Source: Candidatus Providencia siddallii (GTDB lineage: Bacteria; Pseudomonadota; Gammaproteobacteria; Enterobacterales; Enterobacteriaceae). From it: a stretch of 64,000 nt of DNA. The stretch covers positions 124,001 to 188,000 of the forward strand of contig CVRF01000003.1 in the NCBI GenBank assembly GCA_001457715.1, in the 5' to 3' direction. Position 1 is the stretch's first letter. Each line of letters begins with the position of its first letter. A program made the position numbers and the translations under genes. Shown here in pieces: positions 1 to 64,000 of the stretch. The notes under the pieces are model-generated. The model did not search any database, was not told the origin of the DNA, and saw only the letters and a program-made list of their open reading frames with translations.

Positions 1-1748
1 TTCATAATTATAAAAACCGCCTATTTATTGAACCTGAAAAACTTATAAAACCATTTTTAAAAAATTTTATCGGATATATTCAAAAAAAAGATAATAATAA
101 ATTATTCGTTATTCCCAAATACCCTTTATTAAAATACATAATCCATTGTCACCCAACAAATAACATAATTCAAGAATTAAAACAAAATGATTGGGTTATT
201 GCTAAAATGCGATATCACCCTCTAAAAGATAAACAAAAATTTTACGCAGATATTATAGAATATATTACAAACGATAAAGATGAATTTGCACAATTATTAG
301 TAACTCTGCGTCGTTATAAATTAGAGCATCATGAACCTAAAATAATTATTGAAAAAATGAACGATAAAAACATTAAAAGAATAGATTTAACTAATCTACA
401 TTTCATCACAATAGATAATGCAAAAACTGAAGATATGGATGATGCTTTATATATAGAAAAAACAAAAAATGGTGAATTTAAGTTATTTATTGCAATTGCA
501 GATCCAACTAGCTACATACAGGAAGGCAGTGAATTAGATAAAATTGCAATGATTCGCTCATGCACTAACTATTTACATGGATTTAACATACCAATGTTAC
601 CTCGTAAATTATCAGATGATCTGTGCTCCTTACAACCAAACGAATGTCGACAAGCATTAGTATGTATTACTATAATAAAAAAAGATAAAACCATTGATTC
701 AAAAATTACATTTTTCAACGCCTGGATCAAATCGAAAACTAAACTTATATACGACGAAGTTTCTGATTGGCTTGAAAATACAGGAACATGGAAACCATCT
801 AATGATATAGATAAACAACAAATTCTTTTATTAAAAGAAATGGCTGATAACCGTTTTAAATGGCGTAAAGAAAACGCATTAGTTTTTAAAGATAAGCCTG
901 AATATAGATTTATTTTAAACGAACAAGGCGATGTAATAAATATTATTACAAAACTAAGGCGTAGTTCAAATAGAATTGTTGAAGAAGCTATGATAACTGC
1001 GAATTTATGCGCTGCTTCAATATTAAAAGAAAAACTTGGTTTTGGTATATTTAGTGTTCATGTTGGATTTGAACCTTTAAAAATAGAACAAGTTGTAAAT
1101 ATACTTAAAACTTACGGGATTAAAACAACTGTTAGCTCTTTATTAACAATTAAAGGTTTCCGTGAATTACACAATCAATTAAATACACAACCAACACAAT
1201 TGCTTTATAATCGTATTCGATCTTATCAAACAATTACAAGAATTAAAATTAAACCTGGACCACACTTTGGGTTAGGAGTTGATTCATATGCAACTTGGAC
1301 TTCACCTATTCGTAAATATACAGATATTATTAACCATCGATTATTAAAATCAATCATTACAGGTAAAATAATAACAAATAAACCAACAGAAAAACTAGCA
1401 AAAACATTAGATGAGCGACGTCGCGCTAATCGTATGGCTGAAAAAGAAGTGAATAATTGGCTATATGCAAAGTTTTTAAAATCTTTTATAAATACAAATA
1501 CTAAATTCTTAGCTGAACTTATTGATGTTAATAAACATGGTATAAAAACAAGATTAATCAATAACGGAGCTATAACTTTTATACCTTCATCATTTATGCA
1601 TAAAATTCCTAATGAAATTATTTGTAACTCAGAAACTGGTTGCGTTTTAATAAAAGGAAAACAGGTATATCAATTAAACGATATAATTGATGTAATTATT
1701 GTTGAAGTAAATACAAAAACGACTAATATCATTAGTCGTCCTGTATAA
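1..1748 (+). CDS. rnb: Exoribonuclease II (RNase II), 5' end outside window
   Basis: This gene encodes a processive 3'-to-5' hydrolytic exoribonuclease that degrades single-stranded mRNA. The frame is open from base 3, so the gene enters from the left edge. An internal ATG at 207 is not the start, because the upstream codons still match the family (IEPEKLIKPFL, then DWVIAKMRYHPLK). The catalytic aspartate cluster is visible in TIDNAKTEDMDDALY, and the C-terminal S1-like part ends in IISRPV with TAA. Roughly the N-terminal cold-shock region is missing from view. The gene converges on pyrF. Its last codons contain a perfect inverted repeat that looks like the terminator of the opposite strand. 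The identification is secure; the true start cannot be seen. Confidence 0.95.
   Translation, partial: HNYKNRLFIEPEKLIKPFLKNFIGYIQKKDNNKLFVIPKYPLLKYIIHCHPTNNIIQELKQNDWVIAKMRYHPLKDKQKFYADIIEYITNDKDEFAQLLVTLRRYKLEHHEPKIIIEKMNDKNIKRIDLTNLHFITIDNAKTEDMDDALYIEKTKNGEFKLFIAIADPTSYIQEGSELDKIAMIRSCTNYLHGFNIPMLPRKLSDDLCSLQPNECRQALVCITIIKKDKTIDSKITFFNAWIKSKTKLIYDEVSDWLENTGTWKPSNDIDKQQILLLKEMADNRFKWRKENALVFKDKPEYRFILNEQGDVINIITKLRRSSNRIVEEAMITANLCAASILKEKLGFGIFSVHVGFEPLKIEQVVNILKTYGIKTTVSSLLTIKGFRELHNQLNTQPTQLLYNRIRSYQTITRIKIKPGPHFGLGVDSYATWTSPIRKYTDIINHRLLKSIITGKIITNKPTEKLAKTLDERRRANRMAEKEVNNWLYAKFLKSFINTNTKFLAELIDVNKHGIKTRLINNGAITFIPSSFMHKIPNEIICNSETGCVLIKGKQVYQLNDIIDVIIVEVNTKTTNIISRPV
1711..1739 (-). 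terminator. Rho-independent terminator for pyrF, inside the rnb 3' end
   Basis: Bases 1719-1739 form a perfect 9-bp stem (ACGACTAAT pairing with ATTAGTCGT) with a 3-nt loop. On the minus strand the stem is followed directly by a U-rich tract (TTTTTGTAT), as in an intrinsic terminator. On the plus strand no U tract follows. It lies about 170 nt past the pyrF stop and overlaps the last codons of the convergent rnb gene. The direction is inferred from the U tract alone. Confidence 0.5.
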
Positions 1749-1905
1749 GTACTATTAATAATATTTATTAAAACTATTTTTCAAATATATTATTTTTAAT
1801 AGTATTCAATAAAAATTACTAAACTTATTAAACAAAAATTTTAATACTATTAAAATTTACAATAATTCTTATTATTATAAATAATTTTAATTTTATTAAT
1901 ACAAA

Positions 1906-2661
1906 TTAATATATATTAATTTGATTACGTGATTTAGTAATTGATAAATTTATCTGCTTAAGCATTAAAGCTTGATTTTTAACACCTGTAATAGGACGAC
2001 CGATAACTACATAATCAACTCCAGCTTTTACTGCTTCCGATGGACTCATTGTGTATTTATGTTCATTTACATCACTATCAATAAAACGAATTCCTGGTGT
2101 AATTACTTTAAATTCAATCCCGCAAACTTTTTTTAAATTTTTAATTTCATTAACAGAACAAACAACACCATCAAAACCACATTTTTTACTTAACAAAGCA
2201 AGTCTTTTAACATGACTTGATATCATATCATTTATTCCTAAGTATTTTAGATCAAATTCATTTATACTTGTTAATACAGTAACAGCAACTAATAATGGAG
2301 CTTCATCACCGTAAATCTCCAAAGCTTTACGAGCGGCTTCCATCATTTGAATTCCACCACTTGCATGAACATTTACCATCCATACACCTATTTCAGCAGC
2401 AGCTGTAACAGAGCGTGCAACAGTACAAGGAATATCATGATATTTTAAATCTAAAAAAACATCAAAACCTAAATTACAAAGTAATTTTATAAATTTAAAC
2501 CCGTATTTTGTAAACATCTCATTACCAACTTTTAAACGACAATCTAACGGATCTATATTATTAACAAATTCCAATGCTGTATTAATATTATCATAATCTA
2601 ACGCAACAATAACAAACGGTGATGTTGCAACTTTAACTAAATTATTAACAGATGAAATCAT
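1906..2661 (-). CDS. pyrF: Orotidine 5'-phosphate decarboxylase
   Basis: PyrF catalyses the last step of UMP synthesis, OMP to UMP plus CO2, in the cytosol. The 251-residue product has the family signature DLKYHDIP with catalytic Lys and Asp, the VIVALDYDN amino-terminal strand, VNVHASGG, and the phosphate-gripping VIGRPIT near the C-terminus. Length is close to the E. coli enzyme (about 245). The start is ATG at 2661, preceded by an AAAGGA-type ribosome site. The usual downstream partner yciH is absent. A terminator candidate follows in the 3' end of rnb. Confidence 0.96.
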   Translation of the reverse strand: MISSVNNLVKVATSPFVIVALDYDNINTALEFVNNIDPLDCRLKVGNEMFTKYGFKFIKLLCNLGFDVFLDLKYHDIPCTVARSVTAAAEIGVWMVNVHASGGIQMMEAARKALEIYGDEAPLLVAVTVLTSINEFDLKYLGINDMISSHVKRLALLSKKCGFDGVVCSVNEIKNLKKVCGIEFKVITPGIRFIDSDVNEHKYTMSPSEAVKAGVDYVVIGRPITGVKNQALMLKQINLSITKSRNQINIY

Positions 2662-2801
2662 TTAGTATCCTTTTTGAAATATAAAAAATATAATTTAATA
2701 TCGTAATAATCATTACAAAAATTAATATTATAAAATTATTTAATTTATTAAAATTACTAAATACTAATTGTAGTAATAATATATATGATATATAAAAAAA
2801 T

Positions 2802-3497
2802 TTATAATTTTATTATATTAAATATCTTATAACTAATTAATGAAAAACACGCGCTAATTATAATTGAAACAATAACGTCAATTGGCCAATGCATTCCAAG
2901 TAACATACGACTAAAAGAAACACCTTCTGTCCATATTATTAATACAACTGATAAAATATAATACTTACGATGCCAAAAAAAAACTATAAATAATAAACAC
3001 CAACTAGCAGCAAATAATGTATGTCCTGATGGAAATGAGTAATTGCTTCCTAACTCCCAATGTTTAATTTGTTTCTTTAAAAGAATATTTTGTTTATTAA
3101 TTTTTTCAAAAAACTCTAAACGTTTATAATCTTTCAATTTATAAAAATCAGAAACCATAATTTTATTTTTCTCTTCTAACCAAACAACGTAAGGTCTTGG
3201 TTCTTTAAAAAAATCTTTAATTAATACTTTTAAATATTGTTGAAAAACTATACAAAATAATAAAATAATAATTAACTCAATTTTTTTTTCTTTACGAAAT
3301 AAAAATAAGATTACGCATAATAATATAACTGATGTTATGATGCTATATGGAACTCCTGCCGTATTTGTCAACCATAGCAATAATTCCAATTGAAATTGAC
3401 TTTCTTGAAACAATCTCCACTTTAAAAAATTCATAATAAATGGAGGAATTATTAATAAAATAGTAAATATAACAATAGTTATTATTTTTTTTTTCAT
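2802..3497 (-). CDS. pgpB: Phosphatidylglycerophosphatase B, PAP2 family
   Basis: This is an inner-membrane lipid phosphatase acting on phosphatidylglycerophosphate and undecaprenyl pyrophosphate. The 231-residue protein shows the three PAP2 motifs in order: KxxxxEPRP (around residue 94), SNYSFPSGHT (around 152) and SRMLLGMHWPID (around 196). Several hydrophobic segments surround them. It is slightly shorter than E. coli PgpB (about 254). It is divergent from ribA, the same pairing as in E. coli, which supports the specific name over a generic PAP2 enzyme. The N-terminus has a long lysine-plus-hydrophobic leader and an A-rich upstream region without a clear Shine-Dalgarno. Confidence 0.9.
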   Translation of the reverse strand: MKKKIITIVIFTILLIIPPFIMNFLKWRLFQESQFQLELLLWLTNTAGVPYSIITSVILLCVILFLFRKEKKIELIIILLFCIVFQQYLKVLIKDFFKEPRPYVVWLEEKNKIMVSDFYKLKDYKRLEFFEKINKQNILLKKQIKHWELGSNYSFPSGHTLFAASWCLLFIVFFWHRKYYILSVVLIIWTEGVSFSRMLLGMHWPIDVIVSIIISACFSLISYKIFNIIKL

Positions 3498-3698
3498 AAA
3501 AATAATTTTTATTTATCACTTATTCTTTTTATGAATAAATTTCGTTTTTTAGTTATCTTTATTAAAAGGTAATATTATTTACAAGTAGTATACAAAACAA
3601 ATATTTTAAAATATATCAAATTTTGAATTTTTATTTATACTGCATTTAATTTATATTAATTAACATTAATAATTAAGATTACATTAATGGAAAAAACT

Positions 3699-4289
3699 AT
3701 GCAGCTAAAACGCGTTGCACAAACTAAGATACCAACTCAATTTGGTCAGTTTATTATGATAGGTTTTGAAGAAATCAACACAGGTCAAAATCACATCGCA
3801 TTAATTTTCGGAGAAATATTAAATAATAAACCAGTATTAAGTCGTATTCATTCTGAATGCTTGACTGGTGATGCTTTATTTAGTTTACGTTGTGACTGTG
3901 GTTTTCAATTAAAAGCTGCATTATCTCAGATAAGTAAAGAGGGTTGTGGAGTTTTACTTTATCATCGTCAAGAAGGAAGAAATATTGGATTACTTAACAA
4001 AATAAAAGCTTATGCTTTACAAGATCAAGGACTTGATACTGTAGAAGCAAATATAAAATTAGGGTTTAAAGCAGATGAGCGTGACTTTACAATATGTGCT
4101 GATATGTATAAATTACTAGGAGTTAATAAAATACGATTATTGACAAATAACCCTAGAAAAGTAGAAATAATGCGTAAATCTAAAATTAATATAATAGAAC
4201 GAGTTCCATTAATTGTTGGAAGAAATCCAAGTAATGAACATTATTTAAATGCTAAAGCCGAAAAAATGGGTCATTTTTTATCAAAATAA
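3699..4289 (+). CDS. ribA: GTP cyclohydrolase II (riboflavin synthesis)
   Basis: RibA catalyses the first committed step of riboflavin synthesis, opening GTP to the pyrimidine precursor, with zinc. The zinc-binding cysteines are in [21 protein letters not shown], and [12 protein letters not shown] and [10 protein letters not shown] are hallmark stretches. The ATG at 3699 gives MQLKRVAQ as in E. coli and has a GGA 7 nt upstream. An ATG 12 bases earlier (3687) is an alternative that adds four residues. The product is about 196 residues, the family length. It is a single gene, divergent from pgpB. Confidence 0.96.
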
Positions 4290-5101
4290 ATGATAATTAT
4301 TATAATTTTAACTACGAAATTAAATTTAATTTACTTTTTAATTTTATTTTTTTTAGAAAATTTTACACAAAAATATTAAATACATATAAATAAAATTACA
4401 TTTATCAATTAAAAGTATAAATTAATATTATATGTATAAGTTATATTTTACATATATAATTAATAATATTGTAATACAAAATATAAAAACCAATTACTTG
4501 CTTTAAAATCATTAATAATAAAACATAATTTAATATTTATTTTATTAAGATATATAAAATAATTTGATAAATACAATAAAATATCAATTAAATTAAAAAT
4601 AAATATATTATTTTTTCACTTAATTAACAAAATATTATAATTAATATAAATTATTTTTTTACATAAATAGTTTTATTTTTTTTAAAAAATATTTTTTAAT
4701 ATATTTATTTTTAAAATAATATTCTTAAAAACTCTATAGCAAAAACATTAATGATTATATAACTAATATATTTTAAATTATATATATCTTTATATATAAT
4801 TTAAAAATTAATTTTAAATATAATCACACATAATTTATAATTTTAATTAAAAATTAAATTATAATATTTAAAAGACTAAAATCAATTTCAAAAAAAATAG
4901 AATTTTTATAAAAAAATATTCTAAAATTTTTTTTTTCAAACAAATATATGAATAATACAAAATATAATTTGTATTTTTATTTCAATTTGCCATAATATAT
5001 TATTGTAATATTATTACATATAGAATTTTATAAAAAAATCATTTTTATCACACTTTAATCTGTTTAAAATTTTATTATATTATAAAAATAAGGATTTTTA
5101 C
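4290..5101. other. Gene-free AT-rich spacer between ribA and the M13 peptidase gene
   Basis: About 0.8 kb of almost pure A and T with frequent stops in all frames. I see no RNA gene or recognisable remnant. The last 20 bases carry the AAGGA ribosome site of the next gene. Probably an eroded gene or genes plus the promoter of the peptidase. Confidence 0.6.
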
Positions 5102-7138
5102 GTGCACAGTAATATATTAGCTATATGTGTTGGTATATCAACAATGTCTTATTTAACACCTCAATTATTAGCAAAAGAGATTTCTTACGGAAATCAAAAA
5201 ATTGTACTTTCAGATTCTATTAATCCAGGAAATGATTTTTATCATTATGTAAATAATGATTGGATTAAAAATACACAGATACCAGACGGTAATGCACGAT
5301 ATAACTCTTTTATTGAATTATATTTAAATTCAGAAAAACAAATACAATCAATAATAGATCAACTCCAAAATACTCCAGAAAATGAATTAAATCAAAATCA
5401 ACGAAACATTCGTAATTTATATTTAAGTTATTTAAATGAATCATACATTGAAAAAATTGGAATCTCTCCTATATTATGTGATTTAAAAGCAATTAAAGAA
5501 GCAAAAAATCATAATGAAATTAGCCATTTAATGATGTTACCAAATTATAATTCATTAATTAATTACTGGGTTGATCCAGATGCAAAAAATTCAAAAATCT
5601 ATGTATTATATATTAGTCAAGGTAACCTTGGATTACCTAATCGTGATTTCTACTTAAAAAATTCAAAAGAAATAAAAGAGGTTCGTAAAAATTATTTTGA
5701 TTATATTTCATTAATTTTAAAAAATGCTGGTGAAAAAAACGTTAATAACAAAGCAAAAAAAATAATTAATTTAGAAAAATCAATAGCAAAAATTCATTGG
5801 AGCCCTGAAGATAGACGTAATACTATTAAAAATTATCATTCAATGTCCTTAGAAGAAGTAAAAAAATTTACAAATGGTTTTGATTTGAGTAATTTTATTA
5901 AAAAAAATAATTTAACTGATAAATCACTCAAAAAAATCATTGTAGAAACAGATGACGCTGTTGCTGAAACTATTAAAATTTTTATTAATACACCAATTTC
6001 TACTATAAAAGATTACCTTATTTTCAGATATTTAAATAAATATGCATCTTTTTTAAATAAAAATTTTTCAGATGCACATTTTAATTTTTTTTCAAACAAA
6101 CTTAATGGTATTAAAAATAAACGAACAAGAAAAGAATATGCAATACAAATGGTTAATTCTCTTCAAGGAGAACCTTTAGGTGAAATTTATGTTAAAAAAT
6201 ATTTTGATAAAGAATCTAAAGAAAAAATTCAAGATCTAGTTAATCGTATACGAAATACTTTTAATTTAAGACTAAAAAATAATAATTGGATGGATTTCTC
6301 TACTCGTAAAGAAGCATTAAAAAAACTTGAACGATTTACTATAAAAATTGGTTATCCTGATAAATGGAATGATTTTAGTAACATTAATTTTACTCAAAAA
6401 GAATTAATTAGTAATTATAAACAAATTTTAAACTGGAATCACAAAAATATGTTAAGTAAAATAGGACAACCAATTCGTAATTGGGAATGGGAAATGACCC
6501 CACAAACAGTAAATGCATATTTTAATCCAGTTCAAAATGAAATTGTTCTTCCTGCTGCAATACTACAAGCTCCTTTTTTTGATAAAAATGTTGATTATGC
6601 ATATAATTATGGATCAATTGGAGCAGTAATTGCTCATGAAATGGGACATGGTTTCGATGACCAAGGTAGTTTATATGATAGTACTGGAGAATTACGTGAT
6701 TGGTGGCAAAACAGTGCAAAAGTTCATTTTAAAGAAAAAACAAATAAACTAATAAAACAATATAACGCTTTTAAGATTAACGGACAAAAAATAAATGGTT
6801 ATTTGACTCTTGGAGAAAATATCGGTGATTTAGGCGGTTTAACAATAGTATTAGATGCTTATAAACAATTTATAAAAGATAATTATCTTACATGTGAGGC
6901 ACCAATTATTGATAACACTACTGGAATACAACGTTTATTTATTTCATGGGCAAGAACATGGAGAGAGTTATCAAATGAAGAATCACAAAGAAACAGAATA
7001 ATGACTGACCCTCATAGTCCTTATAAATTTAGAACAAATGGTGTTGTTCGTAATATTGACGATTGGTATACAGCATTTGGAATCAATAAAAATAATGAAT
7101 TATTTTTAGAACCAAACCAACGAGTGTATATATGGTAA
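5102..7138 (+). CDS. M13 family (PepO/neprilysin-like) zinc metallopeptidase, probably exported
   Basis: The 678-residue protein has the neprilysin-family architecture. An M13 N-terminal domain (from GNDFYHYVNNDWIKN) is followed by the catalytic domain with NAYFNPVQNEIVLPAAIL, the zinc motif HEMGH at residues 512-516 and the third ligand in ENIGD at 572-576. The last residues (RVYIW) match the usual M13 C-terminal tail. The first 25 or so residues are hydrophobic and end in an AxA-like site (LLAKE), so export to the periplasm is likely; no lipobox is seen. The start is GTG at 5102 with AAGGA upstream. E. coli K-12 lacks this gene, while Proteus/Providencia-type bacteria often have one. The substrate is unknown. 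All catalytic residues are present. Confidence 0.9.
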   Translation: MHSNILAICVGISTMSYLTPQLLAKEISYGNQKIVLSDSINPGNDFYHYVNNDWIKNTQIPDGNARYNSFIELYLNSEKQIQSIIDQLQNTPENELNQNQRNIRNLYLSYLNESYIEKIGISPILCDLKAIKEAKNHNEISHLMMLPNYNSLINYWVDPDAKNSKIYVLYISQGNLGLPNRDFYLKNSKEIKEVRKNYFDYISLILKNAGEKNVNNKAKKIINLEKSIAKIHWSPEDRRNTIKNYHSMSLEEVKKFTNGFDLSNFIKKNNLTDKSLKKIIVETDDAVAETIKIFINTPISTIKDYLIFRYLNKYASFLNKNFSDAHFNFFSNKLNGIKNKRTRKEYAIQMVNSLQGEPLGEIYVKKYFDKESKEKIQDLVNRIRNTFNLRLKNNNWMDFSTRKEALKKLERFTIKIGYPDKWNDFSNINFTQKELISNYKQILNWNHKNMLSKIGQPIRNWEWEMTPQTVNAYFNPVQNEIVLPAAILQAPFFDKNVDYAYNYGSIGAVIAHEMGHGFDDQGSLYDSTGELRDWWQNSAKVHFKEKTNKLIKQYNAFKINGQKINGYLTLGENIGDLGGLTIVLDAYKQFIKDNYLTCEAPIIDNTTGIQRLFISWARTWRELSNEESQRNRIMTDPHSPYKFRTNGVVRNIDDWYTAFGINKNNELFLEPNQRVYIW

Positions 7139-7681
7139 AATTAAATAAAACTTAATTTTTATACACACAATTAAATAAAAATAATTTACATAAAATAAAT
7201 TTATTAGTTTTTTTATATTATAATCTTTATTTTTTTAAAAAAATAATTTAATATACTAAAAATTTAATATTAAATTAAAATTTTATTCTTTTAAATATGA
7301 TATTTATATCATATAGTAATTAATCATTATTAACATAATTTTATTAATAAAATAAATATATTATCCTAAAATATTTATTAATAAATATTTTATATGATAA
7401 AACAGTAATAATTAAATTAACATCTTTTATAATTAATAAAGAATACAAATTATATAATAAATATTAAACAATATTGATAAATTATATAAAATATTTTTAT
7501 AAAAAAATATATATATTTATTAAATAAATATATATATTTATTTTATTATTAATAATAAAATAATTAATTATTATTAATTATTAATTACAATATTCAATAA
7601 ATAAACTATAAACTTGATACAATTATATTAAAATATAATTTATTTTGTAATTAATATTACTACACAATCACCTACATAATA
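7139..7681. other. Gene-free spacer between convergent M13 peptidase gene and sohB
   Basis: 0.54 kb of AT-only-looking sequence with no coding potential. Its only structure is the perfect inverted repeat at 7507-7537, described separately. Confidence 0.55.
7507..7537. terminator. AT-only perfect hairpin between convergent genes
   Basis: A 15-base arm (7507-7521) is exactly complementary to 7523-7537, with A residues on the left flank and T-rich sequence on the right. The position between two converging genes fits a bidirectional transcript end. The stem is all A-U and could be a product of base composition. Confidence 0.3.
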
Positions 7682-8695
7682 TTATAACAAACATAATAAT
7701 TTATTAATATTTTTCATGATACTATCAGTAAATTTATCTAATATTTTTTTATTTAAAATATAACGAACACTAATAATTTTTTTAGTTTCTATCGAACTAA
7801 CAATAATATCATCACTAACTCCTATTTCATCAACTAAACCTTTATCTAAAGCTTGTGTTCCATACCAATGCTCACCTGTTGCTAAAGAATTAATATCTAA
7901 TAAAGGACGGTTTTGATAAATAAACTGTTTAAATAATTCATGAACTAAATTTAAATCATTAATAAATTTTTTACGATTTTTTTCAGTATTTTCACCTAAT
8001 AATGTAAGTGTTCTTTTGTATTCACCAGCAGTATGCAATTCAACATCAATATCATGCTTTTTAAGTAAACGATGAATATTTGGTACTTGAGCTACAACAC
8101 CAATAGATCCTATAATTGAAAACGGAGCCGCAATGATTTTATCTGCAACACAAGCCATCATATAACCACCACTAGCTGCAATTTTATCAACAGTAATAAT
8201 TAATGGTATTTTTTTTTCTTTAATTCTAAGTAGCTGCGAAGCAGCTAAACCATAACTAGAAACAATACCACCAGAGCTCTCTAAACGAAGTAAAACTTCA
8301 TCATTTTTATCCGCAACAGATAAAATAGCGGTTACTTCTTTTCTTAAAGAAGTAACTTCAAAAGCATCCATACTTCCATTAAAATCTAAAACATATAAAC
8401 ACGGTTTTTTTATTAAAGAATTAGTTTTTATATCACATTTTTTAAATTTTAATTCAGATTTTTTCCGTTTTTTAAATATTTTCAACCAAATTTTTTTTTC
8501 TGAATCTGATTTTATGTCTAGCATATGCCTTTGCAATTCTTGATATTTTTCACTTAAATCTATAATTTTTAAAAAACCTTTTGATTCACCTCTACGAGAG
8601 ATAAGTCCGAATATAAAAAACACAAATAAAATAACAGAAACTATAATAGTAAATACTTTAGATAAAAATAAAATGTATAAAGAAAAATACTCCAC
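7682..8695 (-). CDS. sohB: Inner-membrane S49 family serine peptidase SohB
   Basis: SohB is a signal-peptide-peptidase-A-like protease of the inner membrane. The protein has an N-terminal membrane segment (about residues 5-30), a charged linker and the S49 domain. The catalytic serine lies in AASGGYMMACVADKI, and GSIGVVAQVPNI and ELHTAGEYKRTLTLLGENTE are near-identical to E. coli SohB. The GTG at 8695 is chosen because VEYFSLYILFLSK aligns with the family start MELLSEYGLFLAK. A start 16 codons upstream is open but would add a non-homologous leader overlapping the yciK promoter region. It is divergent from yciK, the pairing seen in E. coli. Confidence 0.93.
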   Translation of the reverse strand: MEYFSLYILFLSKVFTIIVSVILFVFFIFGLISRRGESKGFLKIIDLSEKYQELQRHMLDIKSDSEKKIWLKIFKKRKKSELKFKKCDIKTNSLIKKPCLYVLDFNGSMDAFEVTSLRKEVTAILSVADKNDEVLLRLESSGGIVSSYGLAASQLLRIKEKKIPLIITVDKIAASGGYMMACVADKIIAAPFSIIGSIGVVAQVPNIHRLLKKHDIDVELHTAGEYKRTLTLLGENTEKNRKKFINDLNLVHELFKQFIYQNRPLLDINSLATGEHWYGTQALDKGLVDEIGVSDDIIVSSIETKKIISVRYILNKKILDKFTDSIMKNINKLLCLL

Positions 8696-8822
8696 AAAAT
8701 TAACCCTTCTATTGTTTATATTTATTATTGATAAAAAAAACACAACAATTAACTATACAAAACTATATTTATTTATAATTTTATCTGTTATAATAAATAA
8801 TAACAGATTTTATAAAAATAAT

Positions 8823-9575
8823 ATGACTAAATATCAACCTAAACAAAATATATTAAATAATAAAACAATTTTAATTACTGGAGCAAGTAGCGGAATTGGT
8901 CGTGAAGCAGCAATAACTTATTCATATTTTGGAGCTTCGATAATTTTAATTGGACGAACAAAAGAAAAACTAAATATAGTTAAATCAGAAATTCGAAAAC
9001 AAACAGGAAGAAGTTCCGCCATTTATATTTTAGATTTATTAACAGCCACAAAAGAAACTTATAAACTTTTAGTAAAAAATATCAAAAAAGAACATCAATT
9101 TTTAAATGGTGTCTTACATAATGCAAGCATTCTTGGAGAAATTTCGTTAATTAAAAATCAATCTTCAGTTACTTGGCATAATGTAATGCAAGTTAATATT
9201 AACGGACCTTTTATGTTAACTCAAGCTTTACTTCCGTTTTTATTAAAAACTAATAATGCCTCATTAGTATATACAAGTTCAAGTGTAGGTAAAAAAGGTA
9301 GAGCTGGATGGGGTGCTTATGCAGTTTCTAAATTTGCAACAGAAGGTTTAATGCAAATACTCGCAGATGAATATAAAGAAACTAATTTAAGAGTTAACTC
9401 TATTAATCCAGGAGCAGTTAATACAAATATGCGTGCAAATGCATTTCCATTAGAAGATCCATTAAAACTAAAAACACCAACCGATATAATGCCAGCATAT
9501 ATTTATTTAATGAGCGATGATAGTTTAGGAAAAACAGGTATTAGTTTTGACGCTCAAAGTGATAATTTTATATAA
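8823..9575 (+). CDS. yciK: Short-chain dehydrogenase/reductase YciK
   Basis: An NAD(P)-dependent oxidoreductase of unknown physiological substrate. The 250-residue product has the nucleotide-binding TGASSGIG motif near residue 20, HNAS, and the catalytic Ser-Tyr-Lys set (YTSSSV, then YAVSK). ATG at 8823 gives MTKYQPKQNILNNKTILITGAS, matching the E. coli start; upstream in-frame codons are not homologous. It shares a 127-bp divergent spacer with sohB. Retention in a reduced genome is of note because its role is undefined. Confidence 0.92.
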   Translation: MTKYQPKQNILNNKTILITGASSGIGREAAITYSYFGASIILIGRTKEKLNIVKSEIRKQTGRSSAIYILDLLTATKETYKLLVKNIKKEHQFLNGVLHNASILGEISLIKNQSSVTWHNVMQVNINGPFMLTQALLPFLLKTNNASLVYTSSSVGKKGRAGWGAYAVSKFATEGLMQILADEYKETNLRVNSINPGAVNTNMRANAFPLEDPLKLKTPTDIMPAYIYLMSDDSLGKTGISFDAQSDNFI

Positions 9576-10143
9576 AATTTATCTTTAAAAAAATATTTAT
9601 TTTTTAAAACTGTTTATACGATTAAAATTAATAAATAACAAAAAAACAAAATTAAATCCCGTCCATTTAAAAAATATCAAAATAAAATAAAATATTATTT
9701 AACATGATATTTTTTTTTAAAACAACCTTAAATGAAACATAATAAAACGTATTTTAATTTAGTTAAATTCTATTTTAATAATTTTTTATTATATCATAAT
9801 ATTTACTTACAAACAAGACAATTTTAAAAATTAATTTATATTTTTATATAAATTTAATCTAGTTAATATTTTATATTTAATTTTAATAAACTAAATTCTT
9901 TCAATTATATTTTTTTAAAAATCTCACTAAAATAATACAAAAAATTTTCTATATTTTAATAAAAATAATTGAAATTTTTCTTTGTAAAAAAAGATTAAAT
10001 TCTATTTTACGATCTTCAAAATAAAACATAACACACATTTATTATATATATGTTATTATGAAATTATTTTTATAAATATGATTTTATAAATATTAATAAT
10101 TAAAATATAAGACTAAAATTTTATTTAAGAGATACATATCACA
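9576..10143. other. Gene-free spacer between yciK and mepS
   Basis: 0.57 kb, AT-rich, stops in every frame, no tRNA-like or hairpin feature that I can support. Presumably eroded DNA plus the mepS promoter. Confidence 0.55.
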
Positions 10144-10725
10144 ATGTTAATTACAAAAAAAAATAAATGTTATCTTTTGTGTAATTTTATTAAAATTATT
10201 TTTTCTATAATACTAACATCTTGTAGTAATCAACTAAATACAATTAACTCTAAAAACATAATACATGATAATTACAAAACTAATAATACGTATAATAACT
10301 CTATTACATTAGCATCTCAAGATGAATTTGAAAAATTAATCAAACTTATAAATACTAAATCAAAAATTATGAATCAATATATTAATTGGAAAAATGTTAT
10401 TTATAGACTTGGTGGAACTACAAAAAACGGTATTGATTGTTCAAGTTTTGTGCAACGAACATTTTTTGATCAATTTGGAATTCATATTCCACGTACAACT
10501 TCTGAACAAGAATTTTTAGGAAAACGTGTTAAACTTAAAAGTTTGGAAGCAGGTGATATTGTGTTATTTAGAATAAATAACACAATGAAACATGTTGGTA
10601 TTTATATTGATAATGGAAAATTTGTTCATGTATCAAGCAGTAATGGAGTTGTGATATCTAAAATAACTAATTCCTATTGGAGTAAACGATATTATACTGG
10701 ACGACGGATTATTAACAATACTTAA
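10144..10725 (+). CDS. mepS: Peptidoglycan DD-endopeptidase MepS (Spr), NlpC/P60 lipoprotein
   Basis: MepS cleaves D-Ala-mDAP cross-links so that new wall material can be inserted; it is an outer-membrane lipoprotein. The 193-residue protein has a hydrophobic signal and the lipobox ILTSC (Cys near residue 28). A linker follows (ASQDEFEKLIKLINTKSKIMNQY, closely matching Spr) and then the NlpC/P60 domain. The catalytic Cys is in GIDCSSFVQRTF, with His in KHVGIYI and in FVHVS. The QASQDEF-type linker favours MepS over MepH. It is a single gene flanked by two gene-free stretches. Confidence 0.92.
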   Translation: MLITKKNKCYLLCNFIKIIFSIILTSCSNQLNTINSKNIIHDNYKTNNTYNNSITLASQDEFEKLIKLINTKSKIMNQYINWKNVIYRLGGTTKNGIDCSSFVQRTFFDQFGIHIPRTTSEQEFLGKRVKLKSLEAGDIVLFRINNTMKHVGIYIDNGKFVHVSSSNGVVISKITNSYWSKRYYTGRRIINNT

Positions 10726-11290
10726 CTATGTTTTTATAGATTATTTTTATTAAAATGATTATAATTTTAAATTATAAAACCTTTAAAATCCTAATTTGCT
10801 TTCATGAAACATCTAATTAAGAATAATTAATAAATTAAATTACTTATTAAAAAATAAAAACCAATTATCATAATTAATATCTTTTACAAAATTATTATTT
10901 TAAATACATTTAATAACTATATTGATTAACTATAAATTATTTTTTTATAAAATTCACTTATTTAAGAATAGATAATATATATTTAAACAAATAAAATTAA
11001 ATAATTTTATTTGAAATATTAATTTAAATATTTTTTTGAATTAATAAGTGATCTTAAAGCAAATAAAAAATATTTTTAATTCAATATAAATTATATTAAA
11101 AATACTTTTTAACAGTATAATAAAATTATATTCATTACTTTAAATAATTCAAAAATATAATTTTATAAAATAATTTAATTAATAAAAATTAAATTATTTT
11201 TAATATCGCTGATATTTATAAAAATAAACAATTATTTATTAAATATTTTAATAAATTTTGTATTAACTAAATAATAGTGAAGGTTATACA
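10726..11290. other. Gene-free spacer between mepS and lysP
   Basis: 0.57 kb of AT-rich DNA with no gene or RNA that I can recognise. A GAAGG ribosome site ends it 7-8 nt before the lysP ATG. Confidence 0.55.
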
Positions 11291-12757
11291 ATGCAAAAGA
11301 AATACACAAATACGCAATCGCAAAATAATATTAACTTACGTCGCGAATTAAAAGCGCGTCATATCTCAATGATTGCTATAGGTGGATCTATAGGCACTGG
11401 ATTATTTGTCGCATCAGGTACAACTTTAGCGCACGCAGGACCAGGAGGAGCTTTGCTAGCATATGCTGTTATTGGATTAATGGTATATTTTTTAATGACA
11501 AGTCTTGGTGAGTTAGCTACACACATGCCGGTTTCAGGTTCATTTGCAACATATGGAGCAAAATACATAGATGAGGGTTTTGGTTTTGCATTAGGTTGGA
11601 ATTATTGGTATAACTGGGCAATTACTATTGCTGCTGATTTGGTTTCATCTCAATTAATAATGAACTATTGGTTCCCAAATACTCCAAGTTGGATATGGAG
11701 CATTATATTTTTAGCAATTATTTTCTTTCTCAATCTTAGCTCCGTTAAATATTTTGGTGAAACAGAATATTGGTTTTCATTGATAAAAGTTACAACTATA
11801 ATAATTTTTATAATAATTGGCTTATTAATAATCTTTAATATTATAGATAGTACAGAAAAAACAGGATGGTATAACTGGAATATTGGAGAAGCACCATTCG
11901 TTGGTGGTTTTTCTTCAATGATTAGTATTGCTATGATTATAAGTTTCTCTTTTCAAGGAACAGAGTTAATTGGAATAACTGCAGGTGAATCAAAAAATCC
12001 TAGCAAAAGTATACCTAATGCTATACATAAAGTATTCTGGAGAATTTTATTATTTTATATGTTTACTATATTTATAATTAGTTTAATTATTCCTTATACA
12101 AATACAAATTTACTATGTAATAATCTCACAAATATTAGTGTAAGTCCATTTACATTAGTGTTTAAAAACGCTGGATTATTGTATTCTTCATCAATAATGA
12201 ATGCTATTATCTTAATAGCAGTTATATCAGCTGGCAACTCAGGAATGTATGCATCCACTAGAATATTATATACTTTAGCGGTTGAAAATAAAGCACCACG
12301 AATTTTTTCTAATCTTTCCAAAAAAGGAACGCCGATTAATGCATTAATAGCAACTACAATTATTTCAGCATTGTGTTTTTTAAGTACAACGTTTAAAGAT
12401 CAAGCTGTTTATATATGGCTATTAAACACTTCTGGAGTAACTGGATTTATTGCTTGGATTGGGATTGCTGTTAGTCACTATCGTTTTAGAAAAGGGTATA
12501 TTTTACACGGGAATAATATTAAAAATTTAACATATCGTTCTAATTTCTTTCCAATTGGACCTATTTTTTCTTTTATACTATGCTTAATAATTACAGTAGG
12601 ACAAAATTATCAGTTTTTTTTAGAAAACAAAATAAATTTGTTGAATTTAACAATAAATTATATTGGAATACCTATATTTTTAATAATTTGGTTCGGATAT
12701 AAAATAATTAAAAAAAGCTCTTTTATTGATTATAAAGATATGAAGTTTAATCTTTAA
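11291..12757 (+). CDS. lysP: Lysine-specific permease LysP
   Basis: A proton-coupled amino-acid importer of the APC superfamily in the inner membrane, with about 12 hydrophobic segments over 488 residues (E. coli LysP about 489). The N-terminus LRRELKARHISMIAIGGSIGTGLFVASG and many later blocks (EEGFGFALGWNYWYNW-type, SFSFQGTELIGITAGES, SAGNSGMYASTR) are almost identical to LysP rather than to AroP or GabP. The start is ATG at 11291 with GAAGG upstream. No lysine riboswitch is evident. It is a single gene, convergent with menE. Retention suggests the cell takes up lysine from its host. Confidence 0.92.
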   Translation: MQKKYTNTQSQNNINLRRELKARHISMIAIGGSIGTGLFVASGTTLAHAGPGGALLAYAVIGLMVYFLMTSLGELATHMPVSGSFATYGAKYIDEGFGFALGWNYWYNWAITIAADLVSSQLIMNYWFPNTPSWIWSIIFLAIIFFLNLSSVKYFGETEYWFSLIKVTTIIIFIIIGLLIIFNIIDSTEKTGWYNWNIGEAPFVGGFSSMISIAMIISFSFQGTELIGITAGESKNPSKSIPNAIHKVFWRILLFYMFTIFIISLIIPYTNTNLLCNNLTNISVSPFTLVFKNAGLLYSSSIMNAIILIAVISAGNSGMYASTRILYTLAVENKAPRIFSNLSKKGTPINALIATTIISALCFLSTTFKDQAVYIWLLNTSGVTGFIAWIGIAVSHYRFRKGYILHGNNIKNLTYRSNFFPIGPIFSFILCLIITVGQNYQFFLENKINLLNLTINYIGIPIFLIIWFGYKIIKKSSFIDYKDMKFNL

Positions 12758-12927
12758 AAATATCAGATATATAACATAAATATTATATTTTTATTTTAAT
12801 TATTAAGATCAATTACAAAATAAAATTCAATTAAACAACCAGAGTTTAATAATAGTTAAAAGTTATATTTATATACATTACTATTTATTTAAATCTAAAC
12901 AACTAAAACTATTTAATGTGCTAAATG

Positions 12928-12969
12928 TATATAAGTATTTATATAAGTTATTATATAAATACTTATATA
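12928..12969. terminator. Perfect 19-bp hairpin between convergent lysP and menE
   Basis: Bases 12928-12946 are exactly complementary to 12951-12969 around a 4-nt loop (GTTA). The stem includes two G-C pairs. It lies midway between the converging lysP and menE stops, 170 nt past lysP and 38 nt past menE, so a shared transcript end is likely. There is no strict U tract, so factor-independent termination is uncertain. Confidence 0.45.
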
Positions 12970-13007
12970 TAATATATACATAATTATAATATTATTATAT
13001 ATCATTA

Positions 13008-14390
13008 TTATTTTAATAACCAATTCTTAATTTGTTGCCTAGAAACTTTAACTCTATTTGATTTTAATTCAGGTATTAAAGAGTAAAAAGCAACAGGATA
13101 TTGATAAGGAGCAAGTTTATATTTTAACCATTTTGCAACATCACCAATTAATGATCCCTTTTCAAGCTCTAAAACAGCAACAGGTCTTTGTCCGAATTTA
13201 TCATCTTTAATTGGAATTATAAAACTTTGTATCACATAAGGATGTGAATTAATTATTTTTTCTATATACTCTGGTTGTACACATTCACCTCCACTAATAA
13301 ATAGGTTATCTAATCTACCAAGAATATGATATTCATTATTAATGAATACACCTTTATCTCTAGTATTAAACCATCCATCTGTACAATTTAATGGTATTAT
13401 CTTTCCGTTAACCCAATAACCTAAAGCTTGACTATTAGATTTAATTTGTATTTCATTTTTAATTAAACGAACCTGCTTCCCTATTAATGGAAGACCAACA
13501 CCGTTTTTACCATCTGCTAACTTAGCACAAACAGTTGAAGCCATTTCCGTTATTCCATAACTATTCCAACAAGAAATACCCAAACATGCAATTTTTTTTG
13601 TTAATATAGTTGGTATCATTTCTCCACCAAGCAATATTGCTTTTAAAGATGAAAACATATTTTTATTAATTTTAAGAAACTTGAATAACTGAGTAGGAAC
13701 TAATGAAATATGACTTATATTATGCAACTCAAATGATGACTTAGATTTTAAAGCAATAACCCCACCACGTACAAGCCATCTCCAAAGTATCCCTTGACCA
13801 GATACATGAAATAACGGTAGTGATAATAACCAACAATCACTTTGTTGATAATTAATTAAATTGAGAACACTATAAGCACTATTTAAATATGCAAGAATAT
13901 TATGAACAACAGCTTTAGGTTGTCCATTAGTAGATCCTGAGGTTAAAATTAAAATAGCAGGTTGTTTAACAATTTTAGAAAAACTAACTAAACGAAAATT
14001 ATTTGTTATTTTATATTTTCTATAATTAGAATAATCTAACTTAGGACAATTAAAAATATATTTTTCATTATATTCAAAATCAATTAAAAAATCAATATTT
14101 AAATAAATAAATAAATCTTTTAATAAATCATATGGTAAAGACGGATTTAACAGTAACACCTTTGATCCATTAGCAATAACAGCTAATTGACAAAACAAAA
14201 GATCTATACTGTTATTAGCAAGTATAGCTACTGTTTGATCAATTTTTAAACCTTGTTTTGATAAATAATAAGCAACACAACTAATTTGGTTATTCAAAAA
14301 AGACCAAGAATAAGATTCTAAATCTGTAATCACTGCTAAAGAATTCGGTCGTAAAAAATTCCAGTGCAACCAAGGCCAATTACTAAAAAT
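13008..14390 (-). CDS. menE: O-succinylbenzoate-CoA ligase, degraded start codon
   Basis: MenE activates o-succinylbenzoate with ATP and CoA in menaquinone synthesis. The adenylate-forming P-loop is in ILTSGSTNGQPKAVVH. SYGITEMAS, the GWFNTRDKG aspartate motif and ISGGECVQPE follow, and a catalytic Lys lies near the C-terminus in NRVKVSRQ. The reading frame is open right back to the menC stop. The conserved opening IFSNWPWLHW (E. coli IFSDWPWRHW) lies before the first conventional start, TTG at 14369. The ATG expected here reads TGT, so I place the start at ATT 14390, with GGGAG about 9 nt upstream. TTG 14369 is the alternative. The enzyme body is intact and near family length. Confidence 0.88.
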   Translation of the reverse strand: MFSNWPWLHWNFLRPNSLAVITDLESYSWSFLNNQISCVAYYLSKQGLKIDQTVAILANNSIDLLFCQLAVIANGSKVLLLNPSLPYDLLKDLFIYLNIDFLIDFEYNEKYIFNCPKLDYSNYRKYKITNNFRLVSFSKIVKQPAILILTSGSTNGQPKAVVHNILAYLNSAYSVLNLINYQQSDCWLLSLPLFHVSGQGILWRWLVRGGVIALKSKSSFELHNISHISLVPTQLFKFLKINKNMFSSLKAILLGGEMIPTILTKKIACLGISCWNSYGITEMASTVCAKLADGKNGVGLPLIGKQVRLIKNEIQIKSNSQALGYWVNGKIIPLNCTDGWFNTRDKGVFINNEYHILGRLDNLFISGGECVQPEYIEKIINSHPYVIQSFIIPIKDDKFGQRPVAVLELEKGSLIGDVAKWLKYKLAPYQYPVAFYSLIPELKSNRVKVSRQQIKNWLLK

Positions 14391-14393
14391 ACA

Positions 14394-15365
14394 CTAACTC
14401 TCCCATATTAATTTTAAATTATCTAATTTTTGAATAGGAATATTGCATCCTGGCCACGAACGTAATAATTGCGTTTTAATTAACGAAATAGTATCTAACC
14501 CAGGTGTAACACCTGGAGTCAACCAATAAGATATACGAGATAACTGTGTTAGTCCAAAACTACTTTCAAATGATGAACTAATTATAGATTGCAGTCCAAT
14601 AAAACGTGATTTTTCTATTAAAAATTGACAATAAGCTAAACTACCCATTAACATTGGTTTTATTATAATAGCGGAAACTTTATGTTGTTTTTTAACTATA
14701 AAATTTGCTTCACGAACACTTTCATCCCACGCTATATTAATACAAGTCTCTTTTGCAAATTCTAAAGATTCTTCAGTAGTTCTGCATGGTTCTTCAATAA
14801 AATCAATACGATTTCTATTATCTAAATCTATACATTTAGCAAAAAGTTTCGCTTGAAATAACGTCCATTTTCGATTAATATCGAGGCGTACTTTTAATTT
14901 TGGTACTAATTTAAACAAAGAGTTTATATTTAAACCATCTTTTATTATATTATTAACACCTAGTTTAAATTTTACAATTTTTTTAAATTTTATTAAATTT
15001 AAATTTAAAATTAAATAATCTATATCACTTCTATCGTATAAATGTGCTTTACAATAATCAGTTTGTACAGGAAGAACTTTGTTTAATTCTAATAATGCAC
15101 AACTACATCCAAAAGACACTGACGGGAAATAACTATATGAAATCTTACCTTTGTTTAACCATTCAATTAATTTAATAGTAGTCTCAACTATAGCCTCTTC
15201 TAATGTCTCTTTACTAAATCCAAATAAAGGAGAAACCTCCCCTCATCCCTCATTATCACCATTTTGTAAATAAATTAATAAACCATCACGAGTTTTTAAT
15301 TTTTGATCAAAAAAAATAACTCCATGTTTTATTGGTATACTAAATAAATATATTTTAGCTTTCAT
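14394..15365 (-). pseudogene. menC: o-Succinylbenzoate synthase gene with in-frame UGA at codon 41
   Basis: MenC is the enolase-superfamily dehydratase that makes o-succinylbenzoate from SHCHC. The frame from ATG 15365 to TAG 14394 encodes 323 codons and aligns throughout with E. coli MenC: LKTRDGL, then EG-UGA-GEVSPLFGFSKETLEE, RLDINRKWT, DFIEEPCR, AWDES, AIIIKPMLMGSL and SSSFESSFGLTQL. The only lesion is TGA at 15243-15245, exactly where E. coli has Trp in EGWGE. Without readthrough only a late GTG start (15119) is left, losing about 82 residues. The ATG overlaps the menB stop (TAATG). It may be a young pseudogene, or it may be expressed by UGA readthrough; the pathway neighbours are intact. 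Confidence 0.85.
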
Positions 15366-16222
15366 TATGGATTACGCTTATATTTAGAAAAATCTGGTTT
15401 ACGCTTTTCATTAAAAGCATTACACCCTTCTTGACTTTCCTGTGTCATATAAAACAACATTGTTGCATTACCTGATAATTCTTGTAAACCAGATTGCCCA
15501 TCACAATCTGCATTTAATGCAGCTTTTAAACACCGCAAAGCAATCGGGCTGTTTTCCAAAATCCTACGACACCATTTTATAGTTTCTTTTTCTAATTCAA
15601 AATAAGGTACCACAACATTTATTAATCCCATATCCAATGCTTCTTTAGCATTGTATTGACGACATAAAAACCAAATCTCACGAGCTTTTTTTTGACCTAC
15701 AATTCTTGCCATGTATGAAGCGCCCCACCCACCATCAAATGATCCAACCTTAGGACCATTTTGACCAAAAATAGCATTATCAGCAGCAACAGTTAAATCA
15801 CACATCATATGAAGAACTTGACCTCCACCGATAGCAAAACCAGCTACCATTGCAATAATAGGTTTAGGGCATGTTCTGATTTGACGTTGAAAATCCAATA
15901 TATTTAAATGACATACACCATCATTATCGAGATAACCTCCATCATTACTGCGAATCCTTTGATCACCACCAGAACAAAATGATTTTTCACCAGCTCCTGT
16001 TAAAATAATTACACCAATTTGATCATCATAACGTGCATCTGATAACGCTTTAATCATTTCTTTTACAGTTTTCGGGCGAAAAGCATTATATACTTGAGGG
16101 CGATTAATAGTAATTTTTGCAATATTTTCATTAGATTTATCATAAAGAATATCCTCAAATCCATTTGAATTATCAATCCATTCAATTGAATTATATACTT
16201 CATTTTTATTTGAAAAAATCAT
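15365..16222 (-). CDS. menB: 1,4-Dihydroxy-2-naphthoyl-CoA synthase
   Basis: MenB closes the second aromatic ring of menaquinone, converting o-succinylbenzoyl-CoA to dihydroxynaphthoyl-CoA. The 285-residue crotonase-fold protein equals the E. coli length. It keeps [14 protein letters not shown], the oxyanion-hole FCSGGDQR region, [28 protein letters not shown]-type identity, and ends in DFSKYKRNP as in E. coli. It sits between menD and menC, its stop overlapping the menC ATG. It is the best conserved member of the men cluster, consistent with selection still acting on the pathway. Confidence 0.97.
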
Positions 16223-16321
16223 TACTAAACTCCTTATCTATAGATAAGTTTAAAAATATTAATTAAATAAAAAATATTTTTATAAAATAAATTATAGTTA
16301 CCACTAACTAATATTAATTAG

Positions 16322-17995
16322 TTATAACTTAATTACTTCTTTTACTAGTTCTTTTAAGGTACATGCTCCTTCATCACCGTTAACTACCAATTCTAACAAT
16401 AAAGATTTATTTTGATTACACCAAAATTGCTGTACTTTAATTTTAAGATCTAACCAATTATTTGATATAAAATATTCTAAACCAAACATCTCAGCAGCAT
16501 GTCTAAAATTAACATTTTGAGGCATACAATAATAATCTTGTTTCAATTTATTTACAATTGATAACGTAGAAAAAATTTGTCCACCGTTATTATTAATAAT
16601 AATTAAAACTATAGGTGCAGAAGGTTTTCGTAATAATATTAAACTGTTTATATCATATAAAGCAGATAAATCCCCTATAATCCCTAATGTCGGCTTATTT
16701 GTTGCTACTTGAATACCAGCAATAGTTGATATAAGACCATCAATTCCTTTAGCTCCACTATTACTATAAACAGGATAAGCTATTGGTAATTGAGCAAAAG
16801 CATCAATTAAACGAATAATTAAACTATTACCAATAAATAACTGACCATTTAATGGTAATAATTCAGGTAATTGATAAGCTATAGAAGCTTCAGACAACTT
16901 ATTTTTTAATTTATTATGTATATAAAACTTCGTTTTTTGTGCAATATTTAATAATTCTTCACACCATAAATTACTATAAAAAGGTTTATGATTATCTAAC
17001 CAATTTTTTATAAAACAAGTAAATTTACGTCCTAAATGATTTGCTGGATCTAATCGTTGTGGTATTTTATCAATAATCCAATACTCTTTAGGATTGCAGC
17101 TTAATTGCCAATTTATTAATTGTTTCCCTGTTAAACTTGAACCAAATTGTATAACTATTTCTACCTGTTTAAGTATTTTTTTAGCTTGAGGATGTTCTAA
17201 CCATAAATTAGCACAAGGGTAAGGTTGACCTGTTTGCGATAAAACATCACCAATTATAGGCCACCCTAAAGCTTGAGCCCAATGTGTTATTTCTTTACCA
17301 TCATTTGCAGTTACGCGTCCAACAATAACAACGCCTTTTTTTTTATTCCAAATACACCAATCATTAGCAAAAAATTCATTATTAACAAATATCTCAGTTA
17401 ACCATGAAACATCGGAATTCCACCAATTACCTAATGACTGTTGCCAATCATAATTTCCTTCTATTTCACCATATAGAGGTTCTATAAAAGGACAGTTAAT
17501 ATGAAAAGCTCCATGATGTAAATTGTTCATACAATTATCAATAGCAGAAACTAACCATTTGGCAGAAATATCTCGTGTAGGTCTTGGTAACATTAATTGT
17601 TGAGATGGATGAGACGCAAAAATATAAGTTTGTCTTATCGATTGACTTGATCCGCAATCAATTAATTCAGGTGGTCTATCAGCAGTAAGAAAAATTATTT
17701 TTTCACCTGTTAATCCAGCTTCAATTAATGACGGATATAAATTTGCCACCGCAGTACCTGATGTAACTATTACACCAACTGGTTTACAACTTGCTTTAGA
17801 TATACCTAAAGCAAAATACCCTAATCCTCTTTCATCAAAATGTGTATAACAACATAATTTTTTATTACTAGTAGCAGCTACAGTTAAAGGAGTAGAACGT
17901 GACCCCGGAGCGATACAAATATATTTCATTTGATGACGAATAAGAGATTCTATAATTACTTCAGACCAACGAATATTAAAAGATGAATTCGACAT
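16322..17995 (-). CDS. menD: SEPHCHC synthase (menaquinone synthesis)
   Basis: MenD is a thiamine-diphosphate enzyme joining isochorismate to 2-oxoglutarate. The 557-residue product has the three-domain ThDP-enzyme plan. The N-terminal CIAPGSRSTPLTVAA and the activating Glu in HFDERGLGYFALG are present, as are the SGTAVANLYPS block and the C-terminal cofactor site GIIGDLSALYDINSL. Length matches E. coli (556). The 99 bp to menB has no room for menH, which lies there in E. coli. Confidence 0.96.
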   Translation of the reverse strand: MSNSSFNIRWSEVIIESLIRHQMKYICIAPGSRSTPLTVAATSNKKLCCYTHFDERGLGYFALGISKASCKPVGVIVTSGTAVANLYPSLIEAGLTGEKIIFLTADRPPELIDCGSSQSIRQTYIFASHPSQQLMLPRPTRDISAKWLVSAIDNCMNNLHHGAFHINCPFIEPLYGEIEGNYDWQQSLGNWWNSDVSWLTEIFVNNEFFANDWCIWNKKKGVVIVGRVTANDGKEITHWAQALGWPIIGDVLSQTGQPYPCANLWLEHPQAKKILKQVEIVIQFGSSLTGKQLINWQLSCNPKEYWIIDKIPQRLDPANHLGRKFTCFIKNWLDNHKPFYSNLWCEELLNIAQKTKFYIHNKLKNKLSEASIAYQLPELLPLNGQLFIGNSLIIRLIDAFAQLPIAYPVYSNSGAKGIDGLISTIAGIQVATNKPTLGIIGDLSALYDINSLILLRKPSAPIVLIIINNNGGQIFSTLSIVNKLKQDYYCMPQNVNFRHAAEMFGLEYFISNNWLDLKIKVQQFWCNQNKSLLLELVVNGDEGACTLKELVKEVIKL

Positions 17996-18056
17996 TAATT
18001 TATTTAAAAACCAATTTAATATAAATTAAAAAAACAACACTATACAATTACTATGT

Positions 18057-19394
18057 TTACATAGTAATATCAAACAATGATTTTAAGCAAACAATTTTAT
18101 TTTCAATTTCTACCCATTCCTGATACGGATCAGAATAATTCACTATTCCAGCACCTGAATACAATGAAACCTTCGATCCATTAACTTGCGCACAACGAAT
18201 AGCTATAGCAAATTCGCTTGTACTTAAACTAATAAAGCCAATAATTCCTCCATACCAATTACGATGAAAAGGTTCATTTTTTAATAAAAAATTTCTAGCA
18301 GGCACCCTTGGTGAACCACAAATAGCTGCTGTTGGATATAAACAAGATAAACATTTACTATCAGAAGGTTTTATAAGTGTAGCATTTATAAAACGACAAA
18401 GATGTTGAACATCACGAAGTCGAACTACTTTAGTTTTAGATATAAAAATATTAGAAGATATTTTTTTTAATTGCTGACATATATCATTAACTACTATCAA
18501 ATTTTCATACTGATTTTTTTTATCTTTTATTAACCATTTTAATCGTTCATACGCAATAACTTCATCAATATCGTTAACTACAGTTCCAGCTAACGCTTCA
18601 GAAAATAATTGTAGATTTTTACGTAAATAAAGCCGTTCAGGTGTAGAAGAAATAAACCCAGAATTTTTGCTAAATGCTATCATAAAATGATAACAGTAAT
18701 AATTAACCTTTTGACTAGCTAATAAAAAATTAGAAACTGAAATAGCATTAGATAATATTAATTTAGTTTCACGAGCTATAACAACTTTTCTTATATTTCC
18801 TGAATTTATCTCACGAATTGCTTTTGTTAGTAAATAACACCATTCATTGTAATTTGGAAAATATTCTTCTGTAACAATATTTACAAAAAGTTTTTCACTA
18901 AAATCAAATGAAAATTTTAAATTTTGTAAAAAAACGATTGCTTCTGAAATATCTTTTTTACCATTAATATTTAAACTAAATGTTATACTTGAATGAATTC
19001 GAAAAATTTCTAAACGAGGAATAAAAAAAATCTTTGAAGAATGTTTAAAAAAACCAGATTCATACTCATTCATATCATTCCAACCATTTAAAACCCAAAT
19101 ACGTAAATTAGAACATTCAGAATGTTGCAATAAAAAAAATTCTGCATCAATAATAGATTTAAATGAATTAACAATTCCTAATACACTGCTTTCTTCAATA
19201 CCATTACGGTGATACCAATAAAATTGAGGATAAAAAATTTGTTTTGATAACCAACTTAACCAAGAGAATAAAATTCCCTTATTAAGATATCTAATAATAC
19301 AAATATATTCATTAGTTTGTATTTTTAATTTATACAAATATTTTATAATCTCATTTATTAGTTTATAAAAACTTTCACTTGTCACTTTTAACAT
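18057..19394 (-). CDS. menF: Isochorismate synthase, menaquinone-specific
   Basis: MenF converts chorismate to isochorismate with magnesium, the entry step of menaquinone synthesis. The chorismate-utilising C-terminal domain is clear: IRKVVIARETKL (catalytic Lys), FISSTPERLYLRK, SEALAGT, then LYPTAAICGSPR and the C-terminal YSGAGIV with EWVEIENK. At 445 residues it is close to E. coli MenF (431). The position at the head of the men cluster assigns it to menaquinone rather than siderophore synthesis. The N-terminal half is poorly conserved, as in the family. Confidence 0.93.
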   Translation of the reverse strand: MLKVTSESFYKLINEIIKYLYKLKIQTNEYICIIRYLNKGILFSWLSWLSKQIFYPQFYWYHRNGIEESSVLGIVNSFKSIIDAEFFLLQHSECSNLRIWVLNGWNDMNEYESGFFKHSSKIFFIPRLEIFRIHSSITFSLNINGKKDISEAIVFLQNLKFSFDFSEKLFVNIVTEEYFPNYNEWCYLLTKAIREINSGNIRKVVIARETKLILSNAISVSNFLLASQKVNYYCYHFMIAFSKNSGFISSTPERLYLRKNLQLFSEALAGTVVNDIDEVIAYERLKWLIKDKKNQYENLIVVNDICQQLKKISSNIFISKTKVVRLRDVQHLCRFINATLIKPSDSKCLSCLYPTAAICGSPRVPARNFLLKNEPFHRNWYGGIIGFISLSTSEFAIAIRCAQVNGSKVSLYSGAGIVNYSDPYQEWVEIENKIVCLKSLFDITM

Positions 19395-19557
19395 CTCTAT
19401 ATCTTGTTGTTAAATTTATTTTAAAATAAACTAAATATTTATTTTTATTTATATTCATATAATATATTTAATAAAATAAAAACAATTAAATAATAAAATT
19501 ATTTTTTATAATTAAATCAAATATATATAACTTTTTATGTTTTATATATAATTTAAA

Positions 19558-19582
19558 ATAATTTATTTTTAAAATAAATTAT
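19558..19582. terminator. AT-only inverted repeat downstream of nuoN
   Basis: A 12-base arm (19558-19569) is perfectly complementary to 19571-19582, about 50 nt past the nuoN stop and followed by T-rich sequence on the minus strand. It might end the nuo transcript before menF. All pairs are A-U, so chance is a real alternative. Confidence 0.25.
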
Positions 19583-19632
19583 ATTTTTTATAAAATTTTT
19601 ATTTAAAAACGATATTTTAAAACTTTTTAAAA

Positions 19633-21078
19633 TCAGTCAATAACTATTGAAGCAATAGAAATAATTGGGTTAGGCCACACTCCAAAAACTAAAACAATAA
19701 CAGAACAAATTAATATAAAAAAAATATTTAATTTTTGTTTTTTATCATCATAAAAATCATTATTTTTTTCTTTATACATATAAAGAACTGAAATAAAACG
19801 TAAATAATTATACATTCCAATTATATTTCCAATTATTAAAAAATATATAAACCACCAAATTTTTGAATTCATAACAGAAAATATCACATAAAATTTACCA
19901 ATAAAACCCAATGTGATTGGTATCCCAGCTAACGAAAATACCATAATACTCATAGCTATACTCAGCATTGGTTCATGCCAAAATAATCCATAAAATATAT
20001 TTATATTATTAACATCATTATTATATTTTCGATTTGAAATCGTACTTATAATACCAAATATACCTAAACTTGAGAACATATAACTTATTAAATAAATAGC
20101 AACAGCTAATTGTGAAATAGATTTATCAGATTTTGCAGAAACTAAAGCAACCAACAAATAACCCATATTAGAAATTGATGAATAAGCAAACAAACGTTTT
20201 AAATTCTTTTGCGTAAAAGCTAATATATTTCCAAATAAAATTGATGCAATTGCAATAACTGAAAACATTATTAAAACAATTTCATTATTAATTAATACTT
20301 TTGTAAAAAAACGGAATAAAACTGCAAAAATACCTATTTTACAACCAGTTAACAAAAACGATGAAACCGAATCTGGAGCTCCTTGATAAACATCTGGAGT
20401 CCATAAATGAAAAGGGAAAAATGATAATTTAATACATAAACCTATAATCAGCATACCTAAACCAATTGATAATAGATATGTGTGTGTATTATTATTAAAA
20501 ATTATTTCAGCAATATGTTCAAAATTTAAATCACCTAATTCAGCATACAATAAAGCAATACCAAATAATAAAAATGAAGTTGATAAAGACATCAACATAT
20601 ATTTAATTCCAGCTTCTAAAGAACGTTTATCATCAAAAGAATAAACCACTAAACCCAATAATGGTAAGGTTATTAATTCGATGCCAATAAACATAGAAAC
20701 CAAATGATTTGACATAGAAAGCAAAATGCCACCTGTTGTGGCAATCATAATTAATAAATAAAATTCATCTTTATTATCATCAATTTTTTTTAACCAATAA
20801 TAAGCAAAAATAATACTCCATATACCGGAAATAACAACTAATGCACTATAAAATAAAGAAAACCCATCTACACGAATCAGAAAAGTGACATCAACTGTAT
20901 AATTAGAAACAGCTAATATAACTATTAAAAATAACGAACAAATAAAACCAGATAAAGCTATACTAATACTGGTAATATGATTACGATGAAATGCAATAGA
21001 TAACATTATAATTACTGAAGTAAAACCAGTTATTATTAAAGGTGATATTAAAATTAAATCATGAAATGTTATAGTCAT
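19633..21078 (-). CDS. nuoN: NADH-quinone oxidoreductase subunit N
   Basis: An antiporter-like membrane subunit of complex I, one of the three proton-channel proteins. The 481 residues (E. coli about 485) contain around 14 hydrophobic segments. The conserved FIGIELITLPLLGLV, the SFFPFHLWTPDVYQGAPDSVSSFL lysine/histidine region and the RLFAYSSISNMGYLL helix are all present. It is the last gene of the nuo operon. The stop is TGA. nuoM ends 28 bp upstream. Confidence 0.96.
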   Translation of the reverse strand: MTITFHDLILISPLIITGFTSVIIMLSIAFHRNHITSISIALSGFICSLFLIVILAVSNYTVDVTFLIRVDGFSLFYSALVVISGIWSIIFAYYWLKKIDDNKDEFYLLIMIATTGGILLSMSNHLVSMFIGIELITLPLLGLVVYSFDDKRSLEAGIKYMLMSLSTSFLLFGIALLYAELGDLNFEHIAEIIFNNNTHTYLLSIGLGMLIIGLCIKLSFFPFHLWTPDVYQGAPDSVSSFLLTGCKIGIFAVLFRFFTKVLINNEIVLIMFSVIAIASILFGNILAFTQKNLKRLFAYSSISNMGYLLVALVSAKSDKSISQLAVAIYLISYMFSSLGIFGIISTISNRKYNNDVNNINIFYGLFWHEPMLSIAMSIMVFSLAGIPITLGFIGKFYVIFSVMNSKIWWFIYFLIIGNIIGMYNYLRFISVLYMYKEKNNDFYDDKKQKLNIFFILICSVIVLVFGVWPNPIISIASIVID

Positions 21079-21106
21079 CGATAACTACAACCCTAATATT
21101 TTAAAA

Positions 21107-22603
21107 TTAAAGAAAATTATATAACGCTTTCATTGAACCTGTTGATATATTTAAAATTAATTGTGCATAAAAACCTATAATTAACAATAAAACAGCTAAT
21201 ACAAAAAGCATACCAAATTCACGAATACTTAAATTTTTCATTTTATTTAATATTTTTGACGTCCCATAATATATTTTCTGCATTGTTAATAACGAATAAA
21301 TAGAAGTAAAAATAACACCTAATATTGCTATACATATTACAGATTTAAATTTAGTAAAAGCACCAAAGAATATCATAAGTTCAGCAATAAAATTTCCAGT
21401 ACCAGGTATTCCAAAATTTGCAGCAATAAAAAATAAGGACATCCCAGGTAATAATTTAATTTTTCCCCATAATCCACCTATCATACACATATCACGAGTT
21501 TGTATTCGTTCATAAAGTTGATTACTAATAAGAATTAATGCTGTACCTGATAAACTACTAGTAATCATTTGAAGCACTGCACCTTGATATGACAAAATAG
21601 AGTTCGCGTAAATTGCTATGGTTACAAGACCCATATGTGATATATTGGCATATGCTATTAAACGTTTAATATCTGTTTGTTTAAATGCTAACCATGCACC
21701 GTAAAAAATACTAACAACCCCAATTGTCATTGCTATTGGAGCAAATTTAATAATAGTTTCTGGAAAAAACGGTAAAATAAAACGCAATTGCCCATAAGCT
21801 GCTGTTTTTAACATAATACCAGATATATCAATAGAACCAGATGTTGGCAACTGCTCTTGAATATCTGGAACCCAACCATGAAATGGAAGTAATGGCATTT
21901 TTACTGCAAAAGCAACAAAAAAACCTAACATTAATATATAACTAACAGTACTAGACATCTTAGTCCCAAGTAGATCGTTATAATTAAATGTTAACACTCC
22001 AGTTGTTTTGAAATGCATGATTACTAATCCGATTATTGACAATAACATAAATAAACCGCTTGCTTGTGTATATATAAAAAATTTAATAGCTGCATTTATA
22101 TGTTTTTTATTTTCTGATGCTTTATGCCCCCAATTAACAGTAATTAAATATATTGGAATTAATAACATTTCCCAGAAGAAAAAGAACAAAAATAAATCAA
22201 TTGAAATAAAAATACCAATTACACATGTAATAATCCATAAGAGGTTAAAATAATAAAAACCTTGATTTTTTAATTTTTCATTCCAATTGCTTAATACAGA
22301 AAAAACCCCTATAATAGCAGTTAATACAAGCATTAATAATGATAATCCATCAATCGCAAAATGAACATTTATCCCCAATGATGGTATCCATGATTTTAAA
22401 AAAACTTCTTTCCATTGCAAAATTCCATTTGAAGTACATAAAGAATAATATTCACCATGCAACAATGGTTGCATTGAAAAAATTAATATAAATATACTTG
22501 AAATAAATGCAATTAAACGAGGTGCACGATGACTAAATATCTCGGTACACCAACTTAATAACCCTCCAAAAAAAGAAAATAATACTAAGCAAGGTAATAA
22601 CAT
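21107..22603 (-). CDS. nuoM: NADH-quinone oxidoreductase subunit M
   Basis: A second antiporter-like proton-pumping subunit. The 498-residue polytopic protein has the essential Glu in FFFFWEMLLIPIYL, the PLLPFHGWVPDIQEQLPTSGSIDISG block with the conserved Lys upstream in FAVKMPL, and LIAYANISHMGLV. Length is close to E. coli (509). It lies between nuoL and nuoN with gaps of 15 and 28 bp, so it is certainly co-transcribed. Confidence 0.96.
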   Translation of the reverse strand: MLLPCLVLFSFFGGLLSWCTEIFSHRAPRLIAFISSIFILIFSMQPLLHGEYYSLCTSNGILQWKEVFLKSWIPSLGINVHFAIDGLSLLMLVLTAIIGVFSVLSNWNEKLKNQGFYYFNLLWIITCVIGIFISIDLFLFFFFWEMLLIPIYLITVNWGHKASENKKHINAAIKFFIYTQASGLFMLLSIIGLVIMHFKTTGVLTFNYNDLLGTKMSSTVSYILMLGFFVAFAVKMPLLPFHGWVPDIQEQLPTSGSIDISGIMLKTAAYGQLRFILPFFPETIIKFAPIAMTIGVVSIFYGAWLAFKQTDIKRLIAYANISHMGLVTIAIYANSILSYQGAVLQMITSSLSGTALILISNQLYERIQTRDMCMIGGLWGKIKLLPGMSLFFIAANFGIPGTGNFIAELMIFFGAFTKFKSVICIAILGVIFTSIYSLLTMQKIYYGTSKILNKMKNLSIREFGMLFVLAVLLLIIGFYAQLILNISTGSMKALYNFL

Positions 22604-22618
22604 ACATACGTACCTTAG

Positions 22619-24469
22619 TTAAGTTAAAAGTAATAGAATAAAAATTATTATTGCAGTTAACTCTAATGAAACAAGATACCAACGAATTCGTCCATTTTCA
22701 CTAATCAAAAACAGTTTATTTAAAAAATATAGTAAATAAGCTAATAAATTAATTAATGAATTAATAGGATCTTTTTTTAATAACCATGCGACAACTTTAA
22801 ATGGTTTAATAAAAACTACATTATATAGCCAATTCAAATCCCAAAAATAACACCACCAATTTAATAAAAAACGACTAAAGTTTGTTTTTTTTATTATTTT
22901 TAATATTGGACGTTTATATAAATATAAAAATATAGTAACAAATAAACCTACAATTGAAAAACTAGAAGAAATTATTTCTAAAAACAACTTTTTATCTTCT
23001 AAAAATTTTATTAAAAATATTTCATCTAATGATTTATAAAATAATGCACCTATAAACGTCGAAAAAATAGCTAAAATAATTAATGGTCCTATATGAGTAA
23101 TTTCTTTTATTTCATAAGAATATTTTTTATTTTTTTCTTTACCATGAAACATAACAAAAATCATACGAAAAATATAAATTGTTGTGATTAAAACACCAAA
23201 CATACTTGCCAATAAAAACAGATTTTGTCCATTAAATTGTATTCCCGATAAAATTGCACTTTTACTATAAAAACCTGCAGTAAATAAAGGTAAAGCTGAT
23301 AACGAGCTCCCCCCAATTAACATCATTATGTATATAAATATATTTTGTTTATATAAACAATCGATTTTAAAAATATCTTGTTCATTATTACATAAAATAA
23401 TTAATGAACCTGCTGATAAAAATAATAAAGTTTTAAAAAACGCATGAACCATCAAATGAAAAATAGCTGCATCCCATGCTTGAACACCAATCGCTAAAAA
23501 CATATAACCAATTTGACTCATAGTAGAATAAGCAAGAATACGTTTTATATTACTCTGTAATAAAGCTGAAAAACTACCAATTAACAATGTTATTGTACCA
23601 ATTATTCTAATAAGATATAAAATGTCTGGATTTAATAAAAATAAACAATGAGTTCTACTTATTAAGTAAACACCAGCAGTAACCATCGTCGCGGAATGAA
23701 TCAAAGCAGAAACTGGTGTAGGAGCAACCATTGCATCTGTAAGCCACGTTTGCAATGGAAATTGAGCTGATTTACCAATTGAAGCAAATAAAAGCATTAA
23801 AGTCCCTAAAGTAATTATACTTGAATCTTTAATATTTTTTTGATCAATAAAAGTTGCTATATCAGCGAAATTTAAAGTACCAATTTCATTCCATAAAACA
23901 AGCATACCAATCAAAAGAAAAAGATCACTAATTCTAGTTATTAAAAATATTTTTATTGCTTTTTTACCATTATCTGAATTTCTATAATAGAAATTAATTA
24001 ATAAATAACTACATAAACCAACTCCTTCCCAACCAAAATACATTGAGATCATGTTATTACATAAAACTAAAACAAGCATACATGAAATAAAAAGATTAGT
24101 ATAAGCAAAATAACGTGAATAACCCTCTTCTCCACGCATATACCAAGAAGAATAAACATGAATAAGAAAACCTATACCAGTAACTATACATGACATAATT
24201 AAAGAAAGTTTATCTAATAATAAAATAAATGGAATTTTAAAATTATTTATTGAAATACAAGTCCATAACGTTTGTTTATATATATATCCAGTTATTGTAG
24301 ATTTATGCAATAAAAATTCGTAACCTGCATTAATTACAGTAATAAATGATAAAAATACAGATCCTACACCGATAAAAGCAGAAATATTTTCTGATAATCT
24401 CCCACAAGAAAATGATAAAAATAAAAATCCTATTAAAGGAAACAAAATAGTTAAATAAAGTAAATTCAT
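22619..24469 (-). CDS. nuoL: NADH-quinone oxidoreductase subunit L
   Basis: The distal antiporter-like subunit with the long lateral helix. The 616 residues (E. coli 613) include the conserved Glu in [52 protein letters not shown]-type channel residues, and [18 protein letters not shown]. The C-terminal segment corresponding to helix HL and the final anchor is retained. The ATG overlaps the nuoK stop (ATGA), indicating translational coupling. Confidence 0.97.
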
Positions 24470-24768
24470 TCAGACATCTCGTTTAAATTATCAACATCAA
24501 GATTTTTATAATAACGATGTAATCGCAATAATAACGCCAAACCAATGCTAGCTTCAACAGCAGCTAGTGTTATTATTAAAATATACATAATTTGTCCATC
24601 TGGCTGTCCCCAAAAACTACCAACTACAACAAAAGCTAATGCAGTTGAATTAATAGTAATTTCCAGACCTAATAACATAAAAAATAAATTACGACGAACA
24701 ATAATGCAATTTAATCCAATCACAAACAAAATAGCTGATAAAATTAAACCATGCTGAAGAGGTATCAT
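24466..24768 (-). CDS. nuoK: NADH-quinone oxidoreductase subunit K
   Basis: A small three-helix membrane subunit of 100 residues, the exact family size. The two buried glutamates are seen in [15 protein letters not shown] and [19 protein letters not shown]. It ends in TGA overlapping the nuoL ATG by four bases. It starts with ATG 33 bp after the nuoJ stop. Confidence 0.97.
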
Positions 24769-24801
24769 TCTTACTCCATGCGACTATTTATTTTAATAGA
24801 A

Positions 24802-25311
24802 TTAAAAAGATTTTTTTACACGTCTTTCATGTCCAATATGAAAAGCAACAACTAAACCAGAAAGTAATAATAATGATATAAATTCAATTACCAATATATA
24901 CGGTCCAAATAGAGTAATTCCAACTTCTTTTACACCTATAATAGTACCACCAATCTTTTCTTTATATGGAAAAGTACTGATTCCGTAAATAAAAATAGAT
25001 AACAATGATATAGATAAAATAACAGAAAAAATTAAACTTTTTCTATTCATAAAATTACGTTCTTGAATCACAACTTCGTTACCAAGATTAAGCATCATTA
25101 CAACAAATACAAACAAAACAATAATAGCACTTGCATATACAATGGTTTCTATTGCACCAGCAAAATAAGCTCCTATTGAAAAAAAAACTGCAGATAAAGA
25201 TAATAATGATATAATTAAATAAAATAATGCATACACTGGATTAGTATTTACAACAACCATTAAAGTTGCTAAAATTGAAATTACTCCAAATATATAAAAC
25301 ATAAGTTCCAT
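24802..25311 (-). CDS. nuoJ: NADH-quinone oxidoreductase subunit J
   Basis: A five-helix membrane subunit bordering the quinone-to-channel path. The 169-residue protein (E. coli 184) has the characteristic NPVYALFYLIISLLSLSAVFF and GAIETIVYASAIIVLFVFVVMMLNLG. The C-terminus ends soon after the last helix, a little shorter than in E. coli. It sits 15 bp after nuoI. Confidence 0.95.
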   Translation of the reverse strand: MELMFYIFGVISILATLMVVVNTNPVYALFYLIISLLSLSAVFFSIGAYFAGAIETIVYASAIIVLFVFVVMMLNLGNEVVIQERNFMNRKSLIFSVILSISLLSIFIYGISTFPYKEKIGGTIIGVKEVGITLFGPYILVIEFISLLLLSGLVVAFHIGHERRVKKSF

Positions 25312-25326
25312 AAAATATAATTATCC

Positions 25327-25869
25327 TTATGGTAATAACTCTTTAATATCAATTGGATTAGATTCATTATCTGCATCACCTTTTTTTTTACCGTCAATCA
25401 CAACTCCTGATTTCTGATAAAAATCATAATAAGAATATTTACCAGTACCAGAAATTAACAAATCATTTTTTTCGTAAACAAGATCACATCTCCTCCATTC
25501 AGCCATTTCAAAATCAGGTATTAATTGTATAGCTGTTGTTGGACAAGCTTCTTCGCATAAACCACAAAAAACACAACGAGAAAAATTAATTCGGAAAATT
25601 TTTGAATAACACCGTCCATCAGAATTAACAGCTCTCTCTATATAAATACAACTTGCTGGGCAAACAACTGAACATAAACTACAAGCCACACAACGTTCTT
25701 TGCCATTATGATCATGCGTTAAAACTACGCGTCCACGATAACGAGGTGATAAATAAACATTTTCCTCTGGATACATTTGCGTTTCACGTTTTCTAAATGC
25801 ATTAAAAGCAATCATAGAAATACTACGTATTTGTGTCGCAAAACCTATTAATAAATCCTTAAATATCAT
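25327..25869 (-). CDS. nuoI: NADH-quinone oxidoreductase subunit I (two 4Fe-4S clusters)
   Basis: The ferredoxin-like subunit carrying clusters N6a and N6b. The two cysteine motifs [15 protein letters not shown] and [15 protein letters not shown] are intact, followed by the [17 protein letters not shown] block. ATG 25869 (MIFKDLLIG) gives 180 residues, the E. coli length. An upstream TTG at 25878 overlaps the nuoH stop and is less likely. Confidence 0.97.
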
Positions 25870-25871
25870 GT

Positions 25872-26858
25872 TTAACAACCTTTATTAGAAAAATATAAAA
25901 TTACTGCTGCAGTACATAATAAATTTAATAATGTTAGAGGAAGACATATTTTCCAACCAAATAACATTACTTGATCATAACGAGGCCGAGGTAATGAAGC
26001 TCTAATTAGAATAAACATAACTATAAAAAAACTAGTTTTAATAAAAAACCATAAAAATGGTGGTAATAAAGGCCCACGCCATCCACCAAAAAAAAGTGTA
26101 ACTATTAATGATGATACTGTAATAATACTAATATATTCACCAATAAAAAATAAACTAAACTTCATTCCAGAATATTCTATATGATAACCGTCTGCAATTT
26201 CTTGTTCAGACTCAGGTTGATCAAACGGATGACGATGACATACTGCAATAGCGGCTATTATAAACGTTATAAAACCAAAAAATTGCGGAATGATATTCCA
26301 AATATCTTTTTGAGAATTTACAATATCAATCAAATTAAATGATCTAGCTCTTGCAATTACTCCTGTTAATGATAAACCTAAAAATACTTCATAACTTATA
26401 CTTTGCGCAACTGCACGAAGAGCACCCAATAATGAATATTTATTGTTACTGGCCCATCCAGCAAATAAAATAGCATAAACTGCTATACCAGCCATCATTA
26501 AAAAAAATAAAATTCCGATGTTTAAATCTATAACATATAATGTTGAACTAATAGGTATTATAGCAAACACAAAATACAATGAACAAAATGAAATAACTGG
26601 AGCTAGTACAAATATCATTTTATCGGCAAAAATAGGAATCCAATCTTCTTTAAAAAGCATTTTTAACATATCTGCTATAACTTGCCCTAATCCAAACAAT
26701 CCTACACGATTTGGACCATAACGATTTTGAAAAAGACCTAAAATACGACGCTCTATAAAACTCATGTATGCTGCGCATAACATAACTATTAACAAGATTA
26801 CAACTGGTTTTAATACAGAAGATAATATGTTTATTATATTTAAAAAATTCAAATTCAC
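25872..26858 (-). CDS. nuoH: NADH-quinone oxidoreductase subunit H
   Basis: The membrane subunit forming the quinone-binding chamber floor with eight helices. The 328 residues (E. coli 325) show [23 protein letters not shown], the acidic loop [20 protein letters not shown]-type sequence and the C-terminal [13 protein letters not shown]. The start is GTG at 26858, overlapping the nuoG stop (GTGA). Confidence 0.97.
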
Positions 26859-29581
26859 TCTACTTTCCTTATTGAATTTTTAATTAAAATACCTGTCATT
26901 GAAGCAAAAAATCCATACATACCTAAAGGTAACCCAATTTGTCCAGTAGATAGTTTATCACTTAAGCGTACATTTAAGTAAAGTAATTGATTATCATAAA
27001 GTAATTCAATTTTAGATTCCGCGGTTAAATCAAGTAATAAAGCATCATTATTATTAAATACAATATATGGTTTTGGCATACATTGTTTAACTATATCTGA
27101 ACGTTGCGACATTTCTTCAGAACCAAATAAGTGATAATATGGAACTATAATCCATTGATTTTTTTTTGATTGATATTTTTTTGGAACTTCAGTAAAAAAA
27201 GACATTTTACTTTTTTTAGAATCAAACAAGCGAATTCCAGGATCACCAAACAATAAATAACCACCGACTTTATTTTGAAATTTATTCCATGATTGAACAG
27301 AATTCCAACCAGGTACCCATGCAAATGGAATTTGCTTAGTTAACGATGCTTTAGAAATATTACCTTCCATTGAAAAAACAAAAGGTGAATCAAAATCTTG
27401 TGGTTGAACAGCTTCGTGAATAGATTTATTCGATAATATTGCTGTACGACCGCTATAACGATGAGATTCTCTAGCTATTTTTTGACCACGAATACGAAAA
27501 GATGATTTTGGAGATGCATCTATAATTTTTGCAAATTGAGGCATATTTATGGCGCAATCAGAGATGATATTATCAAATTTAATTTCACCTAAATCGATTT
27601 TATTTAATTCGGAATTAATTAAACATAACCATCTCCAACTTTCATTTATAAAATTATTATTATCATAAAAACTTGGTTTAAAAACTTTAAAAAAACGTTG
27701 AGCACGACCTTCTTGACTAATTAATGTTCCATTAGATTCAGCAAACGTTGCTGCTGGAAAACCTATAGTCGATTTATCCATTAAATTTGTATAATAATGA
27801 TCAATAACAATTAAATACTTTAACTTTGTAATTACAGTATCTACAACACTAACTTTGCTATTACAGTAGAGATCATTTTCAACAACAATTGCTGCATCAA
27901 CTTCATCTAATTCAATTTTATTAAACGCTCTATCGATTGATTTTGCATTCATCATAGCTAAACCAAAACTATTTGCATTAGGAGATAAATAAGATAATGC
28001 AACATTTACACCTTTATCTTTTAATGCAAAAGCAATATTTGCTGCTGCTTTAATAAGCCAATCACTAGCGCTATGAGTTCCGCTTATAATTAATACTTTT
28101 TTTGACTCAATAAAAATTTTAGCTATAATGTCAATTTTATTTTTTAAACTAATTGATAAATCATTAACAATAGGGGATTTTTTATTAATCGCATGCGCAA
28201 TAGCAAAACCAAAACGAGCTTGATCAACTACTGGTGCATAATAACTTAAAAAAGCGATATCCTCCAAACATGTTTTATCAACATTAGTAACAATTAATAC
28301 GTTTTTATTATGAATATTAATATCAGTAATTGTTGTAAAAATATAATTATTTGTTTTTTCTAAAATAATTGCTTCTTTAGATTCAAGTTTAACAGCTCTT
28401 CTAACAGATAACGCCATACGAGCACTTGTTTGTGTTAAGTCTTCACCTAAAACCAATATCGCATTATATTCTTCTATTTCACGCAACATTGGTGTATAAA
28501 CACCTCCATGTTGTAAAATATTCAAAATTAATGTTAATCTAAGTTGTTCTTCTTCTGAAATTCCAGAATAAAAATTTTCTTCACCTACTAATAAACGCAA
28601 CATATAATTAGTTTCAATACTTGCACGCGAAGAACCTATACCAATTATTTTTTTTGCTTTATTAAAAATTTGAATAGTTTTTTTAATAGCTTTGTCATTA
28701 GACATTACTTCCTTAATATTATTCGAACTAAAAAAAGCTTGACGTGGACGATCTTCACAATTTATGTATCCACACCCAAAACGTCCACGATCACAAAGAA
28801 AATAACGATTTACAGATCCATTATAACGATTTTCTATTTTACAAATTTTACCATTTCTCTCACCTATAATTATATTACAACCAATACTACATTGATGACA
28901 AATACTAGGCGCAAATTGTATATCCCATTTACGATTATAGTGTTCAGAATATGTTTTATCTGTAAAAACGCCTGTTGGACAAACCTCTATTAAATTACCT
29001 GAAAATTCATTTTTTAACATTCCATGTTCAACACGTCCAAAATAAACATTATCATGAATACCATATACATATAAATCAGTTCCACCTGCATAATTTTTAT
29101 AAAAATTAATACAACGATAACAAGCAATACAACGATTCATTTCATGATTAATAAATGGTCCTAAATTCTGATTAATATGTGTACGTTTATTAAAACGATA
29201 ATTACGTTTATAATGACCTGTCATTACAGTCATATCTTGTAAATGACAATTTCCACCTTCATCACATACTAAACAATCATGCGGATGATTAATCATTAAA
29301 CATTCAATAACTGTTTTACGAAATTCTTTTGTTTCTTCATCATTAATAGATATACAAAGTCCATCTCTTACCTGCGTCATGCAAGACATAATTATGTACC
29401 CACATACATCACCTACATTTTTATATTCCTTAACTGCGCATTGACGACATGATCCAATACTACCTAAAGCAGGATGCCAACAAAAATAAGGAATATCTAA
29501 ACCTAATGACAAACAGGCATGTAATAAATTTTCATAATTATTTACATAAAATTTTCTATTATCCACATATATTACAGCCAT
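26855..29581 (-). CDS. nuoG: NADH-quinone oxidoreductase subunit G
   Basis: The large iron-sulphur subunit, 908 residues as in E. coli. Binding sites appear in order. The N-terminal 2Fe-2S ligands are in [21 protein letters not shown]5 is in [15 protein letters not shown] and N4 in [10 protein letters not shown] plus CPTGVF. The extra N7-type set CHQCSIGC with a downstream Cys (FLCDRG) is present, followed by the molybdopterin-type domain without cofactor. The stop is TGA, overlapping the GTG of nuoH. It is 124 bp downstream of nuoF, the widest gap but one (nuoB-nuoCD is 102 bp) inside the operon. Confidence 0.97.
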
Positions 29582-29705
29582 AATATAAGTTCTCCAAAAA
29601 GAAACTATATAAAACCCCAGTTAATAAATAATTAGCTTTTAATAATTATAAAATTTGATTAAGTTAAAAACTAGCTGAATACTTGCTATATCATATAGAT
29701 TTTTT

Positions 29706-31001
29706 TTATAAAATATTCACTTCAAATTCATTACGAAAATATTTAATAGCACTTTTTAACGGCTCAATTGCACCCGGTGCATGTGCACAAAAAGTTTTAC
29801 CAGAACCTAAAAACCAACATAATTTATCAAGAGTTTTTATATCTTCTAAACTACCTTTATTTTCTTTTAATGCTTGTAAAATTTTTACAATCCAAGGTAA
29901 ACCATCACGACACGGTGTACACCAACCACAAGATTCACGTGAAAAAAAAGTCTCTAAATTATGCATTAAAGAAACCATATTGATTTCATTATCTATAGCA
30001 ATCGATAAAGCTGTACCTAAACGACTACCAACTTTAGCTATATTTTTGAAATCCATTGGAACATCTAGATGATTATTCGTTAAAAAACCAGTACTCGCCC
30101 CTCCTGGCATCCATGCTTTTAATTTTAAACCATCACGCATACCACCAGCGTAATTTTCCAATATTTCACGAGCTATTGTACCAAATGGTAATTCCCATAA
30201 ACCAGGTTTTTTTACTCGACCTGAAAAACCCATAAGCTTAGTACCAGTATCTTCACTTTTTCCTAAACTTAATCCGATATACCATTTATACCCATGCTCT
30301 AAAATAGCAGGAATATTACAAATAGTTTCAACGTTATTAACACACGTTGGTTTACCCCAAACACCTAATGTTGCTGGAAATGGTGGTTTATGTCGAGGAT
30401 TAGCTCTTTTTCCCTCAAGTGAATTAATTAATGCTGTTTCTTCACCGCAAATATATCTCCCAATACCAGTATGTATAAATAATTCAAAATCGAAACCAGA
30501 ACCAAGTATATTTTTACCTAACAAACCATTTGATTTTATTTCATTAATAGCAAAACGTATAATTTTAATAGCATTAACATATTCACCACGAATAAAAATA
30601 TAACCACGATAAGCTTTTAATGCATAAGCGCTAATAATCATACCTTCTATTAATAAATGAGGTAATTGTTCCATTAACAAGCGATCTTTATATGCCCCAG
30701 GCTCCATTTCATCTGCGTTACACAAAAAATATCGCGTTTTTATATTTTCATCTTTTGGCATTAAATTCCATTTTAATCCAGTTAAAAAACCAGCTCCACC
30801 TCGACCCTTAAGACCTGAATTTATAATAAGATTTATAACATCCTCCGGCGTCATGTTTTTCAATGCATATTTAATACCATTATATCCACTTTTATCAATG
30901 TATTCCTTTAAATAAACAGGTTTACTATCACAACGCATTCGCCACGTAAGAGGGTGTGTTTCCTGATTACTTATAGACGATTTTATATAAGAATTAATCA
31001 T
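29706..31001 (-). CDS. nuoF: NADH-quinone oxidoreductase subunit F (NADH/FMN site)
   Basis: This subunit oxidises NADH with FMN and holds cluster N3. The glycine-rich [13 protein letters not shown] binds [18 protein letters not shown] binds FMN, and [11 protein letters not shown] with the later FCAHAPGA provide the four Cys ligands. The 431 residues are slightly short of E. coli (445) at the N-terminus. The ATG overlaps the nuoE TGA by four bases. Confidence 0.97.
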
Positions 31002-31489
31002 GAATACAGTTCCAAAATTCGTTTTACATCATGAGAATCAACATAATTATAAATATCATCATCGATCATGATTGTTGGACCTTTATCACAGTTACCTAAA
31101 CAACATATATGTAACAAAGTAAAACGATTATCAGCTGTCGTTTGTCCTGGGGTAATTTTAAGTTGATTAATTATTTCAAATTCAACATTTTTATATCCAG
31201 TAATAAAACAAACAATGCTATCACAATATCGAATAATGTGCTTACCTACAGGTTTACGAAAAATTTGACTATAAAATGTTGATACACCTTCAACTTCACT
31301 AACTGGGATTTTTAAAATTTTTGCTACAGCAAAAATTATATTATCTTCAATCCAACCACGTTTTTTTTGCAAAATTTTCAATGTACCGATTAATGCCGCT
31401 TGTTGATTTTCATAACAATGTTTTTCTTTTTCTATTTCTTCAAGTTCTATATCAGTTAATATAGTACAAGAATTTTTTTGTTGATTCAT
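30998..31489 (-). CDS. nuoE: NADH-quinone oxidoreductase subunit E
   Basis: A thioredoxin-fold subunit carrying the 2Fe-2S cluster N1a. The ligands are CDSIVC and CLGNCDKGP. The N-terminal helical bundle ([15 protein letters not shown]) and [17 protein letters not shown] are typical. 163 residues, family length. It lies 30 bp after nuoCD, with TGA overlapping nuoF. Confidence 0.96.
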
Positions 31490-31519
31490 ATATTCACCGT
31501 ATTATAATTATAATACATA

Positions 31520-33280
31520 TTAACGATCAACATCAGACATAACAAAGTCAATGCTTCCTAAATATACAATTAAATCTGAAACTAAACTACCTTTAATAAC
31601 ATCTGGGATTTGTTGTAGATGAGGATAACTTGGTGTGCGAATACGCGTTCTGTAACTCATTGTATTACCATCACTTATGAGATAATAACTATTTATACCT
31701 TTAGTTGCTTCAATCATTTGAAACGATTCATTAGCTGGAATAACAGGACCCCAAGATACTTGTAAAAAATGATGTATCAATGTTTCTATGTGTTCCAAAA
31801 CAAGATTTTTTGGTGGAGGAGTTGTAAACTGGTGATCAGCTTTAAATGGACCTTCTGGCATATTTTTAAAACACTGTTCAAGTATCCGAATACTTTGATA
31901 TATCTCTTCAACTTTAATCATAACTCTATCGTAACAATCACCATTAAAAGCAATAGGAATATCGAACTCAAAGTTCTCATAACCTGAATAAGGTCTCCAT
32001 TTACGTACATCAAAATCAATTCCAGTAGCACGTAAACCTGCACCAGTTACACCCCATGATAAAGCTTCATCTTTAGTGTAAGATGCTATTCCTATCGAAC
32101 GCCTTTTAAGGATAGAATTTTTTAATGAAGATCGAACATAAAAATTCAAGCGTTTTGGTAACCAATCTAATAAATCACGAAGTAATTTATCCCAACCACA
32201 TGGTAAATCATATGCAACACCACCAATACGAAACCACGCTGGATGCATACGAGAACCTGTAATTGCTTCAACTACATTATAAATTTTTTGCCTATCAGTA
32301 AAAGCAAGAAAAACTGGAGTGATTGCGCCTACATCTTGTATATATGTACTAATATATAAAAGGTGACTATTTATACGAAAAAGCTCTGATAACATTATAC
32401 GGATAATTTTTACACGTTCTGGAACTTTAATACCAACTAATTTTTCTACAGCTAAAATATATGGCATTTCATTTATACAACCACCTAGATATTCAATGCG
32501 ATCTGTATATGGAATATAACTATGCCATGATTGTCGTTCAGCCATCTTTTCAGCACCACGATGGTGATAACCAATATCAGGTACACAATTAACAATTTCT
32601 TCCCCATCTAACTGTAGTATTATTCTAAACGCTCCATGAGAACTAGGATGATTTGGACCTAGATTTAAAAACATAAAATCCTCATGATCATTACCGCGAA
32701 GCATGCCCCACTCTTCAGGTTTAAAAATTAAATTTTCCATTTCTAAACCATGTTTATATTTACTAAAATCAAATTGATTAAATTCAGTAGCACGAGCTGG
32801 ATAATCTTTACGTAATGGATGACCAATCCATTTAGGAGGCATTAATAATCTACGTAAATTAGGGTGATTTATAAAAGTAATTCCAAACATATCCCAAACT
32901 TCACGTTCATACCAATTTGCATTTGGAAATAAAAAACTTATTGATTGCACATTCAAATTATTTTCATCAAGCGCTATCTTTAACAAAATATCGCGATTAC
33001 GATCAACTGATACAAGGTGATAAAATACACTAAAATCTGCTTTTGGAAGATTTTCTCGGTTAATTCTTTGGCGTTCATCTACTCCATGTAAATCAAATAA
33101 CATAACATATGGTTTTTGTAATTCACGTAAAAAACTTATAACATCTAATAATAGATGTTTCTGTAAAATCCAAATAACCAACATATCCATAAGAGTTTTT
33201 TGAATAAGAAATAAATCAGATCCAAATTTATTTTTAAGCTCATGAATCACAGGATCATCAAAATTAAATTTTGAGTTCAT
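31520..33280 (-). CDS. nuoC: NADH-quinone oxidoreductase fused subunit C/D
   Basis: The fused NuoCD protein typical of enterobacteria, 586 residues (E. coli about 596). The C part ends around residue 170 with [12 protein letters not shown] and [13 protein letters not shown]. The D part follows with [42 protein letters not shown] and the C-terminal DFVMSDVDR, identical to E. coli. The D half lines the quinone pocket (His and Tyr conserved). The fusion supports an enterobacterial origin. Confidence 0.97.
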
Positions 33281-33382
33281 TTTAAATTATATCTATTATT
33301 TCATATAATAATTTACTTACAAATATTTTTAATTATATTTTATATCTTAGATTTTAGATTTTTCTAGAATTTTATAAGTTTG

Positions 33383-34057
33383 TTAAACTTCATCTGGAGA
33401 CCTTAAATTCGTTACCGCAAACCGTTTATCATGTTTTTTCTCTTTTTCTGATTTCATTTTTACTTTATATACACCTTGATCTCCAATAACCCATGATAAT
33501 GGACGACGCTCTTTATTTATTGATTTCTGTAAAAGAAGTAATGCTTGAATATAAGCTTCTGGACGTGGAGGACAACCAGGTATATAAATATCTACTGGAA
33601 TAAATTTATCGACTCCTTGCACAACCGAATATATATCATACATACCACCAGAGTTAGCACACGAACCCATAGAAATAACCCATTTAGGTTCTAACATTTG
33701 TTCATAAAGACGCTGAATAACAGGTACCATCTTAATAAAACAAGTTCCGGCTATTACCATAAAATCAGCCTGCCGTGGTGAAGCACGAAGAACCTCTGAA
33801 CCAAAACGAGATACATCATGAACAGAAGTAAATGAAGTCACCATTTCTACATAACAGCAAGAAAGACCAAAATTATATGGCCATAAAGAATTTTTACGAC
33901 CCCAATTAATTGTTTTACGTAATATATTAGATAATTTTCCCATATATATATTATCTTTCACTTCTTTATTTTCTATAAAATCAATTGGTCTTTTTTTTTG
34001 TAAAAAACTATTTTCATCATTTTTATTAGAATTTACTTTAATAAACGTATATTTCAT
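33383..34057 (-). CDS. nuoB: NADH-quinone oxidoreductase subunit B (cluster N2)
   Basis: This subunit holds the terminal 4Fe-4S cluster that reduces quinone. The tandem cysteines in LSCCYVEM and the further ligands in [15 protein letters not shown] and PGCPPRPEA are present. 224 residues, family length. It lies 17 bp after nuoA; the 102 bp before nuoCD holds only AT-rich sequence. Confidence 0.97.
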
Positions 34058-34074
34058 TTGCTATAACTTCAAGT

Positions 34075-34470
34075 TTACTGTGATTTTATTGGAGTCCAAT
34101 TTAATACACCAATGCGAATCAAATAAAATAATCCAGATAACAATGTTAAAATAAAAATAACAACCTCTATAAAACCGCTAAAACCAGCTTCGACAATAAC
34201 AGGTGACCATGCAAATAAAAATATAGCTTCAGTATCAAATATAACAAAAAACATAGCCACCAAATAAAATTTAACCGACATACATAAACGAGCACTACCA
34301 ACTGAATCAATACCAGATTCGTAAGGAACATGTTTTATATTTATATTGCTACGAGCACCTAAAAAATGCCCAGCTATTAACATTAATATACAAAGACAAA
34401 TAATTCCAATTATAAAAACAATAAAAGGTAATATATCAACTGAAACATGTTCTTTAACTAAAATATGCAT
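34075..34470 (-). CDS. nuoA: NADH-quinone oxidoreductase subunit A
   Basis: The first gene of the complex I operon, a three-helix membrane subunit. [40 protein letters not shown] is the family core (pieces seen in order, including the conserved Cys loop and FDTEA). 131 residues, somewhat shorter than E. coli (147) at both ends. The operon promoter must lie in the long spacer to its right; I cannot pick it out of the AT background. Confidence 0.95.
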
Positions 34471-35585
34471 ATTTTTACTTATTAAATTATTATATAGACT
34501 TTATTTTATAGCTACAATATTAATTGTAATTATATAAATTTTAAAATAAATTAAAAAATAAATCAAAAAAAATACTTTAATAAAATAAAATTATAATATT
34601 CAGAATACATTATTCTAAATATAAAACAACTTATTCAATAGAATTATAGATTATTACTAATAATTTAAAGAATTTAATAAATATAAAGATCAATTTAATT
34701 GATAATATTAAAAACTAACTTATAATTAACTATAAGTTATATTGCATCACAATACATATATTACTATTTATATGTTTTATATTTTATTATATTAATAATA
34801 CTTATTATTAAAATTTCTTATTTTATTAAATTAATACATATAAATATATTATTAAACCAATAATATATCTAATTACACGATTTTCTTTTATCATTTATAA
34901 TACACTATTATTTAAAATAATCAATATAATATTTTTAAATATTTACTTTTTGAAACTAAAAATAAATATATTAATATATATAAAATTCAATTTATTTATA
35001 TAAAAATTTCAACTAAAATATAAATAATTTATATTCATTATATGTTATTTATTATAAATAAATAACATATAATCTATAACAATAAAAAATTGAATTTAAA
35101 ACAAACAATTTATAAAGGCATTACTATACAAATACTAATTAATAATTTTGATAAAACTATTTTAATATATATATTTTATATTTATTAAAAATATCATAAA
35201 AACATTTAAAAAAATAATATAAAATATTATCAATATTAATAACGATTCAAATATATTAAATATAAATTTAAAATAACATAATTATAAAACATATTTAAAA
35301 ACAGTTTTATTTTAAAATTTATCAAATTTTTATTAATTATTTTTTAATAATTTAATCTTAACATCATTAATTTAATTATTATAAATACAAATTTTTTTTA
35401 AAATAAATATCTATAATAATTATTTATACAAAAATTATTAACTTATAAGTAAAATATAATATTTATATTTTATCAGATTGACGATCATTATATGTTATTG
35501 TAATATATAAAAAATTATTTTTATATATATTTTTATAATTTTAATTGAAATATAAAATTATTAATAATTAATTTAAGGCATTGTA
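34471..35585. other. Gene-free 1.1-kb divergent spacer between nuoA and ackA
   Basis: In E. coli this interval holds lrhA, alaA, yfbR and other genes; here none is recognisable. It must contain the promoters of nuo (leftward) and ackA-pta (rightward). A perfect hairpin lies at 35039-35071. Otherwise AT-rich noise. Confidence 0.6.
35039..35071. repeat. Perfect 15-bp inverted repeat in the nuoA-ackA spacer
   Basis: Bases 35039-35053 are exactly complementary to 35057-35071 around a 3-nt loop, with one G-C pair. It lies between two gene starts, so it cannot be the end of either flanking transcript. It may be a leftover terminator of a lost gene, an operator-like dyad, or chance. Confidence 0.4.
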
Positions 35586-36785
35586 ATGATAAATCAGATA
35601 ATACTGATTATAAACTGCGGAAGTTCATCAATAAAATTTGCTGTAATAAATTTAGCTAAAAAAGAAAAGATTTTATCTGGTTTAGCAGAATGTTTTAATC
35701 TACCTAATTCATATATTGAGTGGAAAATAAATAGCATTAAGGAAAAAACTTCTTTATGTAATTATGCTTCTCACAGAGATGCGTTAGATTTTATAATAAA
35801 TACTATTTTTGCCAAAAATTTTGATTTATATCAAAAAATTACTGCTATAGGCCACCGCGTTGTCCATGGTGGTGAAAAATTTACATCATCTGTAATCATA
35901 ACAGATGATGTTATTAAGAATATAGAAGCAGCGATACCATTTGCTCCATTACACAATCCTGCAAATCTAATTGGTATTAAAGAAACAAGAAAACTATTTC
36001 CACACTTAATAAATAAAAACGTTGCTGTATTTGACACGGCATTCCATCAAACAATGAAAGAAGAGGCTTATTTATACGCTATACCTTATGAATTATATTT
36101 AAAACATAAAATTAGAAGGTATGGAGCACACGGTATAAGTCACTACTATGTTTCTAAAGAAGCAGCAAAAAAATTAAATAAACCATTTAAAAAAATAAAT
36201 GTTATTACATGCCATTTAGGTAACGGATGCTCTATAGCAGCTATAGTTAATGGAAAATGTGTTGATACATCAATGGGTTTAACTCCGCTAGAAGGGTTAG
36301 TTATGGGCACCCGCAGTGGTGACATTGATCCAGCAATTATTTTTTATTTATATAAACATTTAGGAAAAAACATTGATCAAATTAGCCAAATACTAACAAA
36401 AGAATCTGGTTTATTTGGTCTAACCGGAATAACTAATGATTACCGTTTTATTGAAAAAAACTACAACAAAAAAGAAGAAGCTAAACGTGCAATGAATATA
36501 TTTTGTCATCGCTTAGCTAAATATATTTGCGCTTATAGTTCTTTAATGAAAAATCGATTAGATGCAATAATTTTTACAGGTGGAATTGGCGAAAATTCAA
36601 TACAAATGCGTAAAATTATATTAAAAAAAATTAAAATTCTTGGTTTTGAATACGAACATAAAAGAAACTTATCAATACGTTTTGAAAAAGAAGGGTTAAT
36701 AACCACAGACAGCAGTATACCAGCATTAGTTATTCCAACTAATGAAGAATTAGTAATTGCTAAAGATACTGCTAAATTAGTTTAA
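35586..36785 (+). CDS. ackA: Acetate kinase
   Basis: AckA converts acetyl phosphate and ADP to acetate and ATP. The 399-residue protein (E. coli 400) opens with [17 protein letters not shown]. It contains [25 protein letters not shown], the CHLGNGCSI phosphate loop, [20 protein letters not shown] and FTGGIGENS. All nucleotide- and acetate-contacting motifs are intact. TAAGG precedes the ATG by about 8 nt. Followed 52 bp later by pta, with which it forms the acetate overflow operon. Confidence 0.97.
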
Positions 36786-36837
36786 TTATTAAAAATATTT
36801 TTATCACATAAATATATATTTATAGTAAAACAAAGAG

Positions 36838-38970
36838 ATGTCAGTGTCTAATACAATAATGCTAATTCCTACAGAAATTAATGTTGGTTTAACCAGCATT
36901 ATTTTAGGTATTGCTAATTTAATAAAAAAAAATAATATACAACTAAATATATTTAAACCAATAGCTCAACCTAATTTCATTGAAAATAAAGATAAAACAA
37001 TTGAAATATTAAAATATCACTATAATATAAAAATAGCTGTAGAACCATTAAGCATAAAATATGCTGAGTCGTTATTTATTTCTTTTAGAAAAGATATTTT
37101 AATGGAAGAAATCTTAACATTATATCATAAATACACTAAAACTTCTGAAGTTATATTAATAGAAGGTTTAACTTTAACCCCGGATTATTTTTTCTTACAA
37201 TCATTAAATCAAGAAATAGCTAAAACATTAAACGCAAAAATAATTTTTGTTAGCAAATCAACTAGTAATATAAAAATGCAAAATAATCTTGAATTAATAT
37301 ATAACAAATTTAAAGGTAAATATAATAAAAATATTATTGGAATTATTTTTAATAAAATAAACGCTCCTCTTGATAAAAATGGACAAATATGTAACAATAT
37401 ATATAAAACATCAAACATATCAATAAGAAATAAAACAACAAATTCTAATAAACAAGAATTACTTACTATAAAATTACCAATTCTTGCAGAAATTCCATGG
37501 AATTTTAATTTAACTATAAGTCGCACAATAGATATCGCAAGACATTTAAACGCTGAAATAATTAATGAAGGGGAGATTAAAACTCGACGTGTTAAATCAA
37601 TAGTATTTTGTGCACAAAATATATCTAATATAATAAATAATCTTCATACCAGTTCCTTATTAGTTATATCTGCAGACCGTACAGATATATTAATTTCTGT
37701 ATCGTTAGCAATAATGAACGGAGTAAAAATTGCTGCTATTTTATTAACAGGTAACTATTATATAAGTAAATCAATCAATAAACTGTATAATAAAATATTT
37801 AAAACAGGGATACCAGTATTAAAAACTAATAATAATACATGGCAAACATCATTAGAACTACAAAATTTTAATATAGAGATCCCTTTAGATGATCATGAAC
37901 GAATTAAAAAAATTCAAAGATATATATCATCTTATATTAATAAAAATTGGATAAAAAAATTAATTACTAAAACCGAAAAAACCAATTCTTTATCATCATC
38001 AGCATTTCGATATAAAATAACAGAATTAGCTCGTAAAACAAAAAAACATATTATCTTCCCTGAAGGGGAAGAACCTAGAATCATAAAAGCAACATCTATA
38101 TGTGCTGAACGAGAAATAGCCACATGCATACTTTTAGGTAATCCTAAAAAAATTAATTATATAGCAACAACTCAAAATATTAAATTAAATACTAATATTA
38201 AAATCATAAATCCAATTAATATTCGTAAAAAATATATAAATCGATTAATTGAACTACGTAAAAATAAAGGAATGACTGAAACTATTGCTAATAAGCAAAT
38301 TGAAGATAACGTAGTTCTTGGCACTTTAATGTTAGAAGCTGGGGATGTTGATGGACTAGTTTCTGGAGTAGCTCACACAACAGCAAATACCATTCGTCCA
38401 TCACTACAATTAATCAAAACTACGTCTAATAAATTAGTTTCTTCAATATTTTTTATGCTATTACCTGAACAAGTATATGTTTATGGAGACTGTGCAATTA
38501 ATATAAACCCAACTGCAGAAGAATTATCTGAAATAGCAATTCAATCCGCAGATTCTGCTAAAATTTTCGGTATCGATCCTTTTGTAGCAATGATTTCTTA
38601 TTCAACAGGTAATTCTGGAGCAGGTAATGATGTAGAAAAAGTCCGTAAAGCAACTTTACTAGTTCAAAAAAAACGTCCAGATATTATAATAGATGGTCCA
38701 TTGCAATATGATGCTGCAGCAATTTCTGAAGTCGCTAAATCTAAAGCTCCAAAATCCCCTGTAGCAGGAAAAGCTACTGTTTTTATTTTTCCTGATTTAA
38801 ACACTGGAAATACAACATATAAAGCAGTACAACGTTCTGCAAACTTAATTTCTATTGGACCAATGTTACAAGGCATGCGTAAACCTGTTAATGACTTATC
38901 TCGTGGAGCATCAGTGGATGATATTATTTATACAATTGCATTAACAGCAATTCAAGCAAACACAATTTAA
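36838..38970 (+). CDS. pta: Phosphate acetyltransferase
   Basis: Pta interconverts acetyl-CoA and acetyl phosphate. The 710 residues (E. coli 714) keep all three domains. These are the BioD-like N-terminal P-loop-type domain ([14 protein letters not shown]), the DRTGG domain ([15 protein letters not shown]) and the catalytic C-terminal domain ([64 protein letters not shown]). The start at 36838 gives [12 protein letters not shown] with a GAG just upstream. The full-length form is the long enterobacterial type. Together with ackA it yields one ATP per acetyl-CoA. Confidence 0.97.
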
Positions 38971-39379
38971 TTTACTATATAAATAATAATTTAAAAAATA
39001 TTAAAACAAACATACTAAAATATATTTTTTTATTATATGCAAAAAAAATAAATACCTCTAATTAATATTATTTTTATTAATATTTTTATATATTAATTAA
39101 TTAAATAATAGATTTATTTAATTAATTTAATTTAAAATTTATTTTATTATTATAAAATTTATAATAATAAAATAAAATATATTTATTTTATTTATAAATT
39201 CATTTTAAATAAATATATTAATAAAAAATAACAAAATAATTTTTTATTAATATATTTATATATTATATATAAACATATAATCTATAATATTGATAAGATT
39301 AATTAAAATTTAATAAATAATCTCAAGTATATATAAATTATATTTTTTATCTATTTTATTCATATATTTATTTATTAAA
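38971..39379. other. Gene-free spacer between convergent pta and purF
   Basis: 0.41 kb of AT-rich sequence. Its only clear structure is the perfect inverted repeat 39138-39176. The genes found between pta and purF in E. coli (yfcC to ubiX region) are gone. Confidence 0.55.
39138..39176. terminator. AT-only 19-base perfect inverted repeat between pta and purF
   Basis: Arms 39138-39156 and 39158-39176 are exactly complementary around a single base, giving about 18 bp with a 3-nt loop. The position between two converging gene ends fits a shared transcript end, but the stem is all A-U. Confidence 0.35.
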
Positions 39380-40879
39380 TTAAAAATTAAAATCATTTAT
39401 ATCGTTTTTATATCTTAATTTATTTATTTTACGCATCTTTTCAAGATTATTCAAATATACTTGATCTACATCTTTTGTAATATAAATACCATCAAAAACT
39501 GAACACTCAAATTGTTTTAATTCAGGATTTTCTTCACGAACAGCGTCAATTAAATCACTTAAATCTTGAAAAATTAATCCATCAGCACCAATTAATTTAC
39601 AAATCTCATCAACTTTACGACCATGTGCAATTAAATCGTTAGTAGTTGGCATATCTATTCCATACACATTTGGAAATCTAACTTCAGGAGCTGCTGAAGC
39701 AAAATAAACTTTCTTTGCACCTGCTTCACGAGCTAGTTCAACAATTTGTTCCGAAGTAGTTCCGCGAACAATAGAATCATCAATCAATAATACATTTTTT
39801 TCACAAAATTCTGCACGATTAGCATTTAGTTTACACCGAACAGACTTACGTCGTTTTTGTTGTCCAGGCATAATAAAAGTACGTCCAACATAGCGGTTTT
39901 TTACAAAACCTTGTCTATAAGGTTTATTTATAATATGTGCAATTTCTAATGCAATATCACAAGATGTTTCTGGAACAGGAATAACAACATCAATATTAAT
40001 TTTTTGCCATTCACGAGATATTTTTGCACCTAATTTTTTACCCATGCGTAATCGAGCGCTATAAACAGAAACATTATCAATAAATGAATCCTGTCGTGCA
40101 AAATAAACATATTCAAAAATACAAGGAGTTAATTTTGAATTATCTGCACATCTACAACTAAATAATTGTCTTTTTTCAGTAATATAAACAGCTTCTCCTG
40201 GTGAAATATTTCGTAAAAAATTAAAACCTAATGTATCAAGCGCAACGCTCTCGGATGCCACCATATATTCATATTCATTATTTTCTATAAGACGACGACC
40301 TAAAACTAAAGGTCTAATACCGTACGGATCACGAAACGCGATCATACCATGCCCAATAACTAAAGCTACACAAGAATAAGCTCCGCGTAATTTTTTATGC
40401 ATAGCAGAAATAGCTGCAAAAATATTAACTGGTTCCAAAGGAAAATTTTCAAATTTATCTAACTCTGAAGCTAACACATTTAATAGAATTTCAGAATCTG
40501 AATTAGTATTTACATGCCTTCTTTCTGTTTCAAATAAAGTTTTAATAAGATCATATATATTTATTATATTACCATTATGAGCAAGTGTTATCCCAAATGG
40601 GGAATTAACATAAAATGGTTGAGCATCTGATACACTAGAACTTCCAGAAGTAGGGTAACGAACATGACCTACTCCTATGTTACCTTGTAACATAAGCATA
40701 TGTCTAGTCTTAAACACATCTTGTACAAGTCCATTTGCTTTACGTAAACAAATATTATTTTTATCATCAATTGTAGCTATACCAGCAGCATCTTGTCCAC
40801 GATGCTGTAATACAATTAAAGCATCATAAATTGACTGAGCTACAGATGATACACCTACTATACCAACAACACCGCACAT
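39380..40879 (-). CDS. purF: Amidophosphoribosyltransferase
   Basis: PurF catalyses the first step of purine synthesis, PRPP plus glutamine to phosphoribosylamine. The start at 40879 (MCGVVGIVG) exposes the catalytic Cys after Met removal; in-frame codons upstream are not homologous. The Ntn glutaminase half has [16 protein letters not shown] and AHNGNI. The transferase half has the PRPP loop [18 protein letters not shown]. 499 residues, close to E. coli (505). It heads a minus-strand run with cvpA upstream, as in the E. coli cvpA-purF operon. Confidence 0.97.
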
Positions 40880-40933
40880 TTTATATTTTCCTTGTGAAAA
40901 TTTTAATACATAATACAAAATTTAATATATATA

Positions 40934-41401
40934 TTACAATCTATCAAAAATTAGTTTAATTATAAAGTTAAAATATGAAATAAGCTTTGAGTTGTCTCTA
41001 ACTTCATTCTGTAACGAAGGAATAAATATATCGAAAAAAAATAATAAAACTGATACAATTAGAATTCCGCGTAACAAACCAAAACAAATCCCAAATATAC
41101 GATCTAAACTAGATAAACCATTTTTTTTATATAAAAAATTTATTAAATAATTTATTATTGCACCTATCATTAATATTACAACAAATATTGTTATAATAGC
41201 GATTATATTTTGTATTAATTTTTCTTTAAAAAAGAAAATATATTTTGTTATATAAAAATAAAATTTAATCGAAAAAAAAAAAGCACAATAATAAGTAATA
41301 ACTGATAATACTTCACGAATAAAACCGCGTATAAAACTTATTAATGTAGAAATAATAATAATAATAATAATTGCATAATCTATCCATACAATATTTAACA
41401 T
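40934..41401 (-). CDS. cvpA: Colicin V production protein CvpA
   Basis: A small inner-membrane protein with four hydrophobic helices, upstream of purF as in E. coli. The N-terminal VWIDYAIIIIIIISTLISFIRGFIREVLS matches the family (pieces DYAII and RGFIREVLS). It is 155 residues against about 162. The function is not firmly known; it is linked to purF expression and envelope homeostasis. It begins 54 bp before purF. Confidence 0.9.
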   Translation of the reverse strand: MLNIVWIDYAIIIIIIISTLISFIRGFIREVLSVITYYCAFFFSIKFYFYITKYIFFFKEKLIQNIIAIITIFVVILMIGAIINYLINFLYKKNGLSSLDRIFGICFGLLRGILIVSVLLFFFDIFIPSLQNEVRDNSKLISYFNFIIKLIFDRL

Positions 41402-41702
41402 AAACTAAAAACACCAATAAAATAAAATCAGAAAACAGTTAAAAAATAATAAATAAAATATTAATAAATTTATTTAAAAACAAATATAAAACACTCAAAT
41501 AAAGTACAATTCATAATTTTATTAATCATTAAATCAATTAACATTAATTTAATTTTAAATATTTATAAAATTATATTTTATAAAATTAAAAATTTTAATA
41601 TATTCCAAATATAATTTAAAAAATTATTTTTTTGAAAAAAACATTAAAAGTATTATAAAATTTTATAAATATAATTTTTGAAATTAAAACTCTATATATA
41701 AA
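41402..41702. other. Gene-free spacer where dedD is expected
   Basis: 0.30 kb of AT-rich DNA with no open frame. In E. coli dedD lies between cvpA and folC; here it is lost and no residue of it is recognisable. Confidence 0.5.
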
Positions 41703-42989
41703 TTATAAAAATAATGTCATAACATGTGATACAGTATAAAACGAACCGCACACAATAATAACATCTTGTTTAGTAGCATTGTTATAAGCATAAAACCAAG
41801 CTTTTTCTACAGAATCAAATTCATTTACACAATTTAAATATTTAGATATTTCGCAAGATTTAGCTCCTCTATATTCAGTCAGTGTTGCAACACACCAATC
41901 AGTAATTTGTTCAGATAAAATCTTAAGTGTATTTTCAATATCTTTATCTTTCAACATACCAATAACAGCAAAAATTCTATTCTCTTTTTTTATTTTAAGT
42001 TTAAACATCTGTTTAACTAAGTATTTTGCGGCATGTGGATTATGAGCAACATCTAAAATTATTAATGGATTTGTATTAAAAAGTTGAAAACGACCAAGTA
42101 ATCTCGATGCTTTTAAACCCTGATTAATAGTAAAATTAGTAAATTTATTTTCTAAATAAATATTATTTTCTATTAAACAACTAATAACACCTAAAGCTGT
42201 TGCTGCATTAATTAATGGTACACTAGGTAAATATAAATTTCTCCATTCACGTTTTGCACTTTCCCAAAACCATTCATTATTTTTTTCTTTATAAAACCAA
42301 TCTCTTCCAAAACAAAATAACTTTGTTCCAATTTCATAAGCGAATTTTACAACAGATTTAGGTACATTTAATTCACCGATAACTCCATAACAATTATGTC
42401 TAAAAATACCAGATTTTTCATATCCAATAATCTCGCGATTTAAACCTAAAATATTTGTATGATCTATATCAATATTAGTAATAACCGCAATATCAGAATC
42501 AATAATATTTGTAGCATCTAAACGACCACCTAAACCAACTTCTAAAATTACTATATTTAACAATGATTTTTTAAATAAATATAATGCAGCTAATGTAGTA
42601 TATTCAAAATAAGTTAATGATATTTTTTCACGAAATGCCTCAATATACATAAAAGCTTCGCATAAATCTCTCTCAGAACATTCATTTTTATTAATACGAA
42701 TACGTTCTGTATACCGAATAAGATGAGGAGAACTATATACTCCAACCTTAAATCCAGATGCTATAAAAATAGACTCTAATGTATTACAAGTAGTCCCTTT
42801 ACCATTTGTTCCAGTAACAGTTATGACTGTATCAGCAATTTTAGTTAAACCTGTTTTAAAAGCAACTTGCTTAATTCGATCTATTCCCATATCAATAGGT
42901 TGATCATGTAAATTAGAAATATATTCAATCCAATCATTTAATAAAGATTTACTATTTGGAATAATTAAATTATTCATAATAATATCCAT
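41703..42989 (-). CDS. folC: Bifunctional dihydrofolate synthase / folylpolyglutamate synthase
   Basis: FolC makes dihydrofolate from dihydropteroate and adds glutamates to folate. The Mur-ligase-type P-loop is TVTGTNGKGTTCNTLE. VILEVGLGGRLDATN, the metal/ATP motif DIDHTNILG and LDVAHNPHAAKYL are also present. 428 residues, close to E. coli (422). The ATG at 42989 is used; a second ATG four codons on (42977), preceded by GGA, may be the real start. It lies 20 bp downstream of accD, as in E. coli. Confidence 0.96.
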   Translation of the reverse strand: MDIIMNNLIIPNSKSLLNDWIEYISNLHDQPIDMGIDRIKQVAFKTGLTKIADTVITVTGTNGKGTTCNTLESIFIASGFKVGVYSSPHLIRYTERIRINKNECSERDLCEAFMYIEAFREKISLTYFEYTTLAALYLFKKSLLNIVILEVGLGGRLDATNIIDSDIAVITNIDIDHTNILGLNREIIGYEKSGIFRHNCYGVIGELNVPKSVVKFAYEIGTKLFCFGRDWFYKEKNNEWFWESAKREWRNLYLPSVPLINAATALGVISCLIENNIYLENKFTNFTINQGLKASRLLGRFQLFNTNPLIILDVAHNPHAAKYLVKQMFKLKIKKENRIFAVIGMLKDKDIENTLKILSEQITDWCVATLTEYRGAKSCEISKYLNCVNEFDSVEKAWFYAYNNATKQDVIIVCGSFYTVSHVMTLFL

Positions 42990-43009
42990 TATTTTATTAT
43001 TTTTATCTA

Positions 43010-43882
43010 TTACTTTATTTTATCTACATTAACAATACTATTAGTTAACATCGCCAAAAGTTCAGCCAAACGATCGCGTAGTTTATGACGATGAATAATA
43101 ATATCAATTATACCTTTTTCAAATAAAAACTCGCTACGCTGAAAATTTTGTGGTAATTTTTCACGTACAGTTTGTTCAATAACACGTGGACCTGCAAATC
43201 CAATTAATGCTTTTGGTTCTGCAATATTAATATCACCTAACATCGCTAAACTTGCAGATACCCCACCCATAGTTGGATTAGTTAATACTGAAATATAAGG
43301 AATACTATATTCTTGCATTTTTGCTAATGCAGCACTAGTTTTAGCCATCTGCATAAGAGAGAATAAAGCTTCTTGCATTCTAGCACCACCGCTAGCTGAA
43401 AAACATACAAAAGGACAGTTGTCTTTTAACGCTTGTTCAACAGCAAGAACGAATTTAGCTCCAACAACAGAAGCCATAGAGCCACCCATAAATAAAAATT
43501 CAAATGCTCCTGCAACAATAGGCATTGTTTTTAAACTACCTTTCATAACAATAAAAGCATCTTTTTCACAAATTTTTTTTTGTGCTTCAGAAATCCTATC
43601 TTTATATTTTTTTAAATCTCGAAATTTAAGTATATCTTTTGGTTCAAGCGTGCTACCTAATTCTATTATTGAATTCTTATCAAGAAAACTTTCTAATCTA
43701 TAACGAGCATAAATATACATATGATGATCGCATTTTTGACATACATATAAATTTCGTTTTAATTCAGCAGCATACAAAATTTGTTTACACCTATTACATT
43801 TTGTCCATATACCATCTGGTATGGTAACTTTGTTAGACCCTGTTGTATTATTTTTTTTTAAAATTTTTTTAATCCAATTCAT
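43010..43882 (-). CDS. accD: Acetyl-CoA carboxylase carboxyltransferase subunit beta
   Basis: AccD is the zinc-bearing half of the carboxyltransferase that makes malonyl-CoA for fatty-acid synthesis. The four-Cys zinc ribbon is [23 protein letters not shown] broken as CxxC and CxxC. The crotonase-like core has [26 protein letters not shown]-type sequence and [19 protein letters not shown]. 290 residues, a little shorter at the C-terminus than E. coli (304). It is upstream of folC with 20 bp between them. Confidence 0.97.
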
Positions 43883-44153
43883 AAATAAACCTTATTACAC
43901 TTATAAATATATTAATCAAAATATTTTTAATAATAAAAAAGAATATTAACAATACTGTTAATTACTATTATTAATATAAAATTTTAATTTTTTATTAAAT
44001 AAAATCTAATGCTCTTAAAAATAGTTTATTTACAGAATTAAAAAAGGATAATATAGTCAATGTATTAGTAATAAATATATAAACTTAATAAGTTTAAAAT
44101 TAAAGAATATAATTCTTTTGATTAATTACAGTAAAATAACTAATAATATATCA

Positions 44154-44942
44154 TCACGGTAAAAATACATGTCCTATTGTATTTTGAGGAATATTAAATA
44201 TTTTTGGATATTCAACATTAAATAAATATAAACCATCAGGTTTAGCAGTAATAGCTGCTTTATTTCTATCTTTAGATTCAAGTAATTCACTAATCCAATC
44301 AATATTTTTTTTATAACAACCAATCTCCAATAAACACCCGATAATATTTCTTACCATACGATAAACAAATGCATTAGCTTTTATATCAACTATGATATAA
44401 TCACCTTGCCTATCTACACTAATATTAAAAACATTACGCCAAGGTGTTTTAGATTGACATTGAGTAGATCTAAATGAAGTGAAATCTTTTTCACCTACTA
44501 AATCTTGAGCAGCTCTATGCATTATTTTTTCATTTAATGGATAATAAAAATTAGTCACCTTATTAAATGAAATTGCAGATCTATAATATTTATTTAAAAT
44601 AATATAACTATATCTTCTAGATATAGCACTACAACGTGCATGAAAGTTTTTATTCACAATTTTACACCAACGAACAGCTATATCACATGGCAAATTTACA
44701 TTTGTACCCATAACCCAAGATGATTCTTTACGTTTCGATGTAGTTTCAAAATGCACAACTTGCCCTACCGCATGAACACCAGCATCAGTGCGTCCCGCAC
44801 AAAAAATAGTAATTTTTTCATTAGAAACTCTTGATATAGCTTCTTCAAGACAACCTTGTATAGTTTTAACACCTTTTTGATGTTGCCAACCAGAATATTG
44901 ACTACCATTATATTCTACACCTAAAGCTATTCGATATAACAT
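44154..44942 (-). CDS. truA: tRNA pseudouridine(38-40) synthase TruA
   Basis: TruA modifies uridines 38 to 40 in the anticodon stem of many tRNAs. The catalytic Asp is residue 53 in [37 protein letters not shown] and [17 protein letters not shown] are also conserved. 262 residues against 270 in E. coli. It ends with TGA followed by a second in-frame TGA. dedA, which in E. coli separates it from accD, is missing; 271 bp of AT-rich DNA remains. Confidence 0.96.
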
Positions 44943-45016
44943 AAAATATTAATAAATTTAATTATTTTTTAATACATAAAAATTATTTTTTATATTTTAT
45001 ATATATTAGAACCACT

Positions 45017-45053
45017 TTTATAAAAATAAATAAATTTTATTTATTTTTATAAA
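45017..45053. repeat. AT-only 18-base perfect inverted repeat between pdxB and truA
   Basis: Arms 45017-45034 and 45036-45053 are exactly complementary around one base. It lies about 125 nt past the pdxB stop and 75 nt before the truA start, where usg is found in E. coli. It could end the pdxB transcript. Confidence 0.35.
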
Positions 45054-45176
45054 TAATAATAAAATATTATAAAAATTTTTTACTAAAAGTAAATTAATAA
45101 AAAGCTTTTTTAAAATAAATTTTTAATTTTAATATTAATTTTAAAAATAACTTTATTATAAATCATTAATTAACAA

Positions 45177-46316
45177 TTATTTTACCTTATTTAAAAAAGC
45201 TGTAAAACCTAATTTTTTAAGCAATATTACAGTCTCATAAATATCACAAACTACTTTTAACGATGACCATTCTCTTCTACCTTTATAATTTTTACGCAAT
45301 TTATCAAACCCAATTTTAGTTATACCGAATAAACGTAAATCCGTATCATCACGGTGTACATCATATATTAAGTGAACTAATTGTTTTAATTGACTTTGAG
45401 TTAATTTTCCATTGAATTGTATAAAACCAATATCAGATACTGGCAATAATGATGATAATGAAACATCATGAACTGACATATTAAAAAATTGACAATAAGC
45501 TTTATAAATTTGTATTATTCCTCGAACTTTACCTTCATAAGTATAACCAGCTATATGTGGAGTACCAATATCAACTAAATTCAATAAATTAATATTAATA
45601 TTAGGTTCAAATTCCCAAACATCTAATACAACAATTATTTTTTTTCCATTTCTTAATAAATTCAATAAAGCATTATTATCAATCAATTCTCCGCGACTAG
45701 TATTAATCAATATAGTTCCATCTCGTAAGTTACTTAAACGATTTTGATTCATTAAATGATATGTTTTATATTCACCCGAAATAGTCAACGGAGTATGAAA
45801 AGTTAAAACATCAGCTTGATCTAATAAATTATTTAAAGAAACAGAATTTTCTATATCTCCATTTAAAACACGAGGTGGATCACATAAAATGGTTTTTACT
45901 CCAAACGCATTCAATTTTTTTAATAAACACTTACCAATATTACCAACACCAACAATACCTACAGTTCTGTCGGATAAATTAAAATGATTATGTTCAGCTA
46001 CAAATAATAAAGAAGAGAAAACATATTCTGCAACAGCAATTGAATTACATCCAGGAGCATAAGAAAAACCAATATCCATTGTATCTAACCATAATTTATC
46101 TATATGATCAAAACCTGATGTTGTTGTACCTACAAATTTAACTTTAGTGTCCTTTAATAAAGAAGCATCTACTTTAGTAGTTGACCGTACCATTAAAGCA
46201 TCAGCATCAAAAATTTCTTGTCTTTGAAGACCTCGTCCAGTAATTGTTTTTATTTCACCAAACTTACTAAATAACTTTTGTACACAAGGAATATTTTCAT
46301 CAACTAAAATTTTCAC
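45177..46316 (-). CDS. pdxB: Erythronate-4-phosphate dehydrogenase
   Basis: PdxB oxidises 4-phosphoerythronate in the DXP-dependent pyridoxal phosphate route. The 379 residues (E. coli 378) have the NAD-binding GIVGVGNIGKCLLKKL, RSTTKVD, NTSRGELIDNNALL with the active-site Arg, the catalytic His in DIGTPHIAGYTYEGKVRG, and the family-specific dimerisation tail. The ATG at 46316 starts MKILVDENIPC as in E. coli. Indicates that vitamin B6 synthesis is at least partly retained. Confidence 0.96.
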   Translation of the reverse strand: MKILVDENIPCVQKLFSKFGEIKTITGRGLQRQEIFDADALMVRSTTKVDASLLKDTKVKFVGTTTSGFDHIDKLWLDTMDIGFSYAPGCNSIAVAEYVFSSLLFVAEHNHFNLSDRTVGIVGVGNIGKCLLKKLNAFGVKTILCDPPRVLNGDIENSVSLNNLLDQADVLTFHTPLTISGEYKTYHLMNQNRLSNLRDGTILINTSRGELIDNNALLNLLRNGKKIIVVLDVWEFEPNININLLNLVDIGTPHIAGYTYEGKVRGIIQIYKAYCQFFNMSVHDVSLSSLLPVSDIGFIQFNGKLTQSQLKQLVHLIYDVHRDDTDLRLFGITKIGFDKLRKNYKGRREWSSLKVVCDIYETVILLKKLGFTAFLNKVK

Positions 46317-46980
46317 ATATCATCCTAAATTTATTTATATTTTAAATATCTAAAATAAAATTTATAGTTATAAACTTTTAAAAAATAAACTTTAATATAT
46401 ATAACAAAAATAAATTTAAATAAAAAATATTAATTTTAATAGAAATAATCACAACAAAATTTTTTTATATATAAGATAATTTTTAATTATTTATTTTAAA
46501 ATAAATAATATATAATAAAATTATTTTTTTTTAATAATTACTATATAAAAATATATTTGCTTTATATTAAAATTTAAAATTTTCACATATATTTTAAATT
46601 AACAAAATTTAATCTTTTAAAATATTTTAATTAAAGATGTTATATTAACTTAATTGATTATTATAATAATTTTATATCTACTACACACATAATATATATA
46701 ATATATTATGTATAGTATTTTTTTTATAAAAACACATTAAATTTATATAATAAATTATTTATTATCATTATTTCTATAAAAATTTATATAAATGTTATTT
46801 AACCTAAAAAAATATTATTTACCAGTTGATTTTAGTTCATTAAAAATAAACAATATAACAATATTTTATTATTTTAAATTTTTACAACACTTATAATAAT
46901 CTATAAAAAACAAACCAAAATTACATAATATATTTTATTAATAAAATTTTATATAAACAATTAATATACAGACTTAATTA
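46317..46980. other. Gene-free spacer between pdxB and tRNA-Phe
   Basis: 0.66 kb of AT-rich DNA without coding potential. An 11-bp AT-rich dyad at 46687-46711 is followed on the plus strand by a T run, but no plus-strand gene precedes it. This is the junction between two separate E. coli map regions. Confidence 0.5.
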
Positions 46981-47053
46981 TGCCCGGACTCGGAATTGAA
47001 CCAAGGACACGGGGATTTTCAGTCCCCTGCTCTACCTACTGAGCTATCCGGGC
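46981..47053 (-). tRNA. pheV: tRNA-Phe (GAA anticodon)
   Basis: A 73-nt cloverleaf on the minus strand. The acceptor arm GCCCGGA pairs with TCCGGGC plus discriminator A, and the D arm is GCTC/GAGC. The anticodon stem GGGGA/TCCCC encloses CTGAAAA with anticodon GAA, and the T arm CTTGG/CCGAG has loop TTCAATT. It is nearly identical to E. coli tRNA-Phe. The 3' CCA is not encoded (next bases read TAA on the minus strand), so it must be added. It lies just downstream of mltC, as pheV does in E. coli. Confidence 0.97.
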
Positions 47054-47067
47054 AAAATAATTTTTGT

Positions 47068-47096
47068 ATTAAAAGCTATTTTTTTAAACAAGTCAA
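47068..47096 (-). promoter_or_regulatory. Sigma-70 promoter of tRNA-Phe
   Basis: On the minus strand TTGACT (47091-47096) and TTTAAT (47068-47073) are separated by exactly 17 bp, each five of six to consensus. The -10 ends 14 bp before the tRNA 5' end, implying a leader of about 8 nt. It fits the short spacer between mltC and the tRNA. Not tested. Confidence 0.6.
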
Positions 47097-47135
47097 TAAT
47101 AGTTTTTATGAGTTTATAATATATAAAATATTTTA

Positions 47136-48224
47136 TTATATTTTTTTAAATTTAGTAAATATATTTTTTTGTACTTTATTAACTTTGATGAGGTAATCCC
47201 GAGCTTCTGCTATAGGGTGCTTAGTTGATAAAACCTTATATACTTCACCTGGATTTAATTTATTAATGTACTCAGTTGCTTGTTTCTTATTAGAATGAAA
47301 CACACGTAAAACACTACCAGCTCCTCCATTATATGCGCTAATTACAGCATAACGATTAGAAATTTGATTACGAATATCACCTAGGTATGTATTTTGTAAC
47401 ATAGCTAAGTAAGCAACTCCTATATCAATATTTTTCTCAGGATCAAATAAATAACTACGACTTGGGATTCCTGATTTACCTTGTGAACGAAAAACATCTT
47501 TACCAGCAGAAGATGGCATTATTTGCATTAAACCTAATGCATCAGAACTACTTACAGCATAAGGATTAAAACTTGATTCTACTTGCATTATTGCTAAAAT
47601 TAATGATTGATCTACTCCATATTTAATAGCTGATTTTTTAATATAAGATATATAGTTATGAACGCGTTTATCTAAATGATTAGATATCATTTTTATTGTA
47701 ACAAACAAAATCTTTTTATTACCGGATTTTCTATATTTTATTTTATTTTTTATAATATATTGAGCAAATCTTTCAGCATGCCATTCCCAGCGAATAGCTT
47801 CACCGAAGTTATCTAGTATTTGACCAAATAAAAACGGTTCTTTATTATAATTAATAATAGGTTTGTCATAAAAAAACTCAATAGAATCACCTCCTTCTTT
47901 CATCATTAAAATAGTAACTATTGCTTTTTTTATATCTTGTAAAGGATTAATTACAGAAATACTTTCAATAGTAATAAGACCAATATCAAAATTGATACTT
48001 ATACGAGTTTTATATTCATTTATGTATTTAACATAATCTTTTTGACCAGCAAGTAACACCTCATTTGGACCCCAAATACTTTCAACATTATGAGATAACT
48101 GCTCTATTAAAATATTAAATCCTTTTGTATCTTTTATATGAGTTTCATTAAGAATATTTTTTTTATTGCTAGAACAAGAAACAATAAAAAGAGATAATAA
48201 TACTAAAAAAAATATTTTTTTCAT
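47136..48224 (-). CDS. mltC: Membrane-bound lytic murein transglycosylase C
   Basis: MltC cleaves peptidoglycan glycan strands from the inner face of the outer membrane. It is a lipoprotein with signal MKKIFFLVLLSLFIVSCSS and lipidated Cys near residue 17. The DUF3393 N-terminal domain (DTKGFNILIEQL) follows, then the SLT domain with catalytic Glu in ILAIMQVESSFNPYAVSSSDALGLMQI and YNGGAGSVLRVF. 362 residues, family length. It is followed by tRNA-Phe. Its E. coli upstream partners yggX and mutY are absent. Confidence 0.96.
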   Translation of the reverse strand: MKKIFFLVLLSLFIVSCSSNKKNILNETHIKDTKGFNILIEQLSHNVESIWGPNEVLLAGQKDYVKYINEYKTRISINFDIGLITIESISVINPLQDIKKAIVTILMMKEGGDSIEFFYDKPIINYNKEPFLFGQILDNFGEAIRWEWHAERFAQYIIKNKIKYRKSGNKKILFVTIKMISNHLDKRVHNYISYIKKSAIKYGVDQSLILAIMQVESSFNPYAVSSSDALGLMQIMPSSAGKDVFRSQGKSGIPSRSYLFDPEKNIDIGVAYLAMLQNTYLGDIRNQISNRYAVISAYNGGAGSVLRVFHSNKKQATEYINKLNPGEVYKVLSTKHPIAEARDYLIKVNKVQKNIFTKFKKI

Positions 48225-49080
48225 GAAATAAAATCTTAGTAAGATTAACTATAAATTATTTATATAAATAAAATTAGTTAATAATATTGATCAAAAAAAC
48301 AAATGTAATAAACACAATTTTTATATTGTTTTATTGATTAAAAGATAACCATAATTAGTTTATATAAATTTTTAATTATTAATTAAAAGGATATTTTTTA
48401 TAAAAAATTTTAAAAAGAAGAATAACTACAAAATTAATCAGTATGTCTACTAATTAATCAATATGAGTAAAAATTAGATTTGTTTTATTATTTATTTAAT
48501 ATTAAATAAATTCTAATAAACTGATTATTATTACATCAATTAATCATTCTAAATTTTGATATGTAAATTATTAAAATATAATATAAATTAATTAATAAAA
48601 CATACAAATAAATTTATAATTAATAATGGATAATTATATTAAATTTAAATAAAATAAAATATTTTTAAATCATATCATATAAATATTAATGTAATTTATA
48701 AATATATAATTTTTATATTTTATAAAACACTTATAATAATCAAATAGAAATTAATTTAAATTATTTTATTATTTATTTAAATATAAGATTTAGTTATTAA
48801 CTAATTATATAACTAATAATATCTTAAAATAAAACGTTAAACAATAAATATAAGATGAAAAATATATTATCATAATATAATTAATAATGTAAATTAAGTT
48901 CACCAAAATACTTTAATTTTTATTTTTAATTTAATATAAAATCATTAAAAATGAATCGTTATTAAAATATCTATTTTTCTAGATATATATTAAAATAATA
49001 ATATATTAGTATTATCAATTAATATATTTACTAAATAATTATTCAAAATAACAACTGTAACAATAAACTATATTTTTATT
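48225..49080. other. Gene-free 0.86-kb spacer where mutY and yggX are expected
   Basis: In E. coli mutY-yggX-mltC run divergently from trmB. Here mltC and trmB keep that divergent arrangement, but the DNA between them is AT-rich with stops in all frames. I see no remnant of the MutY helix-hairpin-helix or iron-sulphur motifs. Confidence 0.6.
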
Positions 49081-49794
49081 ATGATAAAAAATAATAATAC
49101 ATCTAAATACGATGAAAAATACTTAATTACACATAAAATTCGTAGTTTTGTACGACATCAAGGAAGAATAACAAAAAAACAAAAATACGCATTAACAAAC
49201 CAATGGGAGGGAGTAGGTATTGATTTTATCAAAAAGCCATGCGTTTTTAAAAAAATATTTAATAACTTAAATATGGTAATAATGGAAATTGGTTTTGGAA
49301 TGGGAACATCATTAATATCTACCGCAATTAAAAATCCTGAAAAAAATTTTTTAGGAATTGAAGTTTATACACCTGGTATTGGATCTTGCTTATCATCTAT
49401 AAAAGCAAATAATATAAAAAATTTAAAAATTATTCATCATGATGCAATTGAAGTATTAGATTTTATGATACCTGATAATAGTTTGTCAACAATTCAATTA
49501 TTTTTTCCTGATCCATGGTATAAAAAAAAACATAATAAACGTAGAATTGTTAAAATAACTTTTGCAGAAAAAATTTACAGTAAACTGATTCCAAAAGGCA
49601 TATTTCATATGGCTACTGATTGTGATCAATATGCTAAATACGCTCTTAATATATTTTCTATTATTAAAGGTTTTAATAATATATCAAATATAAATAATCA
49701 TATGAGTAATAAAGAAATAAGACCTGAAACAAAATTTGAAAAAAGAGGAAAAAAATTATGTCATAATATACATGATTTAATATTCAAAAAATAA
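49081..49794 (+). CDS. trmB: tRNA (guanine-N7-)-methyltransferase
   Basis: TrmB methylates G46 of tRNAs using S-adenosylmethionine. The SAM site is MEIGFGMGTSLISTA. FLGIEVYTPGIGSCL, IQLFFPDPWYKKKHNKRRIV (catalytic Asp) and the C-terminal TKFEKRGKKL are near-identical to E. coli. 237 residues against 239. The start is ATG 49081. It is a single gene in an otherwise emptied region. Confidence 0.96.
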   Translation: MIKNNNTSKYDEKYLITHKIRSFVRHQGRITKKQKYALTNQWEGVGIDFIKKPCVFKKIFNNLNMVIMEIGFGMGTSLISTAIKNPEKNFLGIEVYTPGIGSCLSSIKANNIKNLKIIHHDAIEVLDFMIPDNSLSTIQLFFPDPWYKKKHNKRRIVKITFAEKIYSKLIPKGIFHMATDCDQYAKYALNIFSIIKGFNNISNINNHMSNKEIRPETKFEKRGKKLCHNIHDLIFKK

Positions 49795-50820
49795 ATAAAT
49801 ATTTTTTATAAAAAAATAAATAAAACTAATTTATTATATAAAATATGTAATTATAATATTTATTATACTAAAATATTTTAACTGTATATCATTGATTAGA
49901 AAAATATAATGAATACAATGAAAATAATTCTTAGTTTTAAATAAATATTTAATATAACTTTATCAAAACGATATCTTATAACTAATTTACTAAATTACGT
50001 AAATCAAGTATTGATAACTAAATATTAATTAATTAATAAAAACTATTTATAAAATATTCAACTAATTTACTTTTTAATACAATTATATTTATTATATATT
50101 AAGTGAATATAAATTCTACAATTAATAAATATAATTTTACTATGAGCTAACCATTCAATTCATAAATAGTTTCTAGAACACTAATAATTTAAATTATATT
50201 CACAACGATACCAAGATATATAAAATATTGCTAATAATATAATAAAATTATTTTTTTACATTTAACATAAATGTCTAATAGAAAATCTTCTATCAGATAA
50301 TTTTGTATCAAATACAATAATTAATTCAATAATTAGCGAAACTTTTAACAACTATAAAAACAAGATCAATATATATATTATTATATAATAATCAGAAAAA
50401 TTAAAATTTAATATTTGCTGGATTTATAATAACAATTATTCTAGATTTTAAATCTAAAATAATATAGTTGAAACAATATTAATTAATATCTATATAAACT
50501 CAAAATTTTATAAATTTATGATCTATCAACCAGATAAAAATTATATTTTATAAACTATTGATTCTTAATTTGATATCTTTTCAAGATCATTTAATAAATA
50601 TTAGATATATTTTTTTTAAAAACATTTTCAATTTTAACAACATATAAGTTAAAATCATATTATTAATAATTTAATATACACTAAAGTTTATATAAATAAA
50701 TCATGTATCTATAATTTAATTATTTTATTTTAACATGAAGTATTAAAGACAATTTAATTTAATTATATCATATAAAACATATATATACTTTATTAAAATA
50801 TAAATTTAAATTATTTTAAT
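49795..50820. other. Gene-free 1.0-kb spacer between convergent trmB and proC
   Basis: Corresponds to the yggT-rdgB-hemW-ansB-yggL interval of E. coli. No open frame, tRNA or clear remnant is visible. A short TAGATTT/AAATCTA dyad near 50442 is too weak to call a terminator. Confidence 0.55.
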
Positions 50821-51645
50821 TTAAAATAATTCTTCCATTTTTTTTGCAGCACTAATTACACTTTGCATAGATTTTATTATAGATTCTTTAAATAATCGAT
50901 TATTAAGCTCATCTAAAGCTATTTTTGTTACACCACCATTAGTAGCTATTCTTTTATATAAAGCTGAAAAACTCATATCTTTTTGAAATTTACTTAATTC
51001 TATTGAACCTTGAACCATAGCAAGAGTTATCTCACGAGATATTTTTGCGTTATATCCTAATTGTTGTGCTTTTTGTTGTATTGCTTCCATAAATAAAAAA
51101 ACATAAGCTGGAGAACTTCCACTTATTGCAACTATATTATTAATCTCTTCTTCATATTCACACCAAATAGTTAATCCTATATTTTTCATTAATTCATTAA
51201 CAAATGATTTATCTTCTTCAGAAACATTAGGTTGTGAAAACAATCCAACAATTCCTTTACCAACTAATGATAAAATATTTGGCATAATTCTTATCAAACT
51301 AATATTGTAATTAAAATAGTCGTTATAACGCTTAGCCGAGATCCCTACTGCAGTTGTTAATATAAGTTTTTTATCAAAATCAATTGAATTTTGCAATAAT
51401 TCACAAACTGTTTTCATTATTTGTGGTTTAATTGCTAGAATTATAACATCTGATTCTCTTACAGCAGTATGATTATCATTAATACTAACAACTCCGTACT
51501 CTTTTTGGATTTTATCACGATGTATAGTAGTTGGTGAACAAACTGTGATCATCGAGGACGGATAAGAACCATATTTAATTATACCTGCAATTATAGCATT
51601 AGCTATATTTCCAGCCCCAATAAATGCAATTTTTCGATATTTCAT
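50821..51645 (-). CDS. proC: Pyrroline-5-carboxylate reductase
   Basis: ProC reduces pyrroline-5-carboxylate to proline with NAD(P)H. The N-terminal dinucleotide site is IAFIGAGNIANAIIAG. ILAIKPQIM, RIMPNILSLVGKGI and the C-terminal SGSSPAYVFLFMEAI and TNGGVTKIALDEL are family hallmarks. 274 residues, close to E. coli (269). It is 3 bp after yggS, an arrangement of Yersinia/Proteus-type genomes and not of E. coli. Confidence 0.96.
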   Translation of the reverse strand: MKYRKIAFIGAGNIANAIIAGIIKYGSYPSSMITVCSPTTIHRDKIQKEYGVVSINDNHTAVRESDVIILAIKPQIMKTVCELLQNSIDFDKKLILTTAVGISAKRYNDYFNYNISLIRIMPNILSLVGKGIVGLFSQPNVSEEDKSFVNELMKNIGLTIWCEYEEEINNIVAISGSSPAYVFLFMEAIQQKAQQLGYNAKISREITLAMVQGSIELSKFQKDMSFSALYKRIATNGGVTKIALDELNNRLFKESIIKSMQSVISAAKKMEELF

Positions 51646-51648
51646 TTT

Positions 51649-52347
51649 TTATCCTTTTTTATAAACACTACGATTACCAAAAATCGATGATCCTACACGA
51701 ATAATAGTTGAACCACATCGAATAGCAGCGTTAATATCACCGCTCATTCCCATTGAAAGACTATCTACAGTCGAATAATTTTCTTGCAATAATTTAAATG
51801 CATTTTCTGCTATACGAAATACATTACACTGATCTTCATAAATACGTTCTAAAGAAGGAATAACCATTAAACCACGTAATAATAAATTAGGCATAAGTGA
51901 AACTTTTTCTGCTAACAAATCTAACTCTTCTAAAAGAACCCCAGATTTTTTACTTTTATCATCAATATTAATTTGAATAAGCACGTTTAATTTATTTTTA
52001 TTACCTGATCTATAATTATTTAAAAATCTCGCAATTTTTTCTCTATCTAATGCATGAAACCAATCAAAATATTCAGCAATAAATCTACTTTTATTTGATT
52101 GTAGTGAACCAATAAAATGCCATATTAAATCTTTTTTATAAGAAAAGTACCTAATTTTTTTTAAACCTTCTTGAACATAACTTTCACCAAATTGAAGTTG
52201 ACCAACCTCAATTGCTTTTAAAATATCTGTATAAGATCTAGTTTTAGTTACTGCTAATAATTGTATATTATATGGTGATCTAAAACATTCTATAGCTGAT
52301 GAATAAATTTGTTTTCTAATATTTATAATATTTTTTTGAATATCCAT
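51649..52347 (-). CDS. yggS: PLP homeostasis protein YggS (COG0325)
   Basis: A single-domain pyridoxal-phosphate-binding TIM-barrel protein that controls free PLP and amino-acid balance; no enzymatic reaction is established. The PLP lysine is in LLAVTKTR, with FGESYVQEGLKKI, WHFIGSLQSNK, LRGLMVIPS and LSMGMSGDINAAIRCGSTIIRVGSSIFG. 232 residues, full length. Lies between yqgF and proC in one minus-strand operon. Confidence 0.94.
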   Translation of the reverse strand: MDIQKNIINIRKQIYSSAIECFRSPYNIQLLAVTKTRSYTDILKAIEVGQLQFGESYVQEGLKKIRYFSYKKDLIWHFIGSLQSNKSRFIAEYFDWFHALDREKIARFLNNYRSGNKNKLNVLIQINIDDKSKKSGVLLEELDLLAEKVSLMPNLLLRGLMVIPSLERIYEDQCNVFRIAENAFKLLQENYSTVDSLSMGMSGDINAAIRCGSTIIRVGSSIFGNRSVYKKG

Positions 52348-52400
52348 TATTATTAGACTCTCAAAAAGATCTTAAATCTATTTATAACAATATTATTATT

Positions 52401-52853
52401 TTAATAATAATATTTAATATTATTATCATTATTTTTGGTTGTTCTTTTAAACCAACTTTCAAGTATTATAGCAGCCGCTATAGAATCTATTTTTCTTTTA
52501 TTTAAACATTGATACCATTTATTTTCAAATAAAATAGATCTTGCTTCTACTGTAGAAAGACGCTCATCATGTAATTCGACTTTAATATTAAAGCGAATAT
52601 TAATTTTATTAGCAAAAATACGCGCTTTAGCAGTCACAAATTGCTCTGTTCCATCCATATTAAAAGGAAGACCAACAACAACTAACTTTGGATACCATTC
52701 TTTAAAAAGATTTTCTATTTGTAACCAAAACAATACACTATTCGTTTTTAATGATGCTAAAGGATTAGCTGTAGCAGTAATTTCTTGCCCAACAGCAACA
52801 CCTATGTTTTTAGTACCAAAATCAAAAGCTAAAAAAATATCTGATAACATCAT
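52401..52853 (-). CDS. yqgF: Putative pre-16S rRNA nuclease YqgF (RuvX)
   Basis: An RNase H-fold protein implicated in 5' maturation of 16S rRNA. Signature stretches are [31 protein letters not shown] and [16 protein letters not shown], with the late aspartate in [14 protein letters not shown]. 150 residues, slightly longer than E. coli (138). Two ATGs in tandem (52853, 52850) are possible starts; the first overlaps the yqgE stop. Confidence 0.94.
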
Positions 52854-53413
52854 GCATGTCCAGCTTGCATTGAAATAGTATAAATATTAACACCTAATAA
52901 TTTAGCCGCAGCCTGCCATCGTTCATTAATTGGTGTATTAAAAATTAATTGTGTATCTGCCTCAACTGTTAACCAACAATTTTCCATTATCTCTTTTTCC
53001 AACTGACCTGATTCCCAACTTGAATAACCTAATGTAACTAAAGTATTTATAGGATGTTGATCACTTCCTAATAACTCTAAAATATCTTTTGATGTAGTAA
53101 CCATAACTTCGTCATTTAAATGTAAACTAGAAGCAAAACCAGGAACAGGAGTATGTAAAATAAAACCATGTTCTTCAGCTACCGGACCACCAGCAATCAC
53201 AGGTTTTTCTAAATTACTAATATTAATATTATATGAAATTCTAATTTCAAGTTTTTTTAGCATAGTACTAACAGAAAAATTTTCAATTGATTTATTTATA
53301 ACTAATCCCATAGCTCCTTTTTCATTATGTTTACATACATAAACGACTGATTGCTCAAAATACGGATCAGTCAATAACGGCATTGCTATAAGAAAATGGT
53401 TTTGTAGATTCAA
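52850..53413 (-). CDS. yqgE: UPF0301 (AlgH-like) protein YqgE
   Basis: A conserved cytosolic protein of unknown function that always accompanies yqgF. The family pattern is complete: [68 protein letters not shown] and the C-terminal QAGHA as in E. coli. 187 residues. The TGA stop overlaps the first yqgF ATG, indicating coupled translation. It lies 95 bp after gshB. Confidence 0.95.
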
Positions 53414-53508
53414 GTTCAGACTCCAGCTATATGTTTATTTTTATATATTAAAAGATTAAATTAAATTTAAAATATACATAAAAAATAACTTTAAAATCTA
53501 TAATTAAA

Positions 53509-54465
53509 TTATTTAACTGTTTTTTTTAAACGCTGTTCAATTGAATTCATCATTTTTTCTACAATGGAAATATGAAACTCAGCTTCAATTTCACGAACAC
53601 AAGTTGGACTTGTTATGTTTATTTCGGTTAACTTATCGCCAATTATATCTAGACCAACAAAAATCAAACCTTTTTCTTTTAATCTTGGCGCAACAGCACG
53701 TGCAATAATTAAATCATTTTTAGTTAAAAGACGAACTTCACTAGTACCACCAACAGCCAAATTACCACGAATTTCTTCATTTTTTGGTGTACGAGCTAAA
53801 CAATAAGGAATAGGCTCACCATCTACAATAAACACTCGTTTATCACCATCCTTTATAGCAGACAAGAAATTCTGTGCCATGCAAAAACGTGAACCGCACT
53901 TTGTTAAAGTCTCAATTATTACATTAATATTCTGATCGTCTTGCTTTAAACGAAAAACAGACGCCCCACCCATTTTATCAAGAGCTTTAAAAATTACATC
54001 ACCATGTTTTTGATAAAACTCTTTTAATTTTTTTGAAGAACTAGTTACTAACGTGTTTGGAATTAACTCAGGAAACCATGCAGTAAATATTTTTTCATTA
54101 CAATCGCGCAAACTTTGAGGTTTATTTACAACTAATGTACCTGCTTCTTCTGCTCTTTCCAAAATATAAGTCGCATATATGAATTCAATATTAAAAGGTG
54201 GATCCTTACGCATAAGGATAACATCTAAATCACCTAATGCAAGATCTTGTTCATTATGAAATTTAAACCATTTTTTAGTATTCTCTTCAAGAAGAATAGT
54301 TCTAGTTCTAGCTCTAGCTTCACCTTTATTTAAATAAAGATCGTTTATTTCCATATAATGAATTTCATAACCACGACATTGTGCCGCTAACATCATAGCG
54401 AAACTAGTATCTTTTTTGATTTTTATGGATTGTATAGGATCCATCACTATACCAAGCTTAATCAT
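53509..54465 (-). CDS. gshB: Glutathione synthetase
   Basis: GshB joins gamma-glutamylcysteine and glycine using ATP. The ATP-grasp fold is evident: VMDPIQSIKIKKDTSFAMMLAAQ at the start, LMRKDPPFNIEFIYATYILERAE, VFKALDKMGGASVFRL, AQNFLSAIKDGDKRVFIVDGEPI and the late FVGLDIIGDKLTEINITSPT. 318 residues against 316. It is the first gene of the gshB-yqgE-yqgF-yggS-proC run. Retention implies a thiol redox buffer is still made if gshA is present elsewhere. Confidence 0.96.
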   Translation of the reverse strand: MIKLGIVMDPIQSIKIKKDTSFAMMLAAQCRGYEIHYMEINDLYLNKGEARARTRTILLEENTKKWFKFHNEQDLALGDLDVILMRKDPPFNIEFIYATYILERAEEAGTLVVNKPQSLRDCNEKIFTAWFPELIPNTLVTSSSKKLKEFYQKHGDVIFKALDKMGGASVFRLKQDDQNINVIIETLTKCGSRFCMAQNFLSAIKDGDKRVFIVDGEPIPYCLARTPKNEEIRGNLAVGGTSEVRLLTKNDLIIARAVAPRLKEKGLIFVGLDIIGDKLTEINITSPTCVREIEAEFHISIVEKMMNSIEQRLKKTVK

Positions 54466-55509
54466 TCATTCTCCTAAACAAATCTTAAAAAAATATTTTT
54501 AACATACCAATAATAATTATACTTAATTTATTCATAAATATATAAACCAAATTTATAATATAAATAAAATTTTTTAAAAAAAATATATTTTTTTTTAAAA
54601 ACTAATTTTTTAAAAAAAATTCGCTAAAATTATATAAATGCAAAGAACAAGTGTACAATATTTATTTAGCAATAAATTTCATTACAAACATAATTTTTAT
54701 TATATTAATATAATTAATTTTTATTTAAAAAAATTATTAATTTTTTTTTATTAATAAAAAGATTAAATATTTTTATTACAAATAAAAAATTATAATTTTT
54801 TATTTTATAAATAAATATCCTGATTTTTAAAACATATATTCATATTAAATAATGAAACTATATTTATATAAAATAGTAATTTTAAATTAAAATTACACAA
54901 TAAATTAGAATATAAAAAAATAACAAGAACGATTATATACTAAAAACATTTTTTTTAAAAATTATATTTTTAAAAAAATTATAATATTTAAATATACAAA
55001 ATAAAAATAAATTTTATTCATTAAAAATATTAAAATTTTTACTATAGTGATCTTTATAAGATTATTTTTTAAAAATCTCTTTTTAGTTATTTATAAAATA
55101 AATAATAATATAACTATCATATAAATAAATATGATTATATAATTATAAATTATATCTTTTTTTAAAATCCTTAATTTAATTTAAAATTATTTATTATCGT
55201 TTAATTATATAAATATAAAATATATCTATATAGTTAATTTTTAAAAATTTTAACAAAGATATTTTTTTATAAATACTTCTATTAATTTCGTTATTAAAAT
55301 TTATTTTTAACAGATTTAACATAAATATATAATAATTTAAATTATTATAAAATATTTTATATAAAATCTTAATGATAAAAATCACAGTAGCTAATTTAAA
55401 AAAATAATTTTTATAAAAAAAATTATTAATTAATTCATTTACATATTTTAATAATTAAAAATTACATTTTAAATAACTAAGTTTAAAAATACTCAAATAA
55501 TATTTTTAC
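54466..55509. other. Gene-free 1.0-kb spacer between gshB and tsaD
   Basis: Joins two regions that are apart on the E. coli map. The longest open frame (55194-55385, minus) is a low-complexity Ile/Tyr/Lys/Asn string with no homology I recognise. No RNA gene is visible. Confidence 0.55.
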
Positions 55510-56517
55510 TTAAATAGGAGGAAGATCTGTCAAAGACCAACGATTACGTACAGTTATAGATAAGTCTGTAGTAAAATTATTTTTTAATCTAATTAATCCA
55601 ACAACTGCAATCATAGCAGCATTATCAGTACAAAATTCAGTACGTGAATAAAAAACTTCTCCTCCTAATTCTTTAATAGTTTCTTTCATTTTTGAACGTA
55701 ATAAATAATTAGCGCTTACCCCACCAGCCATAACTAAACGCTTAAAACCTGATTGTTTAAGTGCACGTTTAGATTTAATAATAATAGTGTCAATAACAGC
55801 ATCTTCAAAAGCTCGTGCGATATCTGCACGAGTTTGATTATCATTAGAACTTTTATTAATAACATCACTAACAAAAGTTTTTAAACCTGAAAAACTAAAA
55901 TTTAATCCAGCAACCATCGGACGAGGAAAAATAAATCTACCAGGAACACCTTTTTGAGCAATAATTGATAATTCATATCCACCAGGATATTTTAAACCTA
56001 ATAATCTAGCAATCTTATCAAAAGCTTCACCAACAGAATCATCTATAGATTCACCAAGTATTTTATATTCACCAATATTAGTTACACTAATCATCTGTGT
56101 ATGACCACCAGAAACTAATAAAGCAATAAACGGAACATCGATTTTTTTTTCTTCAAGCATAAATGTTAATAAATGTCCTTCCATATGATTAACAGGAATA
56201 GCTGGAATATTTAAAGCAAATGCTAAAGATCTACCAATAGATGCACCAACCATTAATGAACCTATAAGACCAGGACCGGAAGTATATGCAATAGCGTTAA
56301 TACTTAAAATACTTAAATTAGCTTCTTTCAAAGCTTTTTGAATTAATGGAGCAGTTTTACGAATATGATCTCTAGATGCTAATTCAGGGACTATACCTTT
56401 ATATTTTGAATGAGTATTAATTTGATTATCTAACTGATTAGACAAAATACCGATTTTATCGTCATATATTGAAACACAAGTATCATCACAAGAAGTTTCT
56501 ATAGCTAAAATACGCAT
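55510..56517 (-). CDS. tsaD: tRNA N6-threonylcarbamoyladenosine transferase TsaD
   Basis: TsaD transfers the threonylcarbamoyl group to A37 of ANN-decoding tRNAs. The ASKHA-type signature [13 protein letters not shown] opens the protein, and metal-binding histidines are in [44 protein letters not shown] and [11 protein letters not shown] follow. ATG 56517 is chosen for homology and the AAGGA 7 nt upstream; an ATG six codons earlier is open. 335 residues. It is divergent from rpsU, as in E. coli. Confidence 0.97.
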
Positions 56518-56616
56518 CGTATTATCCTTAATCATTTAAATAAAATACTAATTTTAAACATAAAAAATAAATTTATTTTATTAATTATATATTTTCAATC
56601 TTTTATTAACTAAAAT

Positions 56617-56645
56617 GTTACATTATCATATATACTTTGTATAAA
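56617..56645 (+). promoter_or_regulatory. Candidate sigma-70 promoter for rpsU-dnaG-rpoD
   Basis: GTTACA (56617-56622) and TATAAA (56640-56645) are separated by 17 bp, about 110 nt upstream of rpsU. In such AT-rich DNA a good -10 is expected by chance, so the call rests mainly on the -35 and the spacing. Confidence 0.35.
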
Positions 56646-56744
56646 TCACACAGTTTAATCTTGTAATGTATTTTACATAACAATAACTAAAATAAATTAT
56701 CTAATATAAAAAACAATTTTCTATAAATTTAATAAAATATATTT

Positions 56745-56751
56745 TAAGGAG
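56745..56751 (+). promoter_or_regulatory. Strong ribosome binding site of rpsU
   Basis: TAAGGAG, a full complement to the 16S rRNA 3' end, lies 5 nt before the rpsU ATG at 56757. It is one of the best Shine-Dalgarno sites in the window and contrasts with dnaG, which has none. Confidence 0.75.
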
Positions 56752-56756
56752 TACAT

Positions 56757-56972
56757 ATGCCAGTTATAAAAGTTCGTGAAAATGAACCATTCGATGTTGC
56801 TTTAAGACGTTTTAAACGTGCTTGTGAAAAAGCAGGGATTTTAGCTGAAATACGTAGACGTGAATTCTATGAAAAACCAACAACTAAAAGAAAACGAGCT
56901 AAAGCATCTGCTATTGAACGACATGCTAAAAAACTAGCACGTGAAACCGCTCGCCGTGTACGACTTTACTAG
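56757..56972 (+). CDS. rpsU: 30S ribosomal protein S21
   Basis: S21 is a small basic protein of the 30S platform that aids initiation-site selection. The 71 residues ([18 protein letters not shown], then [10 protein letters not shown], with an Arg/Lys-rich tail ending RRVRLY) are nearly identical to E. coli. The stop is TAG, a rare choice here. First gene of the macromolecular synthesis operon; dnaG follows after 101 bp. Confidence 0.98.
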
Positions 56973-57073
56973 CTCAATAAAAATAAACTTTATAAAACCT
57001 AATATATATAATTATGTATTATTTAATTTTACTTTAAAAATTACTATTTGATTGTTATTTATTAATAAAAACT

Positions 57074-58834
57074 ATGTCTTGACAAATTCCAAATTCATTT
57101 ATTAATGAATTATTATCTAAAACAGATATAATTGAGTTAATCAATACAAAAATACCGTTAAAAAAATATGGTAAAAATCATCGTGCTTTTTGTCCTTTTC
57201 ATATAGAAAAAACACCGTCATTTTATATAAATGATGAAAAACAATTTTATCATTGTTTTGGTTGCGGTGCACACGGAAACGCTATAGATTTTTTAATAAA
57301 TTATGATAAACTTAACTTTGTTGAAGCGATTGAAGAACTATCAAAATTACATGGATTTAATCAAATATATAAAAAAGTAAATTTAACAAAAAATATATTA
57401 CAACAAAGAGTATATCAGTATAATCTTATGAAAGAAATTAACCATTTTTATATCGATATGCTAAATAACAAATCAACCAATAAAGCTCAAATGTACTTAA
57501 ATAATCGTGGTTTAAACACAGAAATAATTAATCGCTTTTCTATTGGATTCGCACCATCTGACTGGAATAGTCTTTTTAAATATTTAACAATAAAAAATAA
57601 AAATAACAAACAAATTAGTGAAACAGGGATGTTTATTATAAATAATAATGGTCAAACATACGATCGTTTTAGAGAACGAATAATGTTCCCAATTAAAGAT
57701 AGAAATGGAAACATAATTGCGTTCGGCGGTAGATCATTAAATGATACATTACCAAAATATATAAACTCACCAGAAACTGAAATTTTTCACAAAAGCCGGC
57801 AATTATTTGGATTATATGAAGCAATAAAAAACAACAATAAACCAACTAAACTATTAGTAGTTGAAGGATATATCGACGTAATAACACTTGCACAATATAA
57901 TATTAATTATGCAGTTTCATCACTAGGTACATCTACAACTTCTAATCATATTCAATTATTATTTCGTTTTACAGATACTGTAATCTATTGTTATGATGGA
58001 GATTACGCAGGAAAGAAAGCAGCTTGGCGTACACTAGAGATATCTATCTCATTTTTAACTAATACACGTCAAATAAATTTTATTTTTTTACCTGACGGTG
58101 AAGATCCAGATTCATTAATACGAAAAGAAGGTAAATTATTATTCGAAAAACGAATTGTAAACGCAAAAACACTTTCAGAATTTTTATTTAACTCAATACT
58201 ACTAAAAGTAGACTTAAAAACACAAGAAGGAAAAATAAAATTTTATAATCTTACTATACCTTTAATTAAACAAATACCAAATGAAATTTTACAGCTTTAT
58301 ATGGTTAAAAAGTTAGGGCAATTTATTGGTATACCTGATATTGACCAAATCATCGCGATGATAAATAAAGACACAAATAAAAAAATAAATTACAGAATTC
58401 CACAAATAAAACCAACAACAATGAGGATATTAATATCATTAATAATACAATATCCCTCTTTTTCAAAATTTGTTCCATCTTTAAAAGAAATTATTTATAT
58501 AAAAACACCTGGTATCTATTTATTTAAAGAAATAGTCGATTATTGTCACTCTTCACCTAAAATTACAACTGGACAATTATTAGAGCGATATAGAAACAAT
58601 AAATTTTCAAAACTACTTGAAAAATTAGTAATTTGGAACGATATAAACGAAAAAGAGATAGCAAAAAAAACTTTTTTAGATGCATTAAATCATTTATTTA
58701 ATAAAGCAATAGATGAACGATTTAATTATTTAATTGCAAAAGAACGAATACAAAAACTTACAACTGAAGAACGAAAAGAAGTTTATTTACTTACTATTTC
58801 ACAAACAAAATTAAATAAAAAAAATAATGTATAA
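57074..58834 (+). CDS. dnaG: DNA primase with in-frame UGA at codon 3
   Basis: DnaG makes RNA primers for replication. The frame from ATG 57074 to TAA 58834 is 586 codons (E. coli 581), interrupted only by TGA at 57080-57082. After it the family sequence runs on unbroken: IPNSFINELLSKTDI, the zinc finger CPFH...CFGC, the RNA-polymerase core, Toprim motifs VVEGYIDVI and YDGDYAGKKAA, and a C-terminal DnaB-binding helicase-interaction domain. The first ATG after the TGA (57428) would delete the zinc finger, and no GTG or TTG lies before it. So expression needs UGA readthrough or a rare start such as ATT at codon 5. E. coli has Gly at this position. There is no Shine-Dalgarno. As an essential gene it is unlikely to be dead. 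Confidence 0.9.
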
Positions 58835-58968
58835 AACATAAAAATAATTTCTTATTAAAAATTATACATAATAAAAATACAGAAAATATTATTTTAAATT
58901 AAACGAATGCTTTATATCTTTATGTGTTTACTAAATAAAATTAACCTAAAATTAAAAGTGTGGATAAC

Positions 58969-60822
58969 ATGGAGCAAAATCAGCAGTCTCAGCTTAAGAT
59001 ATTAGTAACTAAAGGGAAAGAACAAGGATACTTAACCTATGCTGAAGTTAACGACCATTTGCCTGATGATATAATTGATTCAGACCAAATTGAAGATATA
59101 ATACAAATTATCAATAATATGGGAATCCAGGTAATGGAAAAAGCACCAGATGCTGATGACTTAATTTTAACTGAAAATATTTCAGGACATTGTGATGATG
59201 CAGCTGAAGCAGCCGCACAAGTGCTTTCTAGTGTCGAAAACGAAATAGGCAGAACAACGGATCCTATACGTATGTATATGCGTGAAATGGGCACTGTTGA
59301 ACTTCTTACAAGAGAAGGAGAAATTGATATAGCAAAACGTATTGAAGACGGAATTAATCAAGTTCAATGCGCTGTTGCAGAATACCCTGAAACCATAAAT
59401 TATCTTCTTGAGCAATATGAACAAATCGGATCCGGAGAAAATAAATTATCAGACCTAATTATAGGATTTGTCGATATTAATGCAGATGAAGTTATAACAT
59501 CAAATATAAATATAGAAAACAATGAATTATTACAAAAAGAAGAAATTGAAGAAGACGAAGATGATGACAATGAAAACGATAGAGATGATTGTGATGATGA
59601 TCAAGATAACAGTATAGACCCTGAATTAGCATATTTAAAGTTTTCTAATCTACGTGAACAACATAAAAAAACTCGATACAATATTAAAAAATATGGTCGC
59701 AAAGACATTAGAACAATTTCTGAAATTAAACAACTTTCAGAACTATTTAAAGAATTTCGGTTAGTTCCAAAACAGTTTGATTATTTAGTAAATAATATGC
59801 GTGAAATGATTGATAGAATTCGTTTTCAAGAACGAATTATTATAAAACTATGTGTTGAATGTTGTAAAATGCCAAAAAAAAATTTCATGACGTTATTTAC
59901 TAATAACGAAACTAATGAAAATTGGTTGACAACCGCAAAATCAATGAATAAATCATGGTCTGAAAAATTATTTAAAGTTGAAAATGAAATCTTAAAATCT
60001 ATTTATAATTTGCGTAAAATTGAAGAAAAAATTGGATTACCAATCGAACAAGTAAAAGACATTAATCGTCGAATGTCTATTGGTGAAGCAAAAGCTAAAC
60101 GAGCTAAAAAAGAAATGGTTGAAGCAAATCTAAGATTGGTTATTTCTATCGCAAAAAAATACACCAACCGCGGATTGCAATTTCTTGATCTAATTCAGGA
60201 AGGTAATATAGGTTTAATGAAAGCAGTTGATAAATTCGAATATCGACGTGGTTATAAATTTTCCACTTATGCCACTTGGTGGATTAGACAAGCCATCACA
60301 CGATCAGTAGCTGATCAAGCTCGTACAATTCGTATTCCTGTCCATATGATTGAAACAATTAATAAACTAAACCGTATTTCTCGTCAAATGTTACAAGAAA
60401 TAGGTCGAGAACCATCTCCAGAAGAATTAGCTGAACGAATGTTAATTCCAGAAGAAAAAATCAGGAAAGTGTTAAAAATTGCTAAAGAACCTATTTCTAT
60501 GGAAACACCAATAGGTGATAATGAAGATTCCCATTTAGGTGATTTTATTGAGGATACTTCTTTAGAGCTGCCTATCGATTCAGCTACAACAGAAAGTTTA
60601 CGTGCTGTTACACATGAAGTTTTATCAGGATTAACAGCTAGAGAAGCAAAAGTCCTACGTATGCGTTTTGGTATTGATATGAATACTGATCACACACTTG
60701 AAGAAGTAGGGAAACAGTTTGATGTCACACGTGAACGAATAAGACAAATTGAAGCAAAAGCACTACGTAAGCTACGTCATCCAAGCAGATCAGAGGTACT
60801 TAGAAGTTTTCTTGATGAATAA
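58969..60822 (+). CDS. rpoD: RNA polymerase primary sigma factor (sigma-70)
   Basis: The housekeeping sigma factor. ATG 58969 ([24 protein letters not shown] in pieces) matches E. coli and has TGGAT just upstream; a GTG at 58960 is in frame. Region 1.1 is followed by region 1.2 ([16 protein letters not shown]). The non-conserved insert keeps an acidic run ([17 protein letters not shown]). Regions 2 ([17 protein letters not shown]), 3 and 4 ([19 protein letters not shown]) are nearly unchanged. 617 residues. Third gene of the operon, 134 bp after dnaG. Confidence 0.98.
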
Positions 60823-61073
60823 AATCCATTTAAATAATTTACCACAAAATTGAATTTAATTAATAATTATTTATATCTTATATAATAATAAGCAAATCAT
60901 ATCTTAAATATGTTTTTAAAATTATTTTGTACTTTAACATATTAATACTGTATACAATTGATTTTAATTAATAATCGTATTAAAAATAACTAAATACATA
61001 TTTAAAATATGTAACATTTAATTAAATTATAAAATTTATTAATTTTTAAATTTAATTTTTAATTAATATAAGT

Positions 61074-61108
61074 TACTCATGCCTAATTTTTTAAGTTAAA
61101 CATGAGTA
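61074..61108. terminator. Hairpin between convergent rpoD and crp
   Basis: TACTCATG (61074-61081) pairs with CATGAGTA (61101-61108) around a 19-nt loop, with a further AATTAA/TTAATT pairing outside a small bulge. It starts 5 nt beyond the crp stop. It has three G-C pairs, unusual in this spacer. No strong U tract follows on either strand. Confidence 0.4.
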
Positions 61109-61112
61109 TTAA

Positions 61113-61745
61113 TTATCTAGTTCCATACACAACAATGGTTTTACCATGAGCAGATATTAATTTTTGATTTTCTAACATTTTTAAAATACGACCTACTGTT
61201 TCACGTGAACAACCAACAATTTGACCAATTTCTTGACGTGTAATTTTTATTTGCATACCATCTGGATGAGTCATAGCATCTGGTTGTTTTGCTAAACTTA
61301 ACAAAGTTTGAGCGATACGACCAGTAACATCTAAAAATGCTAAATTACCAACCTTTTCTGAAGTAATTTGTAAACGTCTTGCTATCTGGCTCGAAAGACG
61401 AACAAGAATATCAGAATTTATCTGAATAAGCTGGCGAAATTTTTTATAAGAAATCTCAGCAATCTCACAAGATGTTTTTGATCTAACCCATGCTGTACGC
61501 TCTTTAGATTCCTCAAATAAACATAATTCACCGATAAAATCCCCTTGATTTAAATAAGAAAGAATCATTTCTTTACCATCTTCATCTTTAATTAAAACAA
61601 CTACTGATCCTTTAATAATATAGTAAAGCGTTTCCGCTTTTTCACCTTGATTAATTAAAATACATTTTGCTGAATACTTATGAATATGGCAGTGTAACAA
61701 AAACCATTCAAGAGTATAGTCAATTTGTGGCTTTCCGAGAATCAT
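61113..61745 (-). CDS. crp: cAMP receptor protein (Crp)
   Basis: A global transcription activator that binds cAMP. The 210-residue protein is close to identical to E. coli. The cyclic-nucleotide pocket has [17 protein letters not shown] and ITSEKVGN, the hinge is [13 protein letters not shown], and the recognition helix region [21 protein letters not shown] is unchanged. One difference is Cys in place of Gly after GEL. The start is ATG 61745 with GAGGA 7 nt upstream. It is convergent with rpoD. Many reduced symbionts have lost it; the near-perfect DNA-binding helix suggests a live regulon. Confidence 0.98.
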
Positions 61746-63164
61746 TGAATTATCCTCTATATATTATTGTAATCATTATAAAAATACTAAAATATATCAA
61801 TTTTATTAAATTACCCAATAAACTTATTTTTTTTAAACAACAAATTAAATTTGTTTAAATACGAATTATAATGCATTTATATGATATATAAGTTAAGTAT
61901 AATAATATATACTATACAACAATATATCTTTCACGATATGGTTTTAATTAAAAATACAAAACAAAAATATATAATTTATTATATTCTTTATTTTTTATAA
62001 AATTATTATATATAACTTATATAATATATCAAAAAAACATTTTATATAACTTAATATTATAGTTTCTGACTTTTTACATAAAATATTAATAATATTTAAT
62101 TAAATATTAAAATTAGCTAACTAAATAACAAAATAACTTTCATTTGTATTAAACAATATATATTTTAATATATTAATTAAAATTTATATAAATTAATATT
62201 TTTACAATATAAAATAAATAAAATATTAAATTACAATATAATAGATATTAATTTTAATTAAATATTATTATAAAACAAAAAATAACATAAAATTATATTT
62301 TTTATATTTCTTATAATTATTACAAATATTAAATACATAATAAAACTTATACACAAATTTTAATAAATAAATTAAATAATTAAATAAAATTATATTTTTA
62401 ACTTAAAAAATAATAAAAAAAATAAATATATGTAAAAATATTTTTAAAACAACTATACAAGCATTATAAATTTAATAAAAAACTATATTTTATATAATAT
62501 ACTTATTAGCTAGAGCATTTTTAATATTTATTAAAAATAATAAAATTTATTAATAATTACATTTATATAAAATAAATAAATGATATATCCACTAAATATA
62601 AATTTTAATTTTAAAAATCAAAATATTAAAATATATAAATATAAATAATACTATTATTTAATAACTTCCAACCTAATAGAATAAATAAATATAAAAATAT
62701 TCAAATAAAATAATCAACGTAATAAATTATATTGTAAAATTACAATAGTATATAATAATTTAAAATTATAATTAGTTTAATAAAATTAAAAGTATAAAAA
62801 TAATATATTTTTAATATAAATATATAAATTTATTATAAAAACATATTTATTTTTAAAATTCTTTATAATTATTATTACACTAACAATTAACAAGTAATTA
62901 ATATTAATATCAGTATAATTATTAGTTATTCATAAAAATAAAAATAATTTTACATAAAAATAAATTTATATTTAAATATAATTATAATTAATTTTATATT
63001 AATTATAATTTTTTTTATTATAAAAGTATAATCATTGTCATATTAAAATAATTAAAAATTAAAAAATATATTTAATATGTCTATAACATTTTAGACTAAA
63101 TTTGCTATGTAGCATAATAATTAAACATATTTTTTTTATTAAAAAATATATATTTAATTCACAT
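61746..63164. other. Gene-free 1.4-kb spacer between crp and thiH
   Basis: The largest desert in the window. No frame encodes a recognisable protein. A GCTAGAGCA string near 62509 recalls a tRNA D arm but has no matching acceptor or T arm. Two small dyads near the right end (63079-63096 GTCTA/TAGAC and 63103-63114 TGCTA/TAGCA) lie just past thiH and may end its transcript. Confidence 0.55.
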
Positions 63165-64000
63165 TTATCGTCCTAAATAATATTCCCAATCTTTCCAAAC
63201 AGGCTGCAAACCAGATTTAATCAAAACATTAGCTATTTCTAATACACTACGGTTATCATAAGGAGAAAATTGCTCTAATTCTTTCGACGAATCTACATAA
63301 CCACCAGGTTGTGTTTTCGATCCTGCGCTTATATTATTAATTGCTATAGGAATCACGTTATCACGAAAATAAGGAGATTCGCGAGTGGATAAAGATAATT
63401 CAACATTAGATGATAATAAACGAAAAGCACATATTAATTGAAGTAATTCTGCTTCTTTAATTGATAAATTTAAATCAACTCCACCAACACAAGGACGCAA
63501 ACGTGGAAAAGAAATAGAAAAACGACTTTTCCAAAAATATCTTTCTAAAAAAAATAAATGCTCAGCAACTATATAATATTCAGTACGCCAACAATTTGAT
63601 AAACCAATTAATGCTCCTAAACCAATCTTATCTATACCTGCTTTTCCAATACGTTCAGGTGTTTCCATTCGCCAATAAAAATTTTGCTTATCACCTTTAA
63701 TATGATGTAATTTATATGCTTGTTTATTATAAGTTTCTTGATAAATTAATACTCCATCAAGCCCAATAGTTTTAAGTTTACTGTATTCATTAATATTTAA
63801 TGGTTGAACCTCCATCATCAATGAACTAAAATACTTTCGTATGATAGGTATAACACGTAGAAAATAATTTATTCCAACTTTACTTTGACAATCTCCAGTA
63901 ACAATAAGAATATTATTAAAACCAATTTCATTAATTTTTTCACATTCATTAATAATTTCAGAATAATTAAGAACTTTTCTTTTAATACGATTACTAATTG
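63165..64000 (-). CDS. thiH: 2-Iminoacetate (dehydroglycine) synthase ThiH, 5' end outside window
   Basis: ThiH is a radical-SAM enzyme that splits tyrosine to give dehydroglycine for the thiamine thiazole. The visible 277 codons match the C-terminal three quarters of the family: SNRIKRKVLNYSEI at the edge, FNNILIVTGDCQSKVG, YFSSLMMEVQPLN, YQETYNKQAYKLHH, ETPERIGKAGIDKIGLGAL, FPRLRPC, STRESPYFRDN and AGSKTQPGGY. The CxxxCxxC cluster motif lies off the right edge. The first visible Met near 63821 is not the start, since homology continues upstream. thiG and the rest of the operon would be expected beyond the edge. Confidence 0.95.
   Translation of the reverse strand, partial: ISNRIKRKVLNYSEIINECEKINEIGFNNILIVTGDCQSKVGINYFLRVIPIIRKYFSSLMMEVQPLNINEYSKLKTIGLDGVLIYQETYNKQAYKLHHIKGDKQNFYWRMETPERIGKAGIDKIGLGALIGLSNCWRTEYYIVAEHLFFLERYFWKSRFSISFPRLRPCVGGVDLNLSIKEAELLQLICAFRLLSSNVELSLSTRESPYFRDNVIPIAINNISAGSKTQPGGYVDSSKELEQFSPYDNRSVLEIANVLIKSGLQPVWKDWEYYLGR

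Follow-up and report, generated by a model that had tools for sequence, protein, structure and literature searches.

The codon UGA most probably has two meanings in the lineage of Candidatus Providencia siddallii: we put at about 0.8 the probability that the genes compared here record an early stage of stop-to-tryptophan reassignment, in which UGA would be read by the near-cognate tRNA-Trp(CCA) at some sites whilst still serving as a stop codon elsewhere. The window, the stretch of 64,000 nucleotides of this genome that was analysed, contains dnaG and menC, each interrupted by a single in-frame UGA. The UGA in dnaG is more than a chance event, given the menC UGA in the same window and an excess of UGA at tryptophan codons in a sister genome, G001, which is available as one contig and is the single further genus member found in the 60 genomes searched. 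A preliminary description of this DNA had treated the dnaG codon as a matter of that gene, and so missed a change that extends across the lineage, with UGA in place of tryptophan codons in the sister genome and also in lolA and menC here.

The dnaG gene, encoding DNA primase, occupies 57074..58834 on the forward strand. It lies between two open reading frames of the same strand that we take to be rpsU upstream (56757..56972, named from its sequence and from the order rpsU-dnaG-rpoD) and rpoD downstream (58960..60822). From 57074 the sequence reads ATG TCT TGA CAA ATT CCA and the frame then stays open until the TAA at 58832-58834; the UGA previously noticed at codon 3 is indeed present in frame, at 57080..57082, and is followed by C. 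Downstream of it, the Pfam domains Zn_ribbon_DnaG, DNAG_N and Toprim and the DnaB-binding domain all lie in one frame, and the gene scores 470 bits against the NCBIfam dnaG model TIGR01391, which has a cut-off of 284, bearing out the claim of an unbroken primase. It had also been claimed that no alternative start could rescue the gene. This was confirmed, as there is no in-frame ATG, GTG or TTG between the UGA and an ATG at 57428, and a start at the latter would delete the zinc-binding domain. Initiation at a rare start codon beyond the UGA, such as the ATT at codon 5, would leave the UGA untranslated; the conserved part of DnaG begins at I5-P6, and rare ATT starts exist, for example in infC. 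However, the ATG at 57074 coincides with the start position of relatives, and an ATT start would leave menC, lolA and the sister genome unexplained, making it highly improbable. By eye, no Shine-Dalgarno-like sequence precedes either the ATT or the ATG.

Codon 3 was compared among 64 dnaG loci, the first being that of this genome. The count uses the 30 relatives with an M-x-x-x-I-P N-terminus and sets aside 33 loci in which the N-terminus is built differently. Glycine is found in 28 of the 30, glutamate in one and arginine in one, with TGA in none; E. coli presumably also has glycine here. The suggested origin of the UGA from a glycine codon by a G-to-T change fits these relatives. The match to TIGR01391 begins at residue 5 and the UGA site lies outside the conserved domains, in keeping with the earlier view that the position is non-catalytic. 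Because it is a glycine and not a tryptophan position, alignment is no proof of tryptophan at this site; the residue at position 3 would nevertheless be tryptophan if the codon is read as elsewhere in the lineage, giving a proposed N-terminus of M-S-W-Q-I-P.

The wider pattern emerges from a collinear block, defined by tRNA landmarks, in which 340 kb of this genome was compared with 304 kb of the sister genome (40% of each). With the frames of this genome as queries, tryptophan stands opposite 42 of 59 TGA columns in the sister genome, and opposite 39 of the 52 that have good flanks, as against 1 of 12 TAG and 1 of 57 TAA columns. The remaining 13 well-flanked TGA columns face leucine (six), arginine (two), cysteine (two), serine, glycine and lysine, and some of them appear by eye to be leaders or antisense frames. 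Counted as paired tryptophan sites (this genome/sister genome), there are 636 TGG/TGG, 39 TGG/TGA and no TGA/TGG, so that the sister genome has UGA at 39 of 675 well-flanked tryptophan codons that are UGG here. The 43 segments with such sites are spread over 57 to 328 kb of the sister genome. The paired sites, together with the intact read-through proteins described below, indicate that UGA is a tryptophan codon at approximately 6% of the sampled tryptophan sites of the sister genome. A reverse search, with frames of the sister genome as queries, is blind to sites at which both genomes have TGA; it placed 0 of the nine TGA columns in this genome opposite tryptophan. Thus no private TGG-to-TGA change was seen here, and it is the sister genome that carries the statistical case.

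Loss of tryptophan codons by G-to-A change should yield TAG as readily as TGA, so neither gene decay nor sequencing error explains this distribution. Genome reduction, and an extra one-base insertion in the sister menC, would suit the idea that the interrupted genes are decaying symbiont pseudogenes in which UGA has no sense meaning, but with TGA, and not TAG or TAA, concentrated at tryptophan codons, and with the rplD, glnS, lpxB, lnt, prfB and dnaG frames otherwise intact, it is extremely improbable. Ten proteins picked from the 43 segments were read with UGA as tryptophan. Nine scored above their NCBIfam cut-offs, namely those of lnt, glnS, nuoCD, rplD (ribosomal protein L4), trhP, lpxB, lolA, rodA/mrdB and bioA; the tenth matched no family at E 1e-20. 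The sister dnaG has glycine at codon 3 and a single UGA of its own at a tryptophan position (GYAPFG-UGA-NNLL, compared with GFAPSDWNSLF here, where the codon is UGG). One UGA is likewise found at a tryptophan position in the sister prfB, the gene for release factor 2 (RF2; contig C1, 617507-618544), where EQPYI-UGA-KK aligns with EQPNIWNKH here; synthesis of RF2 thus depends on reading the codon that RF2 terminates. Parallels to the dnaG site, in which UGA replaces a residue other than tryptophan, occur in the sister genome at a serine in purF (TIGR01134, 479 bits) and at a glycine in a frame that we take to be SpoT/RelA-like. The sister trmB, asd and ybeY frames carry UGA where this genome has cysteine or leucine; on the assumption that E. 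coli has tryptophan there, these are probably further UGA-tryptophan sites, outside the counts above.

In the sampled 40% of this genome there are only three clear sense UGAs, in dnaG, menC and lolA, and those of menC and lolA are at tryptophan positions. The menC gene (o-succinylbenzoate synthase) lies at 14394..15365 on the reverse strand and, read through its one UGA, scores 364 bits against NF003473 (cut-off 236). The UGA, at 15243..15245 on the same strand and followed by G, interrupts the protein as NEG-UGA-GEVSPLFGFS, a site at which tryptophan is found in 11 of 19 distinct loci from outside the genus that cover it. The sister menC (contig C1, near 208614) has UGA at the same tryptophan codon and a one-base insertion directly after it, which is either a mark of a pseudogene or an assembly slip; in view of this insertion beside the UGA, menC could be decaying. 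In lolA, which lies outside the window, a tryptophan codon is UGA in both genomes and is followed by C in both. The residue is tryptophan in 16 of 28 loci from outside the genus, including all 15 from the same family, and lolA is the firmest case in this genome. As the codon recurs in a second assembly, from a species with 64% primase identity to this one, it is no sequencing error. A wrong base call or misassembly at 57080-57082, with dnaG otherwise normal and the code standard, would require one substitution only, in an assembly of four contigs that is 96.4% complete. It is made very unlikely by the same type of codon in menC and lolA, the latter repeated in the separate assembly of another species, and by the many tryptophan codons that are UGA in the sister genome. 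Of the three accounts originally offered for dnaG, reading of UGA by tRNA-Trp is the one that has gained support, and the ATT start and the base-call error have become less economical.

Among 21 well-flanked rows in which TGA in both genomes stands opposite tryptophan, lolA alone was counted as a coding tryptophan site. The others were left out as 16S or 23S rRNA, tRNA genes, gene ends (those of genes that we take to be lpxD and fabZ among them), leaders or unassignable frames; the last include those at 109034 and 114927 on contig C3 of this genome, which are possibly antisense. At 302895 on the same contig there is a UGA near a C-terminus, with arginine in the sister genome and a conserved-looking FKNS downstream, which may be a slight shortening of the protein or another read-through site. 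A megablast search returned no plasmid match.

UGA remains in use as a stop codon in both genomes. The first stop at orthologous gene ends is TAA in 206, TAG in 19 and TGA in 16 cases here (n=241), and TAA in 214, TAG in 15 and TGA in 14 cases in the sister genome (n=243), with weak alignment ends accounting for some of these terminal UGAs, clearly so in one sister row. Within the window, on the reverse strand, yqgE/algH (52850..53413), nuoE (30998..31489) and nuoN (19633..21078) end in UGA-U, nuoG (26855..29581) and nuoK (24466..24768) end in UGA-A, and truA (44154..44942) ends in a tandem UGA UGA with the next in-frame TAA or TAG 18 codons on. The yqgE protein ends exactly where its family model does (187/187), and the nuoK stop overlaps the start of the following gene, presumably nuoL, as ATGA. 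In a sister gene that we take to be rpsK, UGA stands at the conserved C-terminus and the next in-frame stop is 41 codons further. At many terminal UGAs a TAA or TAG comes only a few codons later, as might be expected if UGA had been completely reassigned to tryptophan (code 4) and the apparent gene ends were the beginnings of short C-terminal extensions. The rpsK, yqgE and nuoK ends argue against this, as do an RF2 gene kept with its motifs and the base after UGA, which is often U at gene ends and hardly ever U at sense codons, and complete reassignment is accordingly an unlikely reading.

The base at the +4 position separates the two uses of UGA. In the sister genome, the base that follows the 39 sense UGAs is A in 30 cases, G in five, C in three and U in one, compared with A in 204, U in 186, G in 143 and C in 103 after tryptophan TGG codons (p = 3e-8 for A and 6e-5 for U). 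At gene ends the base after UGA is U in 8 of 14 cases there and 11 of 16 here, and sense and terminal UGAs of the sister genome differ in the use of U with p = 2.7e-5. Mutation bias is no explanation, since the proportion of two-fold purine codons ending in A in the sister genome varies only between 0.91 and 0.96 depending on the next base. At the same 39 sites this genome, with TGG, already has A as the next base in 23 and U in two; thus the changes to UGA seem to have been accepted in contexts that permitted them. The three sense UGAs of this genome are followed by C (dnaG, lolA) or G (menC), none by U, and show no preference for A. The preliminary description had proposed that UGA-C is a weak terminator, with which the lolA codon agrees in both genomes, but the dominant sense context in the sister genome is UGA-A. 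Tentatively, a stable four-base rule is possible, under which UGA-A, with some UGA-G and UGA-C, would mean tryptophan and UGA-U stop, as settled by competition between tRNA-Trp(CCA) and RF2 without release factor 3 (RF3), so that context would keep both meanings in place of a rapid shift from stop to tryptophan. If this rule holds, dnaG would be under a read-through brake at codon 3. The dual use of UGA could be transitional or could follow a context rule that is stable; both fit the two genomes.

In each genome 33 tRNAs were found, all read by ARAGORN, among which there is a single tRNA-Trp, with anticodon CCA. None of the 33 in either genome has a UCA anticodon, which rules out selenocysteine insertion and a UCA suppressor tRNA. 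The tRNA-Trp suppressor changes A9C and G24A and a 4-bp anticodon stem were not found in either genome; the stem has five pairs in both, including a U28-G42 pair here. The D-loop has one extra base in both species, and as it is lengthened also in the small genomes G007 and G011, this is probably no explanation by itself. PrmC, MiaA and two RluA-family synthases are above cut-off in both genomes, so their loss was rejected as a cause. UGA-suppressor mutations are known in 16S h34 (C1054 region) and in 23S rRNA near 1093; in both genomes the sequences at these two places are identical to the E. coli motifs used for the search, and an rRNA suppressor change there was likewise rejected.

RF2 is encoded by a prfB gene above cut-off in both genomes, with the SPF and GGQ motifs kept. 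A cysteine after SPFDS is found only in the two genus members among 30 loci, at a position that is variable in relatives. The prfB frameshift motif CTTTGAC is missing here and in the sister genome, G009, G014 and G016, and is present in 24 of the 25 other readable loci, one locus being unreadable; L205 is a further locus in which it was not found. Autoregulation of RF2 may have disappeared earlier than the code change or independently of it. For prfC, the gene for RF3, no match reaches the cut-off of 467, the best being 170 bits here and 177 in the sister genome, in frames of approximately 720 codons that are probably elongation factor G. By contrast, prfC is above cut-off in all three relatives tested (G009, G014 and G016). 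The absence from this genome, weaker on its own given an assembly that is 96.4% complete, agrees with that from the one-contig sister genome. In E. coli, the loss of RF3 raises read-through, with UGA as the weak point, according to parts of PMC5373646; this work, together with the presence and absence of prfC, suggests a contribution of RF3 loss to the change.

The samples from the two genomes have a G+C content of 24% and 23%. In a genome of approximately 24% G+C with few UGA stops, leaky termination, probably aided by the loss of RF3, would permit UGA as a tryptophan codon where the next base disfavours release, so that UGA would be admitted first in permissive contexts. Charged tRNA-Trp(CCA) would read it as a near-cognate codon in competition with RF2, and RF2 would still terminate at UGA in favourable contexts such as UGA-U. 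In dnaG, a change of GGA to TGA at the third residue, which is not critical, would be tolerated if tryptophan were inserted often enough to make the little primase that a cell needs.

The UGA stop-to-tryptophan code (NCBI table 4) is attributed, in parts of PMC8629427, to the Mycoplasmatales/Entomoplasmatales, Hodgkinia, Nasuia, Zinderia and Stammera. The present lineage resembles these in having UGA at conserved tryptophan positions, a reduced genome and, like most of them, low G+C, but RF2 is kept, UGA ends genes, a minority of tryptophan codons are UGA and the anticodon is CCA. UGA at conserved tryptophan positions in many genes describes the sister genome, and here applies to lolA and menC only. 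In neither genome has UGA ceased to be a stop or RF2 been lost, as it has in Mycoplasma and Hodgkinia, and both have anticodon CCA on a five-pair stem in place of anticodon UCA or a 4-bp stem. In Hodgkinia, RF2 is lost and the anticodon is UCA (parts of PMC2704378). Passages of PMC13092985 give Stammera tRNA-Trp a 5-bp stem and CCA, so that the UCA or 4-bp trait is not universal, and describe JAKLIH01 as lacking both RF2 and terminal UGA.

A similar case is the gammaproteobacterial symbiont XS4, in which, in the parts of PMC12213064 considered, UGA is tryptophan, tRNA-Trp(CCA) is the only such tRNA and the RF2 gene is kept. However, XS4 belongs to a different lineage and has a 4-bp anticodon stem, unlike the five pairs of both genomes here, and those who described it expect its RF2 to be specific for UAA, whereas UGA gene ends persist here. 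In the recoding model proposed for Hodgkinia (parts of PMC2704378), the first step is relaxed reading by tRNA-Trp(CCA), before RF2 loss and anticodon change. Ambiguous UGA, a CCA anticodon and the presence of RF2 correspond to that step. That model was derived from a lineage in which recoding is complete, whereas two related species here appear to be in that state, and RF3 loss is an added candidate. Leaky reading of UGA by the normal tRNA-Trp of E. coli, favoured by A at +4 (Engelberg-Kulka 1981, as cited in a part of PMC5289835), involves the same tRNA, the same codon and, in the sister genome, the same +4 preference. In E. coli this is a low-level error, whereas in the present lineage the codon has become fixed within essential genes.

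Among open-licence papers, represented mostly by titles and the openings of abstracts, no description of UGA use in this lineage was found, nor any paper about such a UGA change in the Aschnera and Arsenophonus literature; the terms UGA, codon and genetic code are absent from the main text of the Aschnera genome paper (PMC10841577). So sparse a case could be missed by the Codetta filter, described in part of PMC13092985 as requiring either a UCA tRNA or a minimum of 100 Pfam columns. Annotation of such genomes under table 11 would lead to false pseudogenes. The published stop-to-tryptophan cases considered here have mostly been found complete, and the order of events, namely tRNA relaxation, RF2 loss, anticodon change and replacement of stops, has been argued from models. 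That order could be tested directly with two related species that use UGA for tryptophan as well as for stop while keeping RF2 and the original tRNA, one with UGA at approximately 0.3% of sampled tryptophan codons and the other with UGA at 6%.
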